Shown piece after piece: positions 1 through 64,000 of a stretch of 64,000 nucleotides of DNA (positions within the stretch are counted from its first letter, which is position 1; the number at the start of each line of letters is the position of its first letter). The notes beneath the pieces are model-generated. The model ran no database searches, was not told the DNA's origin, and saw only the letters and a list, made by a program, of their open reading frames with translations. The translations under genes were made by a program, and so were the position numbers. The stretch comes from Firmicutes bacterium ADurb.Bin300 (GTDB lineage Bacteria > Bacillota > Clostridia > Oscillospirales > Acutalibacteraceae), in contig MWBL01000002.1 of the NCBI GenBank assembly GCA_002069015.1, forward strand, positions 25,816 to 89,815. The letters are read 5' to 3'.

Positions 1-287
1 TTTTTAAGCGGTATCTTCCCGACAAAACGCTCTTTAAGATATTTTCTGAAGCTTGCTTTATGAGCTTCCGGAAGACCTATGTACTCATCAAGATGAAACA
101 TTTCGATTTTTGACCAATCGACATTCTCCTGCGCAAGCCTCTCAAACATCGGCAGCTGTGAAGCTCCCGTTGAGACCACTATTCGAGCATAACCGTTTTT
201 ACTAATCGTTTCTCGAAGATATGCCGCCGCACTTTTCGCCGCAGCTATTCCCATTTCCTTTGCGTTTTCACTTACAATGACTTTCAT
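1..287 (-). CDS. nagB: glucosamine-6-phosphate deaminase-like protein (5' end of gene only)
   Basis: About 95 N-terminal residues are visible before the gene runs off the left edge. The translation starts MKVIVSENAKEMG and contains VVSTGASQLPMF and MFHLDEYIGLP. These match the phosphate-binding loop and the HLDEY motif of the glucosamine-6-phosphate isomerase/6-phosphogluconolactonase fold. Family knowledge gives the reaction as glucosamine-6-P to fructose-6-P plus ammonia. The start codon overlaps the upstream stop codon by one base (TAATG at 289-285), so the gene is translationally coupled to the glycoside-hydrolase-like gene. That coupling supports a role in using amino sugars released by the partner. 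A sugar-phosphate isomerase of other specificity cannot be excluded without the C-terminal half. Confidence 0.75.
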   Translation of the reverse strand, partial: MKVIVSENAKEMGIAAAKSAAAYLRETISKNGYARIVVSTGASQLPMFERLAQENVDWSKIEMFHLDEYIGLPEAHKASFRKYLKERFVGKIPLK

Positions 288-2533
288 TACCTGCTCCTCC
301 TCTTTTTTAACCAAAACTCACAAAGCTGAAAACCTGCGTTAGGCTCGGAGATTTCCAACTCTAAGGTTCCGTTTACAAAAACCTCCTTTGGAATTATGTA
401 AGCAGCACTTTCAAAGCCATAACCAAGCATTTCCCTGTCAAAATCCTCGTCCCTTTCGCCGCCGTACTGAGGACCGTCATAAATTGTAATTCCGTTAGCG
501 ATAATCTTGTGATGCTTCAGCAAGGGAATTCGGCTGCCGCTGTTATAGGTTACCCTTAGCTCGTAATCACTGTTGCCGGCAAAACCGCCTAATTTTGCCT
601 TTAATGAAAAATGGTCGTACAGCTTTAGCATACTCATGGGAATTTGACCGTTGTTAATATTTTTCCTGTCGCCCAAAAAGTTAATATAAAACTCTCCCTC
701 GGGTCTTACGCCCAAAGGCTCAAAGCCATGCAGCGCAAGCGAGAAATATATTTCATCGTCCTGTACGGTATTTCTGTTTAGCAGTCTTTGAATAAAACCT
801 TCTTTTTCTTTTTTGTCGAGACTTTCCGCATAAGAAAGGCGGTTCAAATACCACGCTTTATCCGTGACAGGCTGGTCTATCGTTTCGAGAGTAGCCCCTC
901 TTTCGGGATTTTTAGCATAATAATGCTCGCAATCAAGCTGAATTCCTATTTGGTCAAAGAGCACTCTTGCAAGAGTGTTTAATCTTTCTCTTTGCTCCTT
1001 ATAGCTTTTGGGAAACGGAGTTTCAAGAGTGGCTTTCGCCGCGGCTGTATCAGAAGCTTTCAGCTGCGCGCGGGCTTTTTCAATAAGGTCAAGCTCAAAT
1101 ACTCTTCGCGCACGGACCAAATAGTCGCATATGGCTCTGAAAAGGCAAAGATTGAAACGCCAATTGTCATTCAAAAACGCATATTCGTCCGAAAGGGAGG
1201 AAAACAGGCTAAAGGTATGCTCAATTGTCGGGTTCTCTGCCGGGTCTCCCTGCCAGTTTTGCTCAAGCATCAGTATTCCGTCTGCTATTATTTCGGGTGA
1301 AGCGCCATAGAAAAACATTCTCGCATAATCAAGAAGACTTTCCTTAAGGTCGGTTTCTACGTAAAAATCCATATCGCTCCAAACCGCTTTGTTTACATCA
1401 TCATTTACACCCTCCGAGTAGCTTACGCTGCCGATAACGTATTTGTCCGTCTGCCTGTAAAGATTTCTGAATTCAACCGGACGCGGGTTTACGCTCTCTC
1501 TTCCAAGACAGCTTGCGAGGGCGAAATGCCAATCGTCCAAGGAGTAATGGACGGGATATTCGCAACGCACATTATGGGTAATATCGGGATAAAATCTGAT
1601 AGGGTATTTTTGGGGAAGACGCTTTCTCAATTCGTGCAGGGGGAAGGCATGATTAGGACCCATAATAACGCCGTCTATTTCGTCCGGAAGCTTCTCCATT
1701 TCTTCAATAAACGCAAATCCCCAGTCGGGATACTCATGCGGCTTCTGTGCTGACGGGAACATCTTTGCATGAGGGTGATGCTTTTTCAATATACTTGAAA
1801 TTTTAATGCACCTGTCTAAATAATCGTCTGCGTACAGATCTCCCGGGTCTCCTCCGGGAGGGAATACGACATCAAGGCGCGGTATCCTCTTAAAAAGCTT
1901 TTCGCGCCGTGTTAACGCCTCTTGTTCGGTTTCGTTAGAGTTATTCGGAAACCATACGGACACATCCATATCGAGCAAATCCGCTTTAGCCGAGGCTTCT
2001 ATAAGAAGCTCCTCCTCATCAAAACGCATTAGCTTATTCCTTTCGGAAACGCCCTCTTGATAAGGAATATGCTCACAGATATTACAGCCGAATGCCATCA
2101 TATCAAGATAGTATCTGAAATACTGATTAACATCCCACGCATCGTATGTATTGGGAGTGCCGCGGTAGCCTATTTGATGACCTCTGATTTTCTTTTTGGG
2201 AATATATTTGCCTTCAATACTCCTCAAAAGTGAAATGCTTTCCCCGATATATTCGCTTTTCCGCAAAAAAAGCGAATAACCGTAAATAAAACCGCGAATA
2301 CCGTATGCGTATATCGTTAAACAAGTGTCACCGCCTACTATCTCAAAACAGTCCTTATCGGGCAGTCTGTCGCTTTGGCAGGTCTTAAAAAACACAACGG
2401 GAGCAGGGAAGTGCTTTGCGATATTCGGTCTTCTTCCGGTTCTTTTTTCAATCTCATCGGAAAAAAGCGTTGCCGCGTAAAGCTCCTCTTTTGTTTTAGC
2501 GCCGATATTTAATTCGGTAAAATTAAAGCACAT
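287..2533 (-). CDS. large glycoside-hydrolase-like protein (alpha-glucuronidase/hexosaminidase-type barrel)
   Basis: The 748-residue protein has no signal peptide, so it is probably cytoplasmic. Its N-terminal ~110 residues resemble the non-catalytic alpha/beta domain found before GH20, GH67 and GH84 barrels. A RGHQIGYR motif near residue 118 opens a likely TIM barrel, with FGCNICEHIPY, VVFPPGGDPG and GSVSYSEGVNDD further on. The acidic SEGVNDD stretch (about residue 380) is a candidate catalytic or substrate site. A helical segment and a beta-sandwich-like C-terminus follow. The gene is coupled to the downstream nagB-like gene, so an N-acetylhexosamine or uronic-acid glycan is a reasonable substrate. 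The family assignment is by resemblance only, and the exact glycosidic bond is unknown. Confidence 0.5.
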   Translation of the reverse strand: MCFNFTELNIGAKTKEELYAATLFSDEIEKRTGRRPNIAKHFPAPVVFFKTCQSDRLPDKDCFEIVGGDTCLTIYAYGIRGFIYGYSLFLRKSEYIGESISLLRSIEGKYIPKKKIRGHQIGYRGTPNTYDAWDVNQYFRYYLDMMAFGCNICEHIPYQEGVSERNKLMRFDEEELLIEASAKADLLDMDVSVWFPNNSNETEQEALTRREKLFKRIPRLDVVFPPGGDPGDLYADDYLDRCIKISSILKKHHPHAKMFPSAQKPHEYPDWGFAFIEEMEKLPDEIDGVIMGPNHAFPLHELRKRLPQKYPIRFYPDITHNVRCEYPVHYSLDDWHFALASCLGRESVNPRPVEFRNLYRQTDKYVIGSVSYSEGVNDDVNKAVWSDMDFYVETDLKESLLDYARMFFYGASPEIIADGILMLEQNWQGDPAENPTIEHTFSLFSSLSDEYAFLNDNWRFNLCLFRAICDYLVRARRVFELDLIEKARAQLKASDTAAAKATLETPFPKSYKEQRERLNTLARVLFDQIGIQLDCEHYYAKNPERGATLETIDQPVTDKAWYLNRLSYAESLDKKEKEGFIQRLLNRNTVQDDEIYFSLALHGFEPLGVRPEGEFYINFLGDRKNINNGQIPMSMLKLYDHFSLKAKLGGFAGNSDYELRVTYNSGSRIPLLKHHKIIANGITIYDGPQYGGERDEDFDREMLGYGFESAAYIIPKEVFVNGTLELEISEPNAGFQLCEFWLKKRRSR

Positions 2534-2613
2534 TGTATCGCCCCTTTATCAGAAGAATTATTAATAATATTAGCATACCTTCGCATTCTCCGCAAGCAAT
2601 TGGTAAATAATGC

Positions 2614-2642
2614 TTGTAATTTCTTATTTATTTTGATAAAAT
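2614..2642 (+). promoter_or_regulatory. sigma-70 type promoter for the ceramidase-like gene
   Basis: TTGTAA at 2614-2619 and TAAAAT at 2637-2642 are separated by exactly 17 bases. They lie 22 bases before the start codon and just upstream of an AGGAGG ribosome site at 2651-2656. Confidence 0.55.
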
Positions 2643-2663
2643 TTACTAAAAGGAGGCTATGTG

Positions 2664-4136
2664 ATGAATATACTCGGTAAGGCTACAGGTCTTATAGCCG
2701 GACGTATGGCGAAAAACGCTAAAAAAAGGTTTGAAGCAAATCCGCCCGCTCCGCTTCCCGAGGGGGAGTTTGACTGTTTAGGTGAAGCAAAATCCGATTT
2801 CTTTACCGTAGGCTTCGGCAAAACGGTTATTATGCCGCCTGACATGAACGCACGCCCTTTTTATGTTGCGGGTTATCGCGGCAACAATCCTGCAACAGGT
2901 GTTTTAGATGATTTATTGGCAAGAGCCGTCTGGATTGATGACAATTCGGGTAGGGGAGGCGTAGTATTCGTTTCTACGGACACAATAGGTCTGTTTAAGT
3001 ACGATACGGACATAATTCAGGACCTTCTTAAGGGGTTCAAGGAAAAAACGGGCTGCAGGTCAATAGTAATTTGCAGTACTCACGACCATGCCGCAATTGA
3101 TACTATGGGTCTTTGGGGACCGACATTGGGCAAAAAAATCCCAAAGAAGACGGGCAGAGACCCGGAGTTTTGCGAAATCGTACGCCAGGGCGTTAAAAAA
3201 GCGGTTGAACTTGCGTATGAGGACAGGCGAGAGGGAGATTTATACTGGGGGAATAAGGATGTTCCCGACTCTTGGCAGAGGGATTCACGACTTCCTCATG
3301 TTTTCAGCACTCTTATTACAAGACTGCGCTTTGTACCCTCCGACGGCAGCCGAGAGGTTCATATTTTGAATTTTGCATCTCATTCCGAGTCGCTGCAAGG
3401 CAAAAATTCAAAGGTCAGCGCTGATTTTCCGGCATATCTTGCAAAACGGATTATGGATAAGACCGGAGCGGAAACAGCCTATTTCGTCGGCGCAATAGGC
3501 GGACTTTTGAGCATGCATCCGATGGATGAGGACAATGAGAAATCTACCGTTATGACGGGTCAGGCGCTTGCCGAGGTAGCCCTTTCCATAGACAACGAAA
3601 AGAAGCTCGAACCGAAAATAGATTTCATACGTCAGGAGTTTTATATTGAGGCGGAAAACTATGTTTTAATTGCAGCTGCAAAAATGAAAATCATCCCGGC
3701 TGTTCCGCATGACATAGGAAAAGGAAAAATAAATTTAGGACTTTTGACCGAGATGAGCTATTTTGAAATAGGGGATTTCAGGGCACTGTTCCTTCCGGGT
3801 GAGATATATCCCGAGCTTGTTTACGGCGGATATTTATCGGCGACGGAGTCCGCCGAGGGTAAATCTCCGTCGGAAAATCCCTTGCCGCTGACAGAGATAG
3901 CGGGGGATAAGGATATTGTTATATTCGGTCTTTCAAATGATGAGATAGGCTATATAGTAACGCCAAACGACTTTATGCTCAATTCAGAGCTGCCGTATAT
4001 AGACCAGGTAAGGGACCGCCTTGACAGGCGCCATTATGAAGAAACGAATTCTTTAGGTCCCAATACCGCGCATGTAATTGCCGATACCTTTACAAAAATG
4101 TATGATAAAGTCAAAAAGGCGAAAGGAGTGACTTAA
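2664..4136 (+). CDS. neutral/alkaline ceramidase-like hydrolase
   Basis: The 490-residue protein matches the N-terminal catalytic part of neutral ceramidases. It has a GFGKTVIMPP opening, an AGYRGNNPATGVLDDL stretch, VFVSTDTIGL and a CSTHDHAAIDTMG block, where the His-Asp-His arrangement resembles the zinc site of the family. A later FASHSESL and EIYPEL are also family-like. Known members cleave the N-acyl bond of ceramide; many bacterial homologues have unknown substrates. The ATG at 2664 is chosen because the AGGAGG at 2651-2656 is 7 bases away, whereas the GTG at 2661 is only 4 away. No clear signal peptide is seen, which is unlike secreted ceramidases. The PlsC gene follows directly, so the pair may act on membrane lipids. 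Confidence 0.65.
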   Translation: MNILGKATGLIAGRMAKNAKKRFEANPPAPLPEGEFDCLGEAKSDFFTVGFGKTVIMPPDMNARPFYVAGYRGNNPATGVLDDLLARAVWIDDNSGRGGVVFVSTDTIGLFKYDTDIIQDLLKGFKEKTGCRSIVICSTHDHAAIDTMGLWGPTLGKKIPKKTGRDPEFCEIVRQGVKKAVELAYEDRREGDLYWGNKDVPDSWQRDSRLPHVFSTLITRLRFVPSDGSREVHILNFASHSESLQGKNSKVSADFPAYLAKRIMDKTGAETAYFVGAIGGLLSMHPMDEDNEKSTVMTGQALAEVALSIDNEKKLEPKIDFIRQEFYIEAENYVLIAAAKMKIIPAVPHDIGKGKINLGLLTEMSYFEIGDFRALFLPGEIYPELVYGGYLSATESAEGKSPSENPLPLTEIAGDKDIVIFGLSNDEIGYIVTPNDFMLNSELPYIDQVRDRLDRRHYEETNSLGPNTAHVIADTFTKMYDKVKKAKGVT

Positions 4137-4137
4137 C

Positions 4138-4863
4138 CTGAAATCACTCAAAACCATATGCTGGTATACAAGGTTCGCAGGTTCCCTAATCATAATTTTG
4201 CCGAAAATCCGAAAAGCCGGTAAGCTAAAGGCAACGGGAGATTATAAGATATATAAGCCTTATGTCGATGAGATCGTAACAAAATGGATGACTCCGCTTG
4301 TAAGGTCGGCGGGGGTTAAGTATGTAGTTGAGGGCAAGGAAAACATACCCGATGATGAAACAGTTTTGTTTATGGCAAATCATCAGGGAATGTTCGATTT
4401 TCCCATAGGTATAACATGCTTTAAAAAGCCATGCGCCTACATTGTAAAGAAGGAAGCCGAGTCTTATCCGCTTGTTAATCATTGTATGAGGCTGATGGAT
4501 TGCATCTATATAGACAGGGACAATGCGCGCGAGGCTCTTAAGTCTCTTGATGCAGCCGCCCGGCTTATCAATGACGGCAGAAGCGTCATCATTTTCCCCG
4601 AGGGGACGCGCTCCAAAACAGGCGAGATAGGGGAGTTCAAGAATGGAGCATACAAGATTATCGAAAAAACCCACTGCAAAGTAATTCCGGTTCTGATAAA
4701 CGGTACCCGACACGCCTTGGAGGAGACAGGGAACGTCGTTCCCACAGATGTTAAGGTGAAAATATTACCTGCCTTTGATACTAAGGATATGGACAGAAAA
4801 CAGATTAAAGCATTGCCCTCAAAAATAAGAGAAATGCTTGTTGAGGAGTTAGCGAAGCGGTAA
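4138..4863 (+). CDS. plsC: 1-acyl-glycerol-3-phosphate acyltransferase, probable CTG start
   Basis: The 241-residue protein carries the acyltransferase block NHQGMFD (His82, Asp87) and FPEGTRSK near residue 153, the two signature motifs of PlsC enzymes. These transfer an acyl chain to lysophosphatidic acid at the membrane. The reading frame is closed by TGA at 4129-4131 and offers no ATG or GTG before the conserved N-terminal membrane segment (TICWYTRFAGSLIIILPK). A CTG at 4138 is preceded by AAGGAG at 4122-4127 with a 10-base gap, so it is the best start. The TTG at 4198 lacks a ribosome site and would cut off the membrane anchor. The gene is two bases after the ceramidase-like stop and clearly co-transcribed. 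Confidence 0.85.
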   Translation: MKSLKTICWYTRFAGSLIIILPKIRKAGKLKATGDYKIYKPYVDEIVTKWMTPLVRSAGVKYVVEGKENIPDDETVLFMANHQGMFDFPIGITCFKKPCAYIVKKEAESYPLVNHCMRLMDCIYIDRDNAREALKSLDAAARLINDGRSVIIFPEGTRSKTGEIGEFKNGAYKIIEKTHCKVIPVLINGTRHALEETGNVVPTDVKVKILPAFDTKDMDRKQIKALPSKIREMLVEELAKR

Positions 4864-4879
4864 GCCGAATAACGAATAA

Positions 4880-4915
4880 AATCTCCCTGATACGGCATGC
4901 CGTGTCGGGGAGATT
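4880..4915 (+). terminator. hairpin after plsC, weak U-tract
   Basis: A long near-perfect inverted repeat (ATCTCCC...GGGAGAT around the palindrome GGCATGCC) follows the plsC stop by 17 bases. Only TTT follows, so it may work as a weak terminator or an mRNA-stabilising end. Confidence 0.5.
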
Positions 4916-5317
4916 TGGCTTCTTAAACAGCCCGCTGCAATAGAAGCATGTTTACGAATGCGCAAGAAATTGTGAATAATGTTCCTTTACGCTTGTCCGA
5001 ATTAGGACGATAGAACCGTCCCGCGCACTCCCTTCGTTCAGGCAAAGCGGACGGCGATTGCGGTAAATCACAAGAGAATCGCGGTGATATATGGGCAAAA
5101 CAACAACTATTTTCCAACTCTTTCGCAATATATGTGAATTAGTTTACATATCGGCATTTAACATCTCCCACTACCGCTAAAACATGATCGGCGCGGTAAA
5201 ATAAGGCTTTTATCAGTGGCTTTGAACCGTCCCACGTCTACCCGCCGCTGCGCGAATGTGACGGCGGGATTTCTTTTATTACTTGAAAGCCATATCACAA
5301 ATTGCAACGGAAATCCT
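4916..5317. other. gene-poor spacer, probably decayed sequence
   Basis: Only short open frames without ribosome sites or family resemblance are seen. The 10-base word GAACCGTCCC occurs at about 5012 and again at about 5224, followed by loosely similar sequence. This suggests decayed repeats, but nothing functional is supported. Confidence 0.4.
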
Positions 5318-5590
5318 TTAATCAATTTTATTATTGCAATTACCAATGTTTAAAACATCCCCGTCAGGCTCAACGAAAATATCTAAAATACGATTTTGTG
5401 AAACAAAATCTTTGAACGTATCCGGCAAAGACTCTTGGATACCTATTTCATCAGAACAATTTAGTATTTCAATGTTGATGTACCCTTCATTAAATGCTCC
5501 AAAATACGTCGCTAAGGTATACATATCCTGTTCATTGTTTGTAAGAAGACAAAGAATTTGCTTTTGATATTTTTCAATTAAGGGATTTGG
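5318..5590 (-). pseudogene. 3' remnant of an unidentified protein gene
   Basis: An open frame of about 90 codons reads as ordinary protein (for example EKYQKQILCLLTNNEQD then YTLATYFGAFNEGYIN). It has no start codon with a ribosome site upstream. The frame continues back into the lacZ terminator hairpin, which argues that the original 5' part has been lost. An internal ATG at 5524 also lacks a ribosome site. I do not recognise the family; the acidic, Trp-free tail would fit a small cytoplasmic or immunity-like protein, but this is a guess. Confidence 0.4.
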
Positions 5591-5591
5591 T

Positions 5592-5625
5592 AAAAAGGAG
5601 ACATACCGGAAAACCCGGTATGTCT
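5592..5625 (-). terminator. rho-independent terminator of lacZ
   Basis: On the minus strand an 11-bp stem AGACATACCGG/CCGGTATGTCT with a 5-base loop is followed by CCTTTTTA. It lies 38 bases past the lacZ stop. Confidence 0.85.
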
Positions 5626-5662
5626 GTTATAAACGCTGCTCTCGGCGTTTTTGCGTGCCTTT

Positions 5663-8600
5663 TTATTTTACCGGAACTATCACAAGCTTGAATTCAAGCT
5701 TTTCCTCGGCATTGATCTTATACTTGTCAAGCGTGTCGGGACCGCAGCTTGCCGTTCCCGTACCGCGCGTGAAACCGTCTATGGTAACGAAGGTGTTACC
5801 CTCGTTTACGATGTCCTCGCGGTGCTTCGCCTTCGAGAGCAGCTTTTGGCTGTAGTTGTGGACATTAAATGTAAATTCTTTGTCGGAATAAACGGCAATT
5901 CCCGTACCGTCCTTGTCAGTTATTTTGAAAAATCTTGTATCGCTGTGATTGCCGTTGTCTTGGGGCTTGATATAGTCCTCATGCATATCACTGACAAGAG
6001 CACGATACAGACCTATGGGCGCGTGCGCGTTTAGGTCACAGAGATTTTCCGCTTCACCCCTGCCGAAATATTCGACATTACCGAAAGCTTTGGGCATAGC
6101 GAAATAAATTCCGAAACGCGGGATGTCGTAAAGAGATTCATCGCAGTCCTCCGACTGCTCAAGAGCTGCCTTAAGCTCTAAAACTCCGTTGGCGCCGACG
6201 ATATATTTAAGGCAGCAGTCAAAAAGCGGTTGATTTTTACCGAGCACCGTATAGTGTGTTTCCACCTCGATTTCGCCGTTTTCAATTTCAACTTCAAGCT
6301 CCTGCAGATTAAAGAGCAGATTGTCAAGCCCGAATTTGTCTATCCAGAGCTTTTTATTTACCATATCGTTGTCGAGCATAGCTCTGAAAAGATTGGGAGC
6401 TATTGCGCCGTCCTTTGCAAGAAGGTTTTTGCCTGCCGCATTGTAAGCGGTCAAAAAGCCCGTTTTTGCGTCAAAGCGGGCATAGCCCATATCAAACTTG
6501 ACTGTTATGCTCTCTTCTTCAGAAACGACGGTTATTTTGCCCTTGCTTGCTTTATCATAACAAAGCGGTACTTTTAAAAGCTCTATTTGCTCTGAGGCTA
6601 CGATGAAATCCCCGTCAAGATAAATAAAGTCAATATGATAAGTGTGCCCTTTTTCAAGCTTACCGAGAGGCAATGTTTTTTTACATGCTTTTTCCGGAGC
6701 TATATCAAGAACAAAGGAGCCGGAGCTATCAAGCTCGCCATCCTTTTTAAGCTGCCAGAAAATCTCGAGATATGAGGCGTTTTTAAAGCGGTTTGTGTTT
6801 AGAAATAAAAATGTTGAACCGCTCACAAGAGAAGCCCTTACGGGTCTGTAGGAATTTTTCATAACAAGCGCGCCCGTGTGAGGCGTTCTGTCAGGATAGA
6901 AAAGCGCATCCACACAGAAATTGCCGTCATGCTTTTTCTCTCCGTGATCTCCTCCGTATGTATACTCATACTTAAATTTGTTATCCTTTTTAGGATTTTT
7001 AACGGCGTGGTCTGCCCATTCCCAAACGCAGCCGCCCATCAAATTGTCATAGGAATAAAATAAATCCCAATACTCCTGCATTGCGCCGGGACCCACTCCC
7101 ATAGCATGGCAGTATTCACACAAATAAAAGGGGACAGTTGTATATGATTTTCCGCGTGTTCCCTTGCCGACTTTTTCGACATTGTCGGGATGAGTGTACA
7201 TTTCCGAATAAACATCGTAATGCTGTCGTTTTGTACGGCAGACGCCCTCATAGTGAACGGGTATTTCAGGGCATACGGAATGTAAAAAGTCATAGCATTT
7301 ATCTTGGCATTTATAACCGCCCGACTCATTGCCTAAGGACCACATAATTATACTCGGACGGTTTCTGTCACGCCAATACATTCTTTTAACCCTGTCAAGA
7401 TATCTCGGCGCCCATTTCAGATTCATACTCAGTTCGCTTACGCTTAAGCCCAAATCAGGCAAACCGTGCGTTTCTATATCCGCCTCATCAACAACATACA
7501 GACCGTATTGGTCGCAGACCATAAGGAATTGCGGGTCAGGAGGATAATGAGAGGTTCTTACGCAGTTGACATTGTACGCCTTCATTAAAAGAATATCTTT
7601 TTCCATGTCGTCTATACTCATAGCGTAACCCTTTGTCTCGTGAGTATCATGGTGATTAACGCCTTTTAGCTTAATTTTCTTTCCGTTAAGGGTAAATATG
7701 TTTTTATTTATCTTAATTGTTTTAAATCCCGTATAGTTTCGTATACACAGAAGCGACTGTTTACCGCTTCTGAGTGTAATTAAAAGCTCGTACAGGTATG
7801 GCTGTTCTGCGTTCCACTCAATAACGGAAAGCTTCTCAAAGTGAAAATTCACTGTTTCCTTTGCCTTGGCAACAGTTTTTGCGATACTTTTTTTATCGTC
7901 ATACAGCTCTATTTCAACAGTACAGCCCTCAAAGCTACCCTTGAGGAAAACTTCTCCGCTCAAGGAGTAGGCTTTGCCCGTTTTTGTGGTTTTCAGACAA
8001 AAGTCGTTTATGAACGCCCGCTCGTATTGCGTAATATAAACGTCTCTGAAAATCCCGTTTTCACGGAACATATCCTGAGCCTCAAGATATGAGCCGGTAC
8101 ACCATTTGAATACTACAACAAGAAGCTCGTTTTCACCCTGCAGAAGATGATTTGTTATATCAAATTCATAAGAGTTATGCGAAGCCTCACCGAAGCCGAC
8201 AAAAACCCCGTTTATGTACAAATCAATACATGGCGCCACGCCCAAAAATGTAATAATTCTTGTTTTGTCTAAGCTGTCAACATTAAATTTTTTTCGATAT
8301 ACGCCGCAAGAAAAATCTTCCGGAAGTGCGGGCGGCAAAACACCCGAACCTGTAAAGCCATATGGGCAATTGAGGTATACAGGCGGCTCGTAGCCTGTTC
8401 TTTGCCAGGTTGACGGCACGGTTATCGTGTCAAACTTCAGTTTTTCCGTATCTATCTGACGGGGCATTTTCGCTTTGCTTTTATAATATTTGAAATCCCA
8501 TTTTCCCGACAGAACATGAACCATAGAGCTTTCATAGCGCTCCCTTTTAGGATCTGCCGCAAGTTTTGCCTTTTTAGTTCTTTCGGGAATAAAATAAGCT

Positions 8601-8671
8601 CTGGGGGAAAGCCTGTTTTTTTCAATCACCTTGAACTCCATATGGTTTTCAAAATTAAGCTGATATTGCAT
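5663..8671 (-). CDS. lacZ: beta-galactosidase, GH2 family, LacZ type
   Basis: The 1002-residue protein has the full LacZ domain order: jelly-roll sugar-binding domain (about 50-220), immunoglobulin-like domain, TIM barrel (about 330-620), a second Ig-like domain and the large C-terminal beta domain. The acid/base Glu449 is in WSLGNES and the nucleophile Glu519 is in YLCEYCHAMG. DEADIETHG near 395 is also conserved. It hydrolyses beta-galactosides in the cytoplasm; no signal peptide is present. The ATG at 8671 is used because AGGAGG stands 7 bases upstream; the in-frame extension to 8731 has no ribosome site. The lipoprotein gene upstream is on the same strand with a 64-base gap, so co-transcription is possible. 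No permease is adjacent. Confidence 0.95.
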   Translation of the reverse strand: MQYQLNFENHMEFKVIEKNRLSPRAYFIPERTKKAKLAADPKRERYESSMVHVLSGKWDFKYYKSKAKMPRQIDTEKLKFDTITVPSTWQRTGYEPPVYLNCPYGFTGSGVLPPALPEDFSCGVYRKKFNVDSLDKTRIITFLGVAPCIDLYINGVFVGFGEASHNSYEFDITNHLLQGENELLVVVFKWCTGSYLEAQDMFRENGIFRDVYITQYERAFINDFCLKTTKTGKAYSLSGEVFLKGSFEGCTVEIELYDDKKSIAKTVAKAKETVNFHFEKLSVIEWNAEQPYLYELLITLRSGKQSLLCIRNYTGFKTIKINKNIFTLNGKKIKLKGVNHHDTHETKGYAMSIDDMEKDILLMKAYNVNCVRTSHYPPDPQFLMVCDQYGLYVVDEADIETHGLPDLGLSVSELSMNLKWAPRYLDRVKRMYWRDRNRPSIIMWSLGNESGGYKCQDKCYDFLHSVCPEIPVHYEGVCRTKRQHYDVYSEMYTHPDNVEKVGKGTRGKSYTTVPFYLCEYCHAMGVGPGAMQEYWDLFYSYDNLMGGCVWEWADHAVKNPKKDNKFKYEYTYGGDHGEKKHDGNFCVDALFYPDRTPHTGALVMKNSYRPVRASLVSGSTFLFLNTNRFKNASYLEIFWQLKKDGELDSSGSFVLDIAPEKACKKTLPLGKLEKGHTYHIDFIYLDGDFIVASEQIELLKVPLCYDKASKGKITVVSEEESITVKFDMGYARFDAKTGFLTAYNAAGKNLLAKDGAIAPNLFRAMLDNDMVNKKLWIDKFGLDNLLFNLQELEVEIENGEIEVETHYTVLGKNQPLFDCCLKYIVGANGVLELKAALEQSEDCDESLYDIPRFGIYFAMPKAFGNVEYFGRGEAENLCDLNAHAPIGLYRALVSDMHEDYIKPQDNGNHSDTRFFKITDKDGTGIAVYSDKEFTFNVHNYSQKLLSKAKHREDIVNEGNTFVTIDGFTRGTGTASCGPDTLDKYKINAEEKLEFKLVIVPVK

Positions 8672-8735
8672 ACGCTTCCTCCTTTTTAGTAGTAAGAAAA
8701 TATTACCACACAAAGGAGAAAAACTCAACATAACT

Positions 8736-9479
8736 CTATTTTATTTGATTGTTTGTAAAATCCATTTCAATTACTTCTAAATGGACAAGAATGTTATATG
8801 CGATAGCTTTTATTATTTCAAAATTTTTTGAGTTTACAGCCTTATTTAAGCTGTCAACGTAAGAATCCATTATAATAATGTCCCCCTCACAAATTCCGTT
8901 GAGCTTGGTTTTTAAATCCCGCCAAAGACGAACGGAGGGCTCTAAGGCTTCAACAAGCATTTTTATATCCTTTATCTCTGCCTTCAATATCACTTCTTTT
9001 ATATAATATCTCATTGTGTTAACCTCAGCGGGAAAAGGTCTGCTGTAATAGCTTAAAATTTTACAAATAAAACCATATATTTGATTTGCCTGAGCGCTCG
9101 CCTCAAGTTGATTTTTCTCTTTAAGAGCTTCTTGCAGCTTTTCTATTGAGAGACTTGTTTTTTTTATAAGCTCAGCGGGAATACCTTTTTCAATTAAATT
9201 CGCTTTTGATTTATCAAAGTAATTCTTTGTGTTTTCAAAATGGCTTTTTGCAAAGTTCCAATCTTCAATAGACAGATCAATAAAAATATCTGATGCCCCT
9301 GAACGTATATAATCGAGGGATACAACAAATTTGCTCTCGTTGAAACTGTCATCCGGCTGCTCTTGTTTGTCGTTGGGTTGAAGGTAGCTTCCGGCGGGCT
9401 GTCTGTTTATGGAAATTTTTTGACATCCGCTCATGAATATAATCATTGCAACGATTGACAAAGCCAAACGTTTTATCAT
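8736..9479 (-). CDS. putative lipoprotein of unknown function
   Basis: The 247-residue protein begins MIKRLALSIVAMIIFMSGCQ, a lipoprotein signal with a lipobox ending at Cys19, so it should be anchored to the outer face of the membrane. The mature part starts with a Pro/Gln/Asp-rich linker and then appears mostly alpha-helical with many Lys and Glu residues. No catalytic motif is recognised. GGAGG lies about 10 bases before the ATG and a TATAAT is visible about 30 bases upstream at 9520-9525. It sits between GAPDH and lacZ on the same strand, behind the GAPDH terminator. A role in extracytoplasmic binding is possible but not shown. Confidence 0.7.
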   Translation of the reverse strand: MIKRLALSIVAMIIFMSGCQKISINRQPAGSYLQPNDKQEQPDDSFNESKFVVSLDYIRSGASDIFIDLSIEDWNFAKSHFENTKNYFDKSKANLIEKGIPAELIKKTSLSIEKLQEALKEKNQLEASAQANQIYGFICKILSYYSRPFPAEVNTMRYYIKEVILKAEIKDIKMLVEALEPSVRLWRDLKTKLNGICEGDIIIMDSYVDSLNKAVNSKNFEIIKAIAYNILVHLEVIEMDFTNNQIK

Positions 9480-9544
9480 AAAAAATTAATCCTCCCGCTA
9501 ATTTATTTTAATATTATACCCAATATATTGCTTTTTTATTTTTA

Positions 9545-9580
9545 AAATAAAAAACCGGTGCTCGTTTATAGCACCGGTAA
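9545..9580 (-). terminator. rho-independent terminator of gapA
   Basis: On the minus strand ACCGGTGC/GCACCGGT forms a stem with loop TATAAACGA, followed by TTTTTTATTTT. It lies directly after the GAPDH stop codon. Confidence 0.9.
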
Positions 9581-9589
9581 TATTTTAGA

Positions 9590-10606
9590 TTAGGCAATCT
9601 CGGCAAAATACTTTATTGTTCTTACCATTTGGGAGGTATAAGAGTTCTCATTATCATACCAAGCTACAACCTGCACCTGATACAAATCGTCGGAAAGAGC
9701 TGTGACCATAGTTTGAGTTGAATCGAACACCGAGCCGTGTGTGTCACCTATAATGTCACTTGAAACAAGCTCATCATCGTTATAGCCGTATGAGTCGGAG
9801 GCAACGCTCTTCATATAATCATTAATTGATTCTTTTGTCATGTCTTTACCCTTTACTACTGCAATAAGAATAGTTGTCGAGCCGGTGACTACAGGTACTC
9901 TTTGCGCAGAGCCTATGAGCTTGCCGTTAAGCTCGGGGATAACAAGACCTATTGCCTTTGCAGCACCTGTGGAGTTGGGGACTATGTTTACGGAGGCTGC
10001 GCGCGCCCTTCTCAGGTCGCCTTTTCTGTGGGGACCGTCAAGAGGCATTTGGTCGCCCGTGAAAGCGTGAACAGTAATCATAATGCCTGACTGAATGGGG
10101 GCAAAATCGTTAAGAGCCTTAGCCATTGGGGCAAGGCAGTTTGTAGTGCAGGAGGCTGCGGAAATTATTGTGTCATCCTTTGTAAGAATTCCCTCGTTTA
10201 CGCCGAAAACTACCGTAGGAAGGTCTTTGCCTGCCGGAGCCGATATAATGACCTTTTTAGCGCCTGCGTTAATATGAGCCATTGCCTTATCCTTGGTGGT
10301 GTAAAAACCTGTGCATTCAAGAACAACATCAACGTCTAACTTACCCCAAGGCAGAGCGGAGGCATCTTTTTCCGCGTAAATTTTAATCGTCTTGCCGTTC
10401 ACGGTAATACAGTCCTCACCATGCTTAACCGTATGAGCAAGAGCATATTTGCCTTGAGCGGAATCATATTTGAGAAGGTGGGCCAACATAGCGGGGCTTG
10501 TAAGGTCGTTTATTGCGACTATATCATAACCCTCATCGCCGAACATCTGCCTGAAGGCAAGGCGGCCTATTCTTCCGAAACCGTTAATAGCTACTTTAAC
10601 TGACAT
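9590..10606 (-). CDS. gapA: glyceraldehyde-3-phosphate dehydrogenase
   Basis: The 338-residue protein starts [19 protein letters not shown], the NAD-binding Rossmann motif. The catalytic Cys153 is in [12 protein letters not shown], with an NSTGAAKA loop and the C-terminal WYDNENSY block. It oxidises glyceraldehyde-3-P to 1,3-bisphosphoglycerate in glycolysis. ATG 10606 is used because GAGAGG lies 9 bases upstream; the alternative ATG at 10615 abuts that ribosome site. The gene is monocistronic, with its own promoter and terminator. Asp33 in AINDLTS suggests NAD rather than NADP use. Confidence 0.97.
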
Positions 10607-10654
10607 ATAAAACATCCTCTCGTGTATATATTTTACTTATTCTTTTGCATTTAT

Positions 10655-10682
10655 ATTTTACCATATTTCTATGTTTATGCAA
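10655..10682 (-). promoter_or_regulatory. probable promoter of gapA
   Basis: On the minus strand TTGCAT (10682-10677) and TAAAAT (10660-10655) are separated by 16 bases, about 50 bases before the gapA start. Confidence 0.5.
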
Positions 10683-10780
10683 GAAGTTTGTTAAAAATCA
10701 GACGCACTTTTTCAAACTTTGTAACATTGTAAAAAAATAAATGGGAATTCAAAAAAAATATGTTAATAATTTACAGATAG

Positions 10781-11743
10781 TCAGTTGACAACGTTTCGTG
10801 GCGTGCCGTTAAGATATGCTTCGATGTTTCCGTTAAGCATATTAAGCAGTCTCATTCGGGTTTCATATCCCGCCCACGCGATATGAGGAGTCAGTACCGT
10901 GTTTGGAGAAAAGAGGAGAGGGTTCGTGACCAAGGGCGGTTCGGTGGACAAAACATCTGCGCCAAAGCCTGCAAGCTTACCGGATTTCAAAGCAAGCGCA
11001 ACCGCGTGCTCGTCAATAACCGCGCCGCGTGAAGTGTTAATAAGGTAAGCACGCGTTTTCATTTTATCAATAAATTCGGCATTTACGAGCTTGTTTGTCG
11101 CATCGCTCAAGGGACAGTGCAGAGAGAGAAAATCAGCTTCTTTTAGCACACGGTCAAGAGAGGTGAAAAGAGCATAGTCTACGCCGTCCTTTTTACCCGA
11201 GGGAGTAAAAGCAATAACATTCATCCCAAAGGTACTAGCAATTTTTGCCACCGTGCTGCCGATTTTTCCGAATCCTATTATGCCGAGAGTTTTGCCCGAA
11301 AGCTCGAAAACGGGATATTTTAAATAGCAGAAATCAGGGCAAGCGACCCAGTCCCCATTTTTTACGGAATCATTATAATCGGCAATTCTGTTTGAAAAGT
11401 GCAAAAGAAACGAAAACACTATCTGAGCTACCGCCTGTGTCGAGTACGCAGGTATATTTGACACCGGAATGTTTTTGCTCCTTAGGTAATCACAGTCAAC
11501 AACGTTATAGCCTGTCGAGAGAAGTGCGACAAAACGAAGGTTCGGCAGCATATCTATAGTAGCCCTGCTAAGGGGAACTTTATTCAATATTACAATTTCG
11601 GCATCCTTTGCCCTTTCAACAATAAGCTCGCCGGAAGTACGCTCATAGACAGTCAAATCGCAGGTGTCTTCAAGATAGCTCCAATTCAAGTCTCCCGGAT
11701 TTTCAGTATATCCGTCAAGGATGACGGTCTTGATTTTTTTCAT
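10781..11743 (-). CDS. D-isomer-specific 2-hydroxyacid dehydrogenase
   Basis: The 320-residue protein has both domains of the family. The NAD-binding motif GFGKIGS is at 157-163. The catalytic triad is Arg239 (NTSRGAV), Glu268 (DVLSTEP) and His287 (LTPHIAW). Members reduce 2-keto acids such as hydroxypyruvate or pyruvate with NADH. The sequence most resembles glycerate/hydroxypyruvate-type dehydrogenases rather than SerA, as it lacks an ACT domain. It is a single gene with AGGAGG-type sequence before the ATG. The exact substrate is not determined. Confidence 0.88.
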   Translation of the reverse strand: MKKIKTVILDGYTENPGDLNWSYLEDTCDLTVYERTSGELIVERAKDAEIVILNKVPLSRATIDMLPNLRFVALLSTGYNVVDCDYLRSKNIPVSNIPAYSTQAVAQIVFSFLLHFSNRIADYNDSVKNGDWVACPDFCYLKYPVFELSGKTLGIIGFGKIGSTVAKIASTFGMNVIAFTPSGKKDGVDYALFTSLDRVLKEADFLSLHCPLSDATNKLVNAEFIDKMKTRAYLINTSRGAVIDEHAVALALKSGKLAGFGADVLSTEPPLVTNPLLFSPNTVLTPHIAWAGYETRMRLLNMLNGNIEAYLNGTPRNVVN

Positions 11744-11838
11744 GTGTTTCCCCTCCTTAAATTATGAGTATAACATTATTACGGAAAATTTCCAGCTTTT
11801 TGCAAATTTTATTCTTTCCCGGATTAAACAGGTTTGTC

Positions 11839-11867
11839 TTGTATTGCAAAGGTGTAAATATTATGAT
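11839..11867 (+). promoter_or_regulatory. promoter of the glycerophosphodiesterase gene
   Basis: TTGTAT at 11839-11844 and TATGAT at 11862-11867 have a 17-base spacer and lie about 30 bases before the start codon. Confidence 0.5.
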
Positions 11868-11896
11868 ACAATACCAAAAGATAAGAGGTGATGACG

Positions 11897-12739
11897 ATGA
11901 AGAAAATAATCGCACCGATTATGACTGCCATTTCGGTAGTCGGACTTAGCGCGGGGTTGCTGACAAATTACATAGCAAATAAAAGCGAGTATTTAAAACC
12001 TAAGGATGGAATAGAGATTACGAAGGACTTAAAAATGATCGCCCATCGCGGTTTGTCTTCCTGTGCACCGGAAAACAGTCTTTCCGCTTACCGTCTTGCC
12101 GGTGAAGCGGGCTTTAAGTATGCGGAATGCGATATTCGTATGACGAAGGATAACGAGTGGGTTTTAACACATGACGCAAAGCTTAACCGGGTGACGGACG
12201 GAAAGGGACTCGTTTCGGAAAAAACACTTGAGGAAATAAAGGCTCTGCGTTATAAAAGAGGAGCGAATATAAAGCTTTATAAGGATGAGAAAATAGCTAC
12301 GATTCGCGAATTTTTGCAGGTCTGCACAGAATACGGCATTAGCCCGTTTATTGAGATAAAATCGGGCAATGAGATTGGTTTTGCTGATTTAATCGATATG
12401 CTCAAGGAGTTTAAGATGCTTAAAAAAGCCATAATAATCGATTATAATGTGAACAATCTTAAAGCTATCCGACAGCTCTGCCCCGAACTGCAAATGATGA
12501 TCTTATGCAAGGTTGTTTCACGAAAGGTTATAGCCATGGCGGAGGAAATCGGAAATTGCGGGATTGATGTTATGCATACGCTTATGATGCGTAACAAGGC
12601 TTTAGCCGATGTTGCCGAGAAAGGGCTTTCACTCAATTGCTGGACGGTAGACAGAATAGGAACGCTTAAAAAGGCGCATAAGCTCGGAGCCGCTTATGTT
12701 ACAACAAATTGTGTTAAGCCGCTGCAAAAGCAGGAATAG
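11897..12739 (+). CDS. glycerophosphodiester phosphodiesterase, membrane-anchored
   Basis: The 280-residue protein has an N-terminal hydrophobic anchor (residues 4-27), then the GDPD barrel. MIAHRGLSSCAPENS supplies His50, Arg51 and Glu59; AECDIRMTKD supplies acidic metal ligands; LTHDAKLNR supplies His92. It hydrolyses glycerophosphodiesters to glycerol-3-phosphate and an alcohol, probably outside the membrane. ATG 11897 is chosen over the in-frame GTG 11888 and ATG 11891 because AGAGGTG at 11884-11890 is then 6 bases away. It ends at a bidirectional terminator shared with the acyl carrier protein operon. Confidence 0.9.
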   Translation: MKKIIAPIMTAISVVGLSAGLLTNYIANKSEYLKPKDGIEITKDLKMIAHRGLSSCAPENSLSAYRLAGEAGFKYAECDIRMTKDNEWVLTHDAKLNRVTDGKGLVSEKTLEEIKALRYKRGANIKLYKDEKIATIREFLQVCTEYGISPFIEIKSGNEIGFADLIDMLKEFKMLKKAIIIDYNVNNLKAIRQLCPELQMMILCKVVSRKVIAMAEEIGNCGIDVMHTLMMRNKALADVAEKGLSLNCWTVDRIGTLKKAHKLGAAYVTTNCVKPLQKQE

Positions 12740-12750
12740 GGTAAAAGATA

Positions 12751-12780
12751 AAAAACGACCACAGGCAATGCCTGTGGTCG
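12751..12780. terminator. bidirectional terminator between gdpD and the acp operon
   Basis: GACCACAGGCA/TGCCTGTGGTC forms an 11-bp stem. On the minus strand it is followed by GTTTTTTATC, on the plus strand by GAAAGCTTTTG, so it ends both converging transcripts. Confidence 0.85.
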
Positions 12781-12790
12781 AAAGCTTTTG

Positions 12791-13021
12791 TTATCTTTTA
12801 ACGTGTGCCTCTAAATACTCCACTACATCCTTAATAGTAACAAGAGTCTGAAGCACACGGTCGGGAATTACAATATCGTATTTTTCCTCGATTAAGCATA
12901 CAAGATCTAAAAGCTCAACGGAGTTTAAGCCTAAATCGGCAGTTAAAACGCAGTCAGGTTGAATGTCACGCGCCTTACCTCCCGTGTATTCCGTCAGCAT
13001 TTGCATTAGCTCTTCTCTCAT
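12791..13021 (-). CDS. acpP: acyl carrier protein
   Basis: The 76-residue acidic four-helix protein has LGLNSVELLDLV, with Ser34 as the expected phosphopantetheine attachment site. The usual DSL is replaced by NSV, common in specialised carrier proteins. It lies 2 bases after the zinc-ribbon/acyltransferase frame and is the last gene before the terminator. No fatty-acid synthase genes are nearby. This suggests a dedicated carrier for the neighbouring ligase and acyltransferase rather than the housekeeping ACP. Confidence 0.9.
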   Translation of the reverse strand: MREELMQMLTEYTGGKARDIQPDCVLTADLGLNSVELLDLVCLIEEKYDIVIPDRVLQTLVTIKDVVEYLEAHVKR

Positions 13022-13023
13022 TT

Positions 13024-13725
13024 TTAATTCTCTCCAATCTTAGCGTTCTGCTTTTTTTTATTTTCCCAAATGTAATTAAACATCTCCTCGGTTGCAAGCG
13101 AGATTTTTGTTACGGAAAACTCACAGTCCTCAGGGAACACATACCAGGTATCCTCAAGCGTGTTTAGGTCCACGCAGTCCCTGTGCTTGCCGAATCTGTA
13201 ATTATATTCTATATGTACGGCATATTGTCCCGCGGCGGGTATTTGCATTTCAAACGGTTCCCCGTTATAATCGCATATACCCTTTACGGAAAAGCCGTTC
13301 ATATCATGAATCATCTTTCCCTTGCCCAAATATATAAAACCTCGTGAGTTTGGCAATTCGTTGACTTCTACAGAGGATTCGAAACGATATGTTCCGTTTT
13401 CGATCTCCTTTCGTACTTGTTGTCTTTCCCACAAATACCAATCTGTCGGGAATTTGAACTCAGTCTCACCTTCGTTTGCCTCAAGCTCGCCGTAATAATT
13501 CAAGGTCCAGGACTTGCCGCAGCTGCGGCAGAAAATTTGTGCGCCCTTTGAGTCCGTCTTATACTCCGCCATACAGTTCGGGCATTGATAAAGCACCTTG
13601 TGAAGTCCCTCGGCGCGTTTTTTATACGTTACTTTAACCCTGTTTTCGCTTTGCCATTTAAAATCATCATTATAAAGCAGCTCACGTATTTTTGCATTAA
13701 TTTCATCAACTGTGGCGGTTTTCAA
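13024..13725 (-). CDS. zinc-ribbon C-terminal half of the acyltransferase, in the -1 frame
   Basis: The 233-residue frame contains CPNCMAEYKTDSKGAQIFCRSCGK, a CxxC...CxxC zinc ribbon, followed by a soluble domain of about 150 residues without recognised catalytic motif. The only nearby start is TTG 13725, and its purine-rich GGAAGAG abuts it with no spacing, so independent initiation looks poor. The frame is open further upstream (FTQAFTPEELK, to the TGA at 13764-13762) and overlaps the acyltransferase frame at a slippery heptamer. From memory, related gut bacteria carry acyltransferase and zinc ribbon in one polypeptide. It is therefore best read as the second half of a fused protein, made by frameshifting or broken by an indel. 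Confidence 0.6.
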   Translation of the reverse strand: MKTATVDEINAKIRELLYNDDFKWQSENRVKVTYKKRAEGLHKVLYQCPNCMAEYKTDSKGAQIFCRSCGKSWTLNYYGELEANEGETEFKFPTDWYLWERQQVRKEIENGTYRFESSVEVNELPNSRGFIYLGKGKMIHDMNGFSVKGICDYNGEPFEMQIPAAGQYAVHIEYNYRFGKHRDCVDLNTLEDTWYVFPEDCEFSVTKISLATEEMFNYIWENKKKQNAKIGEN

Positions 13726-13755
13726 CTCTTCCGGTGTAAACGCCTGGGTAAAAAA
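13714..13755 (-). other. candidate -1 ribosomal frameshift site
   Basis: The heptamer T TTT TTA (13755-13749) stands in the correct zero frame (ACT-TTT-TTA) for a -1 slip. After slippage the ribosome reads FLTQAFTPEELK and enters the zinc-ribbon frame. After a 4-base spacer, GGCGTTT (13744-13738) can pair with AAACCGCC (13721-13714) with one bulged base. No strong upstream Shine-Dalgarno stimulator is seen. A homopolymer sequencing error or a real indel would give the same picture. Confidence 0.4.
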
Positions 13756-14339
13756 GTAGTCTCAAAGGGAATGACGCGTCTGCGCCTGTGATTGCCCCAA
13801 AACGGGTCAAATATGTGGTGCCCGCTGTATTTTAAGGTTACCACGGGAACGCCCTGCCTTTTAAGAAGCTGACCTACAGCATCGGGTATAACCTCGGTAA
13901 CGCCGCAAAGAGAATAACGCGCTTCTACATATATGCCGTAAATGCCGCCGTCTTTTAAAACCTTTTTGCATTGGCGAAGAAGGTTAATATCGGCAGTAAA
14001 TTTCCTTTTCGGCACACCTCCGGCCCTTCTGAGAAAGTACTCCCTTCCGATAAAGTCGTCCACAGCCGCCGGGAAGCATCCGCGATGAGGACATATTACC
14101 GATGACATAATATAAAAATCGACAAAGGCGCTATGATTGCATAAAAGAATATACGGAGGCTTTACTCCCTTCATTCTTACCCTGTGAACCTTAGTTAAAT
14201 GTGCCCATCTTCGCAAGGTCGTAAAAAACCAAACAAAAATCATTAAATGAAGTTTTTGTTTTATAGGCGGAGCGGTCATGTCAAACTTCTTGGCTGACGG
14301 AGGACCTTTTCGCACAAACATACCGTATTGTTTACTCAT
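13722..14339 (-). CDS. PlsC-type acyltransferase, N-terminal half
   Basis: The 205-residue protein contains CNHSAFVDFY (His69, Asp74), the catalytic acyltransferase motif, and IYVEARYSLCG near 140 in place of the usual FPEGTR. The substituted second motif suggests an unusual acceptor. The predicted membrane contact is LMIFVWFFTTLRRW. It is first in the operon acyltransferase / zinc ribbon / ACP, which faces the acyl ligase gene. Its stop (13724-13722) overlaps the downstream frame. The last residues after IPFETTF look out of frame compared with the sequence expected in the -1 frame. The gene is driven by a TTGCAA/TATAAT promoter with a palindromic operator. Confidence 0.75.
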   Translation of the reverse strand: MSKQYGMFVRKGPPSAKKFDMTAPPIKQKLHLMIFVWFFTTLRRWAHLTKVHRVRMKGVKPPYILLCNHSAFVDFYIMSSVICPHRGCFPAAVDDFIGREYFLRRAGGVPKRKFTADINLLRQCKKVLKDGGIYGIYVEARYSLCGVTEVIPDAVGQLLKRQGVPVVTLKYSGHHIFDPFWGNHRRRRVIPFETTFLPRRLHRKS

Positions 14340-14351
14340 TTCTACACTCCT

Positions 14352-14398
14352 TGACGATTATCGTCACAAATTATAGCACAGTGCAGGCAAGCTTGCAA
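14352..14398 (-). promoter_or_regulatory. promoter and palindromic operator of the acyltransferase-ACP operon
   Basis: On the minus strand TTGCAA (14398-14393), a 17-base spacer and TATAAT (14375-14370) form a good promoter. TGACGATTATCGTCA at 14352-14366 is a perfect 7+1+7 palindrome just downstream of the -10, where a repressor would block transcription. Confidence 0.7.
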
Positions 14399-14526
14399 TA
14401 TATAAACACAAAATAATAACTTAGTAATTTTTTGCACAAACAGAATACATAAACAGATATTTCATAATGGCGCGATGCCATGTAGCGCTTGATGCTAAAA
14501 ACAGGTGTTAATTTATTTATTAAATA

Positions 14527-14555
14527 TTGACAATTATCGTATGATGGGCTAAAAT
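14527..14555 (+). promoter_or_regulatory. promoter of the acyl ligase, overlapping a related operator
   Basis: TTGACA (14527-14532), a 17-base spacer and TAAAAT (14550-14555). The word TGACAATTATCGTAT at 14528-14542 matches 12 of 15 positions of the operator before the divergent operon and covers the -35 box. Confidence 0.7.
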
Positions 14556-14596
14556 TAAATGGATAAAAGTACAAGAGGAGAAACTGCGGAGGGAAT

Positions 14597-16225
14597 ATGA
14601 AAAAGAAAAAATACGAAATTAAACAGTTTCCGGAATTAAACACGGTTAAAGAGATTGTTCTTTTCGGTGCAAAAACAGGCAAAGATAAAAGGCAGTATAT
14701 GTATCATGACAATAACGGTATTGAGCGGGAAAAGACATTTAACGAAGTATATTACGACTTTGTCGGCTTAGGTCAGTATCTTTACGGAGAATCCATTAAG
14801 GGCAAACACGTTGCTATCTTAAGTGAAAATTCATATGAGTGGGTTGTATGCTATTTTTCCTTAATAACAGGTACAAATATAACTGTACCGCTTGATGCGA
14901 AGCTATCCGACGAGGACCTTGCTGAGGTTTTGATTAAAAGCGGTTGTGAGGTGTTGTTTTATTCCGATGATTTCAAGGAATCCGCTGAAAAATTTAAAAC
15001 CTGGGAAGGAATCTTATTAAAAACATATATAAAAATTGAAGAAATTGAAAACTGTATTGCCCGGGGACATGCCTTGCTTGAAAAAGGCGAAAGGAGCTAT
15101 TTAGAGGACACGGTAAAGCCGGAGGATTTAGCCTGTATTGTATTCACCTCGGGAACCACCGGTAAAAGCAAGGGCGTTATGCTCACCCACAAAAATATTA
15201 CATCAAATTTGCTTGCGGGAAACAGTGTTCTTACTGGAGGTCACGCGATAGGCTTTTTGCCCCTTAACCACACGTTTTCGTGGGTTGGAGCGCTGTTTTC
15301 GGGTTGTCTGCTTACGGAATGGGGCTATATATGCCGGAGCGTCAAAGACATTCAAAAGGCTCTTATGACCTATAAGCCCCAGAATTTTTCCGCCGTTCCG
15401 CTTGCTGTTGAGACGATATACAAAAAAATCTGGCAAACCGCGGCAAAAACAGGGAAAGAGGAAAAGCTTAAAAAAGGACTTAAACTCAGCAAATTTCTTA
15501 TGAGCATCGGCATTGATTTACGAAGAAAAATCTTTAAGCAGATTATCGACAATTTAGGCGGTAATTTAGAGATTATTCCTTGTGGCGGAGCTTTTCTTGA
15601 TCCGGTTTATGAGAGAGGAATGTATGACTTAGGTATACAAATTTTTAACGGTTACGGCATAACGGAATGCTCTCCTGCGGTAACCTTAAACAGACAGGAT
15701 AACTATAAATTCGGAAGTGTCGGTCTTCCGCTTCCCTGTAACGAGGTTAAAATACACGAGCCGGATAATAACGGAGTCGGTGAAATATATGTTCGAGGAG
15801 ACAATGTAATGCTCGGATATTATAATGACCCTGAAGCCACCGCGGAGGTTTTTGACGGCGATTGGTTTAAAACAGGCGATTATGGTAAAATGGACGAGGA
15901 CGGCTTCCTTTACTATGTGGGAAGAAAAAAGAATCTTATAGTTCTCAGTAACGGCAAAAATATTTCTCCCGAAGAAATCGAGGACAAGCTTTCCTGTATA
16001 AGCTACGTCAAGGAAGTGCTCGTTTACGAAGAAGGCGGAGCTATTGTAGCCGAGTTTTTCTTAGACACAAACGAGGTTCCCGACGCCAAGGAGAGAATAC
16101 GCGAGGATGTAAATGCCGTTAACAGAGCGATGCCCGTCTATAAACAGGTTACAAAAGTAAAAACACGTGACACGGAGTTCCCCAAAACCACTACACTTAA
16201 AATTGTAAGGAAATATAGCAAATAG
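14597..16225 (+). CDS. AMP-dependent acyl-CoA/acyl-ACP synthetase
   Basis: The 542-residue protein is a complete ANL-family ligase. FTSGTTGKSKG at 183-193 is the ATP-binding loop, FNGYGITECSP near 352 binds the adenylate, and FKTGDYGKMDEDGF near 430 plus YVGRKKNLI mark the hinge. The C-terminal lysine is present near PKTTTLKI. These enzymes activate a fatty acid with ATP and load it on CoA or ACP. A dedicated ACP and acyltransferase sit in the divergent operon with a related operator, so acyl-ACP synthetase activity is a fair inference. GGAGGG precedes the ATG. A strong terminator follows. Confidence 0.88.
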   Translation: MKKKKYEIKQFPELNTVKEIVLFGAKTGKDKRQYMYHDNNGIEREKTFNEVYYDFVGLGQYLYGESIKGKHVAILSENSYEWVVCYFSLITGTNITVPLDAKLSDEDLAEVLIKSGCEVLFYSDDFKESAEKFKTWEGILLKTYIKIEEIENCIARGHALLEKGERSYLEDTVKPEDLACIVFTSGTTGKSKGVMLTHKNITSNLLAGNSVLTGGHAIGFLPLNHTFSWVGALFSGCLLTEWGYICRSVKDIQKALMTYKPQNFSAVPLAVETIYKKIWQTAAKTGKEEKLKKGLKLSKFLMSIGIDLRRKIFKQIIDNLGGNLEIIPCGGAFLDPVYERGMYDLGIQIFNGYGITECSPAVTLNRQDNYKFGSVGLPLPCNEVKIHEPDNNGVGEIYVRGDNVMLGYYNDPEATAEVFDGDWFKTGDYGKMDEDGFLYYVGRKKNLIVLSNGKNISPEEIEDKLSCISYVKEVLVYEEGGAIVAEFFLDTNEVPDAKERIREDVNAVNRAMPVYKQVTKVKTRDTEFPKTTTLKIVRKYSK

Positions 16226-16252
16226 GCTTTACCTTCACCGGGCAAAAGAAAT

Positions 16253-16288
16253 AAAAAAGACTGTATCACAAAGTGAGCAGTCTTTTTT
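16253..16288 (+). terminator. terminator of the acyl ligase gene
   Basis: AAAAAAGACTG and CAGTCTTTTTT form an 11-bp stem 28 bases after the stop codon, ending in a T-run. Confidence 0.9.
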
Positions 16289-16305
16289 GGTGCGGTTGTG
16301 CGGTC

Positions 16306-17100
16306 CTACGAGAGCAAAAGCTTATCGTCGGCCTCATCCGAGCCGCTGATGCTTCCGAACATTTTCAGCAGCTTTTCAACCGTCAGATTTTCCTTTTCCT
16401 CTCCCTTAAGGTCAATGACTATGCGTCCGTCATAAAGCATGATAAGGCGGCTGCCAAGAGCAATGGCATCCTTCATATTATGAGTAACCATAAGTGTGGA
16501 AAGCTTGTCACGCTTTATAAGGCTTTCGGTAATTTCAAGTACTTTTGCGGCGGTTTTCGGATCAAGCGCAGCGGTATGCTCGTCTAACAACAGCAGCTTC
16601 GGTTTTTTAAGTGTGGCCATCAGCAGAGTGAGTGCCTGACGCTGACCGCCGGATAACAGCCCTACCTTTGAGGTAAGTCTTTGTTCGAGTCCGAGACCCA
16701 AATCCTCAAGCACGTTGCAATAGTGTTCACGCTCGCTCTTCGTAATTCCCCAAGCAAGACTGCGGCGTTGTCCCCGACGAAAAGCTAAGGCTAAATTTTC
16801 TTCTATACCCATTTTTGCTGCGGTCCCCATCATAGGGTCCTGAAATACGCGCCCAATATAAGCTGCCCGTTTATGCTCGGGAAGGCGGGTAACATCAACA
16901 CCGTCAATAACAACGCGCCCTTCGTCGACAGGGAAGACGCCGGCAATCGCATTAAGCATGGTAGATTTTCCGGAGCCGTTGCCACCTATTACGGTGATAA
17001 ATTCGCCGTCTTCAAGTGAAAGCGAAAGCTTTTTTAACGCCGTTTTTTCGTTTACGGTATTTTTATTGAATACTTTAGTAATATTTCTGATTTCAAGCAC
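16306..17100 (-). CDS. ABC transporter ATPase (TrpZ type)
   Basis: The 264-residue ATPase has Walker A GGNGSGKST (39-47), the signature LSGGQRQA (149-156), Walker B LLLLDEH (169-175) with the His switch in MVTHNM. The start is GTG/ATG within the last bases of the permease gene (8-base overlap). With the permease and the lipoprotein binding protein it forms a complete importer. The trio resembles the TrpXYZ/YtrF-like systems associated with aromatic amino acid uptake, in the same order binding protein, permease, ATPase. The substrate is inferred from family only. Confidence 0.85.
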   Translation of the reverse strand: MLEIRNITKVFNKNTVNEKTALKKLSLSLEDGEFITVIGGNGSGKSTMLNAIAGVFPVDEGRVVIDGVDVTRLPEHKRAAYIGRVFQDPMMGTAAKMGIEENLALAFRRGQRRSLAWGITKSEREHYCNVLEDLGLGLEQRLTSKVGLLSGGQRQALTLLMATLKKPKLLLLDEHTAALDPKTAAKVLEITESLIKRDKLSTLMVTHNMKDAIALGSRLIMLYDGRIVIDLKGEEKENLTVEKLLKMFGSISGSDEADDKLLLS

Positions 17101-18043
17101 GGGCAGAAGCTCCTTTACGATAGACGGAAATCGAGGCTATTTTTGCCTTCAGGTGCGGAAAAGCAAGGAATAGGACTACAATCAAGGCTGTCAAAAGCTT
17201 TAAGTAGTTAGGATTCAGCTTCATCCAAAGCACAGTTTGAATTACTGTGTAATAAATAACCGCCCCGGTAACAACCCCGAAAAGCCGCAAAGCGAAATTC
17301 CGGAAAATTCTGCCGAAAATAACCTCGCCTACAATTACTGCCGCAAGACCTATTACTATGGCACCGCGCCCCATATTAATATCTGCAAATCCCTGGTATT
17401 GAGACAGAAGACCACCAGAAAGCGCCACCATTGCGTTAGAAATCATAAGTCCGAGTATTTTATTGTAGTTTGTGTTAATTCCTTGGGCGCGCGCCATGTT
17501 GATGTTTGCTCCGGTGGCGCGTATCGAACAGCCCAGCTGTGTACCGAAAAACCAATAAAGCAGGGCAATAATGGCAACGCAAAAGATGCTTATGACAAGT
17601 ATCGGAGACCAATAGAAAGGAAGGTCACCGTTTTGTACCTCCTGAAGATAACGAAGCGAAACCAAAAGACGGAAGTTGTTTACATTTATTGATTGATTTG
17701 CCCTGCCCATAATCGCAAGATTGACAGACCAAAGACCCAATTGAGTCAATATTCCGGCAAGAATTGCCGATATTCCGCAAAGGGTATGAAAAATACCGGT
17801 TATAAGTCCTGCCGTCAGCCCGGCAAAAAAGGCGAACAGCAAGGATATTTCTACACTAAATCCGTTTAAGATAAGAACAACGCATACCGCACCGCCAAGA
17901 CAAAAGGAACCATCCACGGTTAAGTCGGCAATATTCAGTATTTCATAAGTAATGAATACGCCAATAGCCAGAATACCCCAAATCAGACCCTGGGAGAGGG
18001 CACCCGGCAACTGACCGAGCAAGTCAAAGAAATTAAGGGACAT
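17093..18043 (-). CDS. ABC transporter permease (TrpY type)
   Basis: The 316-residue protein has about nine hydrophobic segments and resembles the branched-chain-type permeases. The short motif TVDGSFCLGGAV near residue 40 and an EVIFG cytoplasmic loop near 240 are typical of the family fed by ABC_sub_bind lipoproteins. It is the middle gene of the importer operon and overlaps the ATPase gene by 8 bases. The 100-base gap to the binding-protein gene contains a short inverted repeat that could lower downstream expression. Confidence 0.85.
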   Translation of the reverse strand: MSLNFFDLLGQLPGALSQGLIWGILAIGVFITYEILNIADLTVDGSFCLGGAVCVVLILNGFSVEISLLFAFFAGLTAGLITGIFHTLCGISAILAGILTQLGLWSVNLAIMGRANQSINVNNFRLLVSLRYLQEVQNGDLPFYWSPILVISIFCVAIIALLYWFFGTQLGCSIRATGANINMARAQGINTNYNKILGLMISNAMVALSGGLLSQYQGFADINMGRGAIVIGLAAVIVGEVIFGRIFRNFALRLFGVVTGAVIYYTVIQTVLWMKLNPNYLKLLTALIVVLFLAFPHLKAKIASISVYRKGASARA

Positions 18044-18143
18044 ATCATATCTCCAATGAAAATTTATAAAGGCATTCGTTTAACGTAGCCTTTTGTCAAA
18101 GGTAAACAAATGCCCTGATTTGCTTTTACCCCAAGGTTAAGTA

Positions 18144-19109
18144 TTACTCGGCGATCTTCACATACCCGTCGGGCGGGGTAATCCCTAAAGCCTCGCAAAT
18201 TTCGGCGTTATACATTTTCGTAAATACGGGCGCATATTCAATGGGCATAGCAGAAACATCGCTTTCGCCGATGAGTATTTTATAAGCCATTTCACCTGTC
18301 GCGCGGCCTAAATCATAATAATCGATTGAAAGTGTGGCGATGCCGCAGCCTGCACAAATTCCCTTTTCACCTGCTATTACCGGTTTTTTTGCGGGACGAC
18401 AGATATTATCTATTATCCCCGTATTTGAAGCAACGGTATTATCTGTAGGGACATAAAGCACGTCGCTGTCGCCCACTGCCGTTGTGGTGACTGCCGCCAA
18501 ATCGTTTGAGTCGGAAAACGGATAAAGCTTCGCGGTGTATCCCATTCCCTCGAGCAATCCCTTAATAGTGTTGACCTGGTAAAGGGAATTCGGCTCGGCG
18601 GAACAATAAATTAGTCCTACTTTTTTCGCATTCGGGAAGAAATCCTTGAGCATTTGTGCCTGCCGGTCAAGCGGAGCGAGATCCGAAGTGCCTGAAACGT
18701 TTCCGCCCACAGTGCCCTTAAAATCCTTAATGTCAAGAGCAACACCGTATTCGGTTATGGATGTACCTAAAACAGGGATAGTAGCTGTTGCGGCGGCCGC
18801 TGCCTGAAGGGCAGGAGTGGCATTTGCCATAATCAGGTCAACATTTGATGAAACGAAGCCGCCTGCTATTGCAGCACAAACGGCAGTGTCGTTCTGGGCA
18901 TTTTGCTCGGTAAAGGTTACTTTGTCACCTAATTTTTCGGTTAAAGCTTCACGAAAACCCCTTGTGGCAGCATCAAGCGCGTCATGCTGAACAAGCTGCA
19001 AAATTCCGATAACATACTTTTCTTCGGTTTTTCCTCCGTTGCAGGCAGTCGCGGAGAATATCAACGCTATGCATATGGATAAAACGAGCAGTTTGCAGAT
19101 TCTTTTCAT
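18144..19109 (-). CDS. ABC transporter substrate-binding lipoprotein (TrpX type)
   Basis: The 321-residue protein has the lipoprotein signal MKRICKLLVLSICIALIFSATAC with Cys23 as the lipid site. The mature protein has the two-lobe ABC_sub_bind pattern: IGILQLVQHDALD, ATPALQAAAAATATIPVLGT and VGLIYCSAEPNS. It is abundant-type and first in the operon. GGAGGTAGG precedes the ATG. Tryptophan or a related aromatic compound is the likely ligand by family resemblance; no binding residue is verified here. Confidence 0.85.
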   Translation of the reverse strand: MKRICKLLVLSICIALIFSATACNGGKTEEKYVIGILQLVQHDALDAATRGFREALTEKLGDKVTFTEQNAQNDTAVCAAIAGGFVSSNVDLIMANATPALQAAAAATATIPVLGTSITEYGVALDIKDFKGTVGGNVSGTSDLAPLDRQAQMLKDFFPNAKKVGLIYCSAEPNSLYQVNTIKGLLEGMGYTAKLYPFSDSNDLAAVTTTAVGDSDVLYVPTDNTVASNTGIIDNICRPAKKPVIAGEKGICAGCGIATLSIDYYDLGRATGEMAYKILIGESDVSAMPIEYAPVFTKMYNAEICEALGITPPDGYVKIAE

Positions 19110-19135
19110 TACATTCCTACCTCCGACTTATATTT

Positions 19136-19200
19136 CACTTTAACGGTTTTAAGTGGTAAAGTGATGAGGAGATTATATAACAAAGAGGATAGAATGTCAA
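19136..19200 (-). promoter_or_regulatory. consensus promoter and short hairpin leader of the ABC importer operon
   Basis: On the minus strand TTGACA (19200-19195), 17 bases, TATAAT (19177-19172): a perfect sigma-A promoter. In the short leader CACTTTA (19163-19157) can pair with TAAAGTG (19142-19136), and CACTT (19155-19151) can pair with AAGTG (19140-19136); the two options exclude each other. No T-box motif is seen. Confidence 0.75.
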
Positions 19201-19237
19201 GTAAAATGGCAAAAAATCCTTAATATGATGTATGAGC

Positions 19238-19597
19238 TTATATTGGCGACCGGTTATGAAATATTTTACCGACACCCGCAGCACCTATCATCAGCGCGTG
19301 AACATCCGAGTCATCCACAAGCGCCGTTGTCGGCGTGGCAGCATTCTTTTTTCTGCCGAATGCGAGAGGGTCAACAGGAGAATTGCATCCTACCACTATA
19401 CCTTGAGGGAGCGGCTTCGCCGTAGGCGCATTGCCAGCGGCAGCTTGCCGCCGCCACAGCTCCGGCGTAAACGGATTGTGCTTGTATGTTCTGCGTATTT
19501 CCTCCTTTCGCGCCCATCGAGCCGTTCCGTGCTGACCGTCACCGACTGTCTTTGCCTTGATGTTGTTGATGTTATATATGTGCGAGAGCAGGGACAC
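19238..19597 (-). pseudogene. remnant of a conjugative coupling protein (VirD4/TraG type)
   Basis: The open frame reads KAKTVGDGQHGTARWARKEEI, then PQGIVVGC and ALVDDSDVHALMIGAAGVGK. This is the N-terminal part of VirD4-family ATPases of Firmicutes conjugative elements, ending exactly in the Walker A loop. The next residues (IFHNRSPI) diverge and a stop follows. The membrane-spanning N-terminus and about 450 C-terminal residues are missing. It marks a collapsed integrative conjugative element at the left side of the mobile island. Confidence 0.75.
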
Positions 19598-19863
19598 GAG
19601 CCCGAGAACCGAACATAACGGCTTTGACGATGATGAGAGTTGTTATGTTTTTTAAATTCAAACATCCTTAATGTTTGGTTTTATATAAGTGAAAGTGCCG
19701 TCAAATCTTGCATTTTTGCAGGAATTGACAGCACTTTTGCATTATGTATTTATTTGATAGGACTGTTGTGCTTAAATATTTAAGGTTGCAGTTTGCAGAG
19801 CTATGTTTACTCAATATATGATAGCAGTACATTTAATTTGTTTCTTAATATATAGATGTGTTG
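19598..19863. other. spacer between VirD4 remnant and recombinase
   Basis: No gene is seen. The stretch holds an inverted repeat around AGTGCCGTCAAATC...TTGACAGCACTT (about 19692-19736) that could form a hairpin, and AT-rich sequence before the recombinase 3' end. Confidence 0.4.
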
Positions 19864-21444
19864 TCATGGATTTACCTCCTTGTTTTTGGGTATAAAAAAA
19901 GCACATAGACTGAAAAGTTTATGTGCTAATGCAGATATGAAAAATCGGCAAGCAACATTATCGTTACTTGCCGATTTTGGTGGAGCAAAGCCTTTAATAT
20001 CCGAACCAATAGCAGATGCTTCTATATCGCTCAGTCTTATGGTTTTCGTTCCGTCCTTGAAATTGAGTGTAAATACGATTTTATCATCGAACACAAAGAC
20101 GGCATTTACAAAGCAGTTTATCAGCTTGCGGCGGCTTGAAATAAGCGTTGTGTCGAGCTTTCGGAACTGCAATATCCAAAACAGTATTTCATCCTTCGTA
20201 TAGGTCGGTCTGGCTGCTTGTTCGCGGATAAGCTCTGCTTCAAACCGTGCCTGCTCCTGTTCAAGTGCCTCAAGTCTGCTTTTTGTTGTTTTTGTGAGGA
20301 CTCCCGCCTCAATGGCTTTCATAATGTTTTCTATACTCTTGTTAACATTTCCGAGCTGCTTTTTCAGTATCGGAATAGTTGTATTTTCCTCGCCCTGCTT
20401 TTTATATAGTTCTTTTGCAATTCGTTCCATAAGCGCATCGTCAAAGAGGATTGCTTTTATCTGCTCAATAACAAGTTCTTCAATCCATTCCTTTTTAACA
20501 GCCCTTTTATCACACCCTCGTTTACGCTTTGCGCTGATGCACTTGTAGTATCTGTGGACTGTTTTGTTGCGTGCAGTTCCGCTTTCGCCGACCATAAGGC
20601 ATTGGCACTTGCCGCAGAACAGCTTTGTTGTGAGCAGATATTCATCCTCGGCTTTGTGCATAGCGGGGGCGCGTTTGTTGAGTGAAATCCGTTCCTGTAC
20701 CTTGTCAAAAAGCTCTGTGGGAACAATTGCGGGCATACCGCCCGGAATGGTGTAGTCATCGTAGCGAAACTCACCGATGTACTTCCTGTTGCGTAGCATA
20801 ATTGTAACGCTTGTCATACAGATTTCTCCGCCACGCCTGCTTTTCAGTCCCTTACGATTTAGTTCAGCGGCAATTTCTTTTATGGTAAGACCGTCTGCGT
20901 ACTGTTCAAACGCTTCAAGTACTGCAGGGGCGGTAAGCGGGTCTATTGCGTGTTCGTGGTTTTCGTCTATACGGTAGCCGAGAGGGAGCGTTCCACCGTT
21001 GTATTTGCGTTTTAGTGTGTTTTCCGTATGACCGCGCTTTACCTTTTCCGAAAGCTCGGCGGAGAAGTATTCTGCCATGCTCTCAAGCATGGACTCTGAC
21101 ATAATCCCGGCGGAACCACTGCAGATTATCTCGGTTGCAGAAATGACTTTGACACCGTTATTACCAAGCAGCTGCTTGTAGTATAGCGAATCGTAGCGCT
21201 TTCTTGAAAATCTGTCAAGCTTCCAAACGATAATGACATCAAACGTCCTATTGCCCGAATCTTTAACCATCCGCTGAAAATCCGGGCGTTTATCCGTCTT
21301 TGCCGACAGCGCACGGTCTATGTATATCTCAACTATTTCAATGTCGTTCTTTTTCGCATAAGCCTTACATTCACGCACCTGACCATCAATCGATTCCTCG
21401 CGCTGATTGTCCGACGAATACCGAGCGTAGATTACTCCCTTCAT
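19864..21444 (-). CDS. large serine recombinase
   Basis: The 526-residue protein starts MKGVIYARYSSDNQ, with the catalytic serine in YARYSS (10-11). RPDFQRMVKD and KLDRFSRKRYD complete the resolvase domain. The recombinase domain (about 165-260), a zinc ribbon CGKCQCLMVG...CISAKRKRGC (about 305-345) and a coiled coil (about 375-430) follow. Such enzymes insert and excise phage or ICE DNA. ATG 21444 is preferred because the conserved N-terminus begins there. The last ~30 residues (after IKGFAPP) are encoded by two terminator-like hairpins and a tRNA-3'-end-like word, so the frame seems extended past its original end. Confidence 0.88.
   Translation of the reverse strand: MKGVIYARYSSDNQREESIDGQVRECKAYAKKNDIEIVEIYIDRALSAKTDKRPDFQRMVKDSGNRTFDVIIVWKLDRFSRKRYDSLYYKQLLGNNGVKVISATEIICSGSAGIMSESMLESMAEYFSAELSEKVKRGHTENTLKRKYNGGTLPLGYRIDENHEHAIDPLTAPAVLEAFEQYADGLTIKEIAAELNRKGLKSRRGGEICMTSVTIMLRNRKYIGEFRYDDYTIPGGMPAIVPTELFDKVQERISLNKRAPAMHKAEDEYLLTTKLFCGKCQCLMVGESGTARNKTVHRYYKCISAKRKRGCDKRAVKKEWIEELVIEQIKAILFDDALMERIAKELYKKQGEENTTIPILKKQLGNVNKSIENIMKAIEAGVLTKTTKSRLEALEQEQARFEAELIREQAARPTYTKDEILFWILQFRKLDTTLISSRRKLINCFVNAVFVFDDKIVFTLNFKDGTKTIRLSDIEASAIGSDIKGFAPPKSASNDNVACRFFISALAHKLFSLCAFFIPKNKEVNP
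19893..19978 (-). terminator. two stacked terminator hairpins inside the recombinase 3' end
   Basis: On the minus strand AAAATCGGCAAG/CTTGCCGATTTT (19978-19967 with 19952-19941) ends in TTTTTC. AGCACATA/TATGTGCT (19927-19920 with 19907-19900) ends in TTTTTTTAT. Both lie within the annotated recombinase frame. Confidence 0.75.
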
Positions 21445-21700
21445 GTGTATAATCTCATCCTTTCCGATTATTCTGCTGAAAATCATGGGGATGATAGCAC
21501 ATTATTTCGATTCCATCAACCCTTTTCGGCAAAATAGTCATCGTCAGAAAACGAGCTGAAAAGCAACCCTAATATATTAGGGATGGTGCGAAAAAAAGTT
21601 TGAGGGAAACAGAAAAAAGCCATCGGCAAAAACCGGATTTTCTTGACGATGGAATTGTTTTCATCTCAAAAAGGGTTTTCACATCGGTAATAACTTTGTA

Positions 21701-21729
21701 TTGACAAACGCACTACATTTGGGTATAAT
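21701..21729 (+). promoter_or_regulatory. consensus promoter of the toxin-antitoxin operon
   Basis: TTGACA (21701-21706) and TATAAT (21724-21729) with a 17-base spacer. The antitoxin ATG follows 22 bases later behind AAGAAAGGA. Confidence 0.85.
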
Positions 21730-21751
21730 ATAGTCAAGAAAGGATGTTTTT

Positions 21752-22075
21752 ATGAACAGTGAGCTTTTTGTATCAACGGCACCTAAAACAGCAACATTTC
21801 AAATGAGAATAAATCCCGAAATAAAGAGCGCGGCAGAGGATGTCTTTTCGCGCTGCGGGCTGACACTTACCGATGCAATCAACATTTTCATACAGCAGTC
21901 GCTGAACATCAAGGGTATGCCCCTCATCGTAACCCAAAACAGCCGTGAAGCGATTAAGGAACAGGCAATAGCTATGCTCCTCGGCGAACTCAAAAAAGGA
22001 GAGGACTCCGTTACACAGGACTCGGACTATATATCCGAAGCCGATATTCTTAAAGAGTTCAATGTAAAAATATGA
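21752..22075 (+). CDS. relB: RelB/DinJ-family antitoxin
   Basis: The 107-residue protein has the ribbon-helix-helix start TATFQMRINPEIKSAAEDVF and GLTLTDAINIFIQQSL, typical of RelB/DinJ antitoxins that bind their own promoter. The C-terminal part (EADILKEFN) is acidic and would wrap the toxin. It overlaps the toxin gene by 4 bases (ATGA), so the two are translationally coupled. The pair lies in the mobile island and probably stabilises it. Confidence 0.9.
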   Translation: MNSELFVSTAPKTATFQMRINPEIKSAAEDVFSRCGLTLTDAINIFIQQSLNIKGMPLIVTQNSREAIKEQAIAMLLGELKKGEDSVTQDSDYISEADILKEFNVKI

Positions 22076-22386
22076 AAATCGTATATGCGCCTCAGGCAAA
22101 GGCGGACTTGTCGGAAATACGCGGCTATATCCGTGATGAGCTTAAAAATCCGGCAGCAGCAAAGAACACGGTTGAAAAAATCCTTAAAACTTGTAATCTT
22201 CTTGCCGCAAACCCTAATGCGGGTTTTGCTCTTGAGGGTAAAATCGGACGGGAATCCGACTACCGCTGTCTTGTAAGCGGTAACTACATAGCTTTTTACC
22301 GCGTTGAAAACAGGGTTGAAATAATGAGAATTCTCGACGGCAGAACAGACCCTATGAGAGTCGTATTCGGCTCCGCGACAATCTGA
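22072..22386 (+). CDS. RelE/ParE-family toxin
   Basis: The 104-residue basic protein reads MKIVYAPQAKADLSEIRGYIRDEL, then VSGNYIAFYRVE and VEIMRILDGRTDPMRVVF. This is the compact RelE/ParE fold; the RILDGRTDP ending is common to ParE/RelE-type toxins. RelE members cut mRNA on the ribosome and ParE members poison gyrase; sequence alone does not decide which. It is preceded by its RelB-type antitoxin and followed by a strong terminator. Confidence 0.88.
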   Translation: MKIVYAPQAKADLSEIRGYIRDELKNPAAAKNTVEKILKTCNLLAANPNAGFALEGKIGRESDYRCLVSGNYIAFYRVENRVEIMRILDGRTDPMRVVFGSATI

Positions 22387-22408
22387 AACAGAAAAATATA
22401 AACATTGG

Positions 22409-22461
22409 GACTGTATCAGCGCTTCCTTTTTGAAGTAGTGATACAGTCTTGTGTTTTTTTC
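22409..22461 (+). terminator. terminator of the toxin-antitoxin operon
   Basis: GACTGTATCA (22409-22418) pairs with TGATACAGTC (22439-22448) and is followed by TTGTGTTTTTTT. Confidence 0.85.
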
Positions 22462-22603
22462 GGGGAGCAAATACGCGCCGTTTGGTTTTGAAATTCAACC
22501 AATGGTTTGGAAGCTTCAACAACATAGTTATTGTAAACACCTTTAAAATGCGGTATTATTCAGTTAACAACGGCGCTGTTGATTTAGAATTAAGGGTGAT
22601 AAT

Positions 22604-23710
22604 ATGACTGTTTATTTAGGAGAAAATCTCAAAAAACTGCGTGCGGAAAAAGAGCTTACGCAAGAAGCACTTGCAAATCTTCTCGGCATATCAGGGCAGG
22701 CTGTGAGCAAATGGGAGCGCGGTGAAAGCTACCCCGACATCACGCTGTTGCCTGCCATTGCGGCTCTATTCGGCGTGAGCGTTGACAGCCTGCTCGGGGT
22801 TGATAAATCTATCCGTGAGCAGGAAATACAAGCTGAAATGGACTGCTATTTTCAGCTCAACCATGCCGGAGATTTTTCACAGGCAAAAGAAGTGATTAAG
22901 CGGGCTGTTTCGGAGTTCCCAGGCGATTTCAGGCTGCTCGTGCGCTTAATGGAGGCTATCATTATTGACGAAAACACCTCCGATGACGGCGCAATGTCAG
23001 AATATTCGCAGGTAAAATCAATCTATGAGAGTATTCAGAATTACTGCGTTGACGACAGCATCAGAATGTGGTCAAAGCGGCTGATATGCACAGTATATAA
23101 GCGGTTACAAAATGTTAAGGACAGCGGTGTCACAAGCGAAGCTTTAACCGAGATTATTGCACAAATGCCGTCCATGCGCAACAGCTGCGACTATATATCC
23201 ACTTACATTCTCGCGCCGGGTAAGGAGCACGATGATGCGTGCCGCACGGCGATTGACGAGCTTGTGTATCTTCTTTGCGGAGTGATGGTAAACTACTGTT
23301 ACTATGATGACCGCTTTACACCCGAGTATAAAATAGGTGTAATGGAAAGTCAGAACAAAATACTTGACGGGCTTTACCCGTGTGGGGATTACGGTAAAAA
23401 CTATATTCAGACAATATACAGATTCGGACATTTGGGACACCTGTATCATGAAATTGGAAACGATAAAAAGGCATTAGAAAACCTTTCGAAATGTGCAGAG
23501 CTTGCGAAAAAATATGACGCACTGCCGGAGGTTTCGCAGCGCACTTCGCCGTTGTTTGCCGGAATGACTTTTAATAAAGCAAACACACCGAAAAGCCACA
23601 GCGAAGCTATGTCACAAAGAATAAAGCGGCTTATGCTCGAAAAATATCCCCTTTCAGCCGAGTTCAAAGGCAGCGAGAACTTTAAGAGAATTATTGAGTC
23701 GCTTTGTTAA
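22604..23710 (+). CDS. XRE-family transcriptional regulator with long C-terminal domain
   Basis: The 368-residue protein has an N-terminal HTH (LGENLKKLRAEKELTQEALANLLGISGQAVSKWERG split over residues 5-40), then a helical, TPR-like region with many Tyr and Cys residues. Such proteins control neighbouring genes in response to an unknown signal. A ribosome site AAGGGTG lies 6 bases before the ATG. It is monocistronic, with a terminator at 23850. No target operator could be assigned. Confidence 0.85.
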   Translation: MTVYLGENLKKLRAEKELTQEALANLLGISGQAVSKWERGESYPDITLLPAIAALFGVSVDSLLGVDKSIREQEIQAEMDCYFQLNHAGDFSQAKEVIKRAVSEFPGDFRLLVRLMEAIIIDENTSDDGAMSEYSQVKSIYESIQNYCVDDSIRMWSKRLICTVYKRLQNVKDSGVTSEALTEIIAQMPSMRNSCDYISTYILAPGKEHDDACRTAIDELVYLLCGVMVNYCYYDDRFTPEYKIGVMESQNKILDGLYPCGDYGKNYIQTIYRFGHLGHLYHEIGNDKKALENLSKCAELAKKYDALPEVSQRTSPLFAGMTFNKANTPKSHSEAMSQRIKRLMLEKYPLSAEFKGSENFKRIIESLC

Positions 23711-23849
23711 TCCGATTATGCAAGCATCCGCGCAAGAGTTGTCTACGAATTGCTCCAGAGAGGTTTAATGTTTGGGCTGTTGTTGTTTGCTTTGCGGTTT
23801 ATTAAGTTTGTCAAACACAACAACTCCTAACCCCCAAAAAGTATAAATT

Positions 23850-23884
23850 CCCCTCATCGTTTCGTGCGATGGGGGGATTTTTTG
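23850..23884 (+). terminator. terminator downstream of the XRE regulator
   Basis: CCCCTCATCG (23850-23859) pairs with CGATGGGGGG (23867-23876) and is followed by ATTTTTTG. Confidence 0.85.
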
Positions 23885-24016
23885 CGTTTCCAATACCGCC
23901 TTGTTGATACAATTTGCGCCGTTTTCACCTAATTATTATGTTTTATTACATTTTAAATTTTATCTTGAGTAAAAAAAAGTCATAACAGAGATGTAAGGTT
24001 TTTGATAGTAGGAAAA

Positions 24017-24398
24017 ATGTGCGTCGGAGTTCGGGGATGTTGATACTCAAGCGTTTTTGTCCGTCGGCACATTATGCTGCAAAGCAGCAATCGGCGGTTT
24101 ATCCGCCGAGTAACGCGTAAGCGTTACCACCGTGTTTTCAGTTCCCCGCTGAAAACACTGCAAATGGTTATTTTTAATCCCGAAGGGATTTGGAAAATAA
24201 CCAGTTTTGCATTAGCCGGAAGCATTTTTTAGGCAGAATCGAGGGTGTCAAATGCGAAAATCTTTTCGGTGAAGCGAGACCGTGTAAGGCATTACACGGT
24301 GCGTGCCTTTTCTCGGCGGCATAATACAGCGTATTGTGCATGGAAATTGAGACTTGCGAGTTTAACAGGGGTTCGCCCCGGGGGTAGTGAGGACTACC
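24017..24398 (+). ncRNA. candidate structured RNA: run of compact hairpins before an integrase-like gene
   Basis: Nine inverted repeats follow one another with almost no spacers. They are TGCTGC/GCAGCA (24075-24089), TCGGCGG/CCGCCGA (24091-24109), GTAACGC-GTAA-GCGTTAC (24110-24127), GTGTTTTCAG/CTGAAAACAC (24132-24158), a three-part 22-bp stem at 24159-24211, ACCGTGTAA/TTACACGGT (24279-24300), AATAC/GTATT (24323-24335), GGGG-TTCG-CCCC (24368-24379) and GGTAGT/ACTACC (24383-24398). An outer pair ATGTGC/GCACAT joins 24017-24022 with 24067-24072. GNRA and UUCG tetraloops point to RNA rather than DNA structure. No protein frame covers it. It resembles no RNA class I can name; the strand is assigned from the downstream gene. 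Confidence 0.5.
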
Positions 24399-24416
24399 TA
24401 AAAACCTCAAAAAATC

Positions 24417-25412
24417 TTGAAGAAAGGAGAAAATGCCATTAAGCATAAGAACCGAACACGGGGTAAGACTGCCTCACGACAGCTTTTTGAGGAGGCAGAG
24501 GAGTTTTTCAAAAAGACTTATCCTAACAGACGAACCTGTAACACTTATGCAGACAGCTACCGAAAGTACATCAGGTTTTGCCGTGAACAGTTCGGCTGCA
24601 CTACTAAGGATGAGTGCGCTCAACACATCGGCGAGTATTCCGCCCATCTGCAAAAGTCGGGTTACTCCGCGAGTACGATACACACATACCTTGCAGCGGT
24701 TTGCGTTTACCACGGCGTTGATATGCGCGAGATTGAGAAGCCGAAGCGACACTCTTATGACTACAAGCGCGGCAGGAGCAACAACGGGCGAGTCAAACGC
24801 TCCGACAACGATTGCGCCAATCCTAAGTATGAGCGAACGGTTAGCTTTCAGAGTGCTGTCGGCATACGCCGTGCGGAGCTTTTGCGGCTCACAGGAGACG
24901 ATTTCGTTGTTGATGAAAGCGGTTATCCCTGTGTCCGTGTAAAGCGCGGTAAGGGCGGTAAAATGCAGCTACAGCGAATACTCCCTGAGAATGTGGAGCT
25001 TGTAAAGTCTTTTTTTGCTCAAGAACCGAAAAAAGGAAGGTTGTTTTTGCCGGAGGAACTGGTTAACAAAATTAACTATCACGCCCTCCGTGCAAAGAAC
25101 GCAAAGGACGCATACGCATACTACAACGAAAAACTCATCGGCGAGAACGGCGAAGCGTACCGAAAGCAGCTCACCGATGAAATACTCCGCAGATGGAACA
25201 AATATTGCATCGACGAGAAAACGGGCAGTCCTAAACCCATAAACCGCGCAAGACTTACGGGTACATACAAGCTGCGCGGCGGGTGCAGAGAAACAGCAAT
25301 AGAAAAAGGTTTACCAACGGAGTATGACTGCTTAGCGTTAATGGCTGTGTCTGTGTTCCACCTAAGCCATTGGCGACTTGACGTGACAGTTGCATCGTAC
25401 ATGACAGCGTAG
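24417..25412 (+). CDS. phage-integrase-like (tyrosine recombinase family) protein
   Basis: The 331-residue protein has an N-terminal SAM-like core-binding region (TCNTYADSYRKYIRFC, about 37-52, then STIHTYLAAVCVYHG) and a catalytic-like domain with AVGIRRAELLRLTGDDF and the C-terminal FHLSHWRLDVTVASYM. The first Arg and the terminal Tyr are present, but the central HxxR box is not evident, so activity is uncertain. The start is a TTG without a good ribosome site; no in-frame ATG is near. This family is common in Firmicutes mobile elements. It lies directly after the multi-hairpin region and before a small acidic protein. Confidence 0.7.
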   Translation: MKKGENAIKHKNRTRGKTASRQLFEEAEEFFKKTYPNRRTCNTYADSYRKYIRFCREQFGCTTKDECAQHIGEYSAHLQKSGYSASTIHTYLAAVCVYHGVDMREIEKPKRHSYDYKRGRSNNGRVKRSDNDCANPKYERTVSFQSAVGIRRAELLRLTGDDFVVDESGYPCVRVKRGKGGKMQLQRILPENVELVKSFFAQEPKKGRLFLPEELVNKINYHALRAKNAKDAYAYYNEKLIGENGEAYRKQLTDEILRRWNKYCIDEKTGSPKPINRARLTGTYKLRGGCRETAIEKGLPTEYDCLALMAVSVFHLSHWRLDVTVASYMTA

Positions 25413-25445
25413 ACAAAACAAAAAATTCATTAAGGAGGCAAAACC

Positions 25446-25691
25446 GTGAAAGAGCCGCGCACTCCCGAAACGGGAGCTGCCGGTGAAATGAATAACGAAA
25501 GACTTGAGATGCAAGGTATCTCAGGCAATATAGAAAATGAAAACGAATATGTATATGATACCTCAGCGGTACCCGATAGTGTTATTGAAACCCTCGCACG
25601 CGAGTTTCTTCCTCAGTTAAGTGAGTTCTATTCAAAAGAGGAGAACAGAAAAGCGTTCGAGGAATGGATTAGAAAGAGAGACGGTAAATAA
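25446..25691 (+). CDS. small acidic protein of unknown function
   Basis: The 81-residue protein starts at GTG 25446 with AAGGAGG 7 bases upstream. It is strongly acidic (NIENENEYVYDTS) and ends with a helical segment (REFLPQLSEFYSKEENRKAFEEW). It follows the integrase-like gene by 33 bases and shares its terminator. I do not recognise a domain; such small proteins accompany recombinases in gut ICEs and may be accessory factors, which is a guess from position. Confidence 0.65.
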   Translation: MKEPRTPETGAAGEMNNERLEMQGISGNIENENEYVYDTSAVPDSVIETLAREFLPQLSEFYSKEENRKAFEEWIRKRDGK

Positions 25692-25712
25692 TTCATGACC
25701 GGCATAAATACT

Positions 25713-25750
25713 AAGACAAAGCCCACTGCAACTGCAGTGGGTGAGTCTTT
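25713..25750 (+). terminator. terminator after the integrase-like operon
   Basis: CCCACTGCA/TGCAGTGGG forms the core stem inside an outer AAGAC/GTCTT pair, followed by TTGTTG. Confidence 0.65.
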
Positions 25751-25812
25751 GTTGTATTCAAAAGCCGAAAAACTTGCCTTTTTTTGGTTTTAAAGAAAGC
25801 GTGGAATAAGAA

Positions 25813-26340
25813 ATGGCAATCAAGCCGGCAATATGTACTCAATGTGGTGCAAAAATATCCGTCGATGATACGAAAGACGCTTCAATTTGCGAATTCTGTA
25901 GTACACCTTTTATTACAGAGAAAGCCATCGCTTTATACAGTGTTAGTAATACTGTAAATCTTCAAGCGGGCGGGAATACGATAATTATCAATAATCAGAC
26001 ATTGTCACCGGATGACACGAATACATTCGCAAAAAAATACAAGGTTGTCATATCACGAAAGCAAAAAATGTCAGGAATCGCAGTTTATTTTGATTCTGAT
26101 GTTAACGGAAAACATTATGAATTAAGAAATGGTTCTACTATCGAGTTTTACTTAAATGAAAAAACTGTTGATATACAGATTACGCAGCTTTCTTCATTTG
26201 GTGATTCTAAACCGATGTACGGACATATGTTATTTGAAGCCGATGGGAAAGATATAGATATTGATGTGGAATTAAGAGGATTTAATACCTTCCTCTTGAA
26301 GATTGTAAAATCCAGTAATCAAAATGTCCGAATTGTTTGA
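25813..26340 (+). CDS. zinc-ribbon protein of unknown function
   Basis: The 175-residue protein opens with CTQCGAKISVDDTKDASICEFC split by a beta hairpin: a CxxC...CxxC zinc ribbon in residues 8-33. A short linker then leads to a beta-rich domain (about 75-175) with VVISRKQKMSGIAVYFD. No enzyme motif is visible. Base composition is more AT-rich than the chromosomal core. It has its own terminator and stands alone in the island. Confidence 0.6.
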   Translation: MAIKPAICTQCGAKISVDDTKDASICEFCSTPFITEKAIALYSVSNTVNLQAGGNTIIINNQTLSPDDTNTFAKKYKVVISRKQKMSGIAVYFDSDVNGKHYELRNGSTIEFYLNEKTVDIQITQLSSFGDSKPMYGHMLFEADGKDIDIDVELRGFNTFLLKIVKSSNQNVRIV

Positions 26341-26390
26341 TATTGAGAATTGCATCGATAGTTTCAGTTAATAATCCCGATTTATCGAGC

Positions 26391-26423
26391 AAAAAAGCCC
26401 TGCCTTTGCGGCAGAGCTTTTTT
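26391..26423 (+). terminator. terminator of the zinc-ribbon gene
   Basis: AAAAAAGC..TGCC and GGCA..GCTTTTTT form a stem ending in a T-run 50 bases past the stop. Confidence 0.8.
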
Positions 26424-26490
26424 GAACCTTTGACTCGTTAAACCACTGACATATTTCACGATAACTTAATACGGATACCGAACATAAAGC

Positions 26491-26530
26491 AAAAACCCGA
26501 ATCCTTCACCAACCGGTGAAAGGTTCGGAT
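26491..26530 (-). terminator. terminator of the aberrant tRNA-Ala
   Basis: On the minus strand CCGAACC..TTTCACC and GGTGAA..GGATTCGG pair, followed by GTTTTTGC. It lies 11 bases past the tRNA 3' end. Confidence 0.7.
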
Positions 26531-26540
26531 TATGTTGCTT

Positions 26541-26616
26541 TGGTGGAGCATAGCGGGATCGAACCGCTGACCTCTACACTGCCAGTGTAGCGCTCTCCCA
26601 GCTGAGCTATACCCCC
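26541..26616 (-). tRNA. tRNA-Ala (GGC), acceptor stem mismatched
   Basis: D-arm, anticodon arm (CTACA-CTGGCAG-TGTAG, anticodon GGC) and T-arm (AGCGG/CCGCT) fold normally and CCA is encoded. The 5' strand GGGGGTA opposes ATGCTCC, giving three mismatches at the inner end of the acceptor stem (positions 5-68, 6-67, 7-66). A one-base shift restores seven pairs but removes one linker base. The 5' half is identical to the intact tRNA-Ala at 28007-28082, so this may be a chimera made by recombination. It may be non-functional. Confidence 0.8.
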
Positions 26617-26875
26617 GCGTTGGGAAGAAACGAGATATTCAGTTTTTAATTTTGCGAGTCACTCAGCCGTTTTGCTGTTGTGCCTTTATCAACGTCATGA
26701 GACCTCTTGACTGCCAGTTTGACTATCGCGCAATACGGTAAGACGCTTTCTGATTATTCTCAATCAAGCGTTTGAGTTTGGTATAGCTGAGGGTTTATTA
26801 AAACACAACCCTTGTGACAGGGTTAAATTGCCTATAGAACGCAGTCACAGGAAAACTGACTTCTACAACTAATAA

Positions 26876-26923
26876 ATATAGTTTTTAAAACCTATTGACT
26901 TTTTAAAAACTATATGGTAATAT
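26876..26923 (+). promoter_or_regulatory. promoter inside a 15-bp inverted repeat
   Basis: ATATAGTTTTTAAAA (26876-26890) and TTTTAAAAACTATAT (26901-26915) are perfect arms 10 bases apart. TTGACT (26895-26900) lies mostly in the gap and TAATAT (26918-26923) follows after 17 bases. A dimeric repressor bound here would cover the -35 box. Confidence 0.7.
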
Positions 26924-26958
26924 ATGGTTGCATATTTATAAAAATGGAGGTGAATTTA

Positions 26959-27063
26959 ATGGATACGATCATAGATATTTTAACTGGAATTTTTGGTGAT
27001 TTCGACCTTGACAGCATTATTGCTTTTATTAAGGAGTTTTTCATTATGCCCATTCCAATGTAA
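26959..27063 (+). CDS. 34-residue hydrophobic peptide
   Basis: The ORF has GGAGG 8 bases before its ATG and is framed by a promoter and a terminator, so it is very likely expressed. The peptide begins MDTIIDILTGIFGDFD and ends FFIMPIPM. It alternates Ile/Leu/Phe with Asp and looks amphipathic, with a possible membrane-seeking C-terminal half (SIIAFIKEFF). It has no Cys and only one Lys. A type I toxin-like or signal-peptide role is possible; no family is recognised. Confidence 0.6.
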   Translation: MDTIIDILTGIFGDFDLDSIIAFIKEFFIMPIPM

Positions 27064-27075
27064 AATTTTAATGCA

Positions 27076-27110
27076 AAATGACGGCGCTTGTAACAGCGCC
27101 GTCATTTTTT
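27076..27110 (+). terminator. terminator of the 34-codon ORF
   Basis: A perfect 13-bp stem AAATGACGGCGCT/AGCGCCGTCATTT with a 6-base loop is followed by TTT. Confidence 0.9.
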
Positions 27111-27875
27111 AAATAGTTATAAGCAGTAAAATTAAAGCCTGCCGGAAAAGCGTTATTAGCGAACTCAATGAATTACTGGAGGTGGCAGCGGGGGATATTT
27201 TGTATCCGATTATCGTAATGGCGGCTCACTTCGGTCTAAGGAGGAGTGAGATAGCAGGGCTTAGATGGAGAGATATCAACCTCAAGGAGCAATATTTTTG
27301 GATAGAGCACACTATATCAAAAGTGAATTATGCCGTAGCTAAAGATAAAGCTAAGAACAGGTCAAGCCACAGGCGGATGCCGTTTGGGGATGACACTCTT
27401 GAAATGTTGATAGCGTTAAAAGATACAGAGGACGAAAATAGAAAACTGTATGACAACACATACAGTGAGAATGATTATGTTTTCAAGTGGCCTGATGGCA
27501 GACCTATCTCTGTCGATTATATATCTCAGCATTTTTCTAAGATATTGAGAGATAATAATTTAAGACATATCAGGTTTCACGATTTAAGACACAGCTGTGC
27601 TACGCTTCTTCACGCGAGCGGACACTCTATCAAGGCAATTTCCTCGTGGCTCGGTCATTCAAATATAGGGATAACTGCAGACATATACACACATTTTTCA
27701 GACAATGATAAAACACAGATGTCTGATGACCTTGACAGTCTACTAAAAAAGCCTTATAGGTCTGAACTGGAACCGATGGCAAAAGAGGTGGAGGTTCCCT
27801 ATCAAAAAAACTCAAATATAATTCCGTTTCCCTTGCATAAAGTAAACGAAAAGACCATGTAAAAAAAAAGAGCTC

Positions 27876-27917
27876 CGGCAGATTACGGCAGATTTTACGG
27901 CAGATTTACGGCAGATT
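27876..27917. repeat. four direct CGGCAGATT repeats next to the integrase end
   Basis: CGGCAGATT occurs at 27876, 27886, 27898 and 27909, spaced 10 to 12 bases. Short direct repeats between int and the tRNA are typical of arm-type integrase binding sites. Confidence 0.6.
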
Positions 27918-28006
27918 TGCAATAAAAAAGAGAGAAATATCCTAAAAGATAAAAAAGCCGAAGTCGCGAAACCCGCGACCCCAGCCAATCCCCAGCGTTT
28001 TTATTT

Positions 28007-28082
28007 TGGTGGAGATAAGGAGGCTCGAACTCCTGACCTCTTGACTGCCAGTCAAGCGCTCTCCCAGCTGAGCTATACCCCC
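28007..28082 (-). tRNA. tRNA-Ala (GGC)
   Basis: A complete cloverleaf: acceptor GGGGGTA/TATCTCC, D-arm GCTC/GAGC, anticodon arm CTTGA-CTGGCAG-TCAAG with anticodon GGC, T-arm AGGAG/CTCCT, encoded CCA. Its 3' end faces the truncated integrase, so it is the likely chromosomal attachment site of the neighbouring element. Confidence 0.95.
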
Positions 28083-28212
28083 GCAACAAGGCGTTTTTAC
28101 GGCACAGCTATACTAACATATTGAAAGCCGGTTTTCAAGTGCTTTTTTAAAATTTCAGACCCTTTTATAGAAAGTGTTAACTAAAGGCGCGATGGCAGCA
28201 TCGTGCTTGTTA

Positions 28213-28779
28213 TTATAAGCTATCGGCGTATTTACTTAACACTCTTGACAAACGCGCTATAGGCAGCCCCATTACGTTAAAATAATCTCCGCGTATCTTT
28301 TTTACAAGAACGCAGCCGATACCCTGAATTCCGTATGCGCCCGCCTTGTCAAACGGCTCTTTAGTGTCGATATAATTGTTGATTTCACTGTTTGAAAGCT
28401 CGTAAAATGTGACAAGCGTTTTTTCCGAGAAGGTTTCAAAATTTTTTGATTTTGCAACCGTTACACCTGTATAAACAATATGGGTTTTACCGCTTAAGGT
28501 TTTAAGCATATCAAACGCTTCATCACGACTTCTTGGCTTTCCGAGTATTTGTCCGTCGATTTCGACAATAGTGTCGGCGCAGACAACAACATCATCATCG
28601 TTTACAAGCTGTATTGCGGTTTGCGCCTTAGTGAGACTAAGCTGCTGTGCTACTTGCTTTGCATTCAGATTTTCCGGTACGCTTTCGTCCGCGTTCGGAT
28701 TGATAACGCTGAAGCTGTATCCCGCAAGCCTCATAATTTCTCTTCTTCGCGGTGAAGCGGAAGCTAAAACAAGTGCCAT
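28213..28779 (-). CDS. maf: Maf-family nucleotide pyrophosphatase
   Basis: The 188-residue protein starts MALVLASASPRRREIM, the Maf signature, with VVVCADTIVEIDGQILGKP and EPFDKAGAYGIQG. Maf enzymes hydrolyse non-canonical or excess nucleoside triphosphates (dTTP/UTP pyrophosphatase type) and affect septum formation. The ATG at 28779 is 4 bases after the upstream stop; the longer in-frame extension is not conserved in this family. It is the last gene of the Rnf-like operon. Confidence 0.92.
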   Translation of the reverse strand: MALVLASASPRRREIMRLAGYSFSVINPNADESVPENLNAKQVAQQLSLTKAQTAIQLVNDDDVVVCADTIVEIDGQILGKPRSRDEAFDMLKTLSGKTHIVYTGVTVAKSKNFETFSEKTLVTFYELSNSEINNYIDTKEPFDKAGAYGIQGIGCVLVKKIRGDYFNVMGLPIARLSRVLSKYADSL

Positions 28780-28783
28780 ATTA

Positions 28784-29662
28784 TCAGCCCGCCAATATTT
28801 CGTCATAACGAGTGAGTGTGTCAAGTCCCCATTCGATAGCTAATTCGGCATCCTCTATGCCCTCGAATTCAACGCTTATAAAGTCATCATAGCCGTCTCT
28901 CAGAAGAGTTGACATGCATTGAAAAACAGGCACGCAGCCGTGACCGATAATAGCCCCTCGAAGATAGTTTCCCGCTCTTGTTTGAAAAAAGCCGTTTACA
29001 GGGGCGATATTGTCACCGCTTTTGAAGTGGAAATCCTTGGCGTGGACGTGGAAAACGTATTGAGAAAGCCTCCCGACTGCCTTAACGGGGTCCTCGTCCG
29101 CACAAAGAAAATTACCCATATCGAAAAGAAGTCCGAAGTTCTCGTGCCCGACACCGTTTACAATTTGTTCGACCCTTGTGCTTTCCTGACAGAAGAAACC
29201 GTGATTTTCTATCATCGTACGAATACCGAGCGTATGAGCATACTCGGATACCTCTTTACACCCTTGCACGATATAGGGGAGAGCCTCATTAAAGCCTCTT
29301 TGATTTCTGACTTCTTTTTTCCAGCCGCCCGTTGCATCATGGCGCATACCCGAAACACCGAGGGCTTTTGCGATATCAACCTCTTTTTTTAGTCTTTCGA
29401 TTTCTGACTCAAGAGTTCTGCCCACAGGATATAAAAAGTTTGCGCCTATTGTGTAGTTTACCGGTGTTATACCGACTCTTTCACACTCGTTACGAAGCTC
29501 ATCGGCATAGGAGGTCTTATCGACACTCACAGGAGGGTGAATTTCGGCAAATTCGATGCCTTCAAACCCTATTTTTTTGGCAAGGGAAATCAAATCCTTT
29601 TCGGTTTTATTACCGTTTTTTGTTAGCTGCGAAAAGCTGTAGCTGCTGACAGAAAATTTCAT
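28784..29662 (-). CDS. sugar phosphate isomerase/epimerase (AP endonuclease 2-like TIM barrel)
   Basis: The 292-residue protein has the metal-binding pattern of the family: GFEGIEFAEIHP, TMIENHGFF (Glu and His), LLFDMGNFLC, FHVHAKDFHF, and VEFEG near the end. These proteins isomerise or epimerise sugars such as inosose, tagatose or hydroxypyruvate. The substrate is not clear. It sits between the Rnf-like module and maf, with 50 bases to rnfA. Confidence 0.85.
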   Translation of the reverse strand: MKFSVSSYSFSQLTKNGNKTEKDLISLAKKIGFEGIEFAEIHPPVSVDKTSYADELRNECERVGITPVNYTIGANFLYPVGRTLESEIERLKKEVDIAKALGVSGMRHDATGGWKKEVRNQRGFNEALPYIVQGCKEVSEYAHTLGIRTMIENHGFFCQESTRVEQIVNGVGHENFGLLFDMGNFLCADEDPVKAVGRLSQYVFHVHAKDFHFKSGDNIAPVNGFFQTRAGNYLRGAIIGHGCVPVFQCMSTLLRDGYDDFISVEFEGIEDAELAIEWGLDTLTRYDEILAG

Positions 29663-29712
29663 AATTATCCTCGTTTCTCCGCAAGGCGGATTATTTTTAT
29701 TTATGAAAAAGC

Positions 29713-30303
29713 CTAAATCATTAATACTCTGCCGGAAAGCGCATAAAGCCCCAGCGATATTAGCGCGGCATAAATGAAAACAGCGGGAGAGCCTTTAAAA
29801 GCGGGAGGTATTTCATCGTTTTCCCTGAGCCTTTTAACCCCCGCATTGATTAGTAAAACAGCTAAACAAAAGGCTGCGCCGGCACCCAAACCGTAACCTG
29901 CCGCCTTATAAATGTTAAAGCCAGACAGGTGATTTATCATCGGTATTGATAAAACAAGAGAGTTAAGAGCTGCCACCGAAAGTCTGCTTATTAGACCCTT
30001 ATCAGCCTTTAAGAGCATTGCAATTAAACAGGATGCCAAATAAAGCGCCGCTAAAACTCCAATATATATGAGATAATGGAAATGCTGATTTAACGCTTTT
30101 ATTTCAGGTATCAAGTCGAGTAAAACACAGATTATACTTAAGGATACCGAGAACATGGAAATAAAAGCGGAAAAAGCAAGCAGCCACTTCGGCTTTGCCG
30201 CCATACGGAAAGCTTCGCTTGAACCGAGCCCTCCGATAAGAACGGGATTTTGAACGGCAATAACAAAAAGAGCGGTTGAAGCTAAGCTGAAGGCGTAACT
30301 CAT
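29713..30303 (-). CDS. RnfA-like membrane protein lacking cluster cysteines
   Basis: The 196-residue protein has six membrane segments and aligns along its length with RnfA/RsxA, including the C-terminal PPAFKGSPAVFIYAALISLG, which matches the family's PAPFRGNA...LITAGLMSLA region. Classical RnfA has Cys in the LGLCPF loop and in the TNCAVLG loop; here they read LGSSEA (Ser29) and LNSLVL (Ser115). In Rnf/Nqr structures these cysteines, with two from RnfE, hold a [2Fe-2S] cluster in the membrane. That cluster cannot form in the usual way here. The gene overlaps the RnfE-like gene by 4 bases. Confidence 0.8.
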   Translation of the reverse strand: MSYAFSLASTALFVIAVQNPVLIGGLGSSEAFRMAAKPKWLLAFSAFISMFSVSLSIICVLLDLIPEIKALNQHFHYLIYIGVLAALYLASCLIAMLLKADKGLISRLSVAALNSLVLSIPMINHLSGFNIYKAAGYGLGAGAAFCLAVLLINAGVKRLRENDEIPPAFKGSPAVFIYAALISLGLYALSGRVLMI

Positions 30304-30956
30304 TTAGTGTCCTCCTCAATAATTATATCGGACACCATATCCTCTGTGTAATGAGGGTACAGTATGATTCTCAGTTTCCTTAATAATGCGGCAAGAAATC
30401 CGAGCGTTATAAGACCGCCGACAGGTAAAAGCATAATATTGAGCTTAAAAGCATGGTTTATCGGGAAATCGTAAAAAGTACCGCTGCCTGTAATTTCGCG
30501 AACTGCACCCGTCAAAAGTGCTACCGCCCCATATCCCGCTGCCGAAAAAAATGCGTGTATAAGAGCTTCCTTAAATTTGCTCTTAACATAGAATCTCTCA
30601 CAGTGAAGCGAAACGAGACTGCTTACAGTTATAAGGGGAACGGTAATTCCCAAAGCGGCGGCTTCATTGGGAACAATATCAGAGAAAAGAAAAGTCAAGG
30701 GTAAAAGGATTAAGGTGTTAATAGCCACATAAATTACGACCCTGATAAATCTCGGAACCTTTTTAAGGAGAAGAGAGGTTGCCAAGGCGTTTACAACAAG
30801 AACAAAAAAAGATGATGCCGCAACAAGTATGGCTGATTTAACGCTTGTCGAAACTGTTATAAGCGGGAACAAGCCGACAGCTTCTATAAGTGCGGGGTTT
30901 TTTACAATCAGCGTTTCGCGTATTATTTTTCGCAGTCTTGTTTTTTCGTCAATCAT
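30300..30956 (-). CDS. RnfE-like membrane protein lacking cluster cysteines
   Basis: The 218-residue protein matches RnfE/RsxE: KNPALIEAVGLFPLITVS corresponds to the NxALVQLLGLCPLLAVT loop and GAVREITGSGTFYD to the REIIGNGTLFD motif. The first cluster cysteine is Phe30. The second loop TVPLITVSSLVS has Ser113 in place of the Cys of TNC. One Cys remains at 119, six residues further on, outside the usual position. Six membrane segments are predicted. It overlaps both neighbours by 4 bases. Confidence 0.8.
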   Translation of the reverse strand: MIDEKTRLRKIIRETLIVKNPALIEAVGLFPLITVSTSVKSAILVAASSFFVLVVNALATSLLLKKVPRFIRVVIYVAINTLILLPLTFLFSDIVPNEAAALGITVPLITVSSLVSLHCERFYVKSKFKEALIHAFFSAAGYGAVALLTGAVREITGSGTFYDFPINHAFKLNIMLLPVGGLITLGFLAALLRKLRIILYPHYTEDMVSDIIIEEDTK

Positions 30957-31948
30957 AATTTTTCAGCCTCAAATTGCATATTTTTTGCTTTTTTTATCCC
31001 TGAACCAAACGTCTTCACGAACAGGGGAGAAAGTGCGTTCATTATCAAAATGGCGAAACAGCTTGAATCCTCATAAATGCCAACCCTTCGAAACAGCATT
31101 ACCATAATACCGGCAATCGCGCCGAATACAAAGCCCGGCAGAAGCTTATTAGGAGAGCAGTAAGGCATTGTTAAAAGAAAAAGTCCGCCGAAAAGAAGCA
31201 TTCCCGAGCAAAGCTCCATTATCACCGAATTAAAGCTTCCCGTCAAAATACGCGGGAAAAGAGCTGCAAATACGCCTGATGTAATAACATAACCCAAAAA
31301 TATGACGAATCTGTTCCTGTGCCTGACAAAAAAGTAAATGCTTGTTGCCAAAAGTACAAGCGCGCAAGTTGTTCCCATAGGGCCGGCATGCTCTCCTATA
31401 AGCGTTTTTGTTACCGATGTTATGCCTGGGTAAATGGAATTACCAAGGGAAAGAGAGGAGGCAAGAGAGGTTCCGCGGACAAATGCGGGATCGCTCATTG
31501 CGGTAACGGGATAGACAAGCGAGGGATAGGTGAAAACCGATGCCTCTGAGCAAACGCAGGCGAACGCAAGCGCACCTGCTGCAGGAACGAACGGGAGTTT
31601 GTCCCTGTTTCCGAATGGGAGAGAGCAGACAAAAAACGCGAAGGCAACGCAAGCCGCCAAAAAGGAAAAGGATACGCTTGCGGGAAGCATTAACACAATA
31701 AGAAGTCCTGTTACAGCAGCCGAGGAGGAAAAGAAAACGGGCTTTTTTTTCAGTAGGAGGTCACCGCAAAAGGAAAGTGCCAAGCTAAGCAGCACCGAGA
31801 AAAGGGCAAGCTTAACCGCTCTTTCTCCGTAATAATACCAAGCCATTAAAAGCGGAGTTGAGAGCATCAACAGGAGGTCTTTTTTATAGTCCGAAAAATT
31901 GGTATGACCGCAATTAATTTCCAATATATTGCAATTCCTTTCCAACAT
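30953..31948 (-). CDS. RnfD-like membrane protein
   Basis: The protein of about 331 residues has some ten membrane segments and the RnfD/NqrB layout. LLMLSTPLLMAWYYYG fits the first segment, and a conserved block near 170-215 reads VRGTSLASSLSLGNS then HAGPMGTTCALVLL. In RnfD a threonine in an SGAT motif carries covalent FMN; here the nearest candidate is VRGT, so flavinylation is uncertain. The start is unclear: TTG 31954, ATG 31948 and later TTG codons are possible and none has a strong ribosome site. It is first of the D-E-A operon; no rnfB, rnfC or rnfG is in the cluster. Confidence 0.75.
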   Translation of the reverse strand: MLERNCNILEINCGHTNFSDYKKDLLLMLSTPLLMAWYYYGERAVKLALFSVLLSLALSFCGDLLLKKKPVFFSSSAAVTGLLIVLMLPASVSFSFLAACVAFAFFVCSLPFGNRDKLPFVPAAGALAFACVCSEASVFTYPSLVYPVTAMSDPAFVRGTSLASSLSLGNSIYPGITSVTKTLIGEHAGPMGTTCALVLLATSIYFFVRHRNRFVIFLGYVITSGVFAALFPRILTGSFNSVIMELCSGMLLFGGLFLLTMPYCSPNKLLPGFVFGAIAGIMVMLFRRVGIYEDSSCFAILIMNALSPLFVKTFGSGIKKAKNMQFEAEKL

Positions 31949-32021
31949 TTCCAAAAAGTTATCATTGTGTACAGACTGTTTGCGTAATATGATAGTAATA
32001 GAGCCAAGGGGGTTTTAGCAA

Positions 32022-32633
32022 ATGAAAATCGAGCTGCATAATGAGGATAAGATAGTCGTACAATTAACGAGTATGGATCTCAAAACGCTCGATATTACAT
32101 ATGAGGATATGGACTACGCCAATATTGAGACGCGCCGTGTTATCTGGACTCTTCTTGATGAAGCACGCAGAGTATTGGGTAAGGATATCAGTACAACCGA
32201 GCGTATGCTTATTGAGGCGCTCCCGTCAGAGGACGGAGGGTGTGTACTTTATTTTACCGTGCTTCCGTCGTCAGGCTGTGAAAACAGCGGGAAAAGGCTT
32301 GTTATGAAGAAAGAGGCAGAGCCGATTTTGCTTTATACCGCAAACTGCGACAGCTTCATAGGGGCTATTGAAACGCTTAAAGGATGCAGGAACAAGCACA
32401 AAGGGTTTTCCAGTTATATTTTAGCCGGGGAATATTATACGGTTATTTACCCGAAACTTACGCAGAGCGAATACTTCATCACACACCTGTGCGAATTTTG
32501 CGATATTTATGAATCCGATATAAAAAAGATATCCGAAATCATAGAGTACGGGAAATATATCGAATCATTTTCTGAGAGAGGCGATAGCGGCTCCTCTGTC
32601 GCTTGCGCCGAAAATATAGCTTCCCGCAACTAA
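32022..32633 (+). CDS. mecA: MecA-like ClpC adaptor protein
   Basis: The 203-residue protein starts MKIELHNEDKIVVQLTSMDL and continues ISTTERMLIEALPSEDGGCVLYFT, the N-terminal substrate-binding domain of MecA/NegA. The C-terminal domain has ILLYTANCDSFIGAIETLKG and a terminal FCDIYESD. MecA proteins deliver substrates to the ClpCP protease. The ribosome site AAGGGGG precedes the ATG. The last 69 bases overlap the convergent rpe gene. It is divergent from the Rnf-like operon by about 70 bases. Confidence 0.8.
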   Translation: MKIELHNEDKIVVQLTSMDLKTLDITYEDMDYANIETRRVIWTLLDEARRVLGKDISTTERMLIEALPSEDGGCVLYFTVLPSSGCENSGKRLVMKKEAEPILLYTANCDSFIGAIETLKGCRNKHKGFSSYILAGEYYTVIYPKLTQSEYFITHLCEFCDIYESDIKKISEIIEYGKYIESFSERGDSGSSVACAENIASRN

Positions 32634-33215
32634 GACATTTGCTCCCGCTTGTATGCATAGCTTAGCAGTTTTGTCATTAATTCCGCCGTCAACCTGGATG
32701 TCAATATCAGGTTTTTTCATCCTGATTTCAGTAATTTTAGGTAAGACGGAGGCTTTGAAATCTTGACCTGCGAAACCGGGTTCTACCGTCATAACCAGCA
32801 CCATATCAATATCATCCAAAAAGGGAAATACAGACTTTGCGGGAGTATTGGGCTTAAGCGAAAAAGCGGCCTTTACCCCGCGGTCTTTTATTTTTTCTAT
32901 CGCTTTTTCGGCAGGACATGAACCGCCGAAGCATTCGGTGTGGACTGTAATTATGTCTGCCCCCGCGTCGGCAAAGTCATCTACAAATAAAAGGGGATTA
33001 GTAATCATTAAATGAACGTCAAAGCAAATATTCGTTACTTTCCTAAGACTCCTGACAACGGGCGCACCGATTGTTATATTCGGCACGAAATGACCGTCCA
33101 TAACATCGATGTGAAGCATATCCGCGCCGAGCGCTTCTATCTCACTAATTTCCTCTTTGAGCTTTGAATAGTCGCACGAAAGGAGAGAAGGGGATATTTT
33201 AATCGGTCTTTCCAT
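32565..33215 (-). CDS. rpe: ribulose-phosphate 3-epimerase
   Basis: The 216-residue TIM-barrel protein has ISPSLLSCDYSKL, LHIDVMDGHFVPNI, FDVHLMI, MTVEPGFAGQ and VDGGIN, all diagnostic for Rpe. It interconverts ribulose-5-P and xylulose-5-P in the pentose phosphate pathway. The second ATG at 33215 is preferred, as GGAGG is 6 bases away. It is the last gene of the rimP operon, overlaps ribF by 17 bases, and its 3' end runs 69 bases into the opposite mecA-like gene. Confidence 0.96.
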   Translation of the reverse strand: MERPIKISPSLLSCDYSKLKEEISEIEALGADMLHIDVMDGHFVPNITIGAPVVRSLRKVTNICFDVHLMITNPLLFVDDFADAGADIITVHTECFGGSCPAEKAIEKIKDRGVKAAFSLKPNTPAKSVFPFLDDIDMVLVMTVEPGFAGQDFKASVLPKITEIRMKKPDIDIQVDGGINDKTAKLCIQAGANVLVAGSYIFGASDRGAAIASLRK

Positions 33216-34110
33216 CATATTCCTCCCAAAGTCTTAAAGCTTTTTCCCTGTCTGAACGAATCCGGTTTTTTAACTCCTCAAGCGATGCGAATTTTATTTC
33301 GTCACGAAGTCTTTCGGTTAGGGCGACACGAATATTCTCGCCGTAAAGCGTTTCGTTTATGCCTATTATATGCGTTTCGCTGCCCAAAACACCATCACTT
33401 ACGGTAGGGCGCAGACCTATATTGGTAACAGAGGGATAAAACCTCTTTTTTACAAGAGCATAAGAAGCGTAAACACCGAATTTCGGTATGATAAAATCAT
33501 TAGGGAAATGCTGGTTTATCGTCGGAAATCCTAATTCTCTGCCGAGCTTTCTGCTCTCTTGCACCGGGAAATCATATGAAAAGTGTCTGCCCAGCATATT
33601 ACTCGCGCTTATAACGTTTCCTTTTTCAAGAGCGTCTCTTATTCTTGACGAGCTTACGGGCAGGTCCTCATACATTACGGCGCCGGCTACCTTTAAGCGT
33701 ATACCGTTGTCATCACAAAGCTGTTTAAGAGTCATTGTATCGCCTTCGGCGTTTTTGCCGAAATGGTAGTTAAAGCCGCACGAAATCTGGTTGATGCCCA
33801 ATTTGCGGGTGATAGAGACAATAAAATCCTCACAACTCAAATTCATCAGGGAGGGGAAGTCTACATAAACGGGGGTTATGCCCATTTCCTTCAGCAAGGC
33901 AATTTCATGGTTTTTTGTTATCAATCTTTTCGGTGCATTGCCGCAAAGGTAAAGCAAGGGATGCTCGTTGAACATAAGAATAAGGGGAACCTCTGAGCTC
34001 CTGCAATCAACGGCTTTTTCTATTACACTCCTGTGCCCCGTGTGCAGTCCGTCGAATGTACCAAGGGCTACAGAGGAGGCTTTTATTTTTTTTAGCGTAA
34101 AATTATCCAT
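33199..34110 (-). CDS. ribF: riboflavin kinase / FAD synthetase
   Basis: The 303-residue bifunctional protein has the nucleotidyltransferase start SVALGTFDGLHTGHRSVI and SSSRIRDAL, then the kinase domain with LGFPTINQ and YGVYASY-type sequence (FGVYASYALV, then TNIGLRPTV). It makes FMN and FAD from riboflavin. ATG 34110 is used: it is 2 bases after the truB stop and opens the conserved N-terminus. Placement after truB is the usual order in Gram-positives. Confidence 0.95.
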   Translation of the reverse strand: MDNFTLKKIKASSVALGTFDGLHTGHRSVIEKAVDCRSSEVPLILMFNEHPLLYLCGNAPKRLITKNHEIALLKEMGITPVYVDFPSLMNLSCEDFIVSITRKLGINQISCGFNYHFGKNAEGDTMTLKQLCDDNGIRLKVAGAVMYEDLPVSSSRIRDALEKGNVISASNMLGRHFSYDFPVQESRKLGRELGFPTINQHFPNDFIIPKFGVYASYALVKKRFYPSVTNIGLRPTVSDGVLGSETHIIGINETLYGENIRVALTERLRDEIKFASLEELKNRIRSDREKALRLWEEYDGKTD

Positions 34111-34112
34111 AA

Positions 34113-35003
34113 TCAAAGCTCGCTGTAAACTCGTTTTACCTTTAATACGCCTTTTGCGCAACAGGCGTCTCCGACTCCCGAGAAATCTCCCCCGGGGGAA
34201 TAAACTCTAAACAGACCATCGCCTTTTTCAATATCAAGTCTGTCAAGGAATAGCTCGCCGCCGTTTTTAAACCGAATGCTTTGCGGGGCGGTAATTGTTA
34301 CCTGCGGGAAAAGTGAAAGGGCACGGTCAACGGGAATAACCGCTTCTGACAGCCTGTCATTATCCTTTAGAGACTTAAGCTGCGAGAGCGTTTTACATTC
34401 GTCTAAACAAAAGCCGTTTGAGAGGGTGCGCACGAGGGCTGTCATGACAGCCCCGCAGCCGAGCATATTGCCGATGTCATCAATTATGCTCCTGATATAA
34501 GTCCCGGGAGAACAGGAAACAAAAAGAGAAAAATCGTTATCCTCCTCTTGGCGTACGCTGATTTCGTAAATACTTACGGTTTTGGCGTCCCTTTCGGTTA
34601 CCAAACCCCTTCTTGCCAATTCGTAAAGTCTGACGCCGTCCTTTTTAATTGCCGAATACATCGGAGGAATTTGCTTTATTTCACCCGAAAAGCTTGGCAA
34701 TATTTTTTTTATGTCCTCTAAGCATGCCGTTTTATTGCTTCGGCTTATAACGTTGCCCGTTATATCAAGGGTATCGGTTCTTTTCCCTAAGGTAAAACGC
34801 GCTGAGTAAGATTTTTTGCTCAAGGGAAAAAGCCCGATAAAGCGTACCGCGCCACCTAAAGCTATAGGCAAAACACCTGTCGCCAAAGGGTCTAAAGTGC
34901 CCGTGTGTCCCGCTTTGTGAGAACCTGCCAAAGCCTGCACTTCTTTACAAGAAGCAAAAGAGGTTTTTGTGCTTTCCTTGTTAAGACAAATAATACCGTT
35001 CAT
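34113..35003 (-). CDS. truB: tRNA pseudouridine-55 synthase
   Basis: The 296-residue protein has GHTGTLDPLATGVLPI with the catalytic Asp, KSYSARFTLGKRTDTLD, and the CSPGTYIRSIIDDIG motif. It makes pseudouridine 55 in the T-loop of tRNAs. A PUA-like C-terminus is present (GDGLFRVYSPGGDFSGVG). Its ATG overlaps the nrnA stop by one base, so the two are coupled. Confidence 0.96.
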   Translation of the reverse strand: MNGIICLNKESTKTSFASCKEVQALAGSHKAGHTGTLDPLATGVLPIALGGAVRFIGLFPLSKKSYSARFTLGKRTDTLDITGNVISRSNKTACLEDIKKILPSFSGEIKQIPPMYSAIKKDGVRLYELARRGLVTERDAKTVSIYEISVRQEEDNDFSLFVSCSPGTYIRSIIDDIGNMLGCGAVMTALVRTLSNGFCLDECKTLSQLKSLKDNDRLSEAVIPVDRALSLFPQVTITAPQSIRFKNGGELFLDRLDIEKGDGLFRVYSPGGDFSGVGDACCAKGVLKVKRVYSEL

Positions 35004-35956
35004 TAAGCCTCAATTCCCAATGCTCGTTCTATTGACTTAAGCAGTGCTGCCTTTACCGCGGCAAGGGTTCCGCCAAGCTCGCATCCCGAGGCGTTTTTAT
35101 GACCGCCGCCTCCCAATTCGGCACAGATGTCAGCAGCATTAAGGCTGCCGTTAGTCCGGACCGATATGTTAAAGCTTCCGTCCTTTTGCTCTTTTATAAC
35201 CGCTCCTACCAAAACACCTTCAATCTGACGCGAGGCGGCTGTTATAGGATGGCATTCACTCTCAAGAGCGCCGCTTTTTTCGAACATTTTTCTGGTTATG
35301 GTATAAATTGCGCACCTGTCGTCAAAATGCAGCTCAAGTGTTTCATTAACGAGCTTTTCAAGCTTTACAAAGCTTTTCGTTTTTGTTTCGAACATCAGCT
35401 TATTTATATCTTGAGCATCAATACCCTTGTCCATCATATCCGCTGCAATTCTAATAGTTCGGGAGGTCGTATTCGGATAGCGGAAGCAACCCGTATCCGT
35501 GGCTACCCCGACATAGATACATACCGCCATAAAATGGTCTATTTCTACGCCCAGCTCACGAATTACATCATAAACCATTTCGCTTGCTGCTGCAGTGTCC
35601 TCTAAGAAGGTGTACCTTGCATATTCGGTATTTGAGACGTGATGGTCAAGGCATAAGTCAATTTTACCTTCGTAATCACGCCAGTTATCGCCTAAAAGCT
35701 TTAAGTCGGCAACATCCACCGCTACAATAAGGTCGGGCTCAAATTTCTCGAATTCGATATCAGCCGCAATAAATCGAAGATTGTGCGCAGGTTCGTCAAA
35801 GCTTGACACGCGGCTCTTTTTTCCGAGCTTCTTTAAAGCGGCGTAAAGGGCATACGCACAGCCCATAGCGTCACCGTCGGGCTGCTCGTGCATTAATATA
35901 AGAATATTGTCGCCCTGCCTGAGTTTTTCGGCAAACTCCTTTTTATTAATTCTCAT
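35003..35956 (-). CDS. nrnA: DHH-family oligoribonuclease / pAp phosphatase
   Basis: The 317-residue protein has LMHEQPDGDAMGCAYAL (metal-binding DxD), AVDVADL, LCLDHHVSN (DHH) and the DHHA1 domain with GGGGHKNASGCEL. NrnA degrades nano-RNA and dephosphorylates pAp. ATG 35956 is chosen over GTG 35959 since AAGGA lies 8 bases upstream. It overlaps rbfA by 11 bases. Confidence 0.94.
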   Translation of the reverse strand: MRINKKEFAEKLRQGDNILILMHEQPDGDAMGCAYALYAALKKLGKKSRVSSFDEPAHNLRFIAADIEFEKFEPDLIVAVDVADLKLLGDNWRDYEGKIDLCLDHHVSNTEYARYTFLEDTAAASEMVYDVIRELGVEIDHFMAVCIYVGVATDTGCFRYPNTTSRTIRIAADMMDKGIDAQDINKLMFETKTKSFVKLEKLVNETLELHFDDRCAIYTITRKMFEKSGALESECHPITAASRQIEGVLVGAVIKEQKDGSFNISVRTNGSLNAADICAELGGGGHKNASGCELGGTLAAVKAALLKSIERALGIEA

Positions 35957-36314
35957 CACTGTTTTCCTTATCTTTACCGAGGATATTCATCCTTTCGACG
36001 ATTTCCATACCCTGCTGTATAGAATTGTCGGCTATAAACTTAAGCTCGGGAATTTTTCTTATACGGATTTTGGAACCGATTTCCCTTCGAATAAGTCCCG
36101 TAGCGTTCGTCAAAGCTGCAACTGCCCTAAGGGATATGTCAATACCCTCTAAAGCGCTTATATAAACTTTAGCGTAAGACAAATCCCGTGCAAGCTCTAT
36201 CCTTGATACAGAAATCAGATAGCCCGATATTCGCGGATCCTTGAGATTTCGTATTACCGACATGATTTCGCGCCTGATATCCTCAGCGGTTCGGTCTGTT
36301 TTATACGTCCCCAT
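35946..36314 (-). CDS. rbfA: ribosome-binding factor A
   Basis: The 122-residue KH-fold protein has DIRREIMSVIRNLKDPRI, SYAKVYISAL and LKFIADNSIQQGMEIVERM. RbfA matures the 30S subunit and acts on 16S rRNA 5' helix. It starts 5 bases after the infB stop and overlaps nrnA at the other end, as expected in the nusA-infB operon. Confidence 0.95.
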   Translation of the reverse strand: MGTYKTDRTAEDIRREIMSVIRNLKDPRISGYLISVSRIELARDLSYAKVYISALEGIDISLRAVAALTNATGLIRREIGSKIRIRKIPELKFIADNSIQQGMEIVERMNILGKDKENSDEN

Positions 36315-36319
36315 GGCAG

Positions 36320-38692
36320 TTAATCCTCGCGGTATTCCTCTGTTATGAACGCCTCGAAGATGTCACCCTCCTTAATGTCGTTATAGTGTTTAAGCCCGAT
36401 GCCGCATTCATATCCTGCGTTAACCTCTTTGACATCGTCCTTAAATCGCCTGAGTGAATCTATTTCGTCCTCGGTAATGACTATTCCGTCACGAACGAGC
36501 CTGATTTTAGAATTTCTGGTAACTTTACCGTCTTGAACATAAGAGCCTGCTATAACTCCCGCACTCGTGAGCTTGAAGACATTTCTGACTTCTATTCTGC
36601 CTATATTGATGTCTCGGTATTTAGGCCTCAGCATACCCTTGATAGCCGACTCGATTTCCTCGATACAATCGTAAATAACCCTGTACATGCGAAGCTCAAC
36701 GTTATCTCTTTCGGCGTTTGCGGCAGCTATTTGATCGGGTCTTACATTAAAGCCGATAATGATCGCGTTTGACGCATTAGCAAGCATAACGTCCGACTCG
36801 TTGATTGCCCCGACGCCGACATGTATAACGCTAACGCGTACCTCGTCATTTGATAGCTTTTCAAGATTTTGCTTGACAGCTTCAGCGGAGCCTTGTACAT
36901 CTGCTTTGACAATAAGGTTCAATACCTTAAGCTCACCTGAGGAAATTGAAGAGAACAAATTATCAAGCGTTATCTTCTGATAAGTGCTGAATTGTTCCTC
37001 CTTTTGCAGCTGACGGCGCTGTTCGACAAGAGTACGGGCAAGCTTTTCATCAGTTACGGCATCGAAAACATCCCCCGCTGAAGGAACATCGGCAAGACCC
37101 GTGATTTCAACGGGAACCGAAGGAGCTGCTTTCTCAACCTTTTTGCCCTTATCGTCGGTCATAACGCGAACACGCCCGACAGCAGTGCCTGCAACAAGTA
37201 TGTCGCCGTTGTGCAGTGTTCCGTTTTGAACGAGCAATGTTGCTATGGGTCCTCTGCCCTTGTCAAGACGAGCCTCAATAACAATTCCCTTGGCAGCTCT
37301 GTTCGGGTTTGCTTTAAGCTCTTTTACCTCCGCTACAAGAAGAATTGCTTCAAGAAGCTTGTCAAGCCCTTCCTTTGTTTTAGCTGAAACCGGTACGCAA
37401 ATAGTATCGCCGCCCCATTCTTCGGGAACAAGCCCGTATTCGGTCAGCTGCTGCATGATTTTATCGGGCGAGGCACCCGGCTTATCCATTTTGTTTATTG
37501 CCACGACAATGGAAATATCAGCCGCTTTTGCATGGTTGATAGCTTCGACTGTTTGAGGCATAATTCCGTCATCCGCAGCGACAACGAGTATTGCAATGTC
37601 CGTTGCCATCGCACCTCGAGCACGCATTGAAGTGAACGCAGCGTGACCGGGAGTGTCAAGAAATGTTATATACTGATTATTAACAAAAACCCTATATGCT
37701 CCTATATGCTGAGTAATACCGCCTGCCTCGGTGGTGGTTACGGAGGTGTGCCTTATAGCGTCAAGAAGTGAAGTCTTACCATGGTCAACGTGTCCCATAA
37801 CCACGATTACGGGGCTTCGTGCAGTCAGGTCTTTTTCATCATCTACGCTGTCGTCAATAATTTGTTCCTCAATAGAAACTACAACCTCCTTATTTACCTT
37901 CGCGCCCAGCTCCGTCGCAACTATTTCAGCGGTTTCGAAATCTATTACTTCGTTGACATTTGCCATAACGCCTAACGAGAAAAGCTTTTTTATTACTTCC
38001 GACGCGGTCATTTTCAGAAGAAAGGCAAGATCTCCTACGGTTATCTCCTCGGGGACGGTGATAACAAGTGTCTTTTTCGCTCTTTCTTCAGCAATTCTCT
38101 TAAGTCTTTCGGCCTCGCTTTCCTTACGATGCGAACGCATTCCCTGTCTTTTGCGATATTGCTGACTTTTCTGTTTTAGCTTTTGTTTTGTCACGCTGTC
38201 GCTTACCGTTCTGTTTGCAGACGCGATAGTTTCATAGCGCTCGTTATATTTGTCAAGCTCAACATTAACGGCTCTCGTGTCGATTGTAAGTCTTTCGCCT
38301 TTTGTTCTTGCCTGAAGCTTATCGGTTGCGCCGGTTTTTTTCTTTTCGGTATTTTTCCTGAACGGCGCCTCACTTGACGAAGGCTTCTTATTGTCGGAAG
38401 AGGATGCTTTTTTATTCTTTGCGGATTTTTGCTTTTCGGCTTGGACAGCTTGGGCGGCCTGTTTTTCCTTAGCGCGCTCCTCGTCACTTTTTTGCATAGC
38501 AAAATAATCGTCGAAGCTCTCAACCAAATTTTTCTGAGTTAAAGTTTCGAAGATGACATCAAGCTCATTGTCTTCAAGAGCAGTCTGTGCCTTTTTCGTG
38601 GTGTCAAAATACTTTTTCAGTATATCGACAACTTCCTTGCTCAAAATATTAAAATCCTTCGCAACCTCATGTACCCTGTATTTAATTATCAT
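36320..38692 (-). CDS. infB: translation initiation factor IF-2
   Basis: The 790-residue protein has two N-terminal helical domains (IF2_N, about 1-55 and 215-265) split by a charged Lys/Ala/Ser-rich linker. The GTPase domain begins at GHVDHGKT (300-307), with DTPGHAAF and NKMDKP. Domains II-IV follow. It places fMet-tRNA on the 30S subunit. Its ATG lies directly after the ylxQ stop codon. The length is ordinary for the phylum. Confidence 0.98.
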
Positions 38693-39013
38693 TTATGAAT
38701 CCTCCCCGAAGAGTTCTGTCAGTCTTGACGCTAAATTTCTATCTGTTACGGCTAACACGGCAGCGTTTTTACCGATTGCAAGCCCGATTTCTTCTTTTGA
38801 TAAGGCAAGGGATAAAGCTTGAACCCTTGCACCGCTTCTGTTTATGGTAATTTCTGTTTCGTTTTTTAGTCTATCGGAGCAGTCTGCCGCTAATATAACC
38901 AAATAAGCTTTTTTTTGAACGATACAGTCCATAACGGCGTCATGACCTATAAGAAGCTTACCTGCTTTGCGGCATATGCCCAGCATGCTCGAGAGCTTTA
39001 TGTTATCAGCCAT
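38693..39013 (-). CDS. ylxQ: L7Ae-family RNA-binding protein YlxQ
   Basis: The 106-residue protein has LSSMLGICRKAGKLLIGHDAV, VILAADCSD and ALSKEEIGLAIGK, the L7Ae/L30e fold that binds kink-turn RNA. It lies between ylxR and infB in the standard order. ATG 39013 is used because the conserved start is MADNIKLSSML; it overlaps ylxR by 8 bases. Confidence 0.93.
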   Translation of the reverse strand: MADNIKLSSMLGICRKAGKLLIGHDAVMDCIVQKKAYLVILAADCSDRLKNETEITINRSGARVQALSLALSKEEIGLAIGKNAAVLAVTDRNLASRLTELFGEDS

Positions 39014-39287
39014 TCCCGCTCTCCAAACCACTTAGTTTTTCTTCAAGCATATCAAACACCGAGTCCGGTATTTTACAGGATAAAGCGTTCTCGAGCCTTT
39101 TTGCTTTGCGTGCCGGCTTTAAGCAGTCACTTAAGGGACAAATATAAGCGCCTCTTCCCGAAGCTTTTCCCGTAAGGTCAACAGAAACCTCGCCCGCAGC
39201 AGAACGTACTATCCTGATTAACTCTTTTTTCGGCTTCATTTCACCGCATCCGATACACTTTCTCAGCGGTATTTTTCGTCCCGTCAA
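39006..39287 (-). CDS. ylxR: YlxR (RnpM-type) nucleic-acid-binding protein
   Basis: The 93-residue protein has RKCIGCGEMKPKKELIRIVR and GRGAYICPLSDC, the DUF448 signature. In other Firmicutes this family binds RNA and has been linked to RNase P regulation. It stands between nusA and ylxQ. Confidence 0.95.
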   Translation of the reverse strand: MTGRKIPLRKCIGCGEMKPKKELIRIVRSAAGEVSVDLTGKASGRGAYICPLSDCLKPARKAKRLENALSCKIPDSVFDMLEEKLSGLESGNG

Positions 39288-39316
39288 ACGAAATCCTCCT
39301 TAAAAGCAGTCTGCTT

Positions 39317-40378
39317 TCAGCCGTTTTGCGGTGCAAAAAAACCGCTTTCGGGCTTTATATCTATCTTCCAGTTTGTCAGTCGGGCGGCAAGCCTTGCGTT
39401 TTGTCCTTTATTACCGATTGCAAGCGAAAGCTGTGTATCGGGAACGGTGACATAACAGGAATTAGGCTGGCTCTCGTCGATTTCAACCGAGATAACGTCG
39501 GCAGGGGCGAGAGCGGCGGCTATAAATAATTTGGGGTCTTCGCTGTGTACAACAACATCGATTTTTTCTCCGCCTAAAGCATCAACTATTTTTCCGATTC
39601 TTGCCCCGCGCAGACCTATACAAGCCCCTACAGGGTCAACATTTTCATCCTTGCTGTAAACTGCAACTTTAGTGCGTGAGCCGGCCTCTCTGGAGATGGA
39701 CTTGATTTCAACAGAGCCGTCATAAATCTCAGGGACCTCTGTTTCAAACAGCCTTTTTACAAGACCCGGATGTGTTCTTGAAATCATGGCCTTGGGGCCT
39801 TTGTCATTTTCCTTAACGTCAACTATATAAACCTTAACATATTCTCCCTCGCGAAATGTCTCTCCGGGTACCTGCTCACCCTTTGGAAGAACCGCTTCCG
39901 CCTTTCCGATTTCAAGAGTTATATTTCCCGTCTTAGGGTCAACTCTTTGAACCTTTCCGGAGACAAGCTCCTGCTTGCGACTTTGAAATTCACGAAGAAT
40001 AAGCCCTCTCTCTGCATCGCGAATGCCCTGGCGTATTACGTTTTTTGCCGTTTGCGCTGCAATTCTGCCGAATTTCTTTGTTTCAAGCGGGATTTCAACA
40101 GCATCGCCTACTATAGGAACTTTCTTATATTTTGCGGCTTCCTCAAGCGTTATTTGCGTATCTTTATCTGTTATTTGCTCGACAACTGTTTTTTTCAAAA
40201 AAACCTTAAGCTCATATTTTTCTCTGTCGGCTTCGCAAAACACAACATCCTTGCTGCCGTAGTCCTTTTTAACGGAGGTTACTATGGCCGCAGTGATTTT
40301 ATCAAGCAGATGCTCGGCGGGAATGCCCTTTTCTTTTTCCATCAACTCAACGGCCTCAAAAAACTCCTTGTTTTTCAT
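39317..40378 (-). CDS. nusA: transcription factor NusA
   Basis: The 353-residue protein has the N-terminal polymerase-binding domain, an S1 domain (near 135-200, LVSGKVQRVDPKTGNITLEIG region) and two KH domains (GACIGLRGARI and SLAIGKNGQN-type LAIGNKGQNARLAARL). It lacks the C-terminal acidic repeats of enterobacterial NusA, as in most Gram-positives. It controls pausing, termination and antitermination. Confidence 0.97.
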   Translation of the reverse strand: MKNKEFFEAVELMEKEKGIPAEHLLDKITAAIVTSVKKDYGSKDVVFCEADREKYELKVFLKKTVVEQITDKDTQITLEEAAKYKKVPIVGDAVEIPLETKKFGRIAAQTAKNVIRQGIRDAERGLILREFQSRKQELVSGKVQRVDPKTGNITLEIGKAEAVLPKGEQVPGETFREGEYVKVYIVDVKENDKGPKAMISRTHPGLVKRLFETEVPEIYDGSVEIKSISREAGSRTKVAVYSKDENVDPVGACIGLRGARIGKIVDALGGEKIDVVVHSEDPKLFIAAALAPADVISVEIDESQPNSCYVTVPDTQLSLAIGNKGQNARLAARLTNWKIDIKPESGFFAPQNG

Positions 40379-40414
40379 TTTCCAATACCAGCCCTTCTCT
40401 TTATCAAAATAAAA

Positions 40415-40879
40415 TTAACTATTAAAATCATCAAGCCTTACAAAGGCGATTTCCTTCTTCGCAGCAGTCATATGTGTTTCACCCTCAAGAACAACAGATA
40501 CTTCACCGTCTTTATAGCCCGAGAGTATACCCTTAAACTCTCTTTGACCGTTAAAGGGTCTTATAAGCTTAACTAATACAGGAGAACCGATACTGCTTTC
40601 AAAATGAAAATCTCTGGTAAGCTCTCTTTCTATTCCGGGAGACGAAACCTGCATATTATAGCTGCTTTCAATGAAATCGGCCTCATCAAGGGGTGCATCA
40701 AGAGCATGGCTCATTTTGACGCAATCGTCTAAGGATACACCGCCCTGCTTGTCAATATATATGCGAAGATAGTAATTCGCGCCTTCTTTGACAAAGCGTA
40801 CATCCCAAAGTATAAGACCAAGCTCCTCGGCAATAGGCTCGGCAATTTCCCAAACGCGAAAAACAGTGTTTTTGCCCAT
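40415..40879 (-). CDS. rimP: ribosome maturation factor RimP
   Basis: The 154-residue protein has LGLILWDVRFVKEGANYYLRI, KMSHALDAPLDE and MQVSSPGIERELTR, diagnostic of RimP, which helps 30S maturation. ATG 40879 is used since AAGGAG lies about 10 bases upstream and the family starts there; the in-frame extension to 40966 covers the promoter leader. It is the first gene of the ten-gene operon ending at rpe. Confidence 0.95.
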   Translation of the reverse strand: MGKNTVFRVWEIAEPIAEELGLILWDVRFVKEGANYYLRIYIDKQGGVSLDDCVKMSHALDAPLDEADFIESSYNMQVSSPGIERELTRDFHFESSIGSPVLVKLIRPFNGQREFKGILSGYKDGEVSVVLEGETHMTAAKKEIAFVRLDDFNS

Positions 40880-40908
40880 TTGGAAGCTACTCCTTCCGAC
40901 AAGCAGTA

Positions 40909-40985
40909 GAGAGCGGGTCGCCCCACTCTCTAACTCATTTCTTTGCTTGCCGATACAGTATATCACAATAATTTTGCAATTGCAA
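40909..40985 (-). promoter_or_regulatory. promoter and hairpin leader of the rimP-nusA-infB-rpe operon
   Basis: On the minus strand TTGCAA (40985-40980), 17 bases and TATACT with TGA before it (40962-40957) make an extended promoter. The leader then forms GAGAGTGGG-GCGA-CCCGCTCTC (40930-40909), a 9-bp stem with a GNRA loop. Further down GGAAG/CTTCC can fold over the rimP ribosome site. Confidence 0.65.
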
Positions 40986-40995
40986 TACCTTTTAT

Positions 40996-41778
40996 TTAAT
41001 TTTTGACTGAACTGATTAAATATCCTATCAAAAAAATAATCGGCATATGAACAAGATAAATAAGCAACGCTTTTTTCCCGATAAATTCAACGGGTTTGCA
41101 TATAGGCTCGTAAGCCTTTTCCGGGATTTTTCGGCCCCGGAATATCCTGCCCGGCCAAAGCCCTGAGACATACAGGAAAATCCAGGGGAAAAGCGGGTAA
41201 TAATCTGCCGAGAAGAAGTCGTCCGAATGAATTCCCAGCGGGAATAACCACCGTGAATTTATGATGCTGTCCGCAAGCTTTATCGAGAAAACGTTCGGTA
41301 AACCTAAATATCCGTCAGATATGTTAAACGTAAGGAAAAAAAGTACAAGGCAAACGGGAATTCCGATATATGCGGGGATTTTTTTTACGATAAACATCAA
41401 AGGGGGCGTCAGCAGCATTGCAATTGAGAGAAAATGCAATATTCCGAATTTAATGACAAGACCGCTTAAACCGATTTTCGGAAGGAAAACCGCTGTTGTG
41501 ACATAAATGAGAATCGCCGCGCCCAAAGTTATTAAACCTCGTTTGCCGTTGCTTCTTGACAGATATGAGCTAAAGGCACAGGTCAGTATAAATAAGCTTG
41601 CGATAATTACCGGGGCAATGTTCAGTAGGGAGAAAAATAAAGCCTTAAAAAACCATATATCAAAGAAACCGCCGAAAGCGAATACAGTATGATAAATAAT
41701 CATAAGTAAAACGGCTATTCCTCTGATTAAATCCAGTGCTGCTATACGGTGTCCTGTTTTTGCGTCTTCATTTTTCAT
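40996..41778 (-). CDS. DUF1624 / heparan-N-acetyltransferase-like membrane protein
   Basis: The 260-residue protein has about seven membrane segments. The N-terminus HRIAALDLIRGIAVLLMIIYH is the signature of the DUF1624/HGSNAT acyltransferase superfamily, with a conserved His in the first segment. The ending KKALLIYLVHMPIIF also fits. Related proteins acetylate or otherwise modify extracellular sugars. It lies just upstream of, and on the same strand as, the rimP promoter. The substrate is unknown. Confidence 0.8.
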   Translation of the reverse strand: MKNEDAKTGHRIAALDLIRGIAVLLMIIYHTVFAFGGFFDIWFFKALFFSLLNIAPVIIASLFILTCAFSSYLSRSNGKRGLITLGAAILIYVTTAVFLPKIGLSGLVIKFGILHFLSIAMLLTPPLMFIVKKIPAYIGIPVCLVLFFLTFNISDGYLGLPNVFSIKLADSIINSRWLFPLGIHSDDFFSADYYPLFPWIFLYVSGLWPGRIFRGRKIPEKAYEPICKPVEFIGKKALLIYLVHMPIIFLIGYLISSVKN

Positions 41779-41837
41779 ACCTATATTCCCCTTAGCACTA
41801 TATCATGAATTGTATCCCACGGCAAGGCAAAAAATGC

Positions 41838-41948
41838 TTGACAAAACCGTCTTTCACGTATATAATCTGTAACACTGCGATTAAGCAGCACAAAATCCTT
41901 GCTCCGAAGGATATTTCGGGGCCTTAAGACCAAGAGGAGGTGTAAACG
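41838..41948 (+). promoter_or_regulatory. promoter and leader of rpsF-ssb-rpsR
   Basis: TTGACA (41838-41843), 17 bases, TATAAT (41861-41866) is a perfect promoter. The ~75-base leader contains CCGAAGGATATTTCGG (about 41908-41923), a hairpin that may be the S6:S18 autoregulatory site known for this operon type. That identification is by position and a CCG-containing hairpin only. Confidence 0.75.
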
Positions 41949-42236
41949 ATGTCCACAAATACCGCTTACGAAACGATAGTCGTTTTTTCGGTTGCAGACG
42001 GAGAAGAGTCCGCAAAAGAGCTTATGGAAAAATTCAGGGCGATGATAGAGTCAAACGGTACTATCGACAGCGTTGATGAATGGGGCAAGCGTAGGCTTGA
42101 ATACCTAATCAACGATGAAGAATACGGATACTATGTGCTCTATAATTATCAAAGTAATGCCGATTTCCCTTCGGAATTAGACCGTGTTTTGAACATCACG
42201 GACGGTGTTCTGCGTTCGCTGATTGTTAAGAAATAG
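41949..42236 (+). CDS. rpsF: 30S ribosomal protein S6
   Basis: The 95-residue protein has YETIVVFSVADGEESAKELMEKF, IDSVDEWGKRRLEYLINDEEYGYYVLYNY and a typical VLRSLIVKK end. S6 binds S18 on the 30S platform. AGGAGGTG precedes the ATG. It heads the rpsF-ssb-rpsR operon. Confidence 0.97.
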   Translation: MSTNTAYETIVVFSVADGEESAKELMEKFRAMIESNGTIDSVDEWGKRRLEYLINDEEYGYYVLYNYQSNADFPSELDRVLNITDGVLRSLIVKK

Positions 42237-42247
42237 GAGGGAATGTT

Positions 42248-42679
42248 ATGCTTAATTACGCAATTATAATGGGTAGACTCGTGGCAGACCCCGAGCTTCG
42301 CCAGACCCAAACGGGAATTTCCGTTACTTCCTTTACTGTTGCGGTAGAGCGCGCCTTTGTTAAGCAGGGAGAAGAGCGACAGGCGGATTTTATTGATGTT
42401 GTCGCTTGGAGACAGACTGCTGAATTTATCACAAGATACTTTCAAAAGGGCTCAATGATAGCAATTCACGGTTCTATTCAGACCGGTTCATACGAGGATA
42501 AGAACGGAAACAAAAGGAAAAGAGTTGAGATTATTGCAGACAGTGTCAGCTTTTGCGGTTCCAAAAGCGAGAGCGGCGGCAATACTCAGCGATCCGAGAA
42601 TTCAGGAGCACAAACATTTTCAAACGGCAGCGCCGACGATTTCAATGTCGACGAGGAAAGCGACGAGCTTCCCTTCTGA
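42248..42679 (+). CDS. ssb: single-stranded DNA-binding protein
   Basis: The 143-residue protein has the OB-fold start MLNYAIIMGRLVADPELRQT and FIDVVAWRQTAEF, a Ser/Gly/Asn-rich linker, and the acidic tail DEESDELPF that recruits replication and repair partners. It lies between rpsF and rpsR, the usual Firmicutes order. Confidence 0.97.
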   Translation: MLNYAIIMGRLVADPELRQTQTGISVTSFTVAVERAFVKQGEERQADFIDVVAWRQTAEFITRYFQKGSMIAIHGSIQTGSYEDKNGNKRKRVEIIADSVSFCGSKSESGGNTQRSENSGAQTFSNGSADDFNVDEESDELPF

Positions 42680-42710
42680 TTGCCGACAAATTATTATGGA
42701 GGTTTCTTAA

Positions 42711-42965
42711 ATGGCTTACGATAAGTCCGAAAAAGGCGATAATCGCCAAAGAAGAAAAGGCCGCAAAAAGGTTTGTTCGTTCTGTGTCGAAAAATCGGAA
42801 GCGATTGATTATAAAGACGCTCAAAAGCTTCGCCGTTTTACTTCCGATAGGGCAAAAATACTGCCCCGAAGGGTAACAGGTACATGCGCTTATCACCAGA
42901 GAGAGCTTACTACAGCAATCAAACGCGCAAGACACATAGCTATACTGCCTTATACTGCTGATTGA
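42711..42965 (+). CDS. rpsR: 30S ribosomal protein S18
   Basis: The 84-residue basic protein has [42 protein letters not shown] and [13 protein letters not shown], standard for S18, with a CxxC pair. A terminator follows 4 bases after the stop. Confidence 0.97.
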
Positions 42966-42968
42966 CTT

Positions 42969-43000
42969 TTTGCAGCCGGAAAAACCGGCTGCAAATTTTT
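42969..43000 (+). terminator. terminator of rpsF-ssb-rpsR
   Basis: TTGCAGCCGG/CCGGCTGCAA forms a 10-bp stem with an A-rich loop, followed by ATTTTTG. Confidence 0.9.
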
Positions 43001-43017
43001 GATTAATTGCAAATTTT

Positions 43018-43162
43018 AAATGGCAAATGGCAAAATAATGGTCTGCGACGCAATTGTATTAGTTTGTTTTAGAAATTTGCTTATCTGTAATAGAAAAACA
43101 ATTAAAAAAGTTTAAAATTATAACAGGTGACAAGTCTTCCCGAAATTATCCATTTGCCATTT
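43018..43162. repeat. 14-bp inverted repeats flanking ~117 bases upstream of hflX
   Basis: TAAATGGCAAATGG (43018-43031) and CCATTTGCCATTTA (43149-43162) are perfect inverted copies. The sequence between is AT-rich and non-coding. It may be a small palindromic element or a long-range RNA hairpin. Confidence 0.5.
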
Positions 43163-43179
43163 AGAAGAACAGGAGTTTT

Positions 43180-44421
43180 ATGCAACAAAACGAAATAAAA
43201 AAAGAGCGCGCCGTACTCATTTGCGTCGATTCCGGAGAATATGACGCCGAAATTTCAATAAATGAACTGGCACAGCTTGCGCAAACCGCCGGTGCCGAGA
43301 TTGTCGGTGAAATCATTCAGACAAGAAAGTGTCCGGACGGTGCGGCATATATCGGGAAGGGCAAATTAAGGGAGCTTAAAGAGTTTTGTGATGTTAATGA
43401 GGTTGATATGATTATTGCCGACTGCGACCTGACCTCAACACAACAGCGTAATTTGGAGAAGGAAACGGGCTTGAGAGTTATAGACAGAACCACGCTTATA
43501 CTCGACATATTCGCTCAAAGGGCGAGAAGCGGCGAGGGTAAGCTTCAGGTTGAGCTTGCACAGCTTCAATACCTGCTCCCGAGACTTGCGGGCAGGGGGA
43601 CTTCAATGTCAAGGTTAGGCGGCGGCATAGGAACAAGGGGTCCGGGTGAAACAAAGCTTGAAAGTGACAGAAGGCATATAAGAAGGCGAATAAGTGCTCT
43701 TAAAGATGAGCTTCGTCAATTGGAGGCGCGAAGGGAAAGACTTCGCGGGAGAAGAAAAAAGAACGGCGTGATAACGGTTGCTCTTGTAGGATATACTAAC
43801 GCGGGAAAGTCCACATTGATGAACACTCTCACAAACGCCGGTGTTCTCGCCGAGGACAAGCTGTTTGCGACGCTTGACCCGACGGCGCGCGCGCTTAAGC
43901 TTACAAATGGTGAAACGGTTATGCTTATTGATACCGTAGGCTTTATACGAAGGCTTCCGCACGGTTTAATTGAAGCATTCAAGTCAACGCTTGACGAGGC
44001 TGTAAATGCAGATATTATTCTGAATATCTGTGATGCCTCAAGCGATGAGTGCGAGGAGCATCTGAAAATAACAAATGAATTGCTCAAAGAGCTCGGCTGT
44101 ACCGACAAGCCGGTGATATCGGTATTTAATAAATCTGATTTGACAACGCAGGATTATTTGCGCTTTACGGACGGCGTAAGCGTCAGCATATCCGCCCTTA
44201 CGGGAAAGAGAATTGACGAGTTGCTCGAAAAGATAACCGCAGCGCTTCCGACAAAATATCATAAGGCAAGTCTTTTATTACCGTTTTCGATGGCAGGAGA
44301 AGTGGCGCAATTAAGAGAAAACGGCGTAGTGCATCACGAGGAATACACCGAAAAAGGGATACTCTGCGAGGTTACTGCGGAGATTTCAAAGCTTGAAAAA
44401 CTACGGGATTATTTTTGCTGA
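43180..44421 (+). CDS. hflX: GTPase HflX
   Basis: The 413-residue protein has the N-terminal HflX domain (RTTLILDIFAQRARSGEGKLQ, near 103-123; LGGGIGTRGPGETKLE near 146), then the G domain with GYTNAGKST (204-212), DTVGFIRRLP and NKSD. It splits stalled ribosomes under stress. CAGGAG precedes the ATG by 6 bases. Confidence 0.96.
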   Translation: MQQNEIKKERAVLICVDSGEYDAEISINELAQLAQTAGAEIVGEIIQTRKCPDGAAYIGKGKLRELKEFCDVNEVDMIIADCDLTSTQQRNLEKETGLRVIDRTTLILDIFAQRARSGEGKLQVELAQLQYLLPRLAGRGTSMSRLGGGIGTRGPGETKLESDRRHIRRRISALKDELRQLEARRERLRGRRKKNGVITVALVGYTNAGKSTLMNTLTNAGVLAEDKLFATLDPTARALKLTNGETVMLIDTVGFIRRLPHGLIEAFKSTLDEAVNADIILNICDASSDECEEHLKITNELLKELGCTDKPVISVFNKSDLTTQDYLRFTDGVSVSISALTGKRIDELLEKITAALPTKYHKASLLLPFSMAGEVAQLRENGVVHHEEYTEKGILCEVTAEISKLEKLRDYFC

Positions 44422-44428
44422 AAAACTG

Positions 44429-44457
44429 TTGACAATCGCATATCCTTATATTATAAT
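44429..44457 (+). promoter_or_regulatory. consensus promoter of the tRNA-Met/tRNA-Glu unit
   Basis: TTGACA (44429-44434), 17 bases, TATAAT (44452-44457), 49 bases before the first tRNA. Confidence 0.85.
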
Positions 44458-44505
44458 AACATTCGCCTTAAAGGCGATCAATCGCTCAAAACCTTGGGGT
44501 TTCGC

Positions 44506-44582
44506 GGCGGCATAGCTCAGTTGGCTAGAGCACTCGGTTCATACCCGGGGTGTCGTAGGTTCAAGTCCCACTGCCGCTACCA
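44506..44582 (+). tRNA. tRNA with CAT anticodon (elongator Met, or Ile2)
   Basis: Acceptor GGCGGCA/TGCCGCT, D-arm GCTC/GAGC, anticodon loop TTCATAC, T-arm GTAGG/CCCAC-type pairing and encoded CCA give a complete cloverleaf. The paired first base excludes initiator tRNA. CAT tRNAs can be Met or lysidine-modified Ile; Met is more likely. Confidence 0.9.
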
Positions 44583-44612
44583 AAATCCTTCTGTTTTGAG
44601 CGATTAAAAAGA

Positions 44613-44687
44613 GGCCCGGTGGTCAAGCGGCTAAGACACCGCCCTTTCACGGCGGTAACACGAGTTCGATTCTCGTCCGGGTCACCA
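44613..44687 (+). tRNA. tRNA-Glu (TTC)
   Basis: Acceptor GGCCCGG/CCGGGTC, anticodon arm CCGCC-CTTTCAC-GGCGG with TTC, T-arm CGAG/CTCG and encoded CCA. It is co-transcribed with the tRNA 30 bases upstream. Confidence 0.95.
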
Positions 44688-44695
44688 TTAAACAT

Positions 44696-44760
44696 CAAAT
44701 CCGAACTCCCGCCATATTGTTCCGATAGGTGATGGGTTCGGGTTTGTGCTTTATTTATTT
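44696..44760 (+). terminator. terminator of the tRNA unit
   Basis: AAATCCGAAC (44697-44706) pairs with GTTCGGGTTT (44746-44755), followed by GTGCTTTATTTATTT. Confidence 0.55.
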
Positions 44761-44858
44761 GAATAACAGCTGTCAGGAACGCGAAAATATTGACACGGCT
44801 GCGTCCATATGTTAATGTAAATTTCCGGAGCATTAAAAATCTGGGGGGACTTTTACGG

Positions 44859-45755
44859 ATGTGGTTTTTATACGCGTTGCTCGCCGCTCTGCTGTGGGGC
44901 GGGGCGGATCTTTTTTATAAGAAGGGCAGTATGAAAGAGGACAGGTTCAGCGACATAAAAATAGTCGTTGCCGTCGGGCTTGCCATGGGCGTCCACGCCG
45001 TTTTATACATGCTTAAAAATGACCTTTCCGTACCGCTTGAGAGTATGGTTAAATACATACCCGTCTCCTTTTCGTATATCCTTTCAATGTTCATCGGTTA
45101 TAAGGGTCTGAGATACCTCGAACTTTCGGTATCATCACCGCTTCAGAACTCGTCCGGCGCCGTAACGACGATTTTACTCTATGTTTTTGTAAGCGACCTG
45201 CCGGGCGCGCCGGAAACCGCGGCAATCGCGGTTATTCTTATTGGAATGCTTATGCTTTCAATATTTGAGCGCAATAAGAATATAAAGATAAAAGAGGGCG
45301 AGGAAAAGTACCGGTACGGAGCGAAGGCAATTATGTTTCCGATTGCGTACTGTGTCATTGACGGAATAGGGACATTTCTTGACGGGTTGTACCTTGACGA
45401 GTACAGAATTATCAGCGAGGACGACGCGCTCATCTCTTTTGAGCTTACGTTTTTAATCTGCGGGATTATCGCTTTCGCGTATCTTCTGAAGAAGAAGCAA
45501 AAATTCACATTTAAAACGGATTACAGCAAGGGCACCGCCGCGCTCCTTGAAACAGCGGGGCAGTACTTTTACGTTTTCGCGATGTCGGGCAGGGCTATTA
45601 TAGTCGCGCCGCTCGTTTCGTCCTACTGCGTATTTTCAATCATCTTTTCAAGGCTGTTTTTAAGAGAAAAGCTTCAAAAAAGGCAGTATACTGCGATAGC
45701 CGCCGTCGTCGCGGGAATTTTGCTGCTGGGCATCTGCGAGGGTTTGGCGGAATAA
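44859..45755 (+). CDS. EamA/DMT-family membrane transporter
   Basis: The 298-residue protein has ten membrane segments and the two EamA repeats. It starts MWFLYALLAALLWGGADLFYKKG and ends with FSIIFSRLFLREKL and GILLLGICEG. Such permeases export or import metabolites; the substrate is unknown. ATG 44859 is used, with GGGGGG 10 bases upstream; the in-frame extension to 44790 lacks a ribosome site. Codons are richer in GC than in flanking genes. Confidence 0.85.
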   Translation: MWFLYALLAALLWGGADLFYKKGSMKEDRFSDIKIVVAVGLAMGVHAVLYMLKNDLSVPLESMVKYIPVSFSYILSMFIGYKGLRYLELSVSSPLQNSSGAVTTILLYVFVSDLPGAPETAAIAVILIGMLMLSIFERNKNIKIKEGEEKYRYGAKAIMFPIAYCVIDGIGTFLDGLYLDEYRIISEDDALISFELTFLICGIIAFAYLLKKKQKFTFKTDYSKGTAALLETAGQYFYVFAMSGRAIIVAPLVSSYCVFSIIFSRLFLREKLQKRQYTAIAAVVAGILLLGICEGLAE

Positions 45756-45778
45756 ACGGGTTATTTATATTTTTCCGG

Positions 45779-45807
45779 TTGACAGACCCTTTTTCTTGTG
45801 ATAATAT
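45779..45807 (+). promoter_or_regulatory. promoter of tRNA-Arg
   Basis: TTGACA (45779-45784), 17 bases, TAATAT (45802-45807), 17 bases before the tRNA. Confidence 0.8.
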
Positions 45808-45824
45808 ACTTTGGCAATATAAAC

Positions 45825-45901
45825 GCGCCAGTAGCTCAGCCGGATAGAGTGTTTGGCTACGAACCAAAAGGTCGGGGGTTCGAATCCCTCCTGGCGTGCC
45901 A
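45825..45901 (+). tRNA. tRNA-Arg (ACG)
   Basis: Acceptor GCGCCAG/CTGGCGT, anticodon arm TTTGG-CTACGAA-CCAAA with ACG, T-arm GGGGG/CCCTC-type pairing, encoded CCA after G73. A34 should be edited to inosine. Confidence 0.95.
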
Positions 45902-45944
45902 CACCTGCGGTGAGCAATCTGCGAACCGCGGGTGTTTTGTTTTT
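45901..45944 (+). terminator. terminator of tRNA-Arg
   Basis: ACACCTGCGGT and ACCGCGGGTGT pair with a 13-base loop and are followed by TTTGTTTTT. Confidence 0.85.
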
Positions 45945-46366
45945 AAACAAGAATTAGCGGGGCGGCATACCTGTTTCGTAATTAAAGGTAACTGCAAAAT
46001 AATGGGTAGTGGGTTCAAAAAAGCACCGCCATTTTGGCAGGGCTTTTGTTAAGGTTATGTCGACAGAAGTTTTATGCGGGGTCTGTTTTCAAAGCTTGCA
46101 GTAAGCGGGTATAGCGTCGCTCCACGGGAGGAAGGGTGCGAGACTTTTTTCGGATTTTACCGCCGCGGGCAGCATAGTGAAAAGATATGTTAAATATGCA
46201 AATGGATTGAGCATATGCTCGGATTATCTTAGTATTGTATATAAATATAATTTGCAAAATCCCCATTTAGAATGTAAAAAGTTCTTGACATTTATTGTAT
46301 AGTGCCATATAATTAAAATGTAAAGTGTGTTTAACATATTGTATATAATATTGAGGGGGGATTCAA
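45945..46366. other. spacer without recognisable gene
   Basis: Only short shadow frames are seen. TTGACA at 46286 lies before an AT-rich stretch leading to the next operon and may be its -35 box (TATAGT-like -10 about 17 bases on). Nothing else is supported. Confidence 0.4.
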
Positions 46367-46594
46367 ATTAAGAAAGCCGATGAAATGGAATTGAGTATAA
46401 ATTTTAAAGCGACCAGGTTATCTTGGGTTGCCGGGTTAATGTTTTTGTTTATCTGGAATATGGTTGTGTTAATTCAAACCGGAAAGATAGCAACCAATGC
46501 ATTTGTTTTAATGTGTATGCAATGTGTTGTATTCTTTGTTAGTAAACTGTTATTTACAAAAAGATTAACTGGTGTAAAAAAAGATGAAGAATGA
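46367..46594 (+). CDS. small two-segment membrane protein (DUF6442-like), start uncertain
   Basis: The protein of 69-75 residues has EMELSINFKATRLSW, a membrane segment VAGLMFLFIWNMVVLIQ and a second segment FVLMCMQCVVFFVSKLLF. It resembles small membrane proteins paired with tiny XRE regulators in Firmicutes. GAGGGGGG (46353-46360) stands 6 bases before an in-frame ATT at 46367, which would add the conserved KKADE leader; the first ATG at 46385 has no ribosome site. An ATT start is rare, so the start is unresolved. The stop overlaps the regulator start by 11 bases. Confidence 0.6.
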   Translation: MKKADEMELSINFKATRLSWVAGLMFLFIWNMVVLIQTGKIATNAFVLMCMQCVVFFVSKLLFTKRLTGVKKDEE

Positions 46595-46775
46595 TGTTAA
46601 GTCAATGCGGAAGACAATGGGATTACGACAAGTAGACCTTGCCAACAAGTTAGGCGTAACCAGACAGACTATTATAGCTATAGAAAATAATAAATATAAT
46701 CCAACATTAGAACTGGCAATGAAAATGGCGCAGCTTTTAGGAAAACCTGTAGAAGAAATCTTTTTTCTAAAATGA
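46584..46775 (+). CDS. small XRE-family regulator
   Basis: The 63-residue protein is almost only an HTH domain: MRKTMGLRQVDLANKLGVTR, QTIIAIENNKYNPTLELA, then LLGKPVEEIFF. Such YgzD-like regulators control the small membrane protein with which they are coupled. A 13-bp hairpin follows at 46848. Confidence 0.9.
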   Translation: MKNDVKSMRKTMGLRQVDLANKLGVTRQTIIAIENNKYNPTLELAMKMAQLLGKPVEEIFFLK

Positions 46776-46847
46776 TTAACAGAGAGTATAGGTAATCTTC
46801 GGAAACATGATGCATCTTTTTAGTCAGAGGATTACAAAACACGAAAC

Positions 46848-46880
46848 CTGCCGATAAAGCTGAAATTGCTTTATCGGCAG
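46848..46880 (+). terminator. hairpin after the small XRE regulator
   Basis: CTGCCGATAAAGC/GCTTTATCGGCAG is a perfect 13-bp stem with loop TGAAATT. The following ATTATTGTTATAATATTTT is U-rich and also holds a TATAAT that could serve the NUDIX gene. Confidence 0.7.
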
Positions 46881-46922
46881 ATTATTGTTATAATATTTTA
46901 AAAAGATATGAGGTGAATTTTG

Positions 46923-47375
46923 ATGGCTAGAGCGCCGTTTCAAGTTCTGATAATTCCATTTATTAAATATGATAACGAAATTAAATATTGTGTTTTCGAA
47001 CGCAAAAGTCCTTTATGTCAACATCAATTTATAGCCGGTGGTGGTGAGGATAACGAAGTGCCGTTAGAAGCCGCAAAAAGAGAGTGTTTTGAGGAAGCGC
47101 AAATCCAATCAAACAACTTTATAGAATTAATATCGTTATGCTACATTCCAACGAAAATATTTTCTGAAAGTCAACGTAAGGCTTGGAACAATATTTTTGT
47201 TATTCCGGAATACGCATTTGCAATTGAGTTGGCATTTGAAGAGATCATAATATCTGATGAACACATCAATTTCAAATGGTGCACATATGACGAAGCAATA
47301 TCATTACTAAAATGGGATAGCAATAAAACTGCTCTATATGAATTAGATTGTAAAATTAAATCGGTAAATGATTAA
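46923..47375 (+). CDS. NUDIX hydrolase
   Basis: The 150-residue protein has the NUDIX box GGGEDNEVPLEAAKRECFEEA near 40-60, with the RExxEE-type core RECFEEA. NUDIX enzymes cleave nucleoside diphosphates linked to another group, often as housecleaning. GAGGTG stands 8 bases before ATG 46923. The gene is AT-rich and flanked by mobile debris, so it may be acquired. The substrate is unknown. Confidence 0.88.
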   Translation: MARAPFQVLIIPFIKYDNEIKYCVFERKSPLCQHQFIAGGGEDNEVPLEAAKRECFEEAQIQSNNFIELISLCYIPTKIFSESQRKAWNNIFVIPEYAFAIELAFEEIIISDEHINFKWCTYDEAISLLKWDSNKTALYELDCKIKSVND

Positions 47376-47429
47376 CCATTCTTTGCATCTATTTTATTCT
47401 ACAGAGCCACGCCCAGCGGCGAGCAATTT

Positions 47430-47464
47430 GCGCTCTTGTCTTCGCTGGTTGAGCGCTTTTTATT
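47430..47464 (+). terminator. terminator downstream of the NUDIX gene
   Basis: GCGCTC (47430-47435) pairs with GAGCGC (47451-47456) and is followed by TTTTTATT. Confidence 0.6.
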
Positions 47465-47569
47465 GCTGTTTATTCTCCGAAAATTGCAACCGCTGTTTCG
47501 GGGATGAAAAAGTGCCATTATCCCATTGCTTGTGGGTAGTAATCTAGGACAAAAGGAAATGGAGCGGTA

Positions 47570-47662
47570 TGGCAAAAAGAATTGTTTGATTGTACAGTTG
47601 GTGACTTAATAGAATATTACAAGGACGAAGACTTGCAAATCTATATGCTGGAGAAAAAATAA
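47570..47662 (+). pseudogene. C-terminal remnant of a mobile-element protein
   Basis: The frame reads WQKELFDCTVGDLIEYYKDE and ends YMLEKK-stop without any start codon or ribosome site upstream. It looks like the end of a protein from a conjugative element. The original family is not recognised with certainty. Confidence 0.4.
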
Positions 47663-47680
47663 GGAAGGATGTGTTTTACA

Positions 47681-48040
47681 GTGAGCGGAAAAAGCAACAA
47701 GCCGCCTATCGTTATTCTCATCCTGATTTATGCCGTTTTGCTCTTTGCAGCATACAACAGTCTTTCCATGCTGGCGCTTGGTTTCTGAGGTGACAGTGTC
47801 ATGGGTACAGTAGACAGCTATGACAGCCGTTTGGACGATACGGATGCGGGAGAAAACCGCTCCCGCACCGTGTCCAAGGGGTACTCATTTATAGTGAATA
47901 GTAAAGAATATCGGGGTTTTGGTAGAGGTTTTGCAGTTAACCGGACCTCGTTGAGAACGCAAAAAAAGCTGCTCAATGAAGAGAAAACCATGTTGCAAAC
48001 AAAAACCCATATATCAAAGCTTTTTGTGCAGTTTTATTAA
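47681..48040 (+). pseudogene. ICE-type membrane protein gene with in-frame TGA
   Basis: The GTG at 47681 has AAGGAAGG upstream and opens SGKSNKPPIVILILIYAVLL, a single membrane segment. After GF a TGA (47786-47788) interrupts, and the same frame continues GDSVMGTVDSYDSRLDD, then GENRSRTVSKGYSFIV. From memory, Firmicutes ICE proteins of this kind read through as one polypeptide. The C-terminal part after KEYRG is also unrelated. It is a nonsense-mutated, truncated remnant. Confidence 0.6.
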
Positions 48041-48309
48041 TGTTTTATAATCGTAATCAGTATTAAAATAATCATCCTTCTTTGTTTTGTTTTCTAGTAT
48101 AGGGCAGATTTAAAAAGCATACTGCACATAAACAATTGCCTGGCATCTTTTTTGTAAGTGGATACAAAACAAAATTCCTGTCAAATTTATTCGGCGGGAT
48201 TTTTTTATTTTGTATTATTCATCATTATTATTCAATATTCATTATTCATTAGACAGGATTCAGTATAGTAATAATTCAATCGGAAATACTTATTGTCGGA
48301 GGTGTTGGT
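48041..48309. other. AT-rich spacer before ku
   Basis: No gene is seen. The sequence contains repeated TATTATTCAT-like words (48210-48250), perhaps from slippage. The ku ribosome site CGGAGG lies at its end. Confidence 0.4.
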
Positions 48310-49083
48310 ATGATTGCCCGTAAATCGGTTATAACATTTGGAATGGTCGCAATTCCGATTTCGATGTATACGGCTACTCAGGATAATGATATACATTTTA
48401 ACCAGCTGCACAAGGAGGACAACAGTCGTATCCGTTACAAAAAAACATGCGCCCATTGCGGAAAAGAAATCGGCTCGCAAGATATTGTCAAAGGCTTTGA
48501 GTATGAAGAGGATAAATATGTGGTAATAACCGAAGATGAAATCGAAAAAATTAAGACAGAAAAAGAAAAATCAATTCAAATTCTTCATTTCGCACAGCTT
48601 AATCAGATATCACCGGTCTATTATGACAGAACCTATCAGGCTGTACCCGAAACGGGCGGGGAGAAGGCATTTGAGTTACTGCGTCTTGCATTGATGGAAG
48701 AGCTAAAGGTTGCAATAGGCAAGACGGTAATGGGCACAAAGGATACGCTAATGGCGATTATTCCCCGTGAGGACGGCATTCTTATTTCCACGATGTTTTA
48801 TGCGGCTGATGTCAAAGAGCTTCAGAAGAATTATAACAAACCCTCGGTCTTGCAGGAGGAGATGAATATGGCAAAGCTGCTGATTAATTCGATGGATACG
48901 CCTTTTGAGCCATCACAATATAAAGACGAATACCAGACAAAGCTACGCGAATTAATTGAGAATAAAATATCCGGCAAAGAGATTGTCGCCGCAAAAGACG
49001 AGGGTACCGGAAAGGTCATTGACCTTATGGAAGCGCTGAAAGCCAGCGTTGATAAAGCTAAAAGAGAAAAGGAAACGGCATAA
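48310..49083 (+). CDS. ku: bacterial Ku protein (non-homologous end joining)
   Basis: The 257-residue protein has the Ku start RKSVITFGMVAIPISMYTA and the HFNQLHKED, RIRYKKTCAHCGKEI zinc-like loop, then KGFEYEEDKYVVITEDEIE. Ku dimers encircle DNA ends and recruit LigD. GGAGGTG precedes ATG. No ligD is visible in the window, so its partner must be elsewhere or be another ligase. It has a short Lys-rich C-terminal tail. Confidence 0.95.
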   Translation: MIARKSVITFGMVAIPISMYTATQDNDIHFNQLHKEDNSRIRYKKTCAHCGKEIGSQDIVKGFEYEEDKYVVITEDEIEKIKTEKEKSIQILHFAQLNQISPVYYDRTYQAVPETGGEKAFELLRLALMEELKVAIGKTVMGTKDTLMAIIPREDGILISTMFYAADVKELQKNYNKPSVLQEEMNMAKLLINSMDTPFEPSQYKDEYQTKLRELIENKISGKEIVAAKDEGTGKVIDLMEALKASVDKAKREKETA

Positions 49084-49092
49084 TCTAATAAA

Positions 49093-49120
49093 AAAGCAGT
49101 GCTTGCGACAGCGCTGCTTT
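49093..49120. terminator. bidirectional terminator between ku and the cupin gene
   Basis: AAAGCAGTGCT/AGCGCTGCTTT forms an 11-bp stem, with A-rich sequence on the left and AACTTTTAATT on the right. Confidence 0.7.
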
Positions 49121-49125
49121 AACTT

Positions 49126-49440
49126 TTAATTATTAGGAGCAGGAGCTTTTACAACTATCAGCTCCAACGTATCCTCATTCAGATTTTCAGCATTCATTTT
49201 TGTGTCGAAGGGTATTTTTAATAAGGTTCCTTTTTTGTAATTCCTTACATCAAGATCGTTAAAACCGATTGAAAGAGTGCCCCTTACAACAGTCATATAA
49301 ACAGTTGAATTCGTAAAATGCTCGGGCAAGCCTTCTCCTTTGTTTAAGATCATATGCAGATAATGAATGTTTTCGTCAAATAAAACTTTTTCTATTGTTT
49401 TTTCGTTGCCGGCAGATAACTTAAATACCTGTTCAATCAT
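49126..49440 (-). CDS. cupin-domain protein
   Basis: The 104-residue protein has the double-stranded beta-helix pattern of single cupins: NKGEGLPEHF and YMTVVRGTLSIGF, with His46-type and Glu metal ligands, then GTLLKIPF. Its function is unknown; such proteins bind small ligands or metals. It is on the dnaJ strand, 78 bases after dnaJ. Confidence 0.8.
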   Translation of the reverse strand: MIEQVFKLSAGNEKTIEKVLFDENIHYLHMILNKGEGLPEHFTNSTVYMTVVRGTLSIGFNDLDVRNYKKGTLLKIPFDTKMNAENLNEDTLELIVVKAPAPNN

Positions 49441-49518
49441 TTGAGCTTCTTTCCTTTTCTTATAAATATTTTAACATAAAATAAAGAAATCGACAGTAAC
49501 TCAGTTGCCAAAAAAAGC

Positions 49519-50670
49519 TTATTTTTTCTTTTTTCTTCCGAAAAAGTCCTTCTTATCGTCTTCCTTCGGCGGCACGGCGCACAGTGAGTTGTTAAACTGA
49601 ATAAGTAAATCCTTTTGTGCTTGAGTGAGATTTTTCGGGACATCCACGACAATTTTAATCAGTTGGTCGCCCTTTGCCCTTGAGTTAACATTTTGAATTC
49701 CTCTGCCCTTGAGTTTGAAGACATCTCCCGGCTGTGTACCCGCGGGCAGCGTGTATTTGACTACTCCGTCAAGCGTAGGAACCCTCAGTTCATCGCCTAA
49801 AGCAGCCTGGGAAAAGCTTACGGTCATTTCACACCACACATTATAACCGTCACGCTCGTAAAACGGGTGAGGCTTTATATTTACACCGACACCTAAGTCG
49901 CCGGGAGGCCCTCCGTTTAAGCCCTTATTGCCTTGACCTCTGACGGAGAACATCTGACCGTCATCTATTCCTGCGGGAATATTGACTTCAAGCGAAACAT
50001 TTTTTCTGATTCTTCCGCTTCCGCTGCATTTTGAACAGGGAGATGGAGTATAGGAGCCTTTTCCCCCGCACCGAGGGCATGGTCTTGAAGTCTGTATAAC
50101 CCCGAAAGGCGTCCTTTGCTGAGATGAAACCTGACCCTTGCCGTTACACTCGGGACAGGTTTGACTGCTTGTTCCCTTTTGCGCTCCGCTTCCCGAGCAT
50201 TCTGAGCATACCTCTATACGATTGAACTGTATGTTTCGGGAGCAGCCCTTTGCCGCCTCCTCAAAGCTTAAAGTTACAGAGGTTCTGATATCGCTGCCTC
50301 GTCTTGGCGCATTCGGATTTGCTCCTCTTGTATTACCGAAGCCTCCGCCGAAAAAGGAGCCGAATAAATCCCCTAAGTCGAATTCCATCCCGCCCATCCC
50401 GCCGAAGCCGCCGAAGCCGCCTTGACCCGCGGCAAAATTAGGATCTACGCCCGCATGACCAAATTTGTCGTATTTAGACTTTTTATCGGGATCTGATAAA
50501 ACTTCGTAAGCCTCGTTGACTTCCTTGAATTTTGCTTCGGCAGATTTATCAGTAGGGTTCAGGTCCGGATGATATTTTTTTGCCAGGGTCCGATAGGATT
50601 TTTTAATTTCTTCGATCGTTGCGGTTTTGGAAACGCCGAGAATCTCGTAATAATCTCTTTTTTCAGCCAT
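49519..50670 (-). CDS. dnaJ: chaperone DnaJ
   Basis: The 383-residue protein has the J domain with the HPD motif (KKYHPDLNP), a Gly/Phe-rich linker (GGFGGFGGMGG), four CxxCxGxG-type zinc repeats (CSECSGSG, CPECNGKG, CPRCGGKG, CSKCSGSG) and the two C-terminal substrate domains. It stimulates DnaK. ATG 50670 opens the conserved MAEKRDYYEILG; the longer frame is not conserved. Confidence 0.97.
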   Translation of the reverse strand: MAEKRDYYEILGVSKTATIEEIKKSYRTLAKKYHPDLNPTDKSAEAKFKEVNEAYEVLSDPDKKSKYDKFGHAGVDPNFAAGQGGFGGFGGMGGMEFDLGDLFGSFFGGGFGNTRGANPNAPRRGSDIRTSVTLSFEEAAKGCSRNIQFNRIEVCSECSGSGAQKGTSSQTCPECNGKGQVSSQQRTPFGVIQTSRPCPRCGGKGSYTPSPCSKCSGSGRIRKNVSLEVNIPAGIDDGQMFSVRGQGNKGLNGGPPGDLGVGVNIKPHPFYERDGYNVWCEMTVSFSQAALGDELRVPTLDGVVKYTLPAGTQPGDVFKLKGRGIQNVNSRAKGDQLIKIVVDVPKNLTQAQKDLLIQFNNSLCAVPPKEDDKKDFFGRKKKK

Positions 50671-50685
50671 AATTACCTCTACTGC

Positions 50686-50723
50686 CTTGTGTCCCATTCG
50701 GGAACACCTGAAAGGGACACAAG
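50686..50723 (-). promoter_or_regulatory. intercistronic hairpin between dnaK and dnaJ
   Basis: On the minus strand CTTGTGTCCC (50723-50714) pairs with GGGACACAAG (50695-50686), a perfect 10-bp stem. No U-tract follows, so it is more likely an mRNA processing or stability element than a terminator. Confidence 0.6.
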
Positions 50724-50732
50724 ATTTTCAGT

Positions 50733-52571
50733 TTATTGATTTTCATCATTGGGGACATCGGTGTATGGTGCTTCATAGTAACCGTCCGTATCGGGAGAGC
50801 CTTGAGCATTTGCGGAATTTGCCGCATTCGCTGCATCAGCCGAGGTCTTATAAAGCTTCTCTGATATTTCATAAAATTTGTTAGTCAATTCCTCTTGTCT
50901 TGACTTAATGAGATTCATATCCTCACCCTTAAGAGCCTCTTTAAGTGCATCGGATTTTGAGGTAAGCTCATCTTTGTCCTCGGACGAGAGCTTATCGCCG
51001 CTTTCAGAGAGAATTTTTTCGCATTGATATACCATCTGGTCGGCGTTGTTTCGAATGTCGACTTCTTCCTTTCGTTGTTTATCCTCCTGGGCAAACCTTT
51101 CAGCTTCGCTTACAGCCTTTTCAATATCCTCCTTAGACATGTTGGAGGAAGCCGTAATCGAAATAGACTGCTCCTTACCCGTGCCTAAATCCTTGGCGGA
51201 AACATGAACGATTCCGTTTGCGTCGATGTCAAAGGTTACTTCAATTTGGGGAGTACCTCTGCGTGCGGGCAAAATCCCGTCAAGGTGGAACATACCCAGA
51301 GTCTTATTATCCTTGGCAAACTCTCTTTCGCCCTGCAACACGTGAATTTCAACCGAGGTCTGATTGTCTGCGGCAGTTGAGAATATCTGGCTTTTCTTAG
51401 TCGGTATTGTTGTGTTACGCTCGATAATTTTTGTGCAGACATTACCGAGAGTTTCAATGCCCAGTGAAAGGGGAGTAACATCTAAAAGAAGAAGACCTTT
51501 GACCTCTCCGCCTAAAACGCCCGCCTGGATAGCGGCGCCTATGGCTACGCACTCGTCGGGATTAAGACCCTTAAAAGGCTCTTTGCCCATATGTGATTTA
51601 ACCGCGTCAAGTACGGCGGGTATTCTCGATGAACCGCCTACCATAAGAATCTTGTCGATATCGGAAGTTTTAAGCCCCGAATCCGACATTGCCTGGCGTA
51701 CAGGTCCCATGGTCAATTCCACAAGGTCGGCTGTAAGCTCGTTAAATTTTGCCCTTGAAAGAGTGGTATCAAGATGGACGGGACCCGACTGAGTCATAGT
51801 GATAAAAGGAAGGTTAATTGTGGATGTGGTAACACTTGAAAGCTCGATTTTTGCCTTTTCTGCGGCTTCCTTCAGGCGCTGCATTGCCATTTTGTCAGCT
51901 CTGAGGTCTATCCCGTTTTCTTTTTTGAATTCTACGGCAAGCCAGTCAATAATTCTTTGGTCAAAGTCGTCGCCGCCGAGCTTGTTGTTTCCCGCAGTGG
52001 CTAAAACCTCCTGAACGCCTTCGCCCATTTCTATAATCGAAACGTCAAACGTACCGCCGCCAAGGTCATAAACCATGACCTTTTGGTCCTGCTCCTTGTC
52101 GATACCGTATGCAAGCGCCGCAGCAGTCGGCTCGTTAATTATTCTTTTTACCTCAAGTCCGGCAATCTTGCCCGCATCCTTTGTTGCTTGGCGCTGAGCG
52201 TCAGTGAAATACGCGGGAACGGTAATAACCGCCTGCGTTACCTTTTCTCCCAGGTAGCTTTCCGCGTCAACCTTCAGCTTGCCGAGAATCATTGCGGAAA
52301 TCTCCTGAGGGGTGTATTTTTTGTTGTCAATAGAGACCTTGTAATCAGAGCCCATCTGCCTTTTTATAGAGGCGACGGTGCGTTCGGTATTGGCAACGGC
52401 CTGCCTTTTTGCTACTTGACCTACCATTCTTTCTCCTGTTTTGCTGAAGGCTACAACGGACGGTGTGGTCCTGTTGCCCTCTGCATTAGTGATAACCACG
52501 GGCTCGCCGCCCTCGATAACAGCTACGCATGAATTTGTGGTACCTAAGTCGATACCTATTACTTTTGACAT
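50733..52571 (-). CDS. dnaK: chaperone DnaK (Hsp70)
   Basis: The 612-residue protein starts [18 protein letters not shown], has [13 protein letters not shown], the [13 protein letters not shown] linker and a substrate-binding domain. The C-terminal tail is rich in Ala/Asn and acidic residues. The Arg/Lys pattern lacks the long insert of Gram-negative DnaK, as in Firmicutes. ATG 52571 is preceded by CAGGAGG. Confidence 0.98.
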
Positions 52572-52603
52572 AAATTTTTCCTCCTGTTGTTTATTGTTAT
52601 TAT

Positions 52604-53122
52604 CTAATTTGCAACCTGGACATCGGCGCATCTTAAAACTTTGTCCCCGATTTTATAGCCTTTTAAGAAGATTTCTGCAAGTGTGTTTTCCGGAAGCTCA
52701 TCGCTTTGAGTATGCATTACTGCGTTGTGGAGAAGGGGGTCGAAGGTATCGCCCTTTTCTCCGAACGATTCAACACCGAGAGAGCCGAGAATTGAAACAA
52801 GCTGATTATATGTCATTTCAATTCCCTTTTGAAAGGCTTCCGAATCGGAAACTCCCTTATCCAGCGCCCTGTCAAAATTGTCCAAAACGGGTAGAAGCTC
52901 AACAAGAACGGAGGCTTTTGCATCGCCGTGTGCCTGCAGCTTTTCCTTAGCGGTCCGCTTTCTGAAGTTATCGTATTCTGCCGCAAGCCGAAGCAGGCTG
53001 TCTTTAGTCTCGGCTAGTTCCTTTTCAAGCTTTTCAAGCTCGGTGCTTTCCGCCTGTAAAACAGTTTCGGACGTTATCTCTTCTTTATTTGTTTCGGTGA
53101 TTTCGGGTTTCTTTTTTGACAT
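52604..53122 (-). CDS. grpE: nucleotide exchange factor GrpE
   Basis: The 172-residue protein has an acidic N-terminus, a long coiled coil ([20 protein letters not shown], then [15 protein letters not shown]) and the C-terminal beta domain ending [17 protein letters not shown]. It releases ADP from DnaK. AAGGAG precedes the ATG. Confidence 0.97.
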
Positions 53123-53133
53123 ATCTCTTCTCC

Positions 53134-54165
53134 TTAATTATCGTCAAGAGCTTCGGAAAGAAGGGTTCCGACAACGCTTGAAAGGTACTGAATTCCGGGT
53201 ATAAGCCGTGCGTAATCCAATCTTGTCGGTCCTATTATGCCCACAAAACCGCTGTCATTTTCTCCCACGGCATATTTAGAAAAAATAGTTGTTGCGTTCT
53301 GAAGCTCCTTAAAAACATTCTCGGTTCCTATAGAAATGTTCAGGCTTCTTTTTTGAGCGTTTAGAAGTTCGCTAATAGGGGTGTCCTTATGAATAAAATC
53401 CATAAGCTCGCTTGCATTGTCGACCATTTCCTTGTGGGTCAATATATTTCTTTGCCCTACTCTGTGAATATCGGTGAGGGAAGCATTCTTTGCCAACGTG
53501 CAAACTGCTATTAAAAGCGGAGAAAGTAAAAAAGCCTTTTCCCCGAGTGAGGCGACTATGGTCTGCATAAATGCCGTTCCGATGTCCGCCACCCGTCTGC
53601 CGAGAAAATGAGTTTTAACAATATTGTAAAAGGATTCAACCATTTCGAGTGTTAACTCCACATCTACTCTGACTACTTGACTTTTCAGCGTTCCCGAGGA
53701 AGTCAGGAGCACAATCATAGAGGTAGTCCTGCTCAGGGGCAAAAGTTCAATTTTCTTTATTGTGGCATCCTGCGCCGCAGGCGCCGAGGATACGACAGTA
53801 CAATTGGTAATACTAGCCAAAATCTCGCCTGATTTTTCGAGTAGCTGTTCGGGTTCGCCCGAGAACGCTTTGAGCCAGAGCTTAATGCGCTCCTGCTCCT
53901 CCAGGCTCAGCTCGTAGCGTGTCATAAGATTATCTACATAATACCTGTAACCGTTCTGAGACGGTACGCGCCCCGCCGAGGTGTGCGGCTGTTCAAGAAG
54001 CCCGTGTTCCGTAAGGACCGCCATTTCGTTACGCACGGTGGCAGAGGAAATACGATTGTCAAGTGCCTTACAAACCGTTTTAGACCCGACGGGCTCACCC
54101 GTTGAGATATATCTTTCGATGATCAGCGAGAGTATTTTTCCCTGCCGTTCCGTTATCTGCGCCAT
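53134..54165 (-). CDS. hrcA: heat-inducible repressor HrcA
   Basis: The 343-residue protein starts with a winged helix (RQGKILSLIIERYISTGEPVG, then SATVRNEMAVLTEHGLL) and has the family block QPHTSAGRVPSQNGYRYYVD. HrcA binds the CIRCE element and is stabilised by GroEL. It is the first gene of the operon it represses. Confidence 0.97.
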   Translation of the reverse strand: MAQITERQGKILSLIIERYISTGEPVGSKTVCKALDNRISSATVRNEMAVLTEHGLLEQPHTSAGRVPSQNGYRYYVDNLMTRYELSLEEQERIKLWLKAFSGEPEQLLEKSGEILASITNCTVVSSAPAAQDATIKKIELLPLSRTTSMIVLLTSSGTLKSQVVRVDVELTLEMVESFYNIVKTHFLGRRVADIGTAFMQTIVASLGEKAFLLSPLLIAVCTLAKNASLTDIHRVGQRNILTHKEMVDNASELMDFIHKDTPISELLNAQKRSLNISIGTENVFKELQNATTIFSKYAVGENDSGFVGIIGPTRLDYARLIPGIQYLSSVVGTLLSEALDDN

Positions 54166-54187
54166 TTTAACACATCCCTTAGCGGCG

Positions 54188-54214
54188 TTAGCACTCTAAT
54201 AGCGCGAGTGCTAA
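54188..54214 (-). promoter_or_regulatory. CIRCE operator
   Basis: TTAGCACTC-N9-GAGTGCTAA is an exact match to the CIRCE consensus, placed between the promoter and hrcA. Confidence 0.98.
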
Positions 54215-54223
54215 TCTTGCTGA

Positions 54224-54252
54224 AGAATACCATATAAATTTCCGCTTGTCAA
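54224..54252 (-). promoter_or_regulatory. promoter of hrcA-grpE-dnaK-dnaJ
   Basis: On the minus strand TTGACA (54252-54247), 17 bases, TATTCT (54229-54224), directly upstream of CIRCE. Confidence 0.85.
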
Positions 54253-54583
54253 GACCTGAAATTGTAAATTCTTTGTGAAAAGGCTTAATGAAGCGGCGAA
54301 ATATTTGAACCAAAAAAGACGGAACAAATATTTTACAGCTATATAAAAAAGCTTGTTAAAATTTTTAAAAAAGCAGCGGTATCAAACGTTTTATTTTTTG
54401 TTCTACTTACAAACTTAATAATTTAATAGAAGTTTTAGAGGTTGTTTTAAATCTAACGAAGTTATGTTGGATAAAACAAAAAAAAGAAAAAATAAATAAT
54501 ATGGGAAAAAATGATTGAAAAAAAAGAAAAATATGGTAATATTATATTGACAAATATGCATATATTGTCTAAACGACGGAGAA
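54253..54583. other. AT-rich spacer
   Basis: The stretch has A/T runs and no ORF above 40 codons with a ribosome site. A TTGACA near 54547 may be the remains of a promoter for the broken barstar gene. Confidence 0.4.
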
Positions 54584-54592
54584 TTGAAACAA

Positions 54593-54860
54593 ATGCGGCT
54601 TGATTTTTCCGATTGCGCCTATATCGGCGAGCTGCACGAAATATTAAAGCGGGGGCTGCAAATACCCGACGGATACGGCGAAAACCTTGACGCGTTATGG
54701 GACGCGGTTACCGGGATGATTTATACTCCGGCGGAAATTACCGTTATATATCTGCCAAAAAAAACGAGGACATCAAGACCGAGGTAAAGGGATTTACAAC
54801 GTTTTTCTTGAAGCGCAGGAAATGTATGGTGAAATCGAGGTTTGTATATTGAGTCAATAG
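54593..54860 (+). pseudogene. barstar-family RNase inhibitor gene with frameshifts
   Basis: Frame one reads MRLDFSDCAYIGELHEILKR then DGYGENLDALWDAVTG, a clear barstar start. After LPKK the frame shifts at an A8 run into NEDIKTEVKG. It shifts again into NVFLEAQEMYGEIEVCIL before a stop. All three pieces together give a normal barstar of about 90 residues. Two indels make it inactive unless they are sequencing errors. No barnase-like RNase is adjacent. Confidence 0.7.
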
Positions 54861-54953
54861 ACAATAAGGCGTATTAAAACTGACCCCGCGCAATCAGATT
54901 GCACGGGGGTCTTCCTATATAATTAAAAAGAAAAGCTGCCGTAAAACATTTCG

Positions 54954-55021
54954 TTTTGCGACAACTCCGCTTATCTATAAAATAATCTTTTGCGACAACT
55001 CCGCTTATCTATAAAATAATC
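54954..55021. repeat. 34-bp perfect tandem duplication
   Basis: The unit at 54954-54987 (starting TTTTGCGACAACTCCGCTTA) is repeated exactly at 54988-55021, in non-coding sequence past the broken XRE gene. Confidence 0.9.
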
Positions 55022-55034
55022 ATTTCAAATATTT

Positions 55035-55298
55035 TTATACTCTATCCGTTTTCTTAATTAGCTCTAAAATCGCTTTCTGTTCTTTCTCCGGACGCAATGT
55101 AATAAGGCAATAGCATTCTTTCGCTACATCGTTTTTTGTGTCGCCGGTAACGATATTTTCAAATAGAACCTCAAAAGGAAGCGCTAACGCTTTGCATACT
55201 TTTTCAATACTTTCTATAGTCGCGTTTTTTTCTCCGCGCTCCAATTGACCGATACAAATATGCGAAACAAAAGGGATTACAGATTGTAAATCCGGCAC
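55035..55298 (-). pseudogene. XRE-family regulator with lost N-terminus
   Basis: The frame contains ICIGQLERGEKNATIESIEKV and CKALALPFEVLFEN, the second half of an XRE HTH and its dimerisation part. The first helices of the HTH are missing and replaced by unrelated residues (MPDLQSVIPFV). It lies beside the broken barstar gene and is probably another decayed accessory gene. Confidence 0.6.
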
Positions 55299-55330
55299 CC
55301 GCCGTCTTAAGCAATATATGACTATACTGT

Positions 55331-56314
55331 TTACCTTTCTTCTCTGAAATACGGAAGTCCGAGGCTTGCGGGAGGCTGATGTTCTCTTTTTTTTCTGATG
55401 CTTGTCAGAATGAGAACTAAAATCGTAACCATATAAGGGAAGACCTTAAAAATCTCCTGTGTATTACGCATAAGTCCCGGAATATAAAGATAAACGATAT
55501 ACAGACCGCCAAACAAAATTGAGCCGAAAATGCTGTATTTCGGTTTCCAGATTGCGAATATGACAAGCGCTATTGCAAGCCAACCTCTGTCGCCGAAACC
55601 GTTATTAGTCCACGCTCCGCCGATATAGTCCATAATGAAATAAAGTCCGCCCAAACCGGCTATGCCGCCGCCTATGCAAGTTGCAAGATACTTGTAAAGA
55701 GTGACATTAATGCCCGCCGCATCCGCCGTTGCGGGGTTTTCGCCGACTGCCTTTAGGTTAAGACCAATCCTTGTCCTTCCTAAAACATACGACGCAAACA
55801 GCGAAATTGCGAAGGAAAGATAAGCCAAAAAGCCAAAGGAAAAAAAAGTATCGCCTATCAGACCGAGGTTGTCCGCAAAGGGCAAGGTCTGTTTGAAATA
55901 ATTGCCCGTTGTATTTAAGGCAATCTGTCCGCCTTCCCCGAAAATGCTTGAAAGGGAGCCGCCGAAAAAGTTGCCGACGCCCACGCCGAAGGTAGTTAAC
56001 GCTAAACCCGTAACATTCTGATTTGCTCTTAAGGTTATAGTCAAAAAGCTGTAAATGAGCGACATTATCAGGGAGCCTAAAACAGATGAAAGAAACGGGA
56101 CTAAAACGCAAAGAAAGCCGTTTGATGTATCGCCGTAGCTCTCGTAAAAATATGCTCCGATTACTCCTGAAATACCGCCGATGTACATAACGCCGGGTAT
56201 GCCTAAATTTAGGTTTCCGGATTTTTCGGTAATAATTTCACCGGTAGAGCCGTAAAGAAGGGGGATTCCCTGAATAATTGCCTGTTTCACGAAGGAGGCT
56301 ATAAGCGTAATCAT
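55331..56314 (-). CDS. ABC transporter permease 2 (nucleoside/BMP type)
   Basis: The 327-residue protein has about nine membrane segments and resembles NupQ/YufQ. GSTGEIITEKSGNLNLGIPG near residue 22 is typical for the second permease of BMP-linked ABC importers. It overlaps permease 1 by 4 bases and is the last gene of the purine operon. Confidence 0.88.
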   Translation of the reverse strand: MITLIASFVKQAIIQGIPLLYGSTGEIITEKSGNLNLGIPGVMYIGGISGVIGAYFYESYGDTSNGFLCVLVPFLSSVLGSLIMSLIYSFLTITLRANQNVTGLALTTFGVGVGNFFGGSLSSIFGEGGQIALNTTGNYFKQTLPFADNLGLIGDTFFSFGFLAYLSFAISLFASYVLGRTRIGLNLKAVGENPATADAAGINVTLYKYLATCIGGGIAGLGGLYFIMDYIGGAWTNNGFGDRGWLAIALVIFAIWKPKYSIFGSILFGGLYIVYLYIPGLMRNTQEIFKVFPYMVTILVLILTSIRKKREHQPPASLGLPYFREER

Positions 56315-57423
56315 TTCTTCCCCTCCTTATGATTTTTTTTACGAAAGCTGACAGTATAGTTGATAAAGAACTCACTGCCTATTATAAAGAAAAGTATTAT
56401 ACCGCTGAGAATTTCCGAAATGCTTTGATTTAGCCTGAAAACAGTAGCAATTTCACCGGCGCCTCGCTCAAGGAAAATAAGCAGAAACGATGTGAGCATC
56501 ATAACAATCGGGTTGAATTTCGCAAGCCAAGAGACGATGATTGCCGTAAAGCCCTGCCCTCCCGCGGTTGTTGTAGATATTGTATGGTCCGTACCGGAAA
56601 CGAGGAGGAATCCCGCAAGACCGCAGATTGCTCCCGAAAGGGCGGCTGTGCGCAAAATAACCTTTTTAACGTTTATTCCGATATATTTAGCCGTATTTTC
56701 GCTTTCACCGACTACCGATATCTCATATCCGTGCTTGCTGTATTTAAGATAAATATACATAGCAACCGTTACGGAAAAAACAATGAGGATATTAAGCAGA
56801 TATTTTTGGTTAAACAGCGAAGGCAGCCAGCCGAAATGAGAAGACGGATTTATAATACCCACACTGTTTGATCCCTTCGGGTTTTCCCAAAGTATAATAC
56901 AATAAGCAACTGCCTGAACGGCTACATAGTTCATCATCAAGGTAAACAATGTTTCATTTGTCTTAAAATTAGCTTTGAAAAAAGCAGGTATAAAACACCA
57001 TATAAGCCCTGCCGCAATACTTGCCGCTGCCATTATGGGAATGAGCGCGGCGGGCGGGAGCTTGCTTCCCAAATAAATCATACAGGCAGATGTGGCAAGT
57101 GCACCCGCAAGCACCTGTCCCTCAGCGCCGATATTCCAAAACCTCATCTTAAAAGCGGGGGTGACGGCAAGCGAAATGCAAAGCAGCATCGCGACCTTTT
57201 GAAAAGTAAGCCATACTTTCCTTTCCGAGCCGAAGCTTCCCGCAAATACCGCTTTATATACCTCAATCGGACTGTATCCGGTTAAAAGAATAATAACAAA
57301 AGCGCATAAAATCAAGGCTAAAGCGATGGCAGCGGTCCTAACCGCCCAGGATTTATACCATTGCATTGAATCCTTTTTTGATATTCTGATAAGAGGCTCG
57401 TGCATTGTCTCCCTGTTTTTCAT
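56311..57423 (-). CDS. ABC transporter permease 1 (nucleoside/BMP type)
   Basis: The 370-residue protein has about ten membrane segments and resembles NupP/YufP. MRFWNIGAEGQVLAGALATS near 108 is the diagnostic cytoplasmic motif, and GGQGFTAIIVSWLAKFNP near 290 is also conserved. It overlaps the ATPase gene by 4 bases. Together with permease 2 it forms the membrane channel. Confidence 0.88.
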   Translation of the reverse strand: MKNRETMHEPLIRISKKDSMQWYKSWAVRTAAIALALILCAFVIILLTGYSPIEVYKAVFAGSFGSERKVWLTFQKVAMLLCISLAVTPAFKMRFWNIGAEGQVLAGALATSACMIYLGSKLPPAALIPIMAAASIAAGLIWCFIPAFFKANFKTNETLFTLMMNYVAVQAVAYCIILWENPKGSNSVGIINPSSHFGWLPSLFNQKYLLNILIVFSVTVAMYIYLKYSKHGYEISVVGESENTAKYIGINVKKVILRTAALSGAICGLAGFLLVSGTDHTISTTTAGGQGFTAIIVSWLAKFNPIVMMLTSFLLIFLERGAGEIATVFRLNQSISEILSGIILFFIIGSEFFINYTVSFRKKNHKEGKK

Positions 57424-58955
57424 ACAGCACCACCTCTTTGTTCTTTAGTCATAAGAAGACCTATATCCTCTTTGGAGGAGGTTCTTCCGTCCAAAATGCC
57501 TGAAATTCTCCCGGAGCTGATAACCATAATCCTGTCACACAATTCTATAAGCACATCAAGGTCCTCGCCTACAAATATAACGGCGACACCGTTTTTCTTT
57601 TGCCGGTTAAGAAGGTTATAGATTATATAAGATGAATTTATGTCAAGCCCTCTGACGGGGTAAGCCGCCATAAGCACGGTAGGGGAGGAGGATATTTCCC
57701 TGCCCACAAGAACCTTTTGAACATTTCCTCCCGAAAGCCTGCTGACGGGAGTTTTAACATCGGGCGTTACAACCTCAAGCTCGTTTATAATCCTCTGGGC
57801 AAGGTTTCGGGGCTCTTTTTTCTGAAGGAAAACAGATTTGCCTTTTTTGTAGCTGCGAAGCATCATATTATCTATTATATCCATACTGCCCACAAGCCCC
57901 ATGCCGAGCCTGTCCTCCGGAACGAAAGAAAGCCTTACGCCTAAAGCACGAATTTGAACGGGTGTCTTGTCACGCAGATTATCAATGCCGCCTGTCTGCG
58001 GATTTATATAAACGATCTTACCGCTTTCAACTTTCTGAAGTCCCGCTATTGCTTCAAGCAGCTCCCTTTGACCGCTGCCCGAAATACCGGCTATTCCGAG
58101 AATTTCACCCGATCTTGCGCAAAAGGAAACCTCCGAAAGAATTCGCCGACCGTCGCGACCGAGGCAATTAATATTTTCAACAATCAATCTGTCCTCTGGG
58201 TTTTCGGGTTCGCTTCTTTCGATATTCAAAACGACCTTCTTGCCGACCATCATTTCGGTAAGGATGCTCTCATTTGCCTGAGAGGTTTCGATAGTCCCGA
58301 TATATTCGCCTTTTCTGAGCACCGCAACACGGTCGGACAGCTCAAGCACCTCATGCAGCTTATGAGTTATGATTATAACAGTTTTACCGTCATCACGCAT
58401 ATTTCTCAGCACCTTGAAAAGCTGCCTTGTTTCCTGCGGTGTGAGAACGGCCGTGGGTTCGTCAAGAATCAGAATACTGGCTCCGCGATACAGCACCTTT
58501 ACGATTTCGACGGTCTGCTTTTCGGAAACGGACATTTGATATACCTTTTTGTCGGCTTCAATTACGAACCCGTACTTGTCGCAAGTCGAGCGTATTTTAT
58601 CTTTAGCCGCTTTTAAGTCGTACTGTTCATCCGCAATTCCCAGCACGATATTTTCAGCAGCAGAAAAAACGTCAATCAGCTTAAAATGCTGGTGTATCAT
58701 ACCGATATTAAGATCAAACGCGTCTTTGGGAGAGCGAATACTGACCTCTTTCCCTTCGACGGAAATTTGACCGCTATCAGGAAAATAAATACCTGAAATC
58801 ATATTCATGAGAGTCGTTTTGCCGCTTCCGTTCTCACCGAGAACAGACAGGATCTCCCCCCTGTTTACGGTAAAACTGACATCGGAAATTGCGGCGACCT
58901 TGCCAAAGTGCTTCGATATTCCCCGCAGCTGTATTGCCGGGGCTTTCTCACTCAT
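57420..58955 (-). CDS. ABC transporter ATPase with two nucleotide-binding domains
   Basis: The 511-residue protein has two ABC domains. The first has GENGSGKTT (38-46) and Walker B LILDEPTA; its signature reads MSVSEKQTVEIVK. The second has GISGSGQRE in place of a standard Walker A and a RLSGGNVQKV signature. This asymmetric pattern is typical of RbsA/NupO-type ATPases of sugar and nucleoside importers. GGAGGTCG precedes the ATG. Confidence 0.92.
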   Translation of the reverse strand: MSEKAPAIQLRGISKHFGKVAAISDVSFTVNRGEILSVLGENGSGKTTLMNMISGIYFPDSGQISVEGKEVSIRSPKDAFDLNIGMIHQHFKLIDVFSAAENIVLGIADEQYDLKAAKDKIRSTCDKYGFVIEADKKVYQMSVSEKQTVEIVKVLYRGASILILDEPTAVLTPQETRQLFKVLRNMRDDGKTVIIITHKLHEVLELSDRVAVLRKGEYIGTIETSQANESILTEMMVGKKVVLNIERSEPENPEDRLIVENINCLGRDGRRILSEVSFCARSGEILGIAGISGSGQRELLEAIAGLQKVESGKIVYINPQTGGIDNLRDKTPVQIRALGVRLSFVPEDRLGMGLVGSMDIIDNMMLRSYKKGKSVFLQKKEPRNLAQRIINELEVVTPDVKTPVSRLSGGNVQKVLVGREISSSPTVLMAAYPVRGLDINSSYIIYNLLNRQKKNGVAVIFVGEDLDVLIELCDRIMVISSGRISGILDGRTSSKEDIGLLMTKEQRGGAV

Positions 58956-58969
58956 CTCACGACCTCCTT

Positions 58970-59058
58970 TTCAACGCTTAAAACCGCAAACCAAACAGCT
59001 TTGTGCTCTTAAACGTTGAACCGAAAATTCGGACGGAGCAGTTTGAGCCCCGCCCGAA
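58970..59058 (-). promoter_or_regulatory. two intercistronic hairpins between the BMP and ATPase genes
   Basis: TTCAACG/CGTTGAA (58970-58976 with 59014-59020) and TTCGGACGG/CCGCCCGAA (59028-59036 with 59050-59058) are inverted repeats in the 155-base gap. Such structures often protect the 3' end of an abundant binding-protein message and reduce downstream expression. Confidence 0.5.
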
Positions 59059-59110
59059 ACATCAAAGCTTATATTTACCTTAAATATTTCCCTTGAATTA
59101 AACTATCTTA

Positions 59111-60364
59111 TCAGTTAGTCGGGATAGCTCCGGTAATTCCGTCTATCTGCATATAGAAGTAAGGGGCAGACCTAAATTCGGACTCGCTGAAATAACTGTC
59201 CTTTATTGCCTCTGTATCCGGTGTGAATGCTTCATCGGGAATGACATCTGCCTTGAAGGTTGTTATTGTTTTGCCGTCAACCTTGAAGGAGGCTGTATCA
59301 AAAACCTTAACTTCGCCCGAAATAAGCTTTGACTTGACTTCGGCAAGCTTATCGGCCGTACCGGGAGCCGCTACCTTATCATTGAGCTCGGTCATAACGA
59401 CTGAACCCTCGTTTATACCGCCGCACCAATCAACGGGAATGCTTTCACCCTTGGCAACATTCTTGATGATAAGCTCAAAATAGGGAGCCCAATCAATTTT
59501 GGAAGAAATAAGTGCGGTGTTGGGACCAAGACCTATTGTGCTGATGTTATAGGCAACATTGGGAACTCCCGCTTCCTCACAAGCCTTCGGCGCTCCCTCG
59601 GAGTCGGCGTGCTGGCTGATAAGTACGCACTTTTCGTTGATGAAAGCCTGAGCGGCTTCTTTTTCTTTTCCGATATCAAACCAGGAGTTTGTGTATTTAA
59701 CGCCCATTGTTACGGAAGGGCATACATATTTAGCGCCAAGATAGAAAGAGGTAAGTCCGGAAATAACCTCAGCATAGGGATAAGCGCCGATATAACCCAT
59801 CTTCGCCTCGTCCGCCTTGATTTTGCCGTCCTCTATCATCTGATTGAGCTTCATTCCGGCGGCAACGCCCGCAAGGAAACGCCCCTGATAAATGTGCGCA
59901 AAAGCATTATGATAGTTGGGAATATTGGCCGTTTTCGCATTTGTACCCGTTGCGTGGCAGAATTGAACATTGGGGAACTCTTTCGCCGCTTGCATCATAT
60001 AGGATTCATGACCGAAGCTGTCGGCAAAAACAATTTTACATCCGAGATCGACAAGCTCCGCAGCTGTTTCATAGCAGTCATTGCCTTCGGGAACGTTAAC
60101 CTTGAAAATGACCTGGTCATTAGTAAGACCGAGCTTTGTCTGGACTGCCTTTGCGGCATCGATGAAGTTTTTGTCGTAGGTTGAGTTTTCGTCGTGCAGA
60201 AGAATTATACCGATTTTGAAATTCGCCGGGATTTTTGTGGTATCTGCCGATGTACCTGTACCGTCTTCCGTGGTTTTTTCCTCGCCGTTCCCGCCACAAG
60301 AAGCGAAAACAAGTACCATTGAAAGTGAGAGGACAATGGCAAGGATTTTCCTGAGCTTAATCAA
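59111..60364 (-). CDS. BMP-family nucleoside-binding lipoprotein
   Basis: The 417-residue protein has a lipoprotein signal (IVLSLSMVLVFASCGG, Cys23) and the BMP fold: IGIILLHDENSTYDKNF, CKIVFADSFGHESYM, FLAGVAAGMK, KMGYIGAYPYAEV. BMP proteins bind purine nucleosides such as guanosine and adenosine. The start is TTG 60364, 9 bases after GGAGG. It follows xpt by 31 bases, tying import to purine salvage. Confidence 0.92.
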   Translation of the reverse strand: MIKLRKILAIVLSLSMVLVFASCGGNGEEKTTEDGTGTSADTTKIPANFKIGIILLHDENSTYDKNFIDAAKAVQTKLGLTNDQVIFKVNVPEGNDCYETAAELVDLGCKIVFADSFGHESYMMQAAKEFPNVQFCHATGTNAKTANIPNYHNAFAHIYQGRFLAGVAAGMKLNQMIEDGKIKADEAKMGYIGAYPYAEVISGLTSFYLGAKYVCPSVTMGVKYTNSWFDIGKEKEAAQAFINEKCVLISQHADSEGAPKACEEAGVPNVAYNISTIGLGPNTALISSKIDWAPYFELIIKNVAKGESIPVDWCGGINEGSVVMTELNDKVAAPGTADKLAEVKSKLISGEVKVFDTASFKVDGKTITTFKADVIPDEAFTPDTEAIKDSYFSESEFRSAPYFYMQIDGITGAIPTN

Positions 60365-60395
60365 TTAACATACCTCCAAATAAAAATTGTATATC

Positions 60396-60977
60396 TCAAC
60401 GGTCTGCCTGTCCGAAAATGATGCCGTCATTTCCCATGGACTCGATGACCGCTAAAGATCTTAGATTATAGCCCTCGTCTCTTAAGGCTTTTCCTCCGCC
60501 TTGAAACCCCTTTTCTATTGCAATTCCGATGCCTACCACCCGGGCTTTTGCCGTCTCGACAATCGAAAGCAGCGCGCGAATTGCGCCTCCTGTTGCCAGA
60601 AAATCGTCTATTATCAATACTTTATCACTTGCCGACAAATATTTTTTGGATATTTCCATATTGTAATCGGTATTATGAGTAAAAGAGTGGGAGGACGCTG
60701 TATATACGTCGTTTCCGACATTTGAACGACTGCCTTTTTTAGCGAAAACAACCGGAAGCTCAAGAAATCTTGCCGCAGCGCATGCAAGAGCTATGCCCGA
60801 CGCCTCAACTGTGAGGATTTTTGTAGCCCGAGCCTTTGAAAAAATTTCGGCAAATTCGGCTGCGAGCTTGTCCAAAAAAAGAACGTCAATCTGATGGTTC
60901 AAGAAGCTGTCTACCTTTAAGACACCAAAACCTAAAACTACCCCGTCCTTTTCAATTCTTTCCTCGAGCAGTCTCAA
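60396..60977 (-). CDS. xpt: xanthine phosphoribosyltransferase
   Basis: The 193-residue protein has LNHQIDVLFLDKLAAEFAE, the PRPP-binding loop VLIIDDFLATGGAI (near 120-133) and the family end SLAVIESMGNDGIIFGQ. It makes XMP from xanthine and PRPP. The start is TTG 60977 with AAGGGG about 10 bases upstream. It is first in the purine operon. The short leader lacks the purine riboswitch that often precedes xpt. Confidence 0.95.
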   Translation of the reverse strand: MRLLEERIEKDGVVLGFGVLKVDSFLNHQIDVLFLDKLAAEFAEIFSKARATKILTVEASGIALACAAARFLELPVVFAKKGSRSNVGNDVYTASSHSFTHNTDYNMEISKKYLSASDKVLIIDDFLATGGAIRALLSIVETAKARVVGIGIAIEKGFQGGGKALRDEGYNLRSLAVIESMGNDGIIFGQADR

Positions 60978-61051
60978 AATAAAACCCCTTTTTAATTGAA
61001 ATCGAAAAAGTGTGGCAGAAAGTCTTGTAAGTATTTCCCTAATATAGTAGC

Positions 61052-61080
61052 ATTATAGCCTAAAGCTTAGGTTAAAGCAA
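61052..61080 (-). promoter_or_regulatory. promoter of the xpt-BMP operon with a palindromic spacer
   Basis: On the minus strand TTGCTT (61080-61075), 17 bases, TATAAT (61057-61052). The spacer holds CCTAAGCTTTAGG-type dyad (61059-61071), a candidate repressor site. Confidence 0.7.
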
Positions 61081-61574
61081 GATGTAATTCCGACAAATTC
61101 CAACCTTTTTTATAATTCTGCATTGTTAACAAAATATTTTTAAAATTTCTTCAAAGATTTGTCAAAAAATTTTTTCTGTATAAAAGCTGATGATTTTTTT
61201 GTTCGTATTGAAACAAAATTATTGTTATATGAATGAAAAGTAAAAAGACTTTACACCACACAAATTCTTGAAAATATTTTTTAATAATTAGCCTGTAAAA
61301 GTACCACTGAAACTTTATAGTCGAAATTAGCAAACAGATTTTGATTTTTTAAGAAATAGTTACATTGTAAAGCTAACAAACTTTACAGCATAACTTTCAG
61401 GCAAAAAAATGAATTGTCTCGTACTTGTGAAAAATGTTATAATTATTGCGACAATCGGCAAAATAATAGCAAAATAAAACGCTAATTCATACTATATAAT
61501 GTATATCGCGCGCGAACATATAATAATAAAATAATAAAATTCGGGCAAAAAAATGTAAAAAATATAAAAAACTA
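61081..61574. other. very AT-rich divergent spacer
   Basis: Long A/T runs and several TATAAT-like words are present but no credible gene. The alternating GCGCGCGCG-like word near 61509 is the only GC-rich spot. It separates the purine operon from the secreted-protein locus. Confidence 0.5.
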
Positions 61575-61603
61575 TTGACAATTGATTTTTGCTTTGCTAT
61601 TAT
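61575..61603 (+). promoter_or_regulatory. promoter of the secreted-protein locus
   Basis: TTGACA (61575-61580), 17 bases, TATTAT (61598-61603). The transcript would start near 61610, giving a 350-base leader. Confidence 0.8.
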
Positions 61604-61609
61604 TTAGTT

Positions 61610-61850
61610 GACCGAAGGTGGGTAACTAGGTGAGTTGTGTCTAATAGCTGATTTCCTAAGGTTAAAGCTTTTACAACCACCTAAGAAGTGTGTGGGCGCT
61701 AAGTGCACAAGCGGGAGACTGCAAAGTGCGGCTCACGCTGCGCGACGAGTAATCGGCGCTGTGCACTGAACCGGCACCTTGTGCCGCGGCTCACAATCAG
61801 GTTAGATTAATTATCAGCCGGAGTTAAACGGCAAATAGGAAGGGAGGGAA
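61610..61850 (+). ncRNA. candidate structured 5' leader RNA (class unknown)
   Basis: GC content rises sharply here against the AT-rich surroundings. Pairings include AGGTG(A)GTTGT with ACAACCACCT (about 61628-61638 with 61673-61682), AGTGCACA(A)GC with GCTGTGCACT (61702-61712 with 61759-61768) enclosing a further helix region, CGGCAC-CTT-GTGCCG (61772-61786) and GCCG/CGGC (about 61817-61831). It ends at the ribosome site of a 29-codon ORF. It does not match T-box, purine, SAM-I, lysine, cobalamin or c-di-AMP consensus sequences that I know. A riboswitch or protein-binding leader is possible. Confidence 0.45.
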
Positions 61851-61851
61851 C

Positions 61852-61941
61852 ATGTCACACAAATACTTAGGCGACTGTAACAGGTGCGTAATTGCAGTCC
61901 GTGGTTTCCGTCGCACGCGTATTTTTGTATTGGCGTACTAA
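61852..61941 (+). CDS. 29-residue upstream ORF with a CxxC motif
   Basis: The ORF starts at ATG 61852 behind the strong site AGGGAGGG and ends at TAA 61939. The peptide begins MSHKYLGDCNRCVIAV and continues with a basic RGFRRTR stretch. The stop is 6 bases before the GGAGG of the large secreted protein, so translation of the two is probably coupled. It could be a leader peptide or a tiny zinc-binding protein. No family is recognised. Confidence 0.5.
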   Translation: MSHKYLGDCNRCVIAVRGFRRTRIFVLAY

Positions 61942-61962
61942 AAATATGGAGGTAATATATTC

Positions 61963-64000
61963 ATGAAACAGTCTACAAGACTACTCAGCATTCTTCTCGC
62001 AATGGTAATGCTCATCGGAGTATTGTCCGTCGGCGTCAGTGCTGAAAAGATTGGTCTTACTAAGAGCGCTGTCGCATACGATTCAATCGATGACGCGGTT
62101 CTTACGCCCCAGCAGGTATCAACTATTATCATGGACTTGCTTGATAATGAGCTGCTGCCCAGTGCGGGTCTCGGAACCATAGACCTTTCTGTTGCAGGGT
62201 CCCTTCGTACCGACACTGTCAACCACTTAATCGCAGACCTTGTCTCCATCAGCGGCGGTGCCGCGTGGGCACTTGCCAAAGCTCTTCTCGGAGATATTGG
62301 TGATTTGAACTTTGGAGCGCTGAAAACAGGCAGCAATCCTTATCAAAGGTCGCATGGGGATCTGACATTACTTTATCAGCTCATTCAGTTCTTGAACGAC
62401 AACAGATCGATACTCGGCAAAATTGCTTACGGTATCGGTGTTACTAACGGCATAAGCTTCGGCGTAGCCGCTTCGGCTGTCGGCGATGTCGACCTCAACA
62501 TTACAGATATGTTTATGGGTCTGTTGTTTGACGAGCTTCTTCTCGGCTCTTATGCTTATCCGGAAGAGAGCGACGTTGGGTATTACACTACTCCCCCCTC
62601 AACTGTTTACACTGATTGGGAAGATTTGTCGACAAAGCCCTTCACATCGGCTGATGCGATGGTTAACAAAGCTATCGAAAACCTTCTGAAGACACCTCAG
62701 GATAAGGTATCTACTCTTGTTGAAGGAAAGGTAGTAAGGAAGTATGACCCCGATTCCGTTATTCTTCCGACCGTAACCGCAGCTCAGGTAAATCTTAATA
62801 CAAACTCAGTATTCTCTCTGCTTGACGGCATTATTCAACTGGCTTACAATACTCTTGCTACTGAGCCTCTCAACCATGATCTCAAGCGCTTGCTCATGAA
62901 AGAGACCGACGTTGAGTTTAACGAAATTAAAAATCCCTCAGCGGGACTTCTTTCCGCTTTTGCTGCTGTTGAAGCAACCGGAATTAAGAACTATTTCGTA
63001 AATGCCGCAACCTTCAAGTATAACGACAATTGGTATTTCAGTGACTATGTAACCCGCGGAGTCGATGCCAATGGTGACGGCATTACGGACACAGACTTAG
63101 AAGGCAACGAAATCACTGAGAAGGTCCGTCGTTTCTTCAAGGCTGACCTTTCAGATGTTGATGAGCTTTTTGACATCATCAACTGGGATTACGAGTTTAC
63201 CGAAACCACCTATGATTTTGCAGCCGGCAAAACAACTTACGGCTCTCTTATAGGTCAGCTCAATCATCTTGTTTATGTAATTCTTGACACGGTGCTCTCC
63301 GCACAGGCAAAATCCGATATTGCCGCCTTCCTTAACGATGGAAACGGATTTTATATTGACGGCGACAATTCTAATTTCCCGACGAACCTTATTCGTATAA
63401 TAAAGTATGCACTTTGCACTTATACAAATAAGTTTTTCTACAAGAATCCTGCCTATGTTGATGAAAACGGCGTAGCCCTTCCCGCTTTTGTGGCGGATGT
63501 TAAGGCTTGCGCGAGTATTGAAGAGCTTGTAGCTTATATTGCTATTCCGTTAATGAAGGACATTCTTCCCGAGATGATTCTCCCCGTAGCCTTCACAGAC
63601 GGTCTTGAAATTGAGCAGGTTGCGGCTCTTGCCCTGAGAGAGGCTATTTCGGATATCACCCCTGCTCTCAACTTTGACAGCCGCATATTCAAGGCGGACA
63701 CACTCACATCTGCCACCGGCAGAGAGCTTGCCGTTTTGGATCAGGCAGGCTGGCAGGATCTCATTCTTGATATGGGACTCAATCTTGCAGTTATCTATCT
63801 TGACAACGTAACAAACATTAATCTTGACACTGACGCCGCCGCAGCTATTTATGCACAGGCGGGCTGGAGAAGTCTGCTCGAAGAAGTCGTTGACTGGGCT
63901 GTGGGTTATATCGGCTCGGGAAGTACAAGCGTATTAGTAGGTCTTGATCCCACAACTCTCGGCTCTGTAAGGGGCACATATAACGGTAACGCATTTACAA
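61963..64000 (+). CDS. large secreted protein, partial at window end
   Basis: At least 679 residues are visible and no stop is reached. The start ATG 61963 has GGAGG 10 bases upstream. A signal peptide MKQSTRLLSILLAMVMLIGV ends near VSA-EKIG (residue 28). The mature part is rich in Leu, Ile, Asp and Asn, with recurring patterns such as LLxxLIQFLND, ILDTVLSAQ and AGWQDLILDMGL/AGWRSLLEEVVD, hinting at degenerate helical repeats. DANGDGITDTD (368-378) resembles a calcium-binding or dockerin-like loop. No enzyme motif is seen. A surface or extracellular structural role is likely but unproven. Confidence 0.75.
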   Translation, partial: MKQSTRLLSILLAMVMLIGVLSVGVSAEKIGLTKSAVAYDSIDDAVLTPQQVSTIIMDLLDNELLPSAGLGTIDLSVAGSLRTDTVNHLIADLVSISGGAAWALAKALLGDIGDLNFGALKTGSNPYQRSHGDLTLLYQLIQFLNDNRSILGKIAYGIGVTNGISFGVAASAVGDVDLNITDMFMGLLFDELLLGSYAYPEESDVGYYTTPPSTVYTDWEDLSTKPFTSADAMVNKAIENLLKTPQDKVSTLVEGKVVRKYDPDSVILPTVTAAQVNLNTNSVFSLLDGIIQLAYNTLATEPLNHDLKRLLMKETDVEFNEIKNPSAGLLSAFAAVEATGIKNYFVNAATFKYNDNWYFSDYVTRGVDANGDGITDTDLEGNEITEKVRRFFKADLSDVDELFDIINWDYEFTETTYDFAAGKTTYGSLIGQLNHLVYVILDTVLSAQAKSDIAAFLNDGNGFYIDGDNSNFPTNLIRIIKYALCTYTNKFFYKNPAYVDENGVALPAFVADVKACASIEELVAYIAIPLMKDILPEMILPVAFTDGLEIEQVAALALREAISDITPALNFDSRIFKADTLTSATGRELAVLDQAGWQDLILDMGLNLAVIYLDNVTNINLDTDAAAAIYAQAGWRSLLEEVVDWAVGYIGSGSTSVLVGLDPTTLGSVRGTYNGNAFT

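Follow-up and report, generated by a model that had tools for sequence, protein, structure and literature searches.

A second Rnf-type membrane core that probably carries no electrons, from many Ruminococcus-related gut bacteria

Introduction

Three adjacent genes of Firmicutes bacterium ADurb.Bin300 encode relatives of RnfD, RnfE and RnfA, and the locus raises the question of what an Rnf membrane core does when the residues that hold its redox cofactors are gone. The genes lie in the 64,000-nucleotide stretch of contig MWBL01000002.1 analysed here (the window). A first-pass annotation, made from the sequence, proposed that the core had been reused for something other than NADH-ferredoxin electron transfer, perhaps as an ion channel or small-molecule transporter. 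Our analysis supports the reuse for something other than the canonical electron transfer through the clade-wide loss of cluster cysteines, the loss of the FMN site and two genomes that have the paralogue with neither RnfB nor RnfG. A second Rnf membrane core, present in many Ruminococcus-related gut bacteria, probably carries no electrons, because the amino acids that hold the cluster and the covalent flavin have been lost.

Results

The trio and its sites, placed by alignment and codon arithmetic, are as follows.

29713..30303, minus strand: RnfA/NqrE-like membrane protein (PF02508, E=1.9e-14; AF2 pLDDT 92.2), with Ser29 and Ser115 at ligand positions and new Glu30 and Arg33
29959..29961, minus strand: codon 115 (Ser) of the A-like gene, the second RnfA ligand Cys in canonical proteins
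30205..30219, minus strand: codons 29-33 of the A-like gene (Ser-Glu-Ala-Phe-Arg), canonically Cys-Pro-Phe-Leu-Gly at cluster site 1
30300..30956, minus strand: RnfE/NqrD-like membrane protein (PF02508, E=3.3e-30), with Phe30 and Ser113 at ligand positions and new Cys119
30600..30620, minus strand: codons 113-119 of the E-like gene, running from Ser113, at the position of the second ligand Cys, to Cys119, which is specific to the clade
30867..30869, minus strand: codon 30 (Phe) of the E-like gene, the first RnfE ligand Cys in canonical proteins
30953..31948, minus strand: RnfD/NqrB-like membrane protein (PF03116, E=1.8e-44; AF2 pLDDT 91.2; included in the site census)

All three genes lie on the minus strand, and each junction (D/E and E/A) is a 4-nt overlap; the D-like reading frame (333 aa) spans 30953-31954, with an ATG at 31948 and an alternative TTG start at 31954. 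The Pfam matches are all above the Pfam cut-offs, PF03116 being the sole domain found in the D-like protein, but all three proteins fall far below the NCBIfam rnfD, rnfE and rnfA cut-offs (84.9 versus 213.4 bits for the E-like protein with rnfE, 37.5 versus 229.3 bits for the A-like protein with rnfA). The initial statement that the A- and E-like proteins align well with RsxA/RsxE is generous given these scores. Aligned to the canonical proteins of the same genome, the trio retains none of the four cluster cysteines, and the replacements first read from the sequence (Ser29 and Ser115 in A, Phe30 and Ser113 in E) were confirmed. So was the VRGT reported for the FMN-linked motif: the stretch reads VRGTS in the window and DAVTSAT in the genome's canonical RnfD. 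By the site census, the window D has neither the FMN-link motif nor the polar contacts to FMN and riboflavin. No rnfB, rnfC or rnfG is adjacent to the trio, as had been noted. The best fold matches of the AF2 models are RnfD (8ahx, 9eri and 7zc6) for D and RnfA (8ahx and 7zc6) for A; the A model has helix breaks at the former ligand positions, and the new A signature is placed at the end of a half-helix.

The search for other cysteine-less D-E-A sets that the annotation had suggested yielded 111 paralogue loci in Oscillospirales-like Clostridia, with rpe next to almost all of them. The window is not a one-off, and the loss of cysteines runs through the whole clade. Within the sequence fetched, none of the 111 has an RnfG-like or RnfB-like gene. 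Duplicates were dropped (L057, L062, L065, L071 and L116, of L041, L040, L038, L044 and L037; L153, L154, L157 and L159, of L066, L092, L091 and L074); L048 and L049, two contigs of one genome, count as two loci. Row numbers differ (102 A, 105 E, 110 D) because proteins shorter than 150 aa were excluded from the census and some loci miss a gene at a contig end. The canonical rows comprise 31 A, 31 E and 27 D, including the atypical L051 (26 D without it), which is counted there and not among the 111.

At each of the four cluster sites, 30 or 31 of the 31 canonical rows have cysteine. Among the paralogues it occurs in 0/102 proteins at A site 1, 17/102 at A site 2, 62/105 at E site 1 and 0/105 at E site 2; of the two genomes of family f83 added for the second tree, L161 keeps an aligned cysteine at E site 2. 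The replacements carry a signature of their own: in A, Pro is replaced by Glu (71/102) and Gly by Arg (77/102), and in E, Ala gives way to Cys in 73 of 105 proteins, at a position with no cysteine in the 31 canonical rows. The site-1 and new cysteines of E occur together in 58/105 proteins. A redox role for such a thiol pair was considered and dropped for the window, which has one of the two cysteines only.

Residue roles in RnfD (an FMN-contact Arg, the FMN-link Thr153, the riboflavin Asn124 and others) follow the passages of PMC9588780 drawn on here. Arg130, the FMN contact, is Arg in none of the 110 paralogue D proteins, and Ser284 is Ser in one. The position aligned with Thr153 holds Thr in 4/110 and Ser in 90/110, and this serine may conceivably be flavinylated. 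Asn124 is kept in 11 of the 15 sets with an RnfC-like gene versus 9 of the 95 without. An acidic residue (Asp or Glu) of the putative ion site, position 248, is present in 91/110; the window and L127 have Met there, and L036, the window's closest relative, has Gln.

A divergent rnfC accompanies 15 of the 111 loci, the window not among them; at four loci too little sequence precedes D to judge its presence. All 15 RnfC-like proteins keep the eight [4Fe-4S] cysteines (two [4Fe-4S] motifs) and lack the glycine motif seen in the canonical row; a match to the FMN-binding Complex1_51K domain persists in two of them (L047 and L048).

In a first tree, of A and E only, the paralogue A proteins form one clade (100/96) and the E proteins another (100/97), with L051, a complete operon with partial cysteine changes, as nearest outgroup. 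Support for the E clade fell to 88/95 in a second tree, which left out seven long-branched loci and then took in two proteins each of E and A from family f83. The clade spans several families and is distributed patchily, in 14 of 60 relatives. A count of 31 in 394 genomes is a lower bound, because G042, G086, G103 and G118 carry the paralogue yet lie outside the matches of that search. The 279/391 from a class-wide A4 search was rejected as an occurrence count, since canonical RnfA is picked up there along with the paralogue, the canonical copy in the window's own genome scoring 124.5 bits. One locus (L128) belongs to a MAG of Candidatus Gemmiger, a relative of Faecalibacterium. Between the window and L036, dN/dS is about 0.17 for D and 0.09 for E, with dS near saturation. 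Decay does occur, as broken E genes in L050 (internal stop) and L081 (E in two frames) attest.

The genes around the trio are the following.

28784..29662, minus strand: xylose-isomerase-like TIM-barrel gene (PF01261), a local neighbour
32022..32633, plus strand: MecA-like gene between rpe and D (PF05389, E=7.8e-07); a homolog lies near D in 69 of the 106 loci whose upstream sequence reaches 1.8 kb or more
32565..33218, minus strand: conserved upstream neighbour, which from its sequence we take to be rpe (ribulose-phosphate 3-epimerase); a homolog lies within 2.5 kb of D in 99/106 loci

The conserved neighbours of the paralogue sets are rpe and a DUF4015-type gene. The isomerase and maf, initially offered as a hint of function, are not among them; among the loci profile-searched, the isomerase adjoins the paralogue only in the window and in same-genus L036, and this clue was dropped for that reason. 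No substrate-linked gene was found beside the trio.

The window's MAG (95% complete) also has a canonical operon, C-D-G-E-A-B, on another contig (C39), and its single FMN_bind copy and its PF04060 copies all lie within that operon. The first-pass annotation had held that rnfB, rnfC and rnfG encoded elsewhere, with no other rnfADE to serve, would speak against it; in the MAG, these genes were found inside a second, complete set with its own D, E and A, which is not that case. All 30 D-E-A-only genomes sampled, the window's own included, have canonical Rnf, against a background of 317/394 genomes of the order and 38/43 of the family. Two nearly complete genomes, G235 (99%) and G042 (98%), carry the paralogue and lack FMN_bind/RnfG and PF04060/RnfB genome-wide; G042 also lacks ApbE. 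The sets of both include an RnfC-like gene and are therefore no direct test of the D-E-A-only sets.

Discussion

On sequence evidence, the family has a common ancestry with Rnf, has lost its cofactor sites, is conserved, and forms single clades of A and of E. The reading we favour, at a probability of roughly 0.55, is that an Rnf duplicate shed its redox parts one after another and that the membrane trio it kept is under selection and moves an ion or a small polar solute without electron transfer. We infer the transport role from the fold and from the ion-site acid, which most of the family retains and the window copy does not, and likewise the formation of a D-E-A complex. An old rnf operon would have been duplicated in Oscillospirales-like Clostridia and its cluster cysteines changed; RnfB and RnfG would then have been lost together with the covalent FMN site, the FMN/NADH motif of RnfC would have eroded, and finally RnfC would have gone along with the riboflavin contact. 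The trio would most likely be a heterotrimer resembling the Rnf core, with D, whose fold Rnf papers relate to ammonium and urea transporters, supplying the pathway, and the site between A and E that once held the cluster (now Ser-Glu..Arg and Ser..Cys-Glu, near half-helix ends) may serve for binding or gating. A more specific picture is put forward tentatively: a redox-driven ion pump would have become a cofactor-free secondary transporter or channel of three subunits, common among gut Oscillospirales, and a new site for a substrate or ion would lie where the Fe-S cluster was.

Several observations count against the favoured reading: Met in the window and Gln in L036 at the ion-site acid, the site-1 cysteine in many E proteins, the serine at the FMN-link position of most D proteins, the Complex1_51K matches, the broken E genes, the patchy presence, the lower support for the E clade in the second tree, and the canonical Rnf of every D-E-A-only genome sampled. 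The last of these would fit a variant of Rnf that carries no electrons and serves regulation or assembly, in which the trio forms hybrid complexes with canonical RnfB, RnfC and RnfG. We consider this quite improbable, as canonical Rnf is common regardless, the paralogue A and E form their own clades in the tree of these two proteins, the genes have their own position beside rpe, and G235 and G042 keep the paralogue without any RnfB or RnfG, though in sets with an RnfC-like gene. Continued redox activity, with non-covalent flavin(s) in D and a thiol in E forming a reduced, one-way transmembrane electron conduit comparable to the two-subunit Nqr/Rnf-like complexes, is unlikely, even though the RnfD-like protein described in the consulted part of preprint PMC10979944 likewise lacks the conserved flavinylation Thr, the RnfC-like proteins keep two [4Fe-4S] motifs, most D proteins of their sets keep Asn124, and the clade-specific E cysteine is frequent. 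Where an RnfC-like gene is missing, as in the window, the sets have mostly lost Asn124 and have no RnfG- or RnfB-like gene beside them, and the window is not among the E proteins with the cysteine pair.

That a metal, proton or anion site replaced the cluster, making the trio a cation/proton antiporter or a phosphate- or carboxylate-type transporter, is very doubtful: the half-helix position of the A signature and the prevalent acid at the Asp248 position would suit it, but no neighbour points to a substrate and the window has Met at that position. Patchiness and the two broken E genes are what a functionless, decaying remnant of the rnf duplication would leave; this is hardly credible for a clade that extends across several families, in which most frames are open, dN/dS is low and new motifs are conserved.

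The trio shares with the Rnf complex (RnfABCDGE/RsxABCDGE) homologous D, E and A proteins, predicted folds (D and A were modelled) and the gene order D..E-A, and differs in lacking the complete cluster cysteines, the covalent FMN motif, B, G and, in the window, C, and in scoring below the NCBIfam rnf cut-offs. It also shares a homologous membrane core with Na+-NQR (NqrBDE), which, in the passages of PMC4014512 available, is held to stem from an rnf duplication with loss of rnfB. NQR kept the Fe site and flavins and gained NqrF, whereas the paralogue clade lost both and shows no redox partner beside it; neither the Fe site nor the FMN_bind (NqrC-type) partner of NQR was found for the window trio. 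The two-subunit Nqr/Rnf-like complexes, as presented in parts of PMC8238504 and PMC10979944, are also reduced, with an RnfD-like protein without the conserved flavinylation Thr; there, however, RnfD is fused to an NAD-binding domain and has an FMN_bind partner, features not found in the trio, which keeps A and E. The D model weakly shares the fold of Amt/urea transporters (Foldseek 3k3g, E=5e-3, TM 0.46), to which A and E would be additional subunits; none of the profile matches listed was to Amt/UT.

In the open-licence PubMed Central literature we recognised no account of an Rnf core lacking these cysteines, and an rnfDEA operon is named once, in Faecalibacterium duncaniae A2-165 (CG447_09840-830), beside a separate rnfCDGEAB; the portion of PMC10781979 consulted assigns it to a working NADH:ferredoxin oxidoreductase. 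It probably belongs to the same family as the trio, which the Candidatus Gemmiger MAG of locus L128 also has.

The coupling of electron and ion transfer in Rnf and Nqr is still treated as open in the sections of PMC12174285 (a review) and PMC9588780 that we drew on. A natural series leads from a complete operon to sets with an RnfC-like gene and on to D-E-A by itself; it shows which core parts survive without the redox chemistry, and it could be used to test whether D, together with A and E, forms an ion pathway of its own. An annotation of RnfA, RnfD or RnfE in gut bacteria, probably Faecalibacterium too, is by itself no proof of an extra NADH:ferredoxin pump.

A second, divergent Rnf set

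Three minus-strand genes in the window encode membrane proteins and overlap by 4 nt at each joint, and two integrase-like genes lie downstream of them:

31948 to 29713, minus strand: RnfD-, RnfE- and RnfA-like membrane-protein genes
27182-27862: phage-integrase-type gene (PF00589)
24417-25412: second integrase-like ORF (recognized by eye)

All three proteins of the trio score above the Pfam cut-offs and far under those of the NCBIfam rnf models. The genome (a MAG of 2.21 Mb in 175 contigs, 95% complete) also encodes a canonical operon on contig C39, in which rnfC (11337-12674) is followed by D, G, E, A, and B, with the cluster cysteines and FMN motif intact. The only FMN_bind and PF04060 matches in the whole genome, one of each, lie inside this separate operon, so the trio is a second, divergent set; a single copy of ApbE is present. 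The first-pass annotation had noted that the cysteines of the intramembrane [2Fe-2S] cluster are replaced and the RnfD FMN motif is gone, and alignment to the genome's own canonical proteins bears this out: the ligand positions hold Ser29 and Ser115 (A-like protein) and Phe30 and Ser113 (E-like protein), and the RnfD-like protein has a motif-less stretch where the canonical copy has DAVTSAT.

Between the window and a same-genus relative (L036), dN and dS are 0.27 and 1.6 for D and 0.23 and 2.5 for E, with silent sites saturated in A; rpe, taken for comparison, gives 0.23 and 1.5. Within the limits of a near-saturated dS, the trio is under ordinary purifying selection. The E gene is broken in two other loci (L050 and L081).

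Distribution and evolution

Low-scoring PF02508 matches of this second kind, judged by score and then by sequence, were found in 14 of 60 relatives; within the window's genus the paralogue is rare (two genomes, G010 and G011, among 21). An RnfA-like profile built from nine sequences matched (E<=1e-25) in at least 31 of 394 genomes across the order, a lower bound that includes the window's own genome. A scan of named-species genomes yielded 75 loci, which we call Oscillospirales-like from their record titles (Oscillospiraceae, Ruminococcaceae, Clostridiaceae, Clostridiales, Clostridia, Bacillota, and similar Candidatus genera; one is merely "uncultured bacterium"). After removal of duplicates the set comprised 111 loci. 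No member of the clade was seen outside the order, in a limited search that re-examined 27 of 391 genomes.

A tree built from 105 proteins (A and E subunits only) places the paralogous A and E proteins in a single clade each (support 100/96 and 100/97, respectively). The nearest outgroup of both is a complete B-C-D-G-E-A operon in genome G054 (L051:5387-10850), in which the A site 1 cysteine is displaced by one position and E site 2 is Gly; this operon may be an intermediate in which the cluster was already altered. Sets with an RnfC-like gene occur at the base of the clade and in side branches, so RnfC was probably lost more than once.

A possible second case of cluster loss is family f83, found in two genomes outside the order, whose second rnf operon (C-D-G-E-A; L161:4016-8056 and L162:3600-8121) keeps an FMN-type motif in D and has lost both A cysteines. 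At E site 1 the Cys is present in both genomes; at E site 2 it is lost in L162, with an aligned Cys kept in L161. This family falls outside both paralogue clades in a second tree (E clade 88/95, A clade 99/93). The next gene after the L162 operon is small and lipoprotein-like, and contains a flavinylation-like motif, ITGAT, recognized by eye.

Cofactor and ion sites

The cluster-site census covered 102 A-like and 105 E-like proteins. Cys is absent from A site 1 (0/102; Ser in 82/102) and from E site 2 (0/105; Ser in 77/105), and occurs at A site 2 in 17/102 and at E site 1 in 62/105; canonical rows have Cys in 30-31 of 31 at every site, with L051 the lone exception at A site 1 and E site 2. 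New residues accompany the paralogue: directly after the lost Cys of A, Pro is replaced by Glu (71/102) and Gly by Arg (77/102), and six residues past site 2 of E, an Ala found in all 31 canonical rows has become Cys (73/105). The predicted A structure retains the Rnf fold (pLDDT 92.2; top structural match RnfA 8ahx, E=2.1e-5), and its helix breaks coincide with the former ligand positions; in Rnf, those helix kinks carry the cluster ligands (PMC9588780).

Several E-like proteins (e.g., 340, 414, and 497 aa), including those of L041 and L044, have long, charged, low-complexity C-terminal tails; in L047 and L048 such a stretch is N-terminal instead, and the L061 frame reaches 697 aa.

The flavin contacts of D were compared by reference to C. 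tetanomorphum residues, as given in PMC9588780. Arg130, an FMN contact, is Arg in 26/26 canonical D proteins versus 0/110 paralogues; Ser284 is Ser in 26/26 versus 1/110 (Cys in 69/110); and the FMN-linked Thr is present in 23/26 versus 4/110 (Ser in 90/110). Of the 15 sets that have an RnfC-like gene, 11 retain the riboflavin contact Asn124, versus 9 of the 95 others. The acid Asp248, proposed in the same source as a Na+ site, is Asp or Glu in 14/15 and 77/95 of these sets, respectively. With the flavin contacts lost and this acid mostly retained, the sequences point to movement of an ion or solute, not electrons. At the acid position the copy in the window is a clear outlier, having Met, as does L127; L036 has Gln.

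Gene neighborhood

Of the 106 loci with sufficient sequence, 99 have an rpe homolog at most 2.5 kb upstream of D and 69 have a MecA-like gene upstream of D, and a DUF4015-type gene (a putative glycosyl hydrolase; PF13200 found in three, the remainder called by homology to those) follows A in 69/96. In the window, a TIM-barrel isomerase and maf occupy the place of the DUF4015-type gene, with the integrase beyond, and the downstream border of the block has probably been rearranged. The isomerase recurs only in L036; the isomerase and maf, put forward in the first-pass annotation as possible hints to the operon's job, are therefore poor clues. Two small overlapping genes at window 21752-22386 resemble, by eye, a RelB/RelE-type toxin-antitoxin pair.

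Among downstream neighbors a cell-envelope theme is possible. In L045, LytR-CpsA-Psr and transglutaminase-like genes replace the DUF4015-type gene after A, and clusters of genes like these recur further downstream. Genes for secreted lipoproteins, presumably CAP/SCP-like, lie between D and E in five loci (L069:6962-7609, L074:6921-7703, L075:2410-3180, L078:5762-7261, and L090:6921-7733).

Rnf partners

In 15 of the 111 loci, rpe and D have an RnfC-like gene between them. RnfG-like and RnfB-like genes were absent from the fetched sequence of all 111, and the same profiles detect both in L051; the weak RnfB-profile matches near the paralogue come from the ferredoxin portions of three RnfC-like proteins. 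All 15 RnfC-like proteins retain the eight cysteines of two [4Fe-4S] clusters; the canonical row's glycine motif, which has a role in FMN/NADH binding, is missing from them. Complex1_51K, an FMN-binding domain, scored above cut-off in two of four scanned (L047 and L048) and below it in the others. In sets of this type, C could in principle still hand electrons to a D-bound riboflavin.

Two nearly complete genomes, G235 (two contigs, 99%) and G042 (98%), contain the paralogue with an RnfC-like gene (L132 and L047, respectively), and genome-wide searches of both found no canonical pair, FMN_bind, or PF04060. In a third genome, G032 (79% complete), the canonical pair and FMN_bind are likewise missing, and there is a single match to PF04060. 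ApbE is present in G235 and G032, although no FMN_bind gene was found in either; G042 has no ApbE.

Sets of the window's type, with D, E, and A only, could conceivably form a hybrid with canonical Rnf, which by our reading is present in all 30 genomes that have such sets, the window's own included. This co-occurrence may mean little, however, because canonical-strength PF02508 matches are common anyway (317/394 genomes of the order, 38/43 of the window's family).

The nearest published reduced systems (PMC8238504 and PMC10979944) differ in consisting of RnfD- and RnfG-type subunits alone, with the FMN_bind partner kept. The sole use of "rnfDEA" in the literature searched is a figure legend for F. 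duncaniae, which counts it within an NADH:ferredoxin oxidoreductase (PMC10781979). At the level of sequence, both the loss of the cofactor sites and shared descent with Rnf are established. We regard the trio as genuine and conserved, derived from Rnf by stripping of its redox parts. Its fold, the new polar signature, and the acid that most relatives retain lead us to infer that it transports something.
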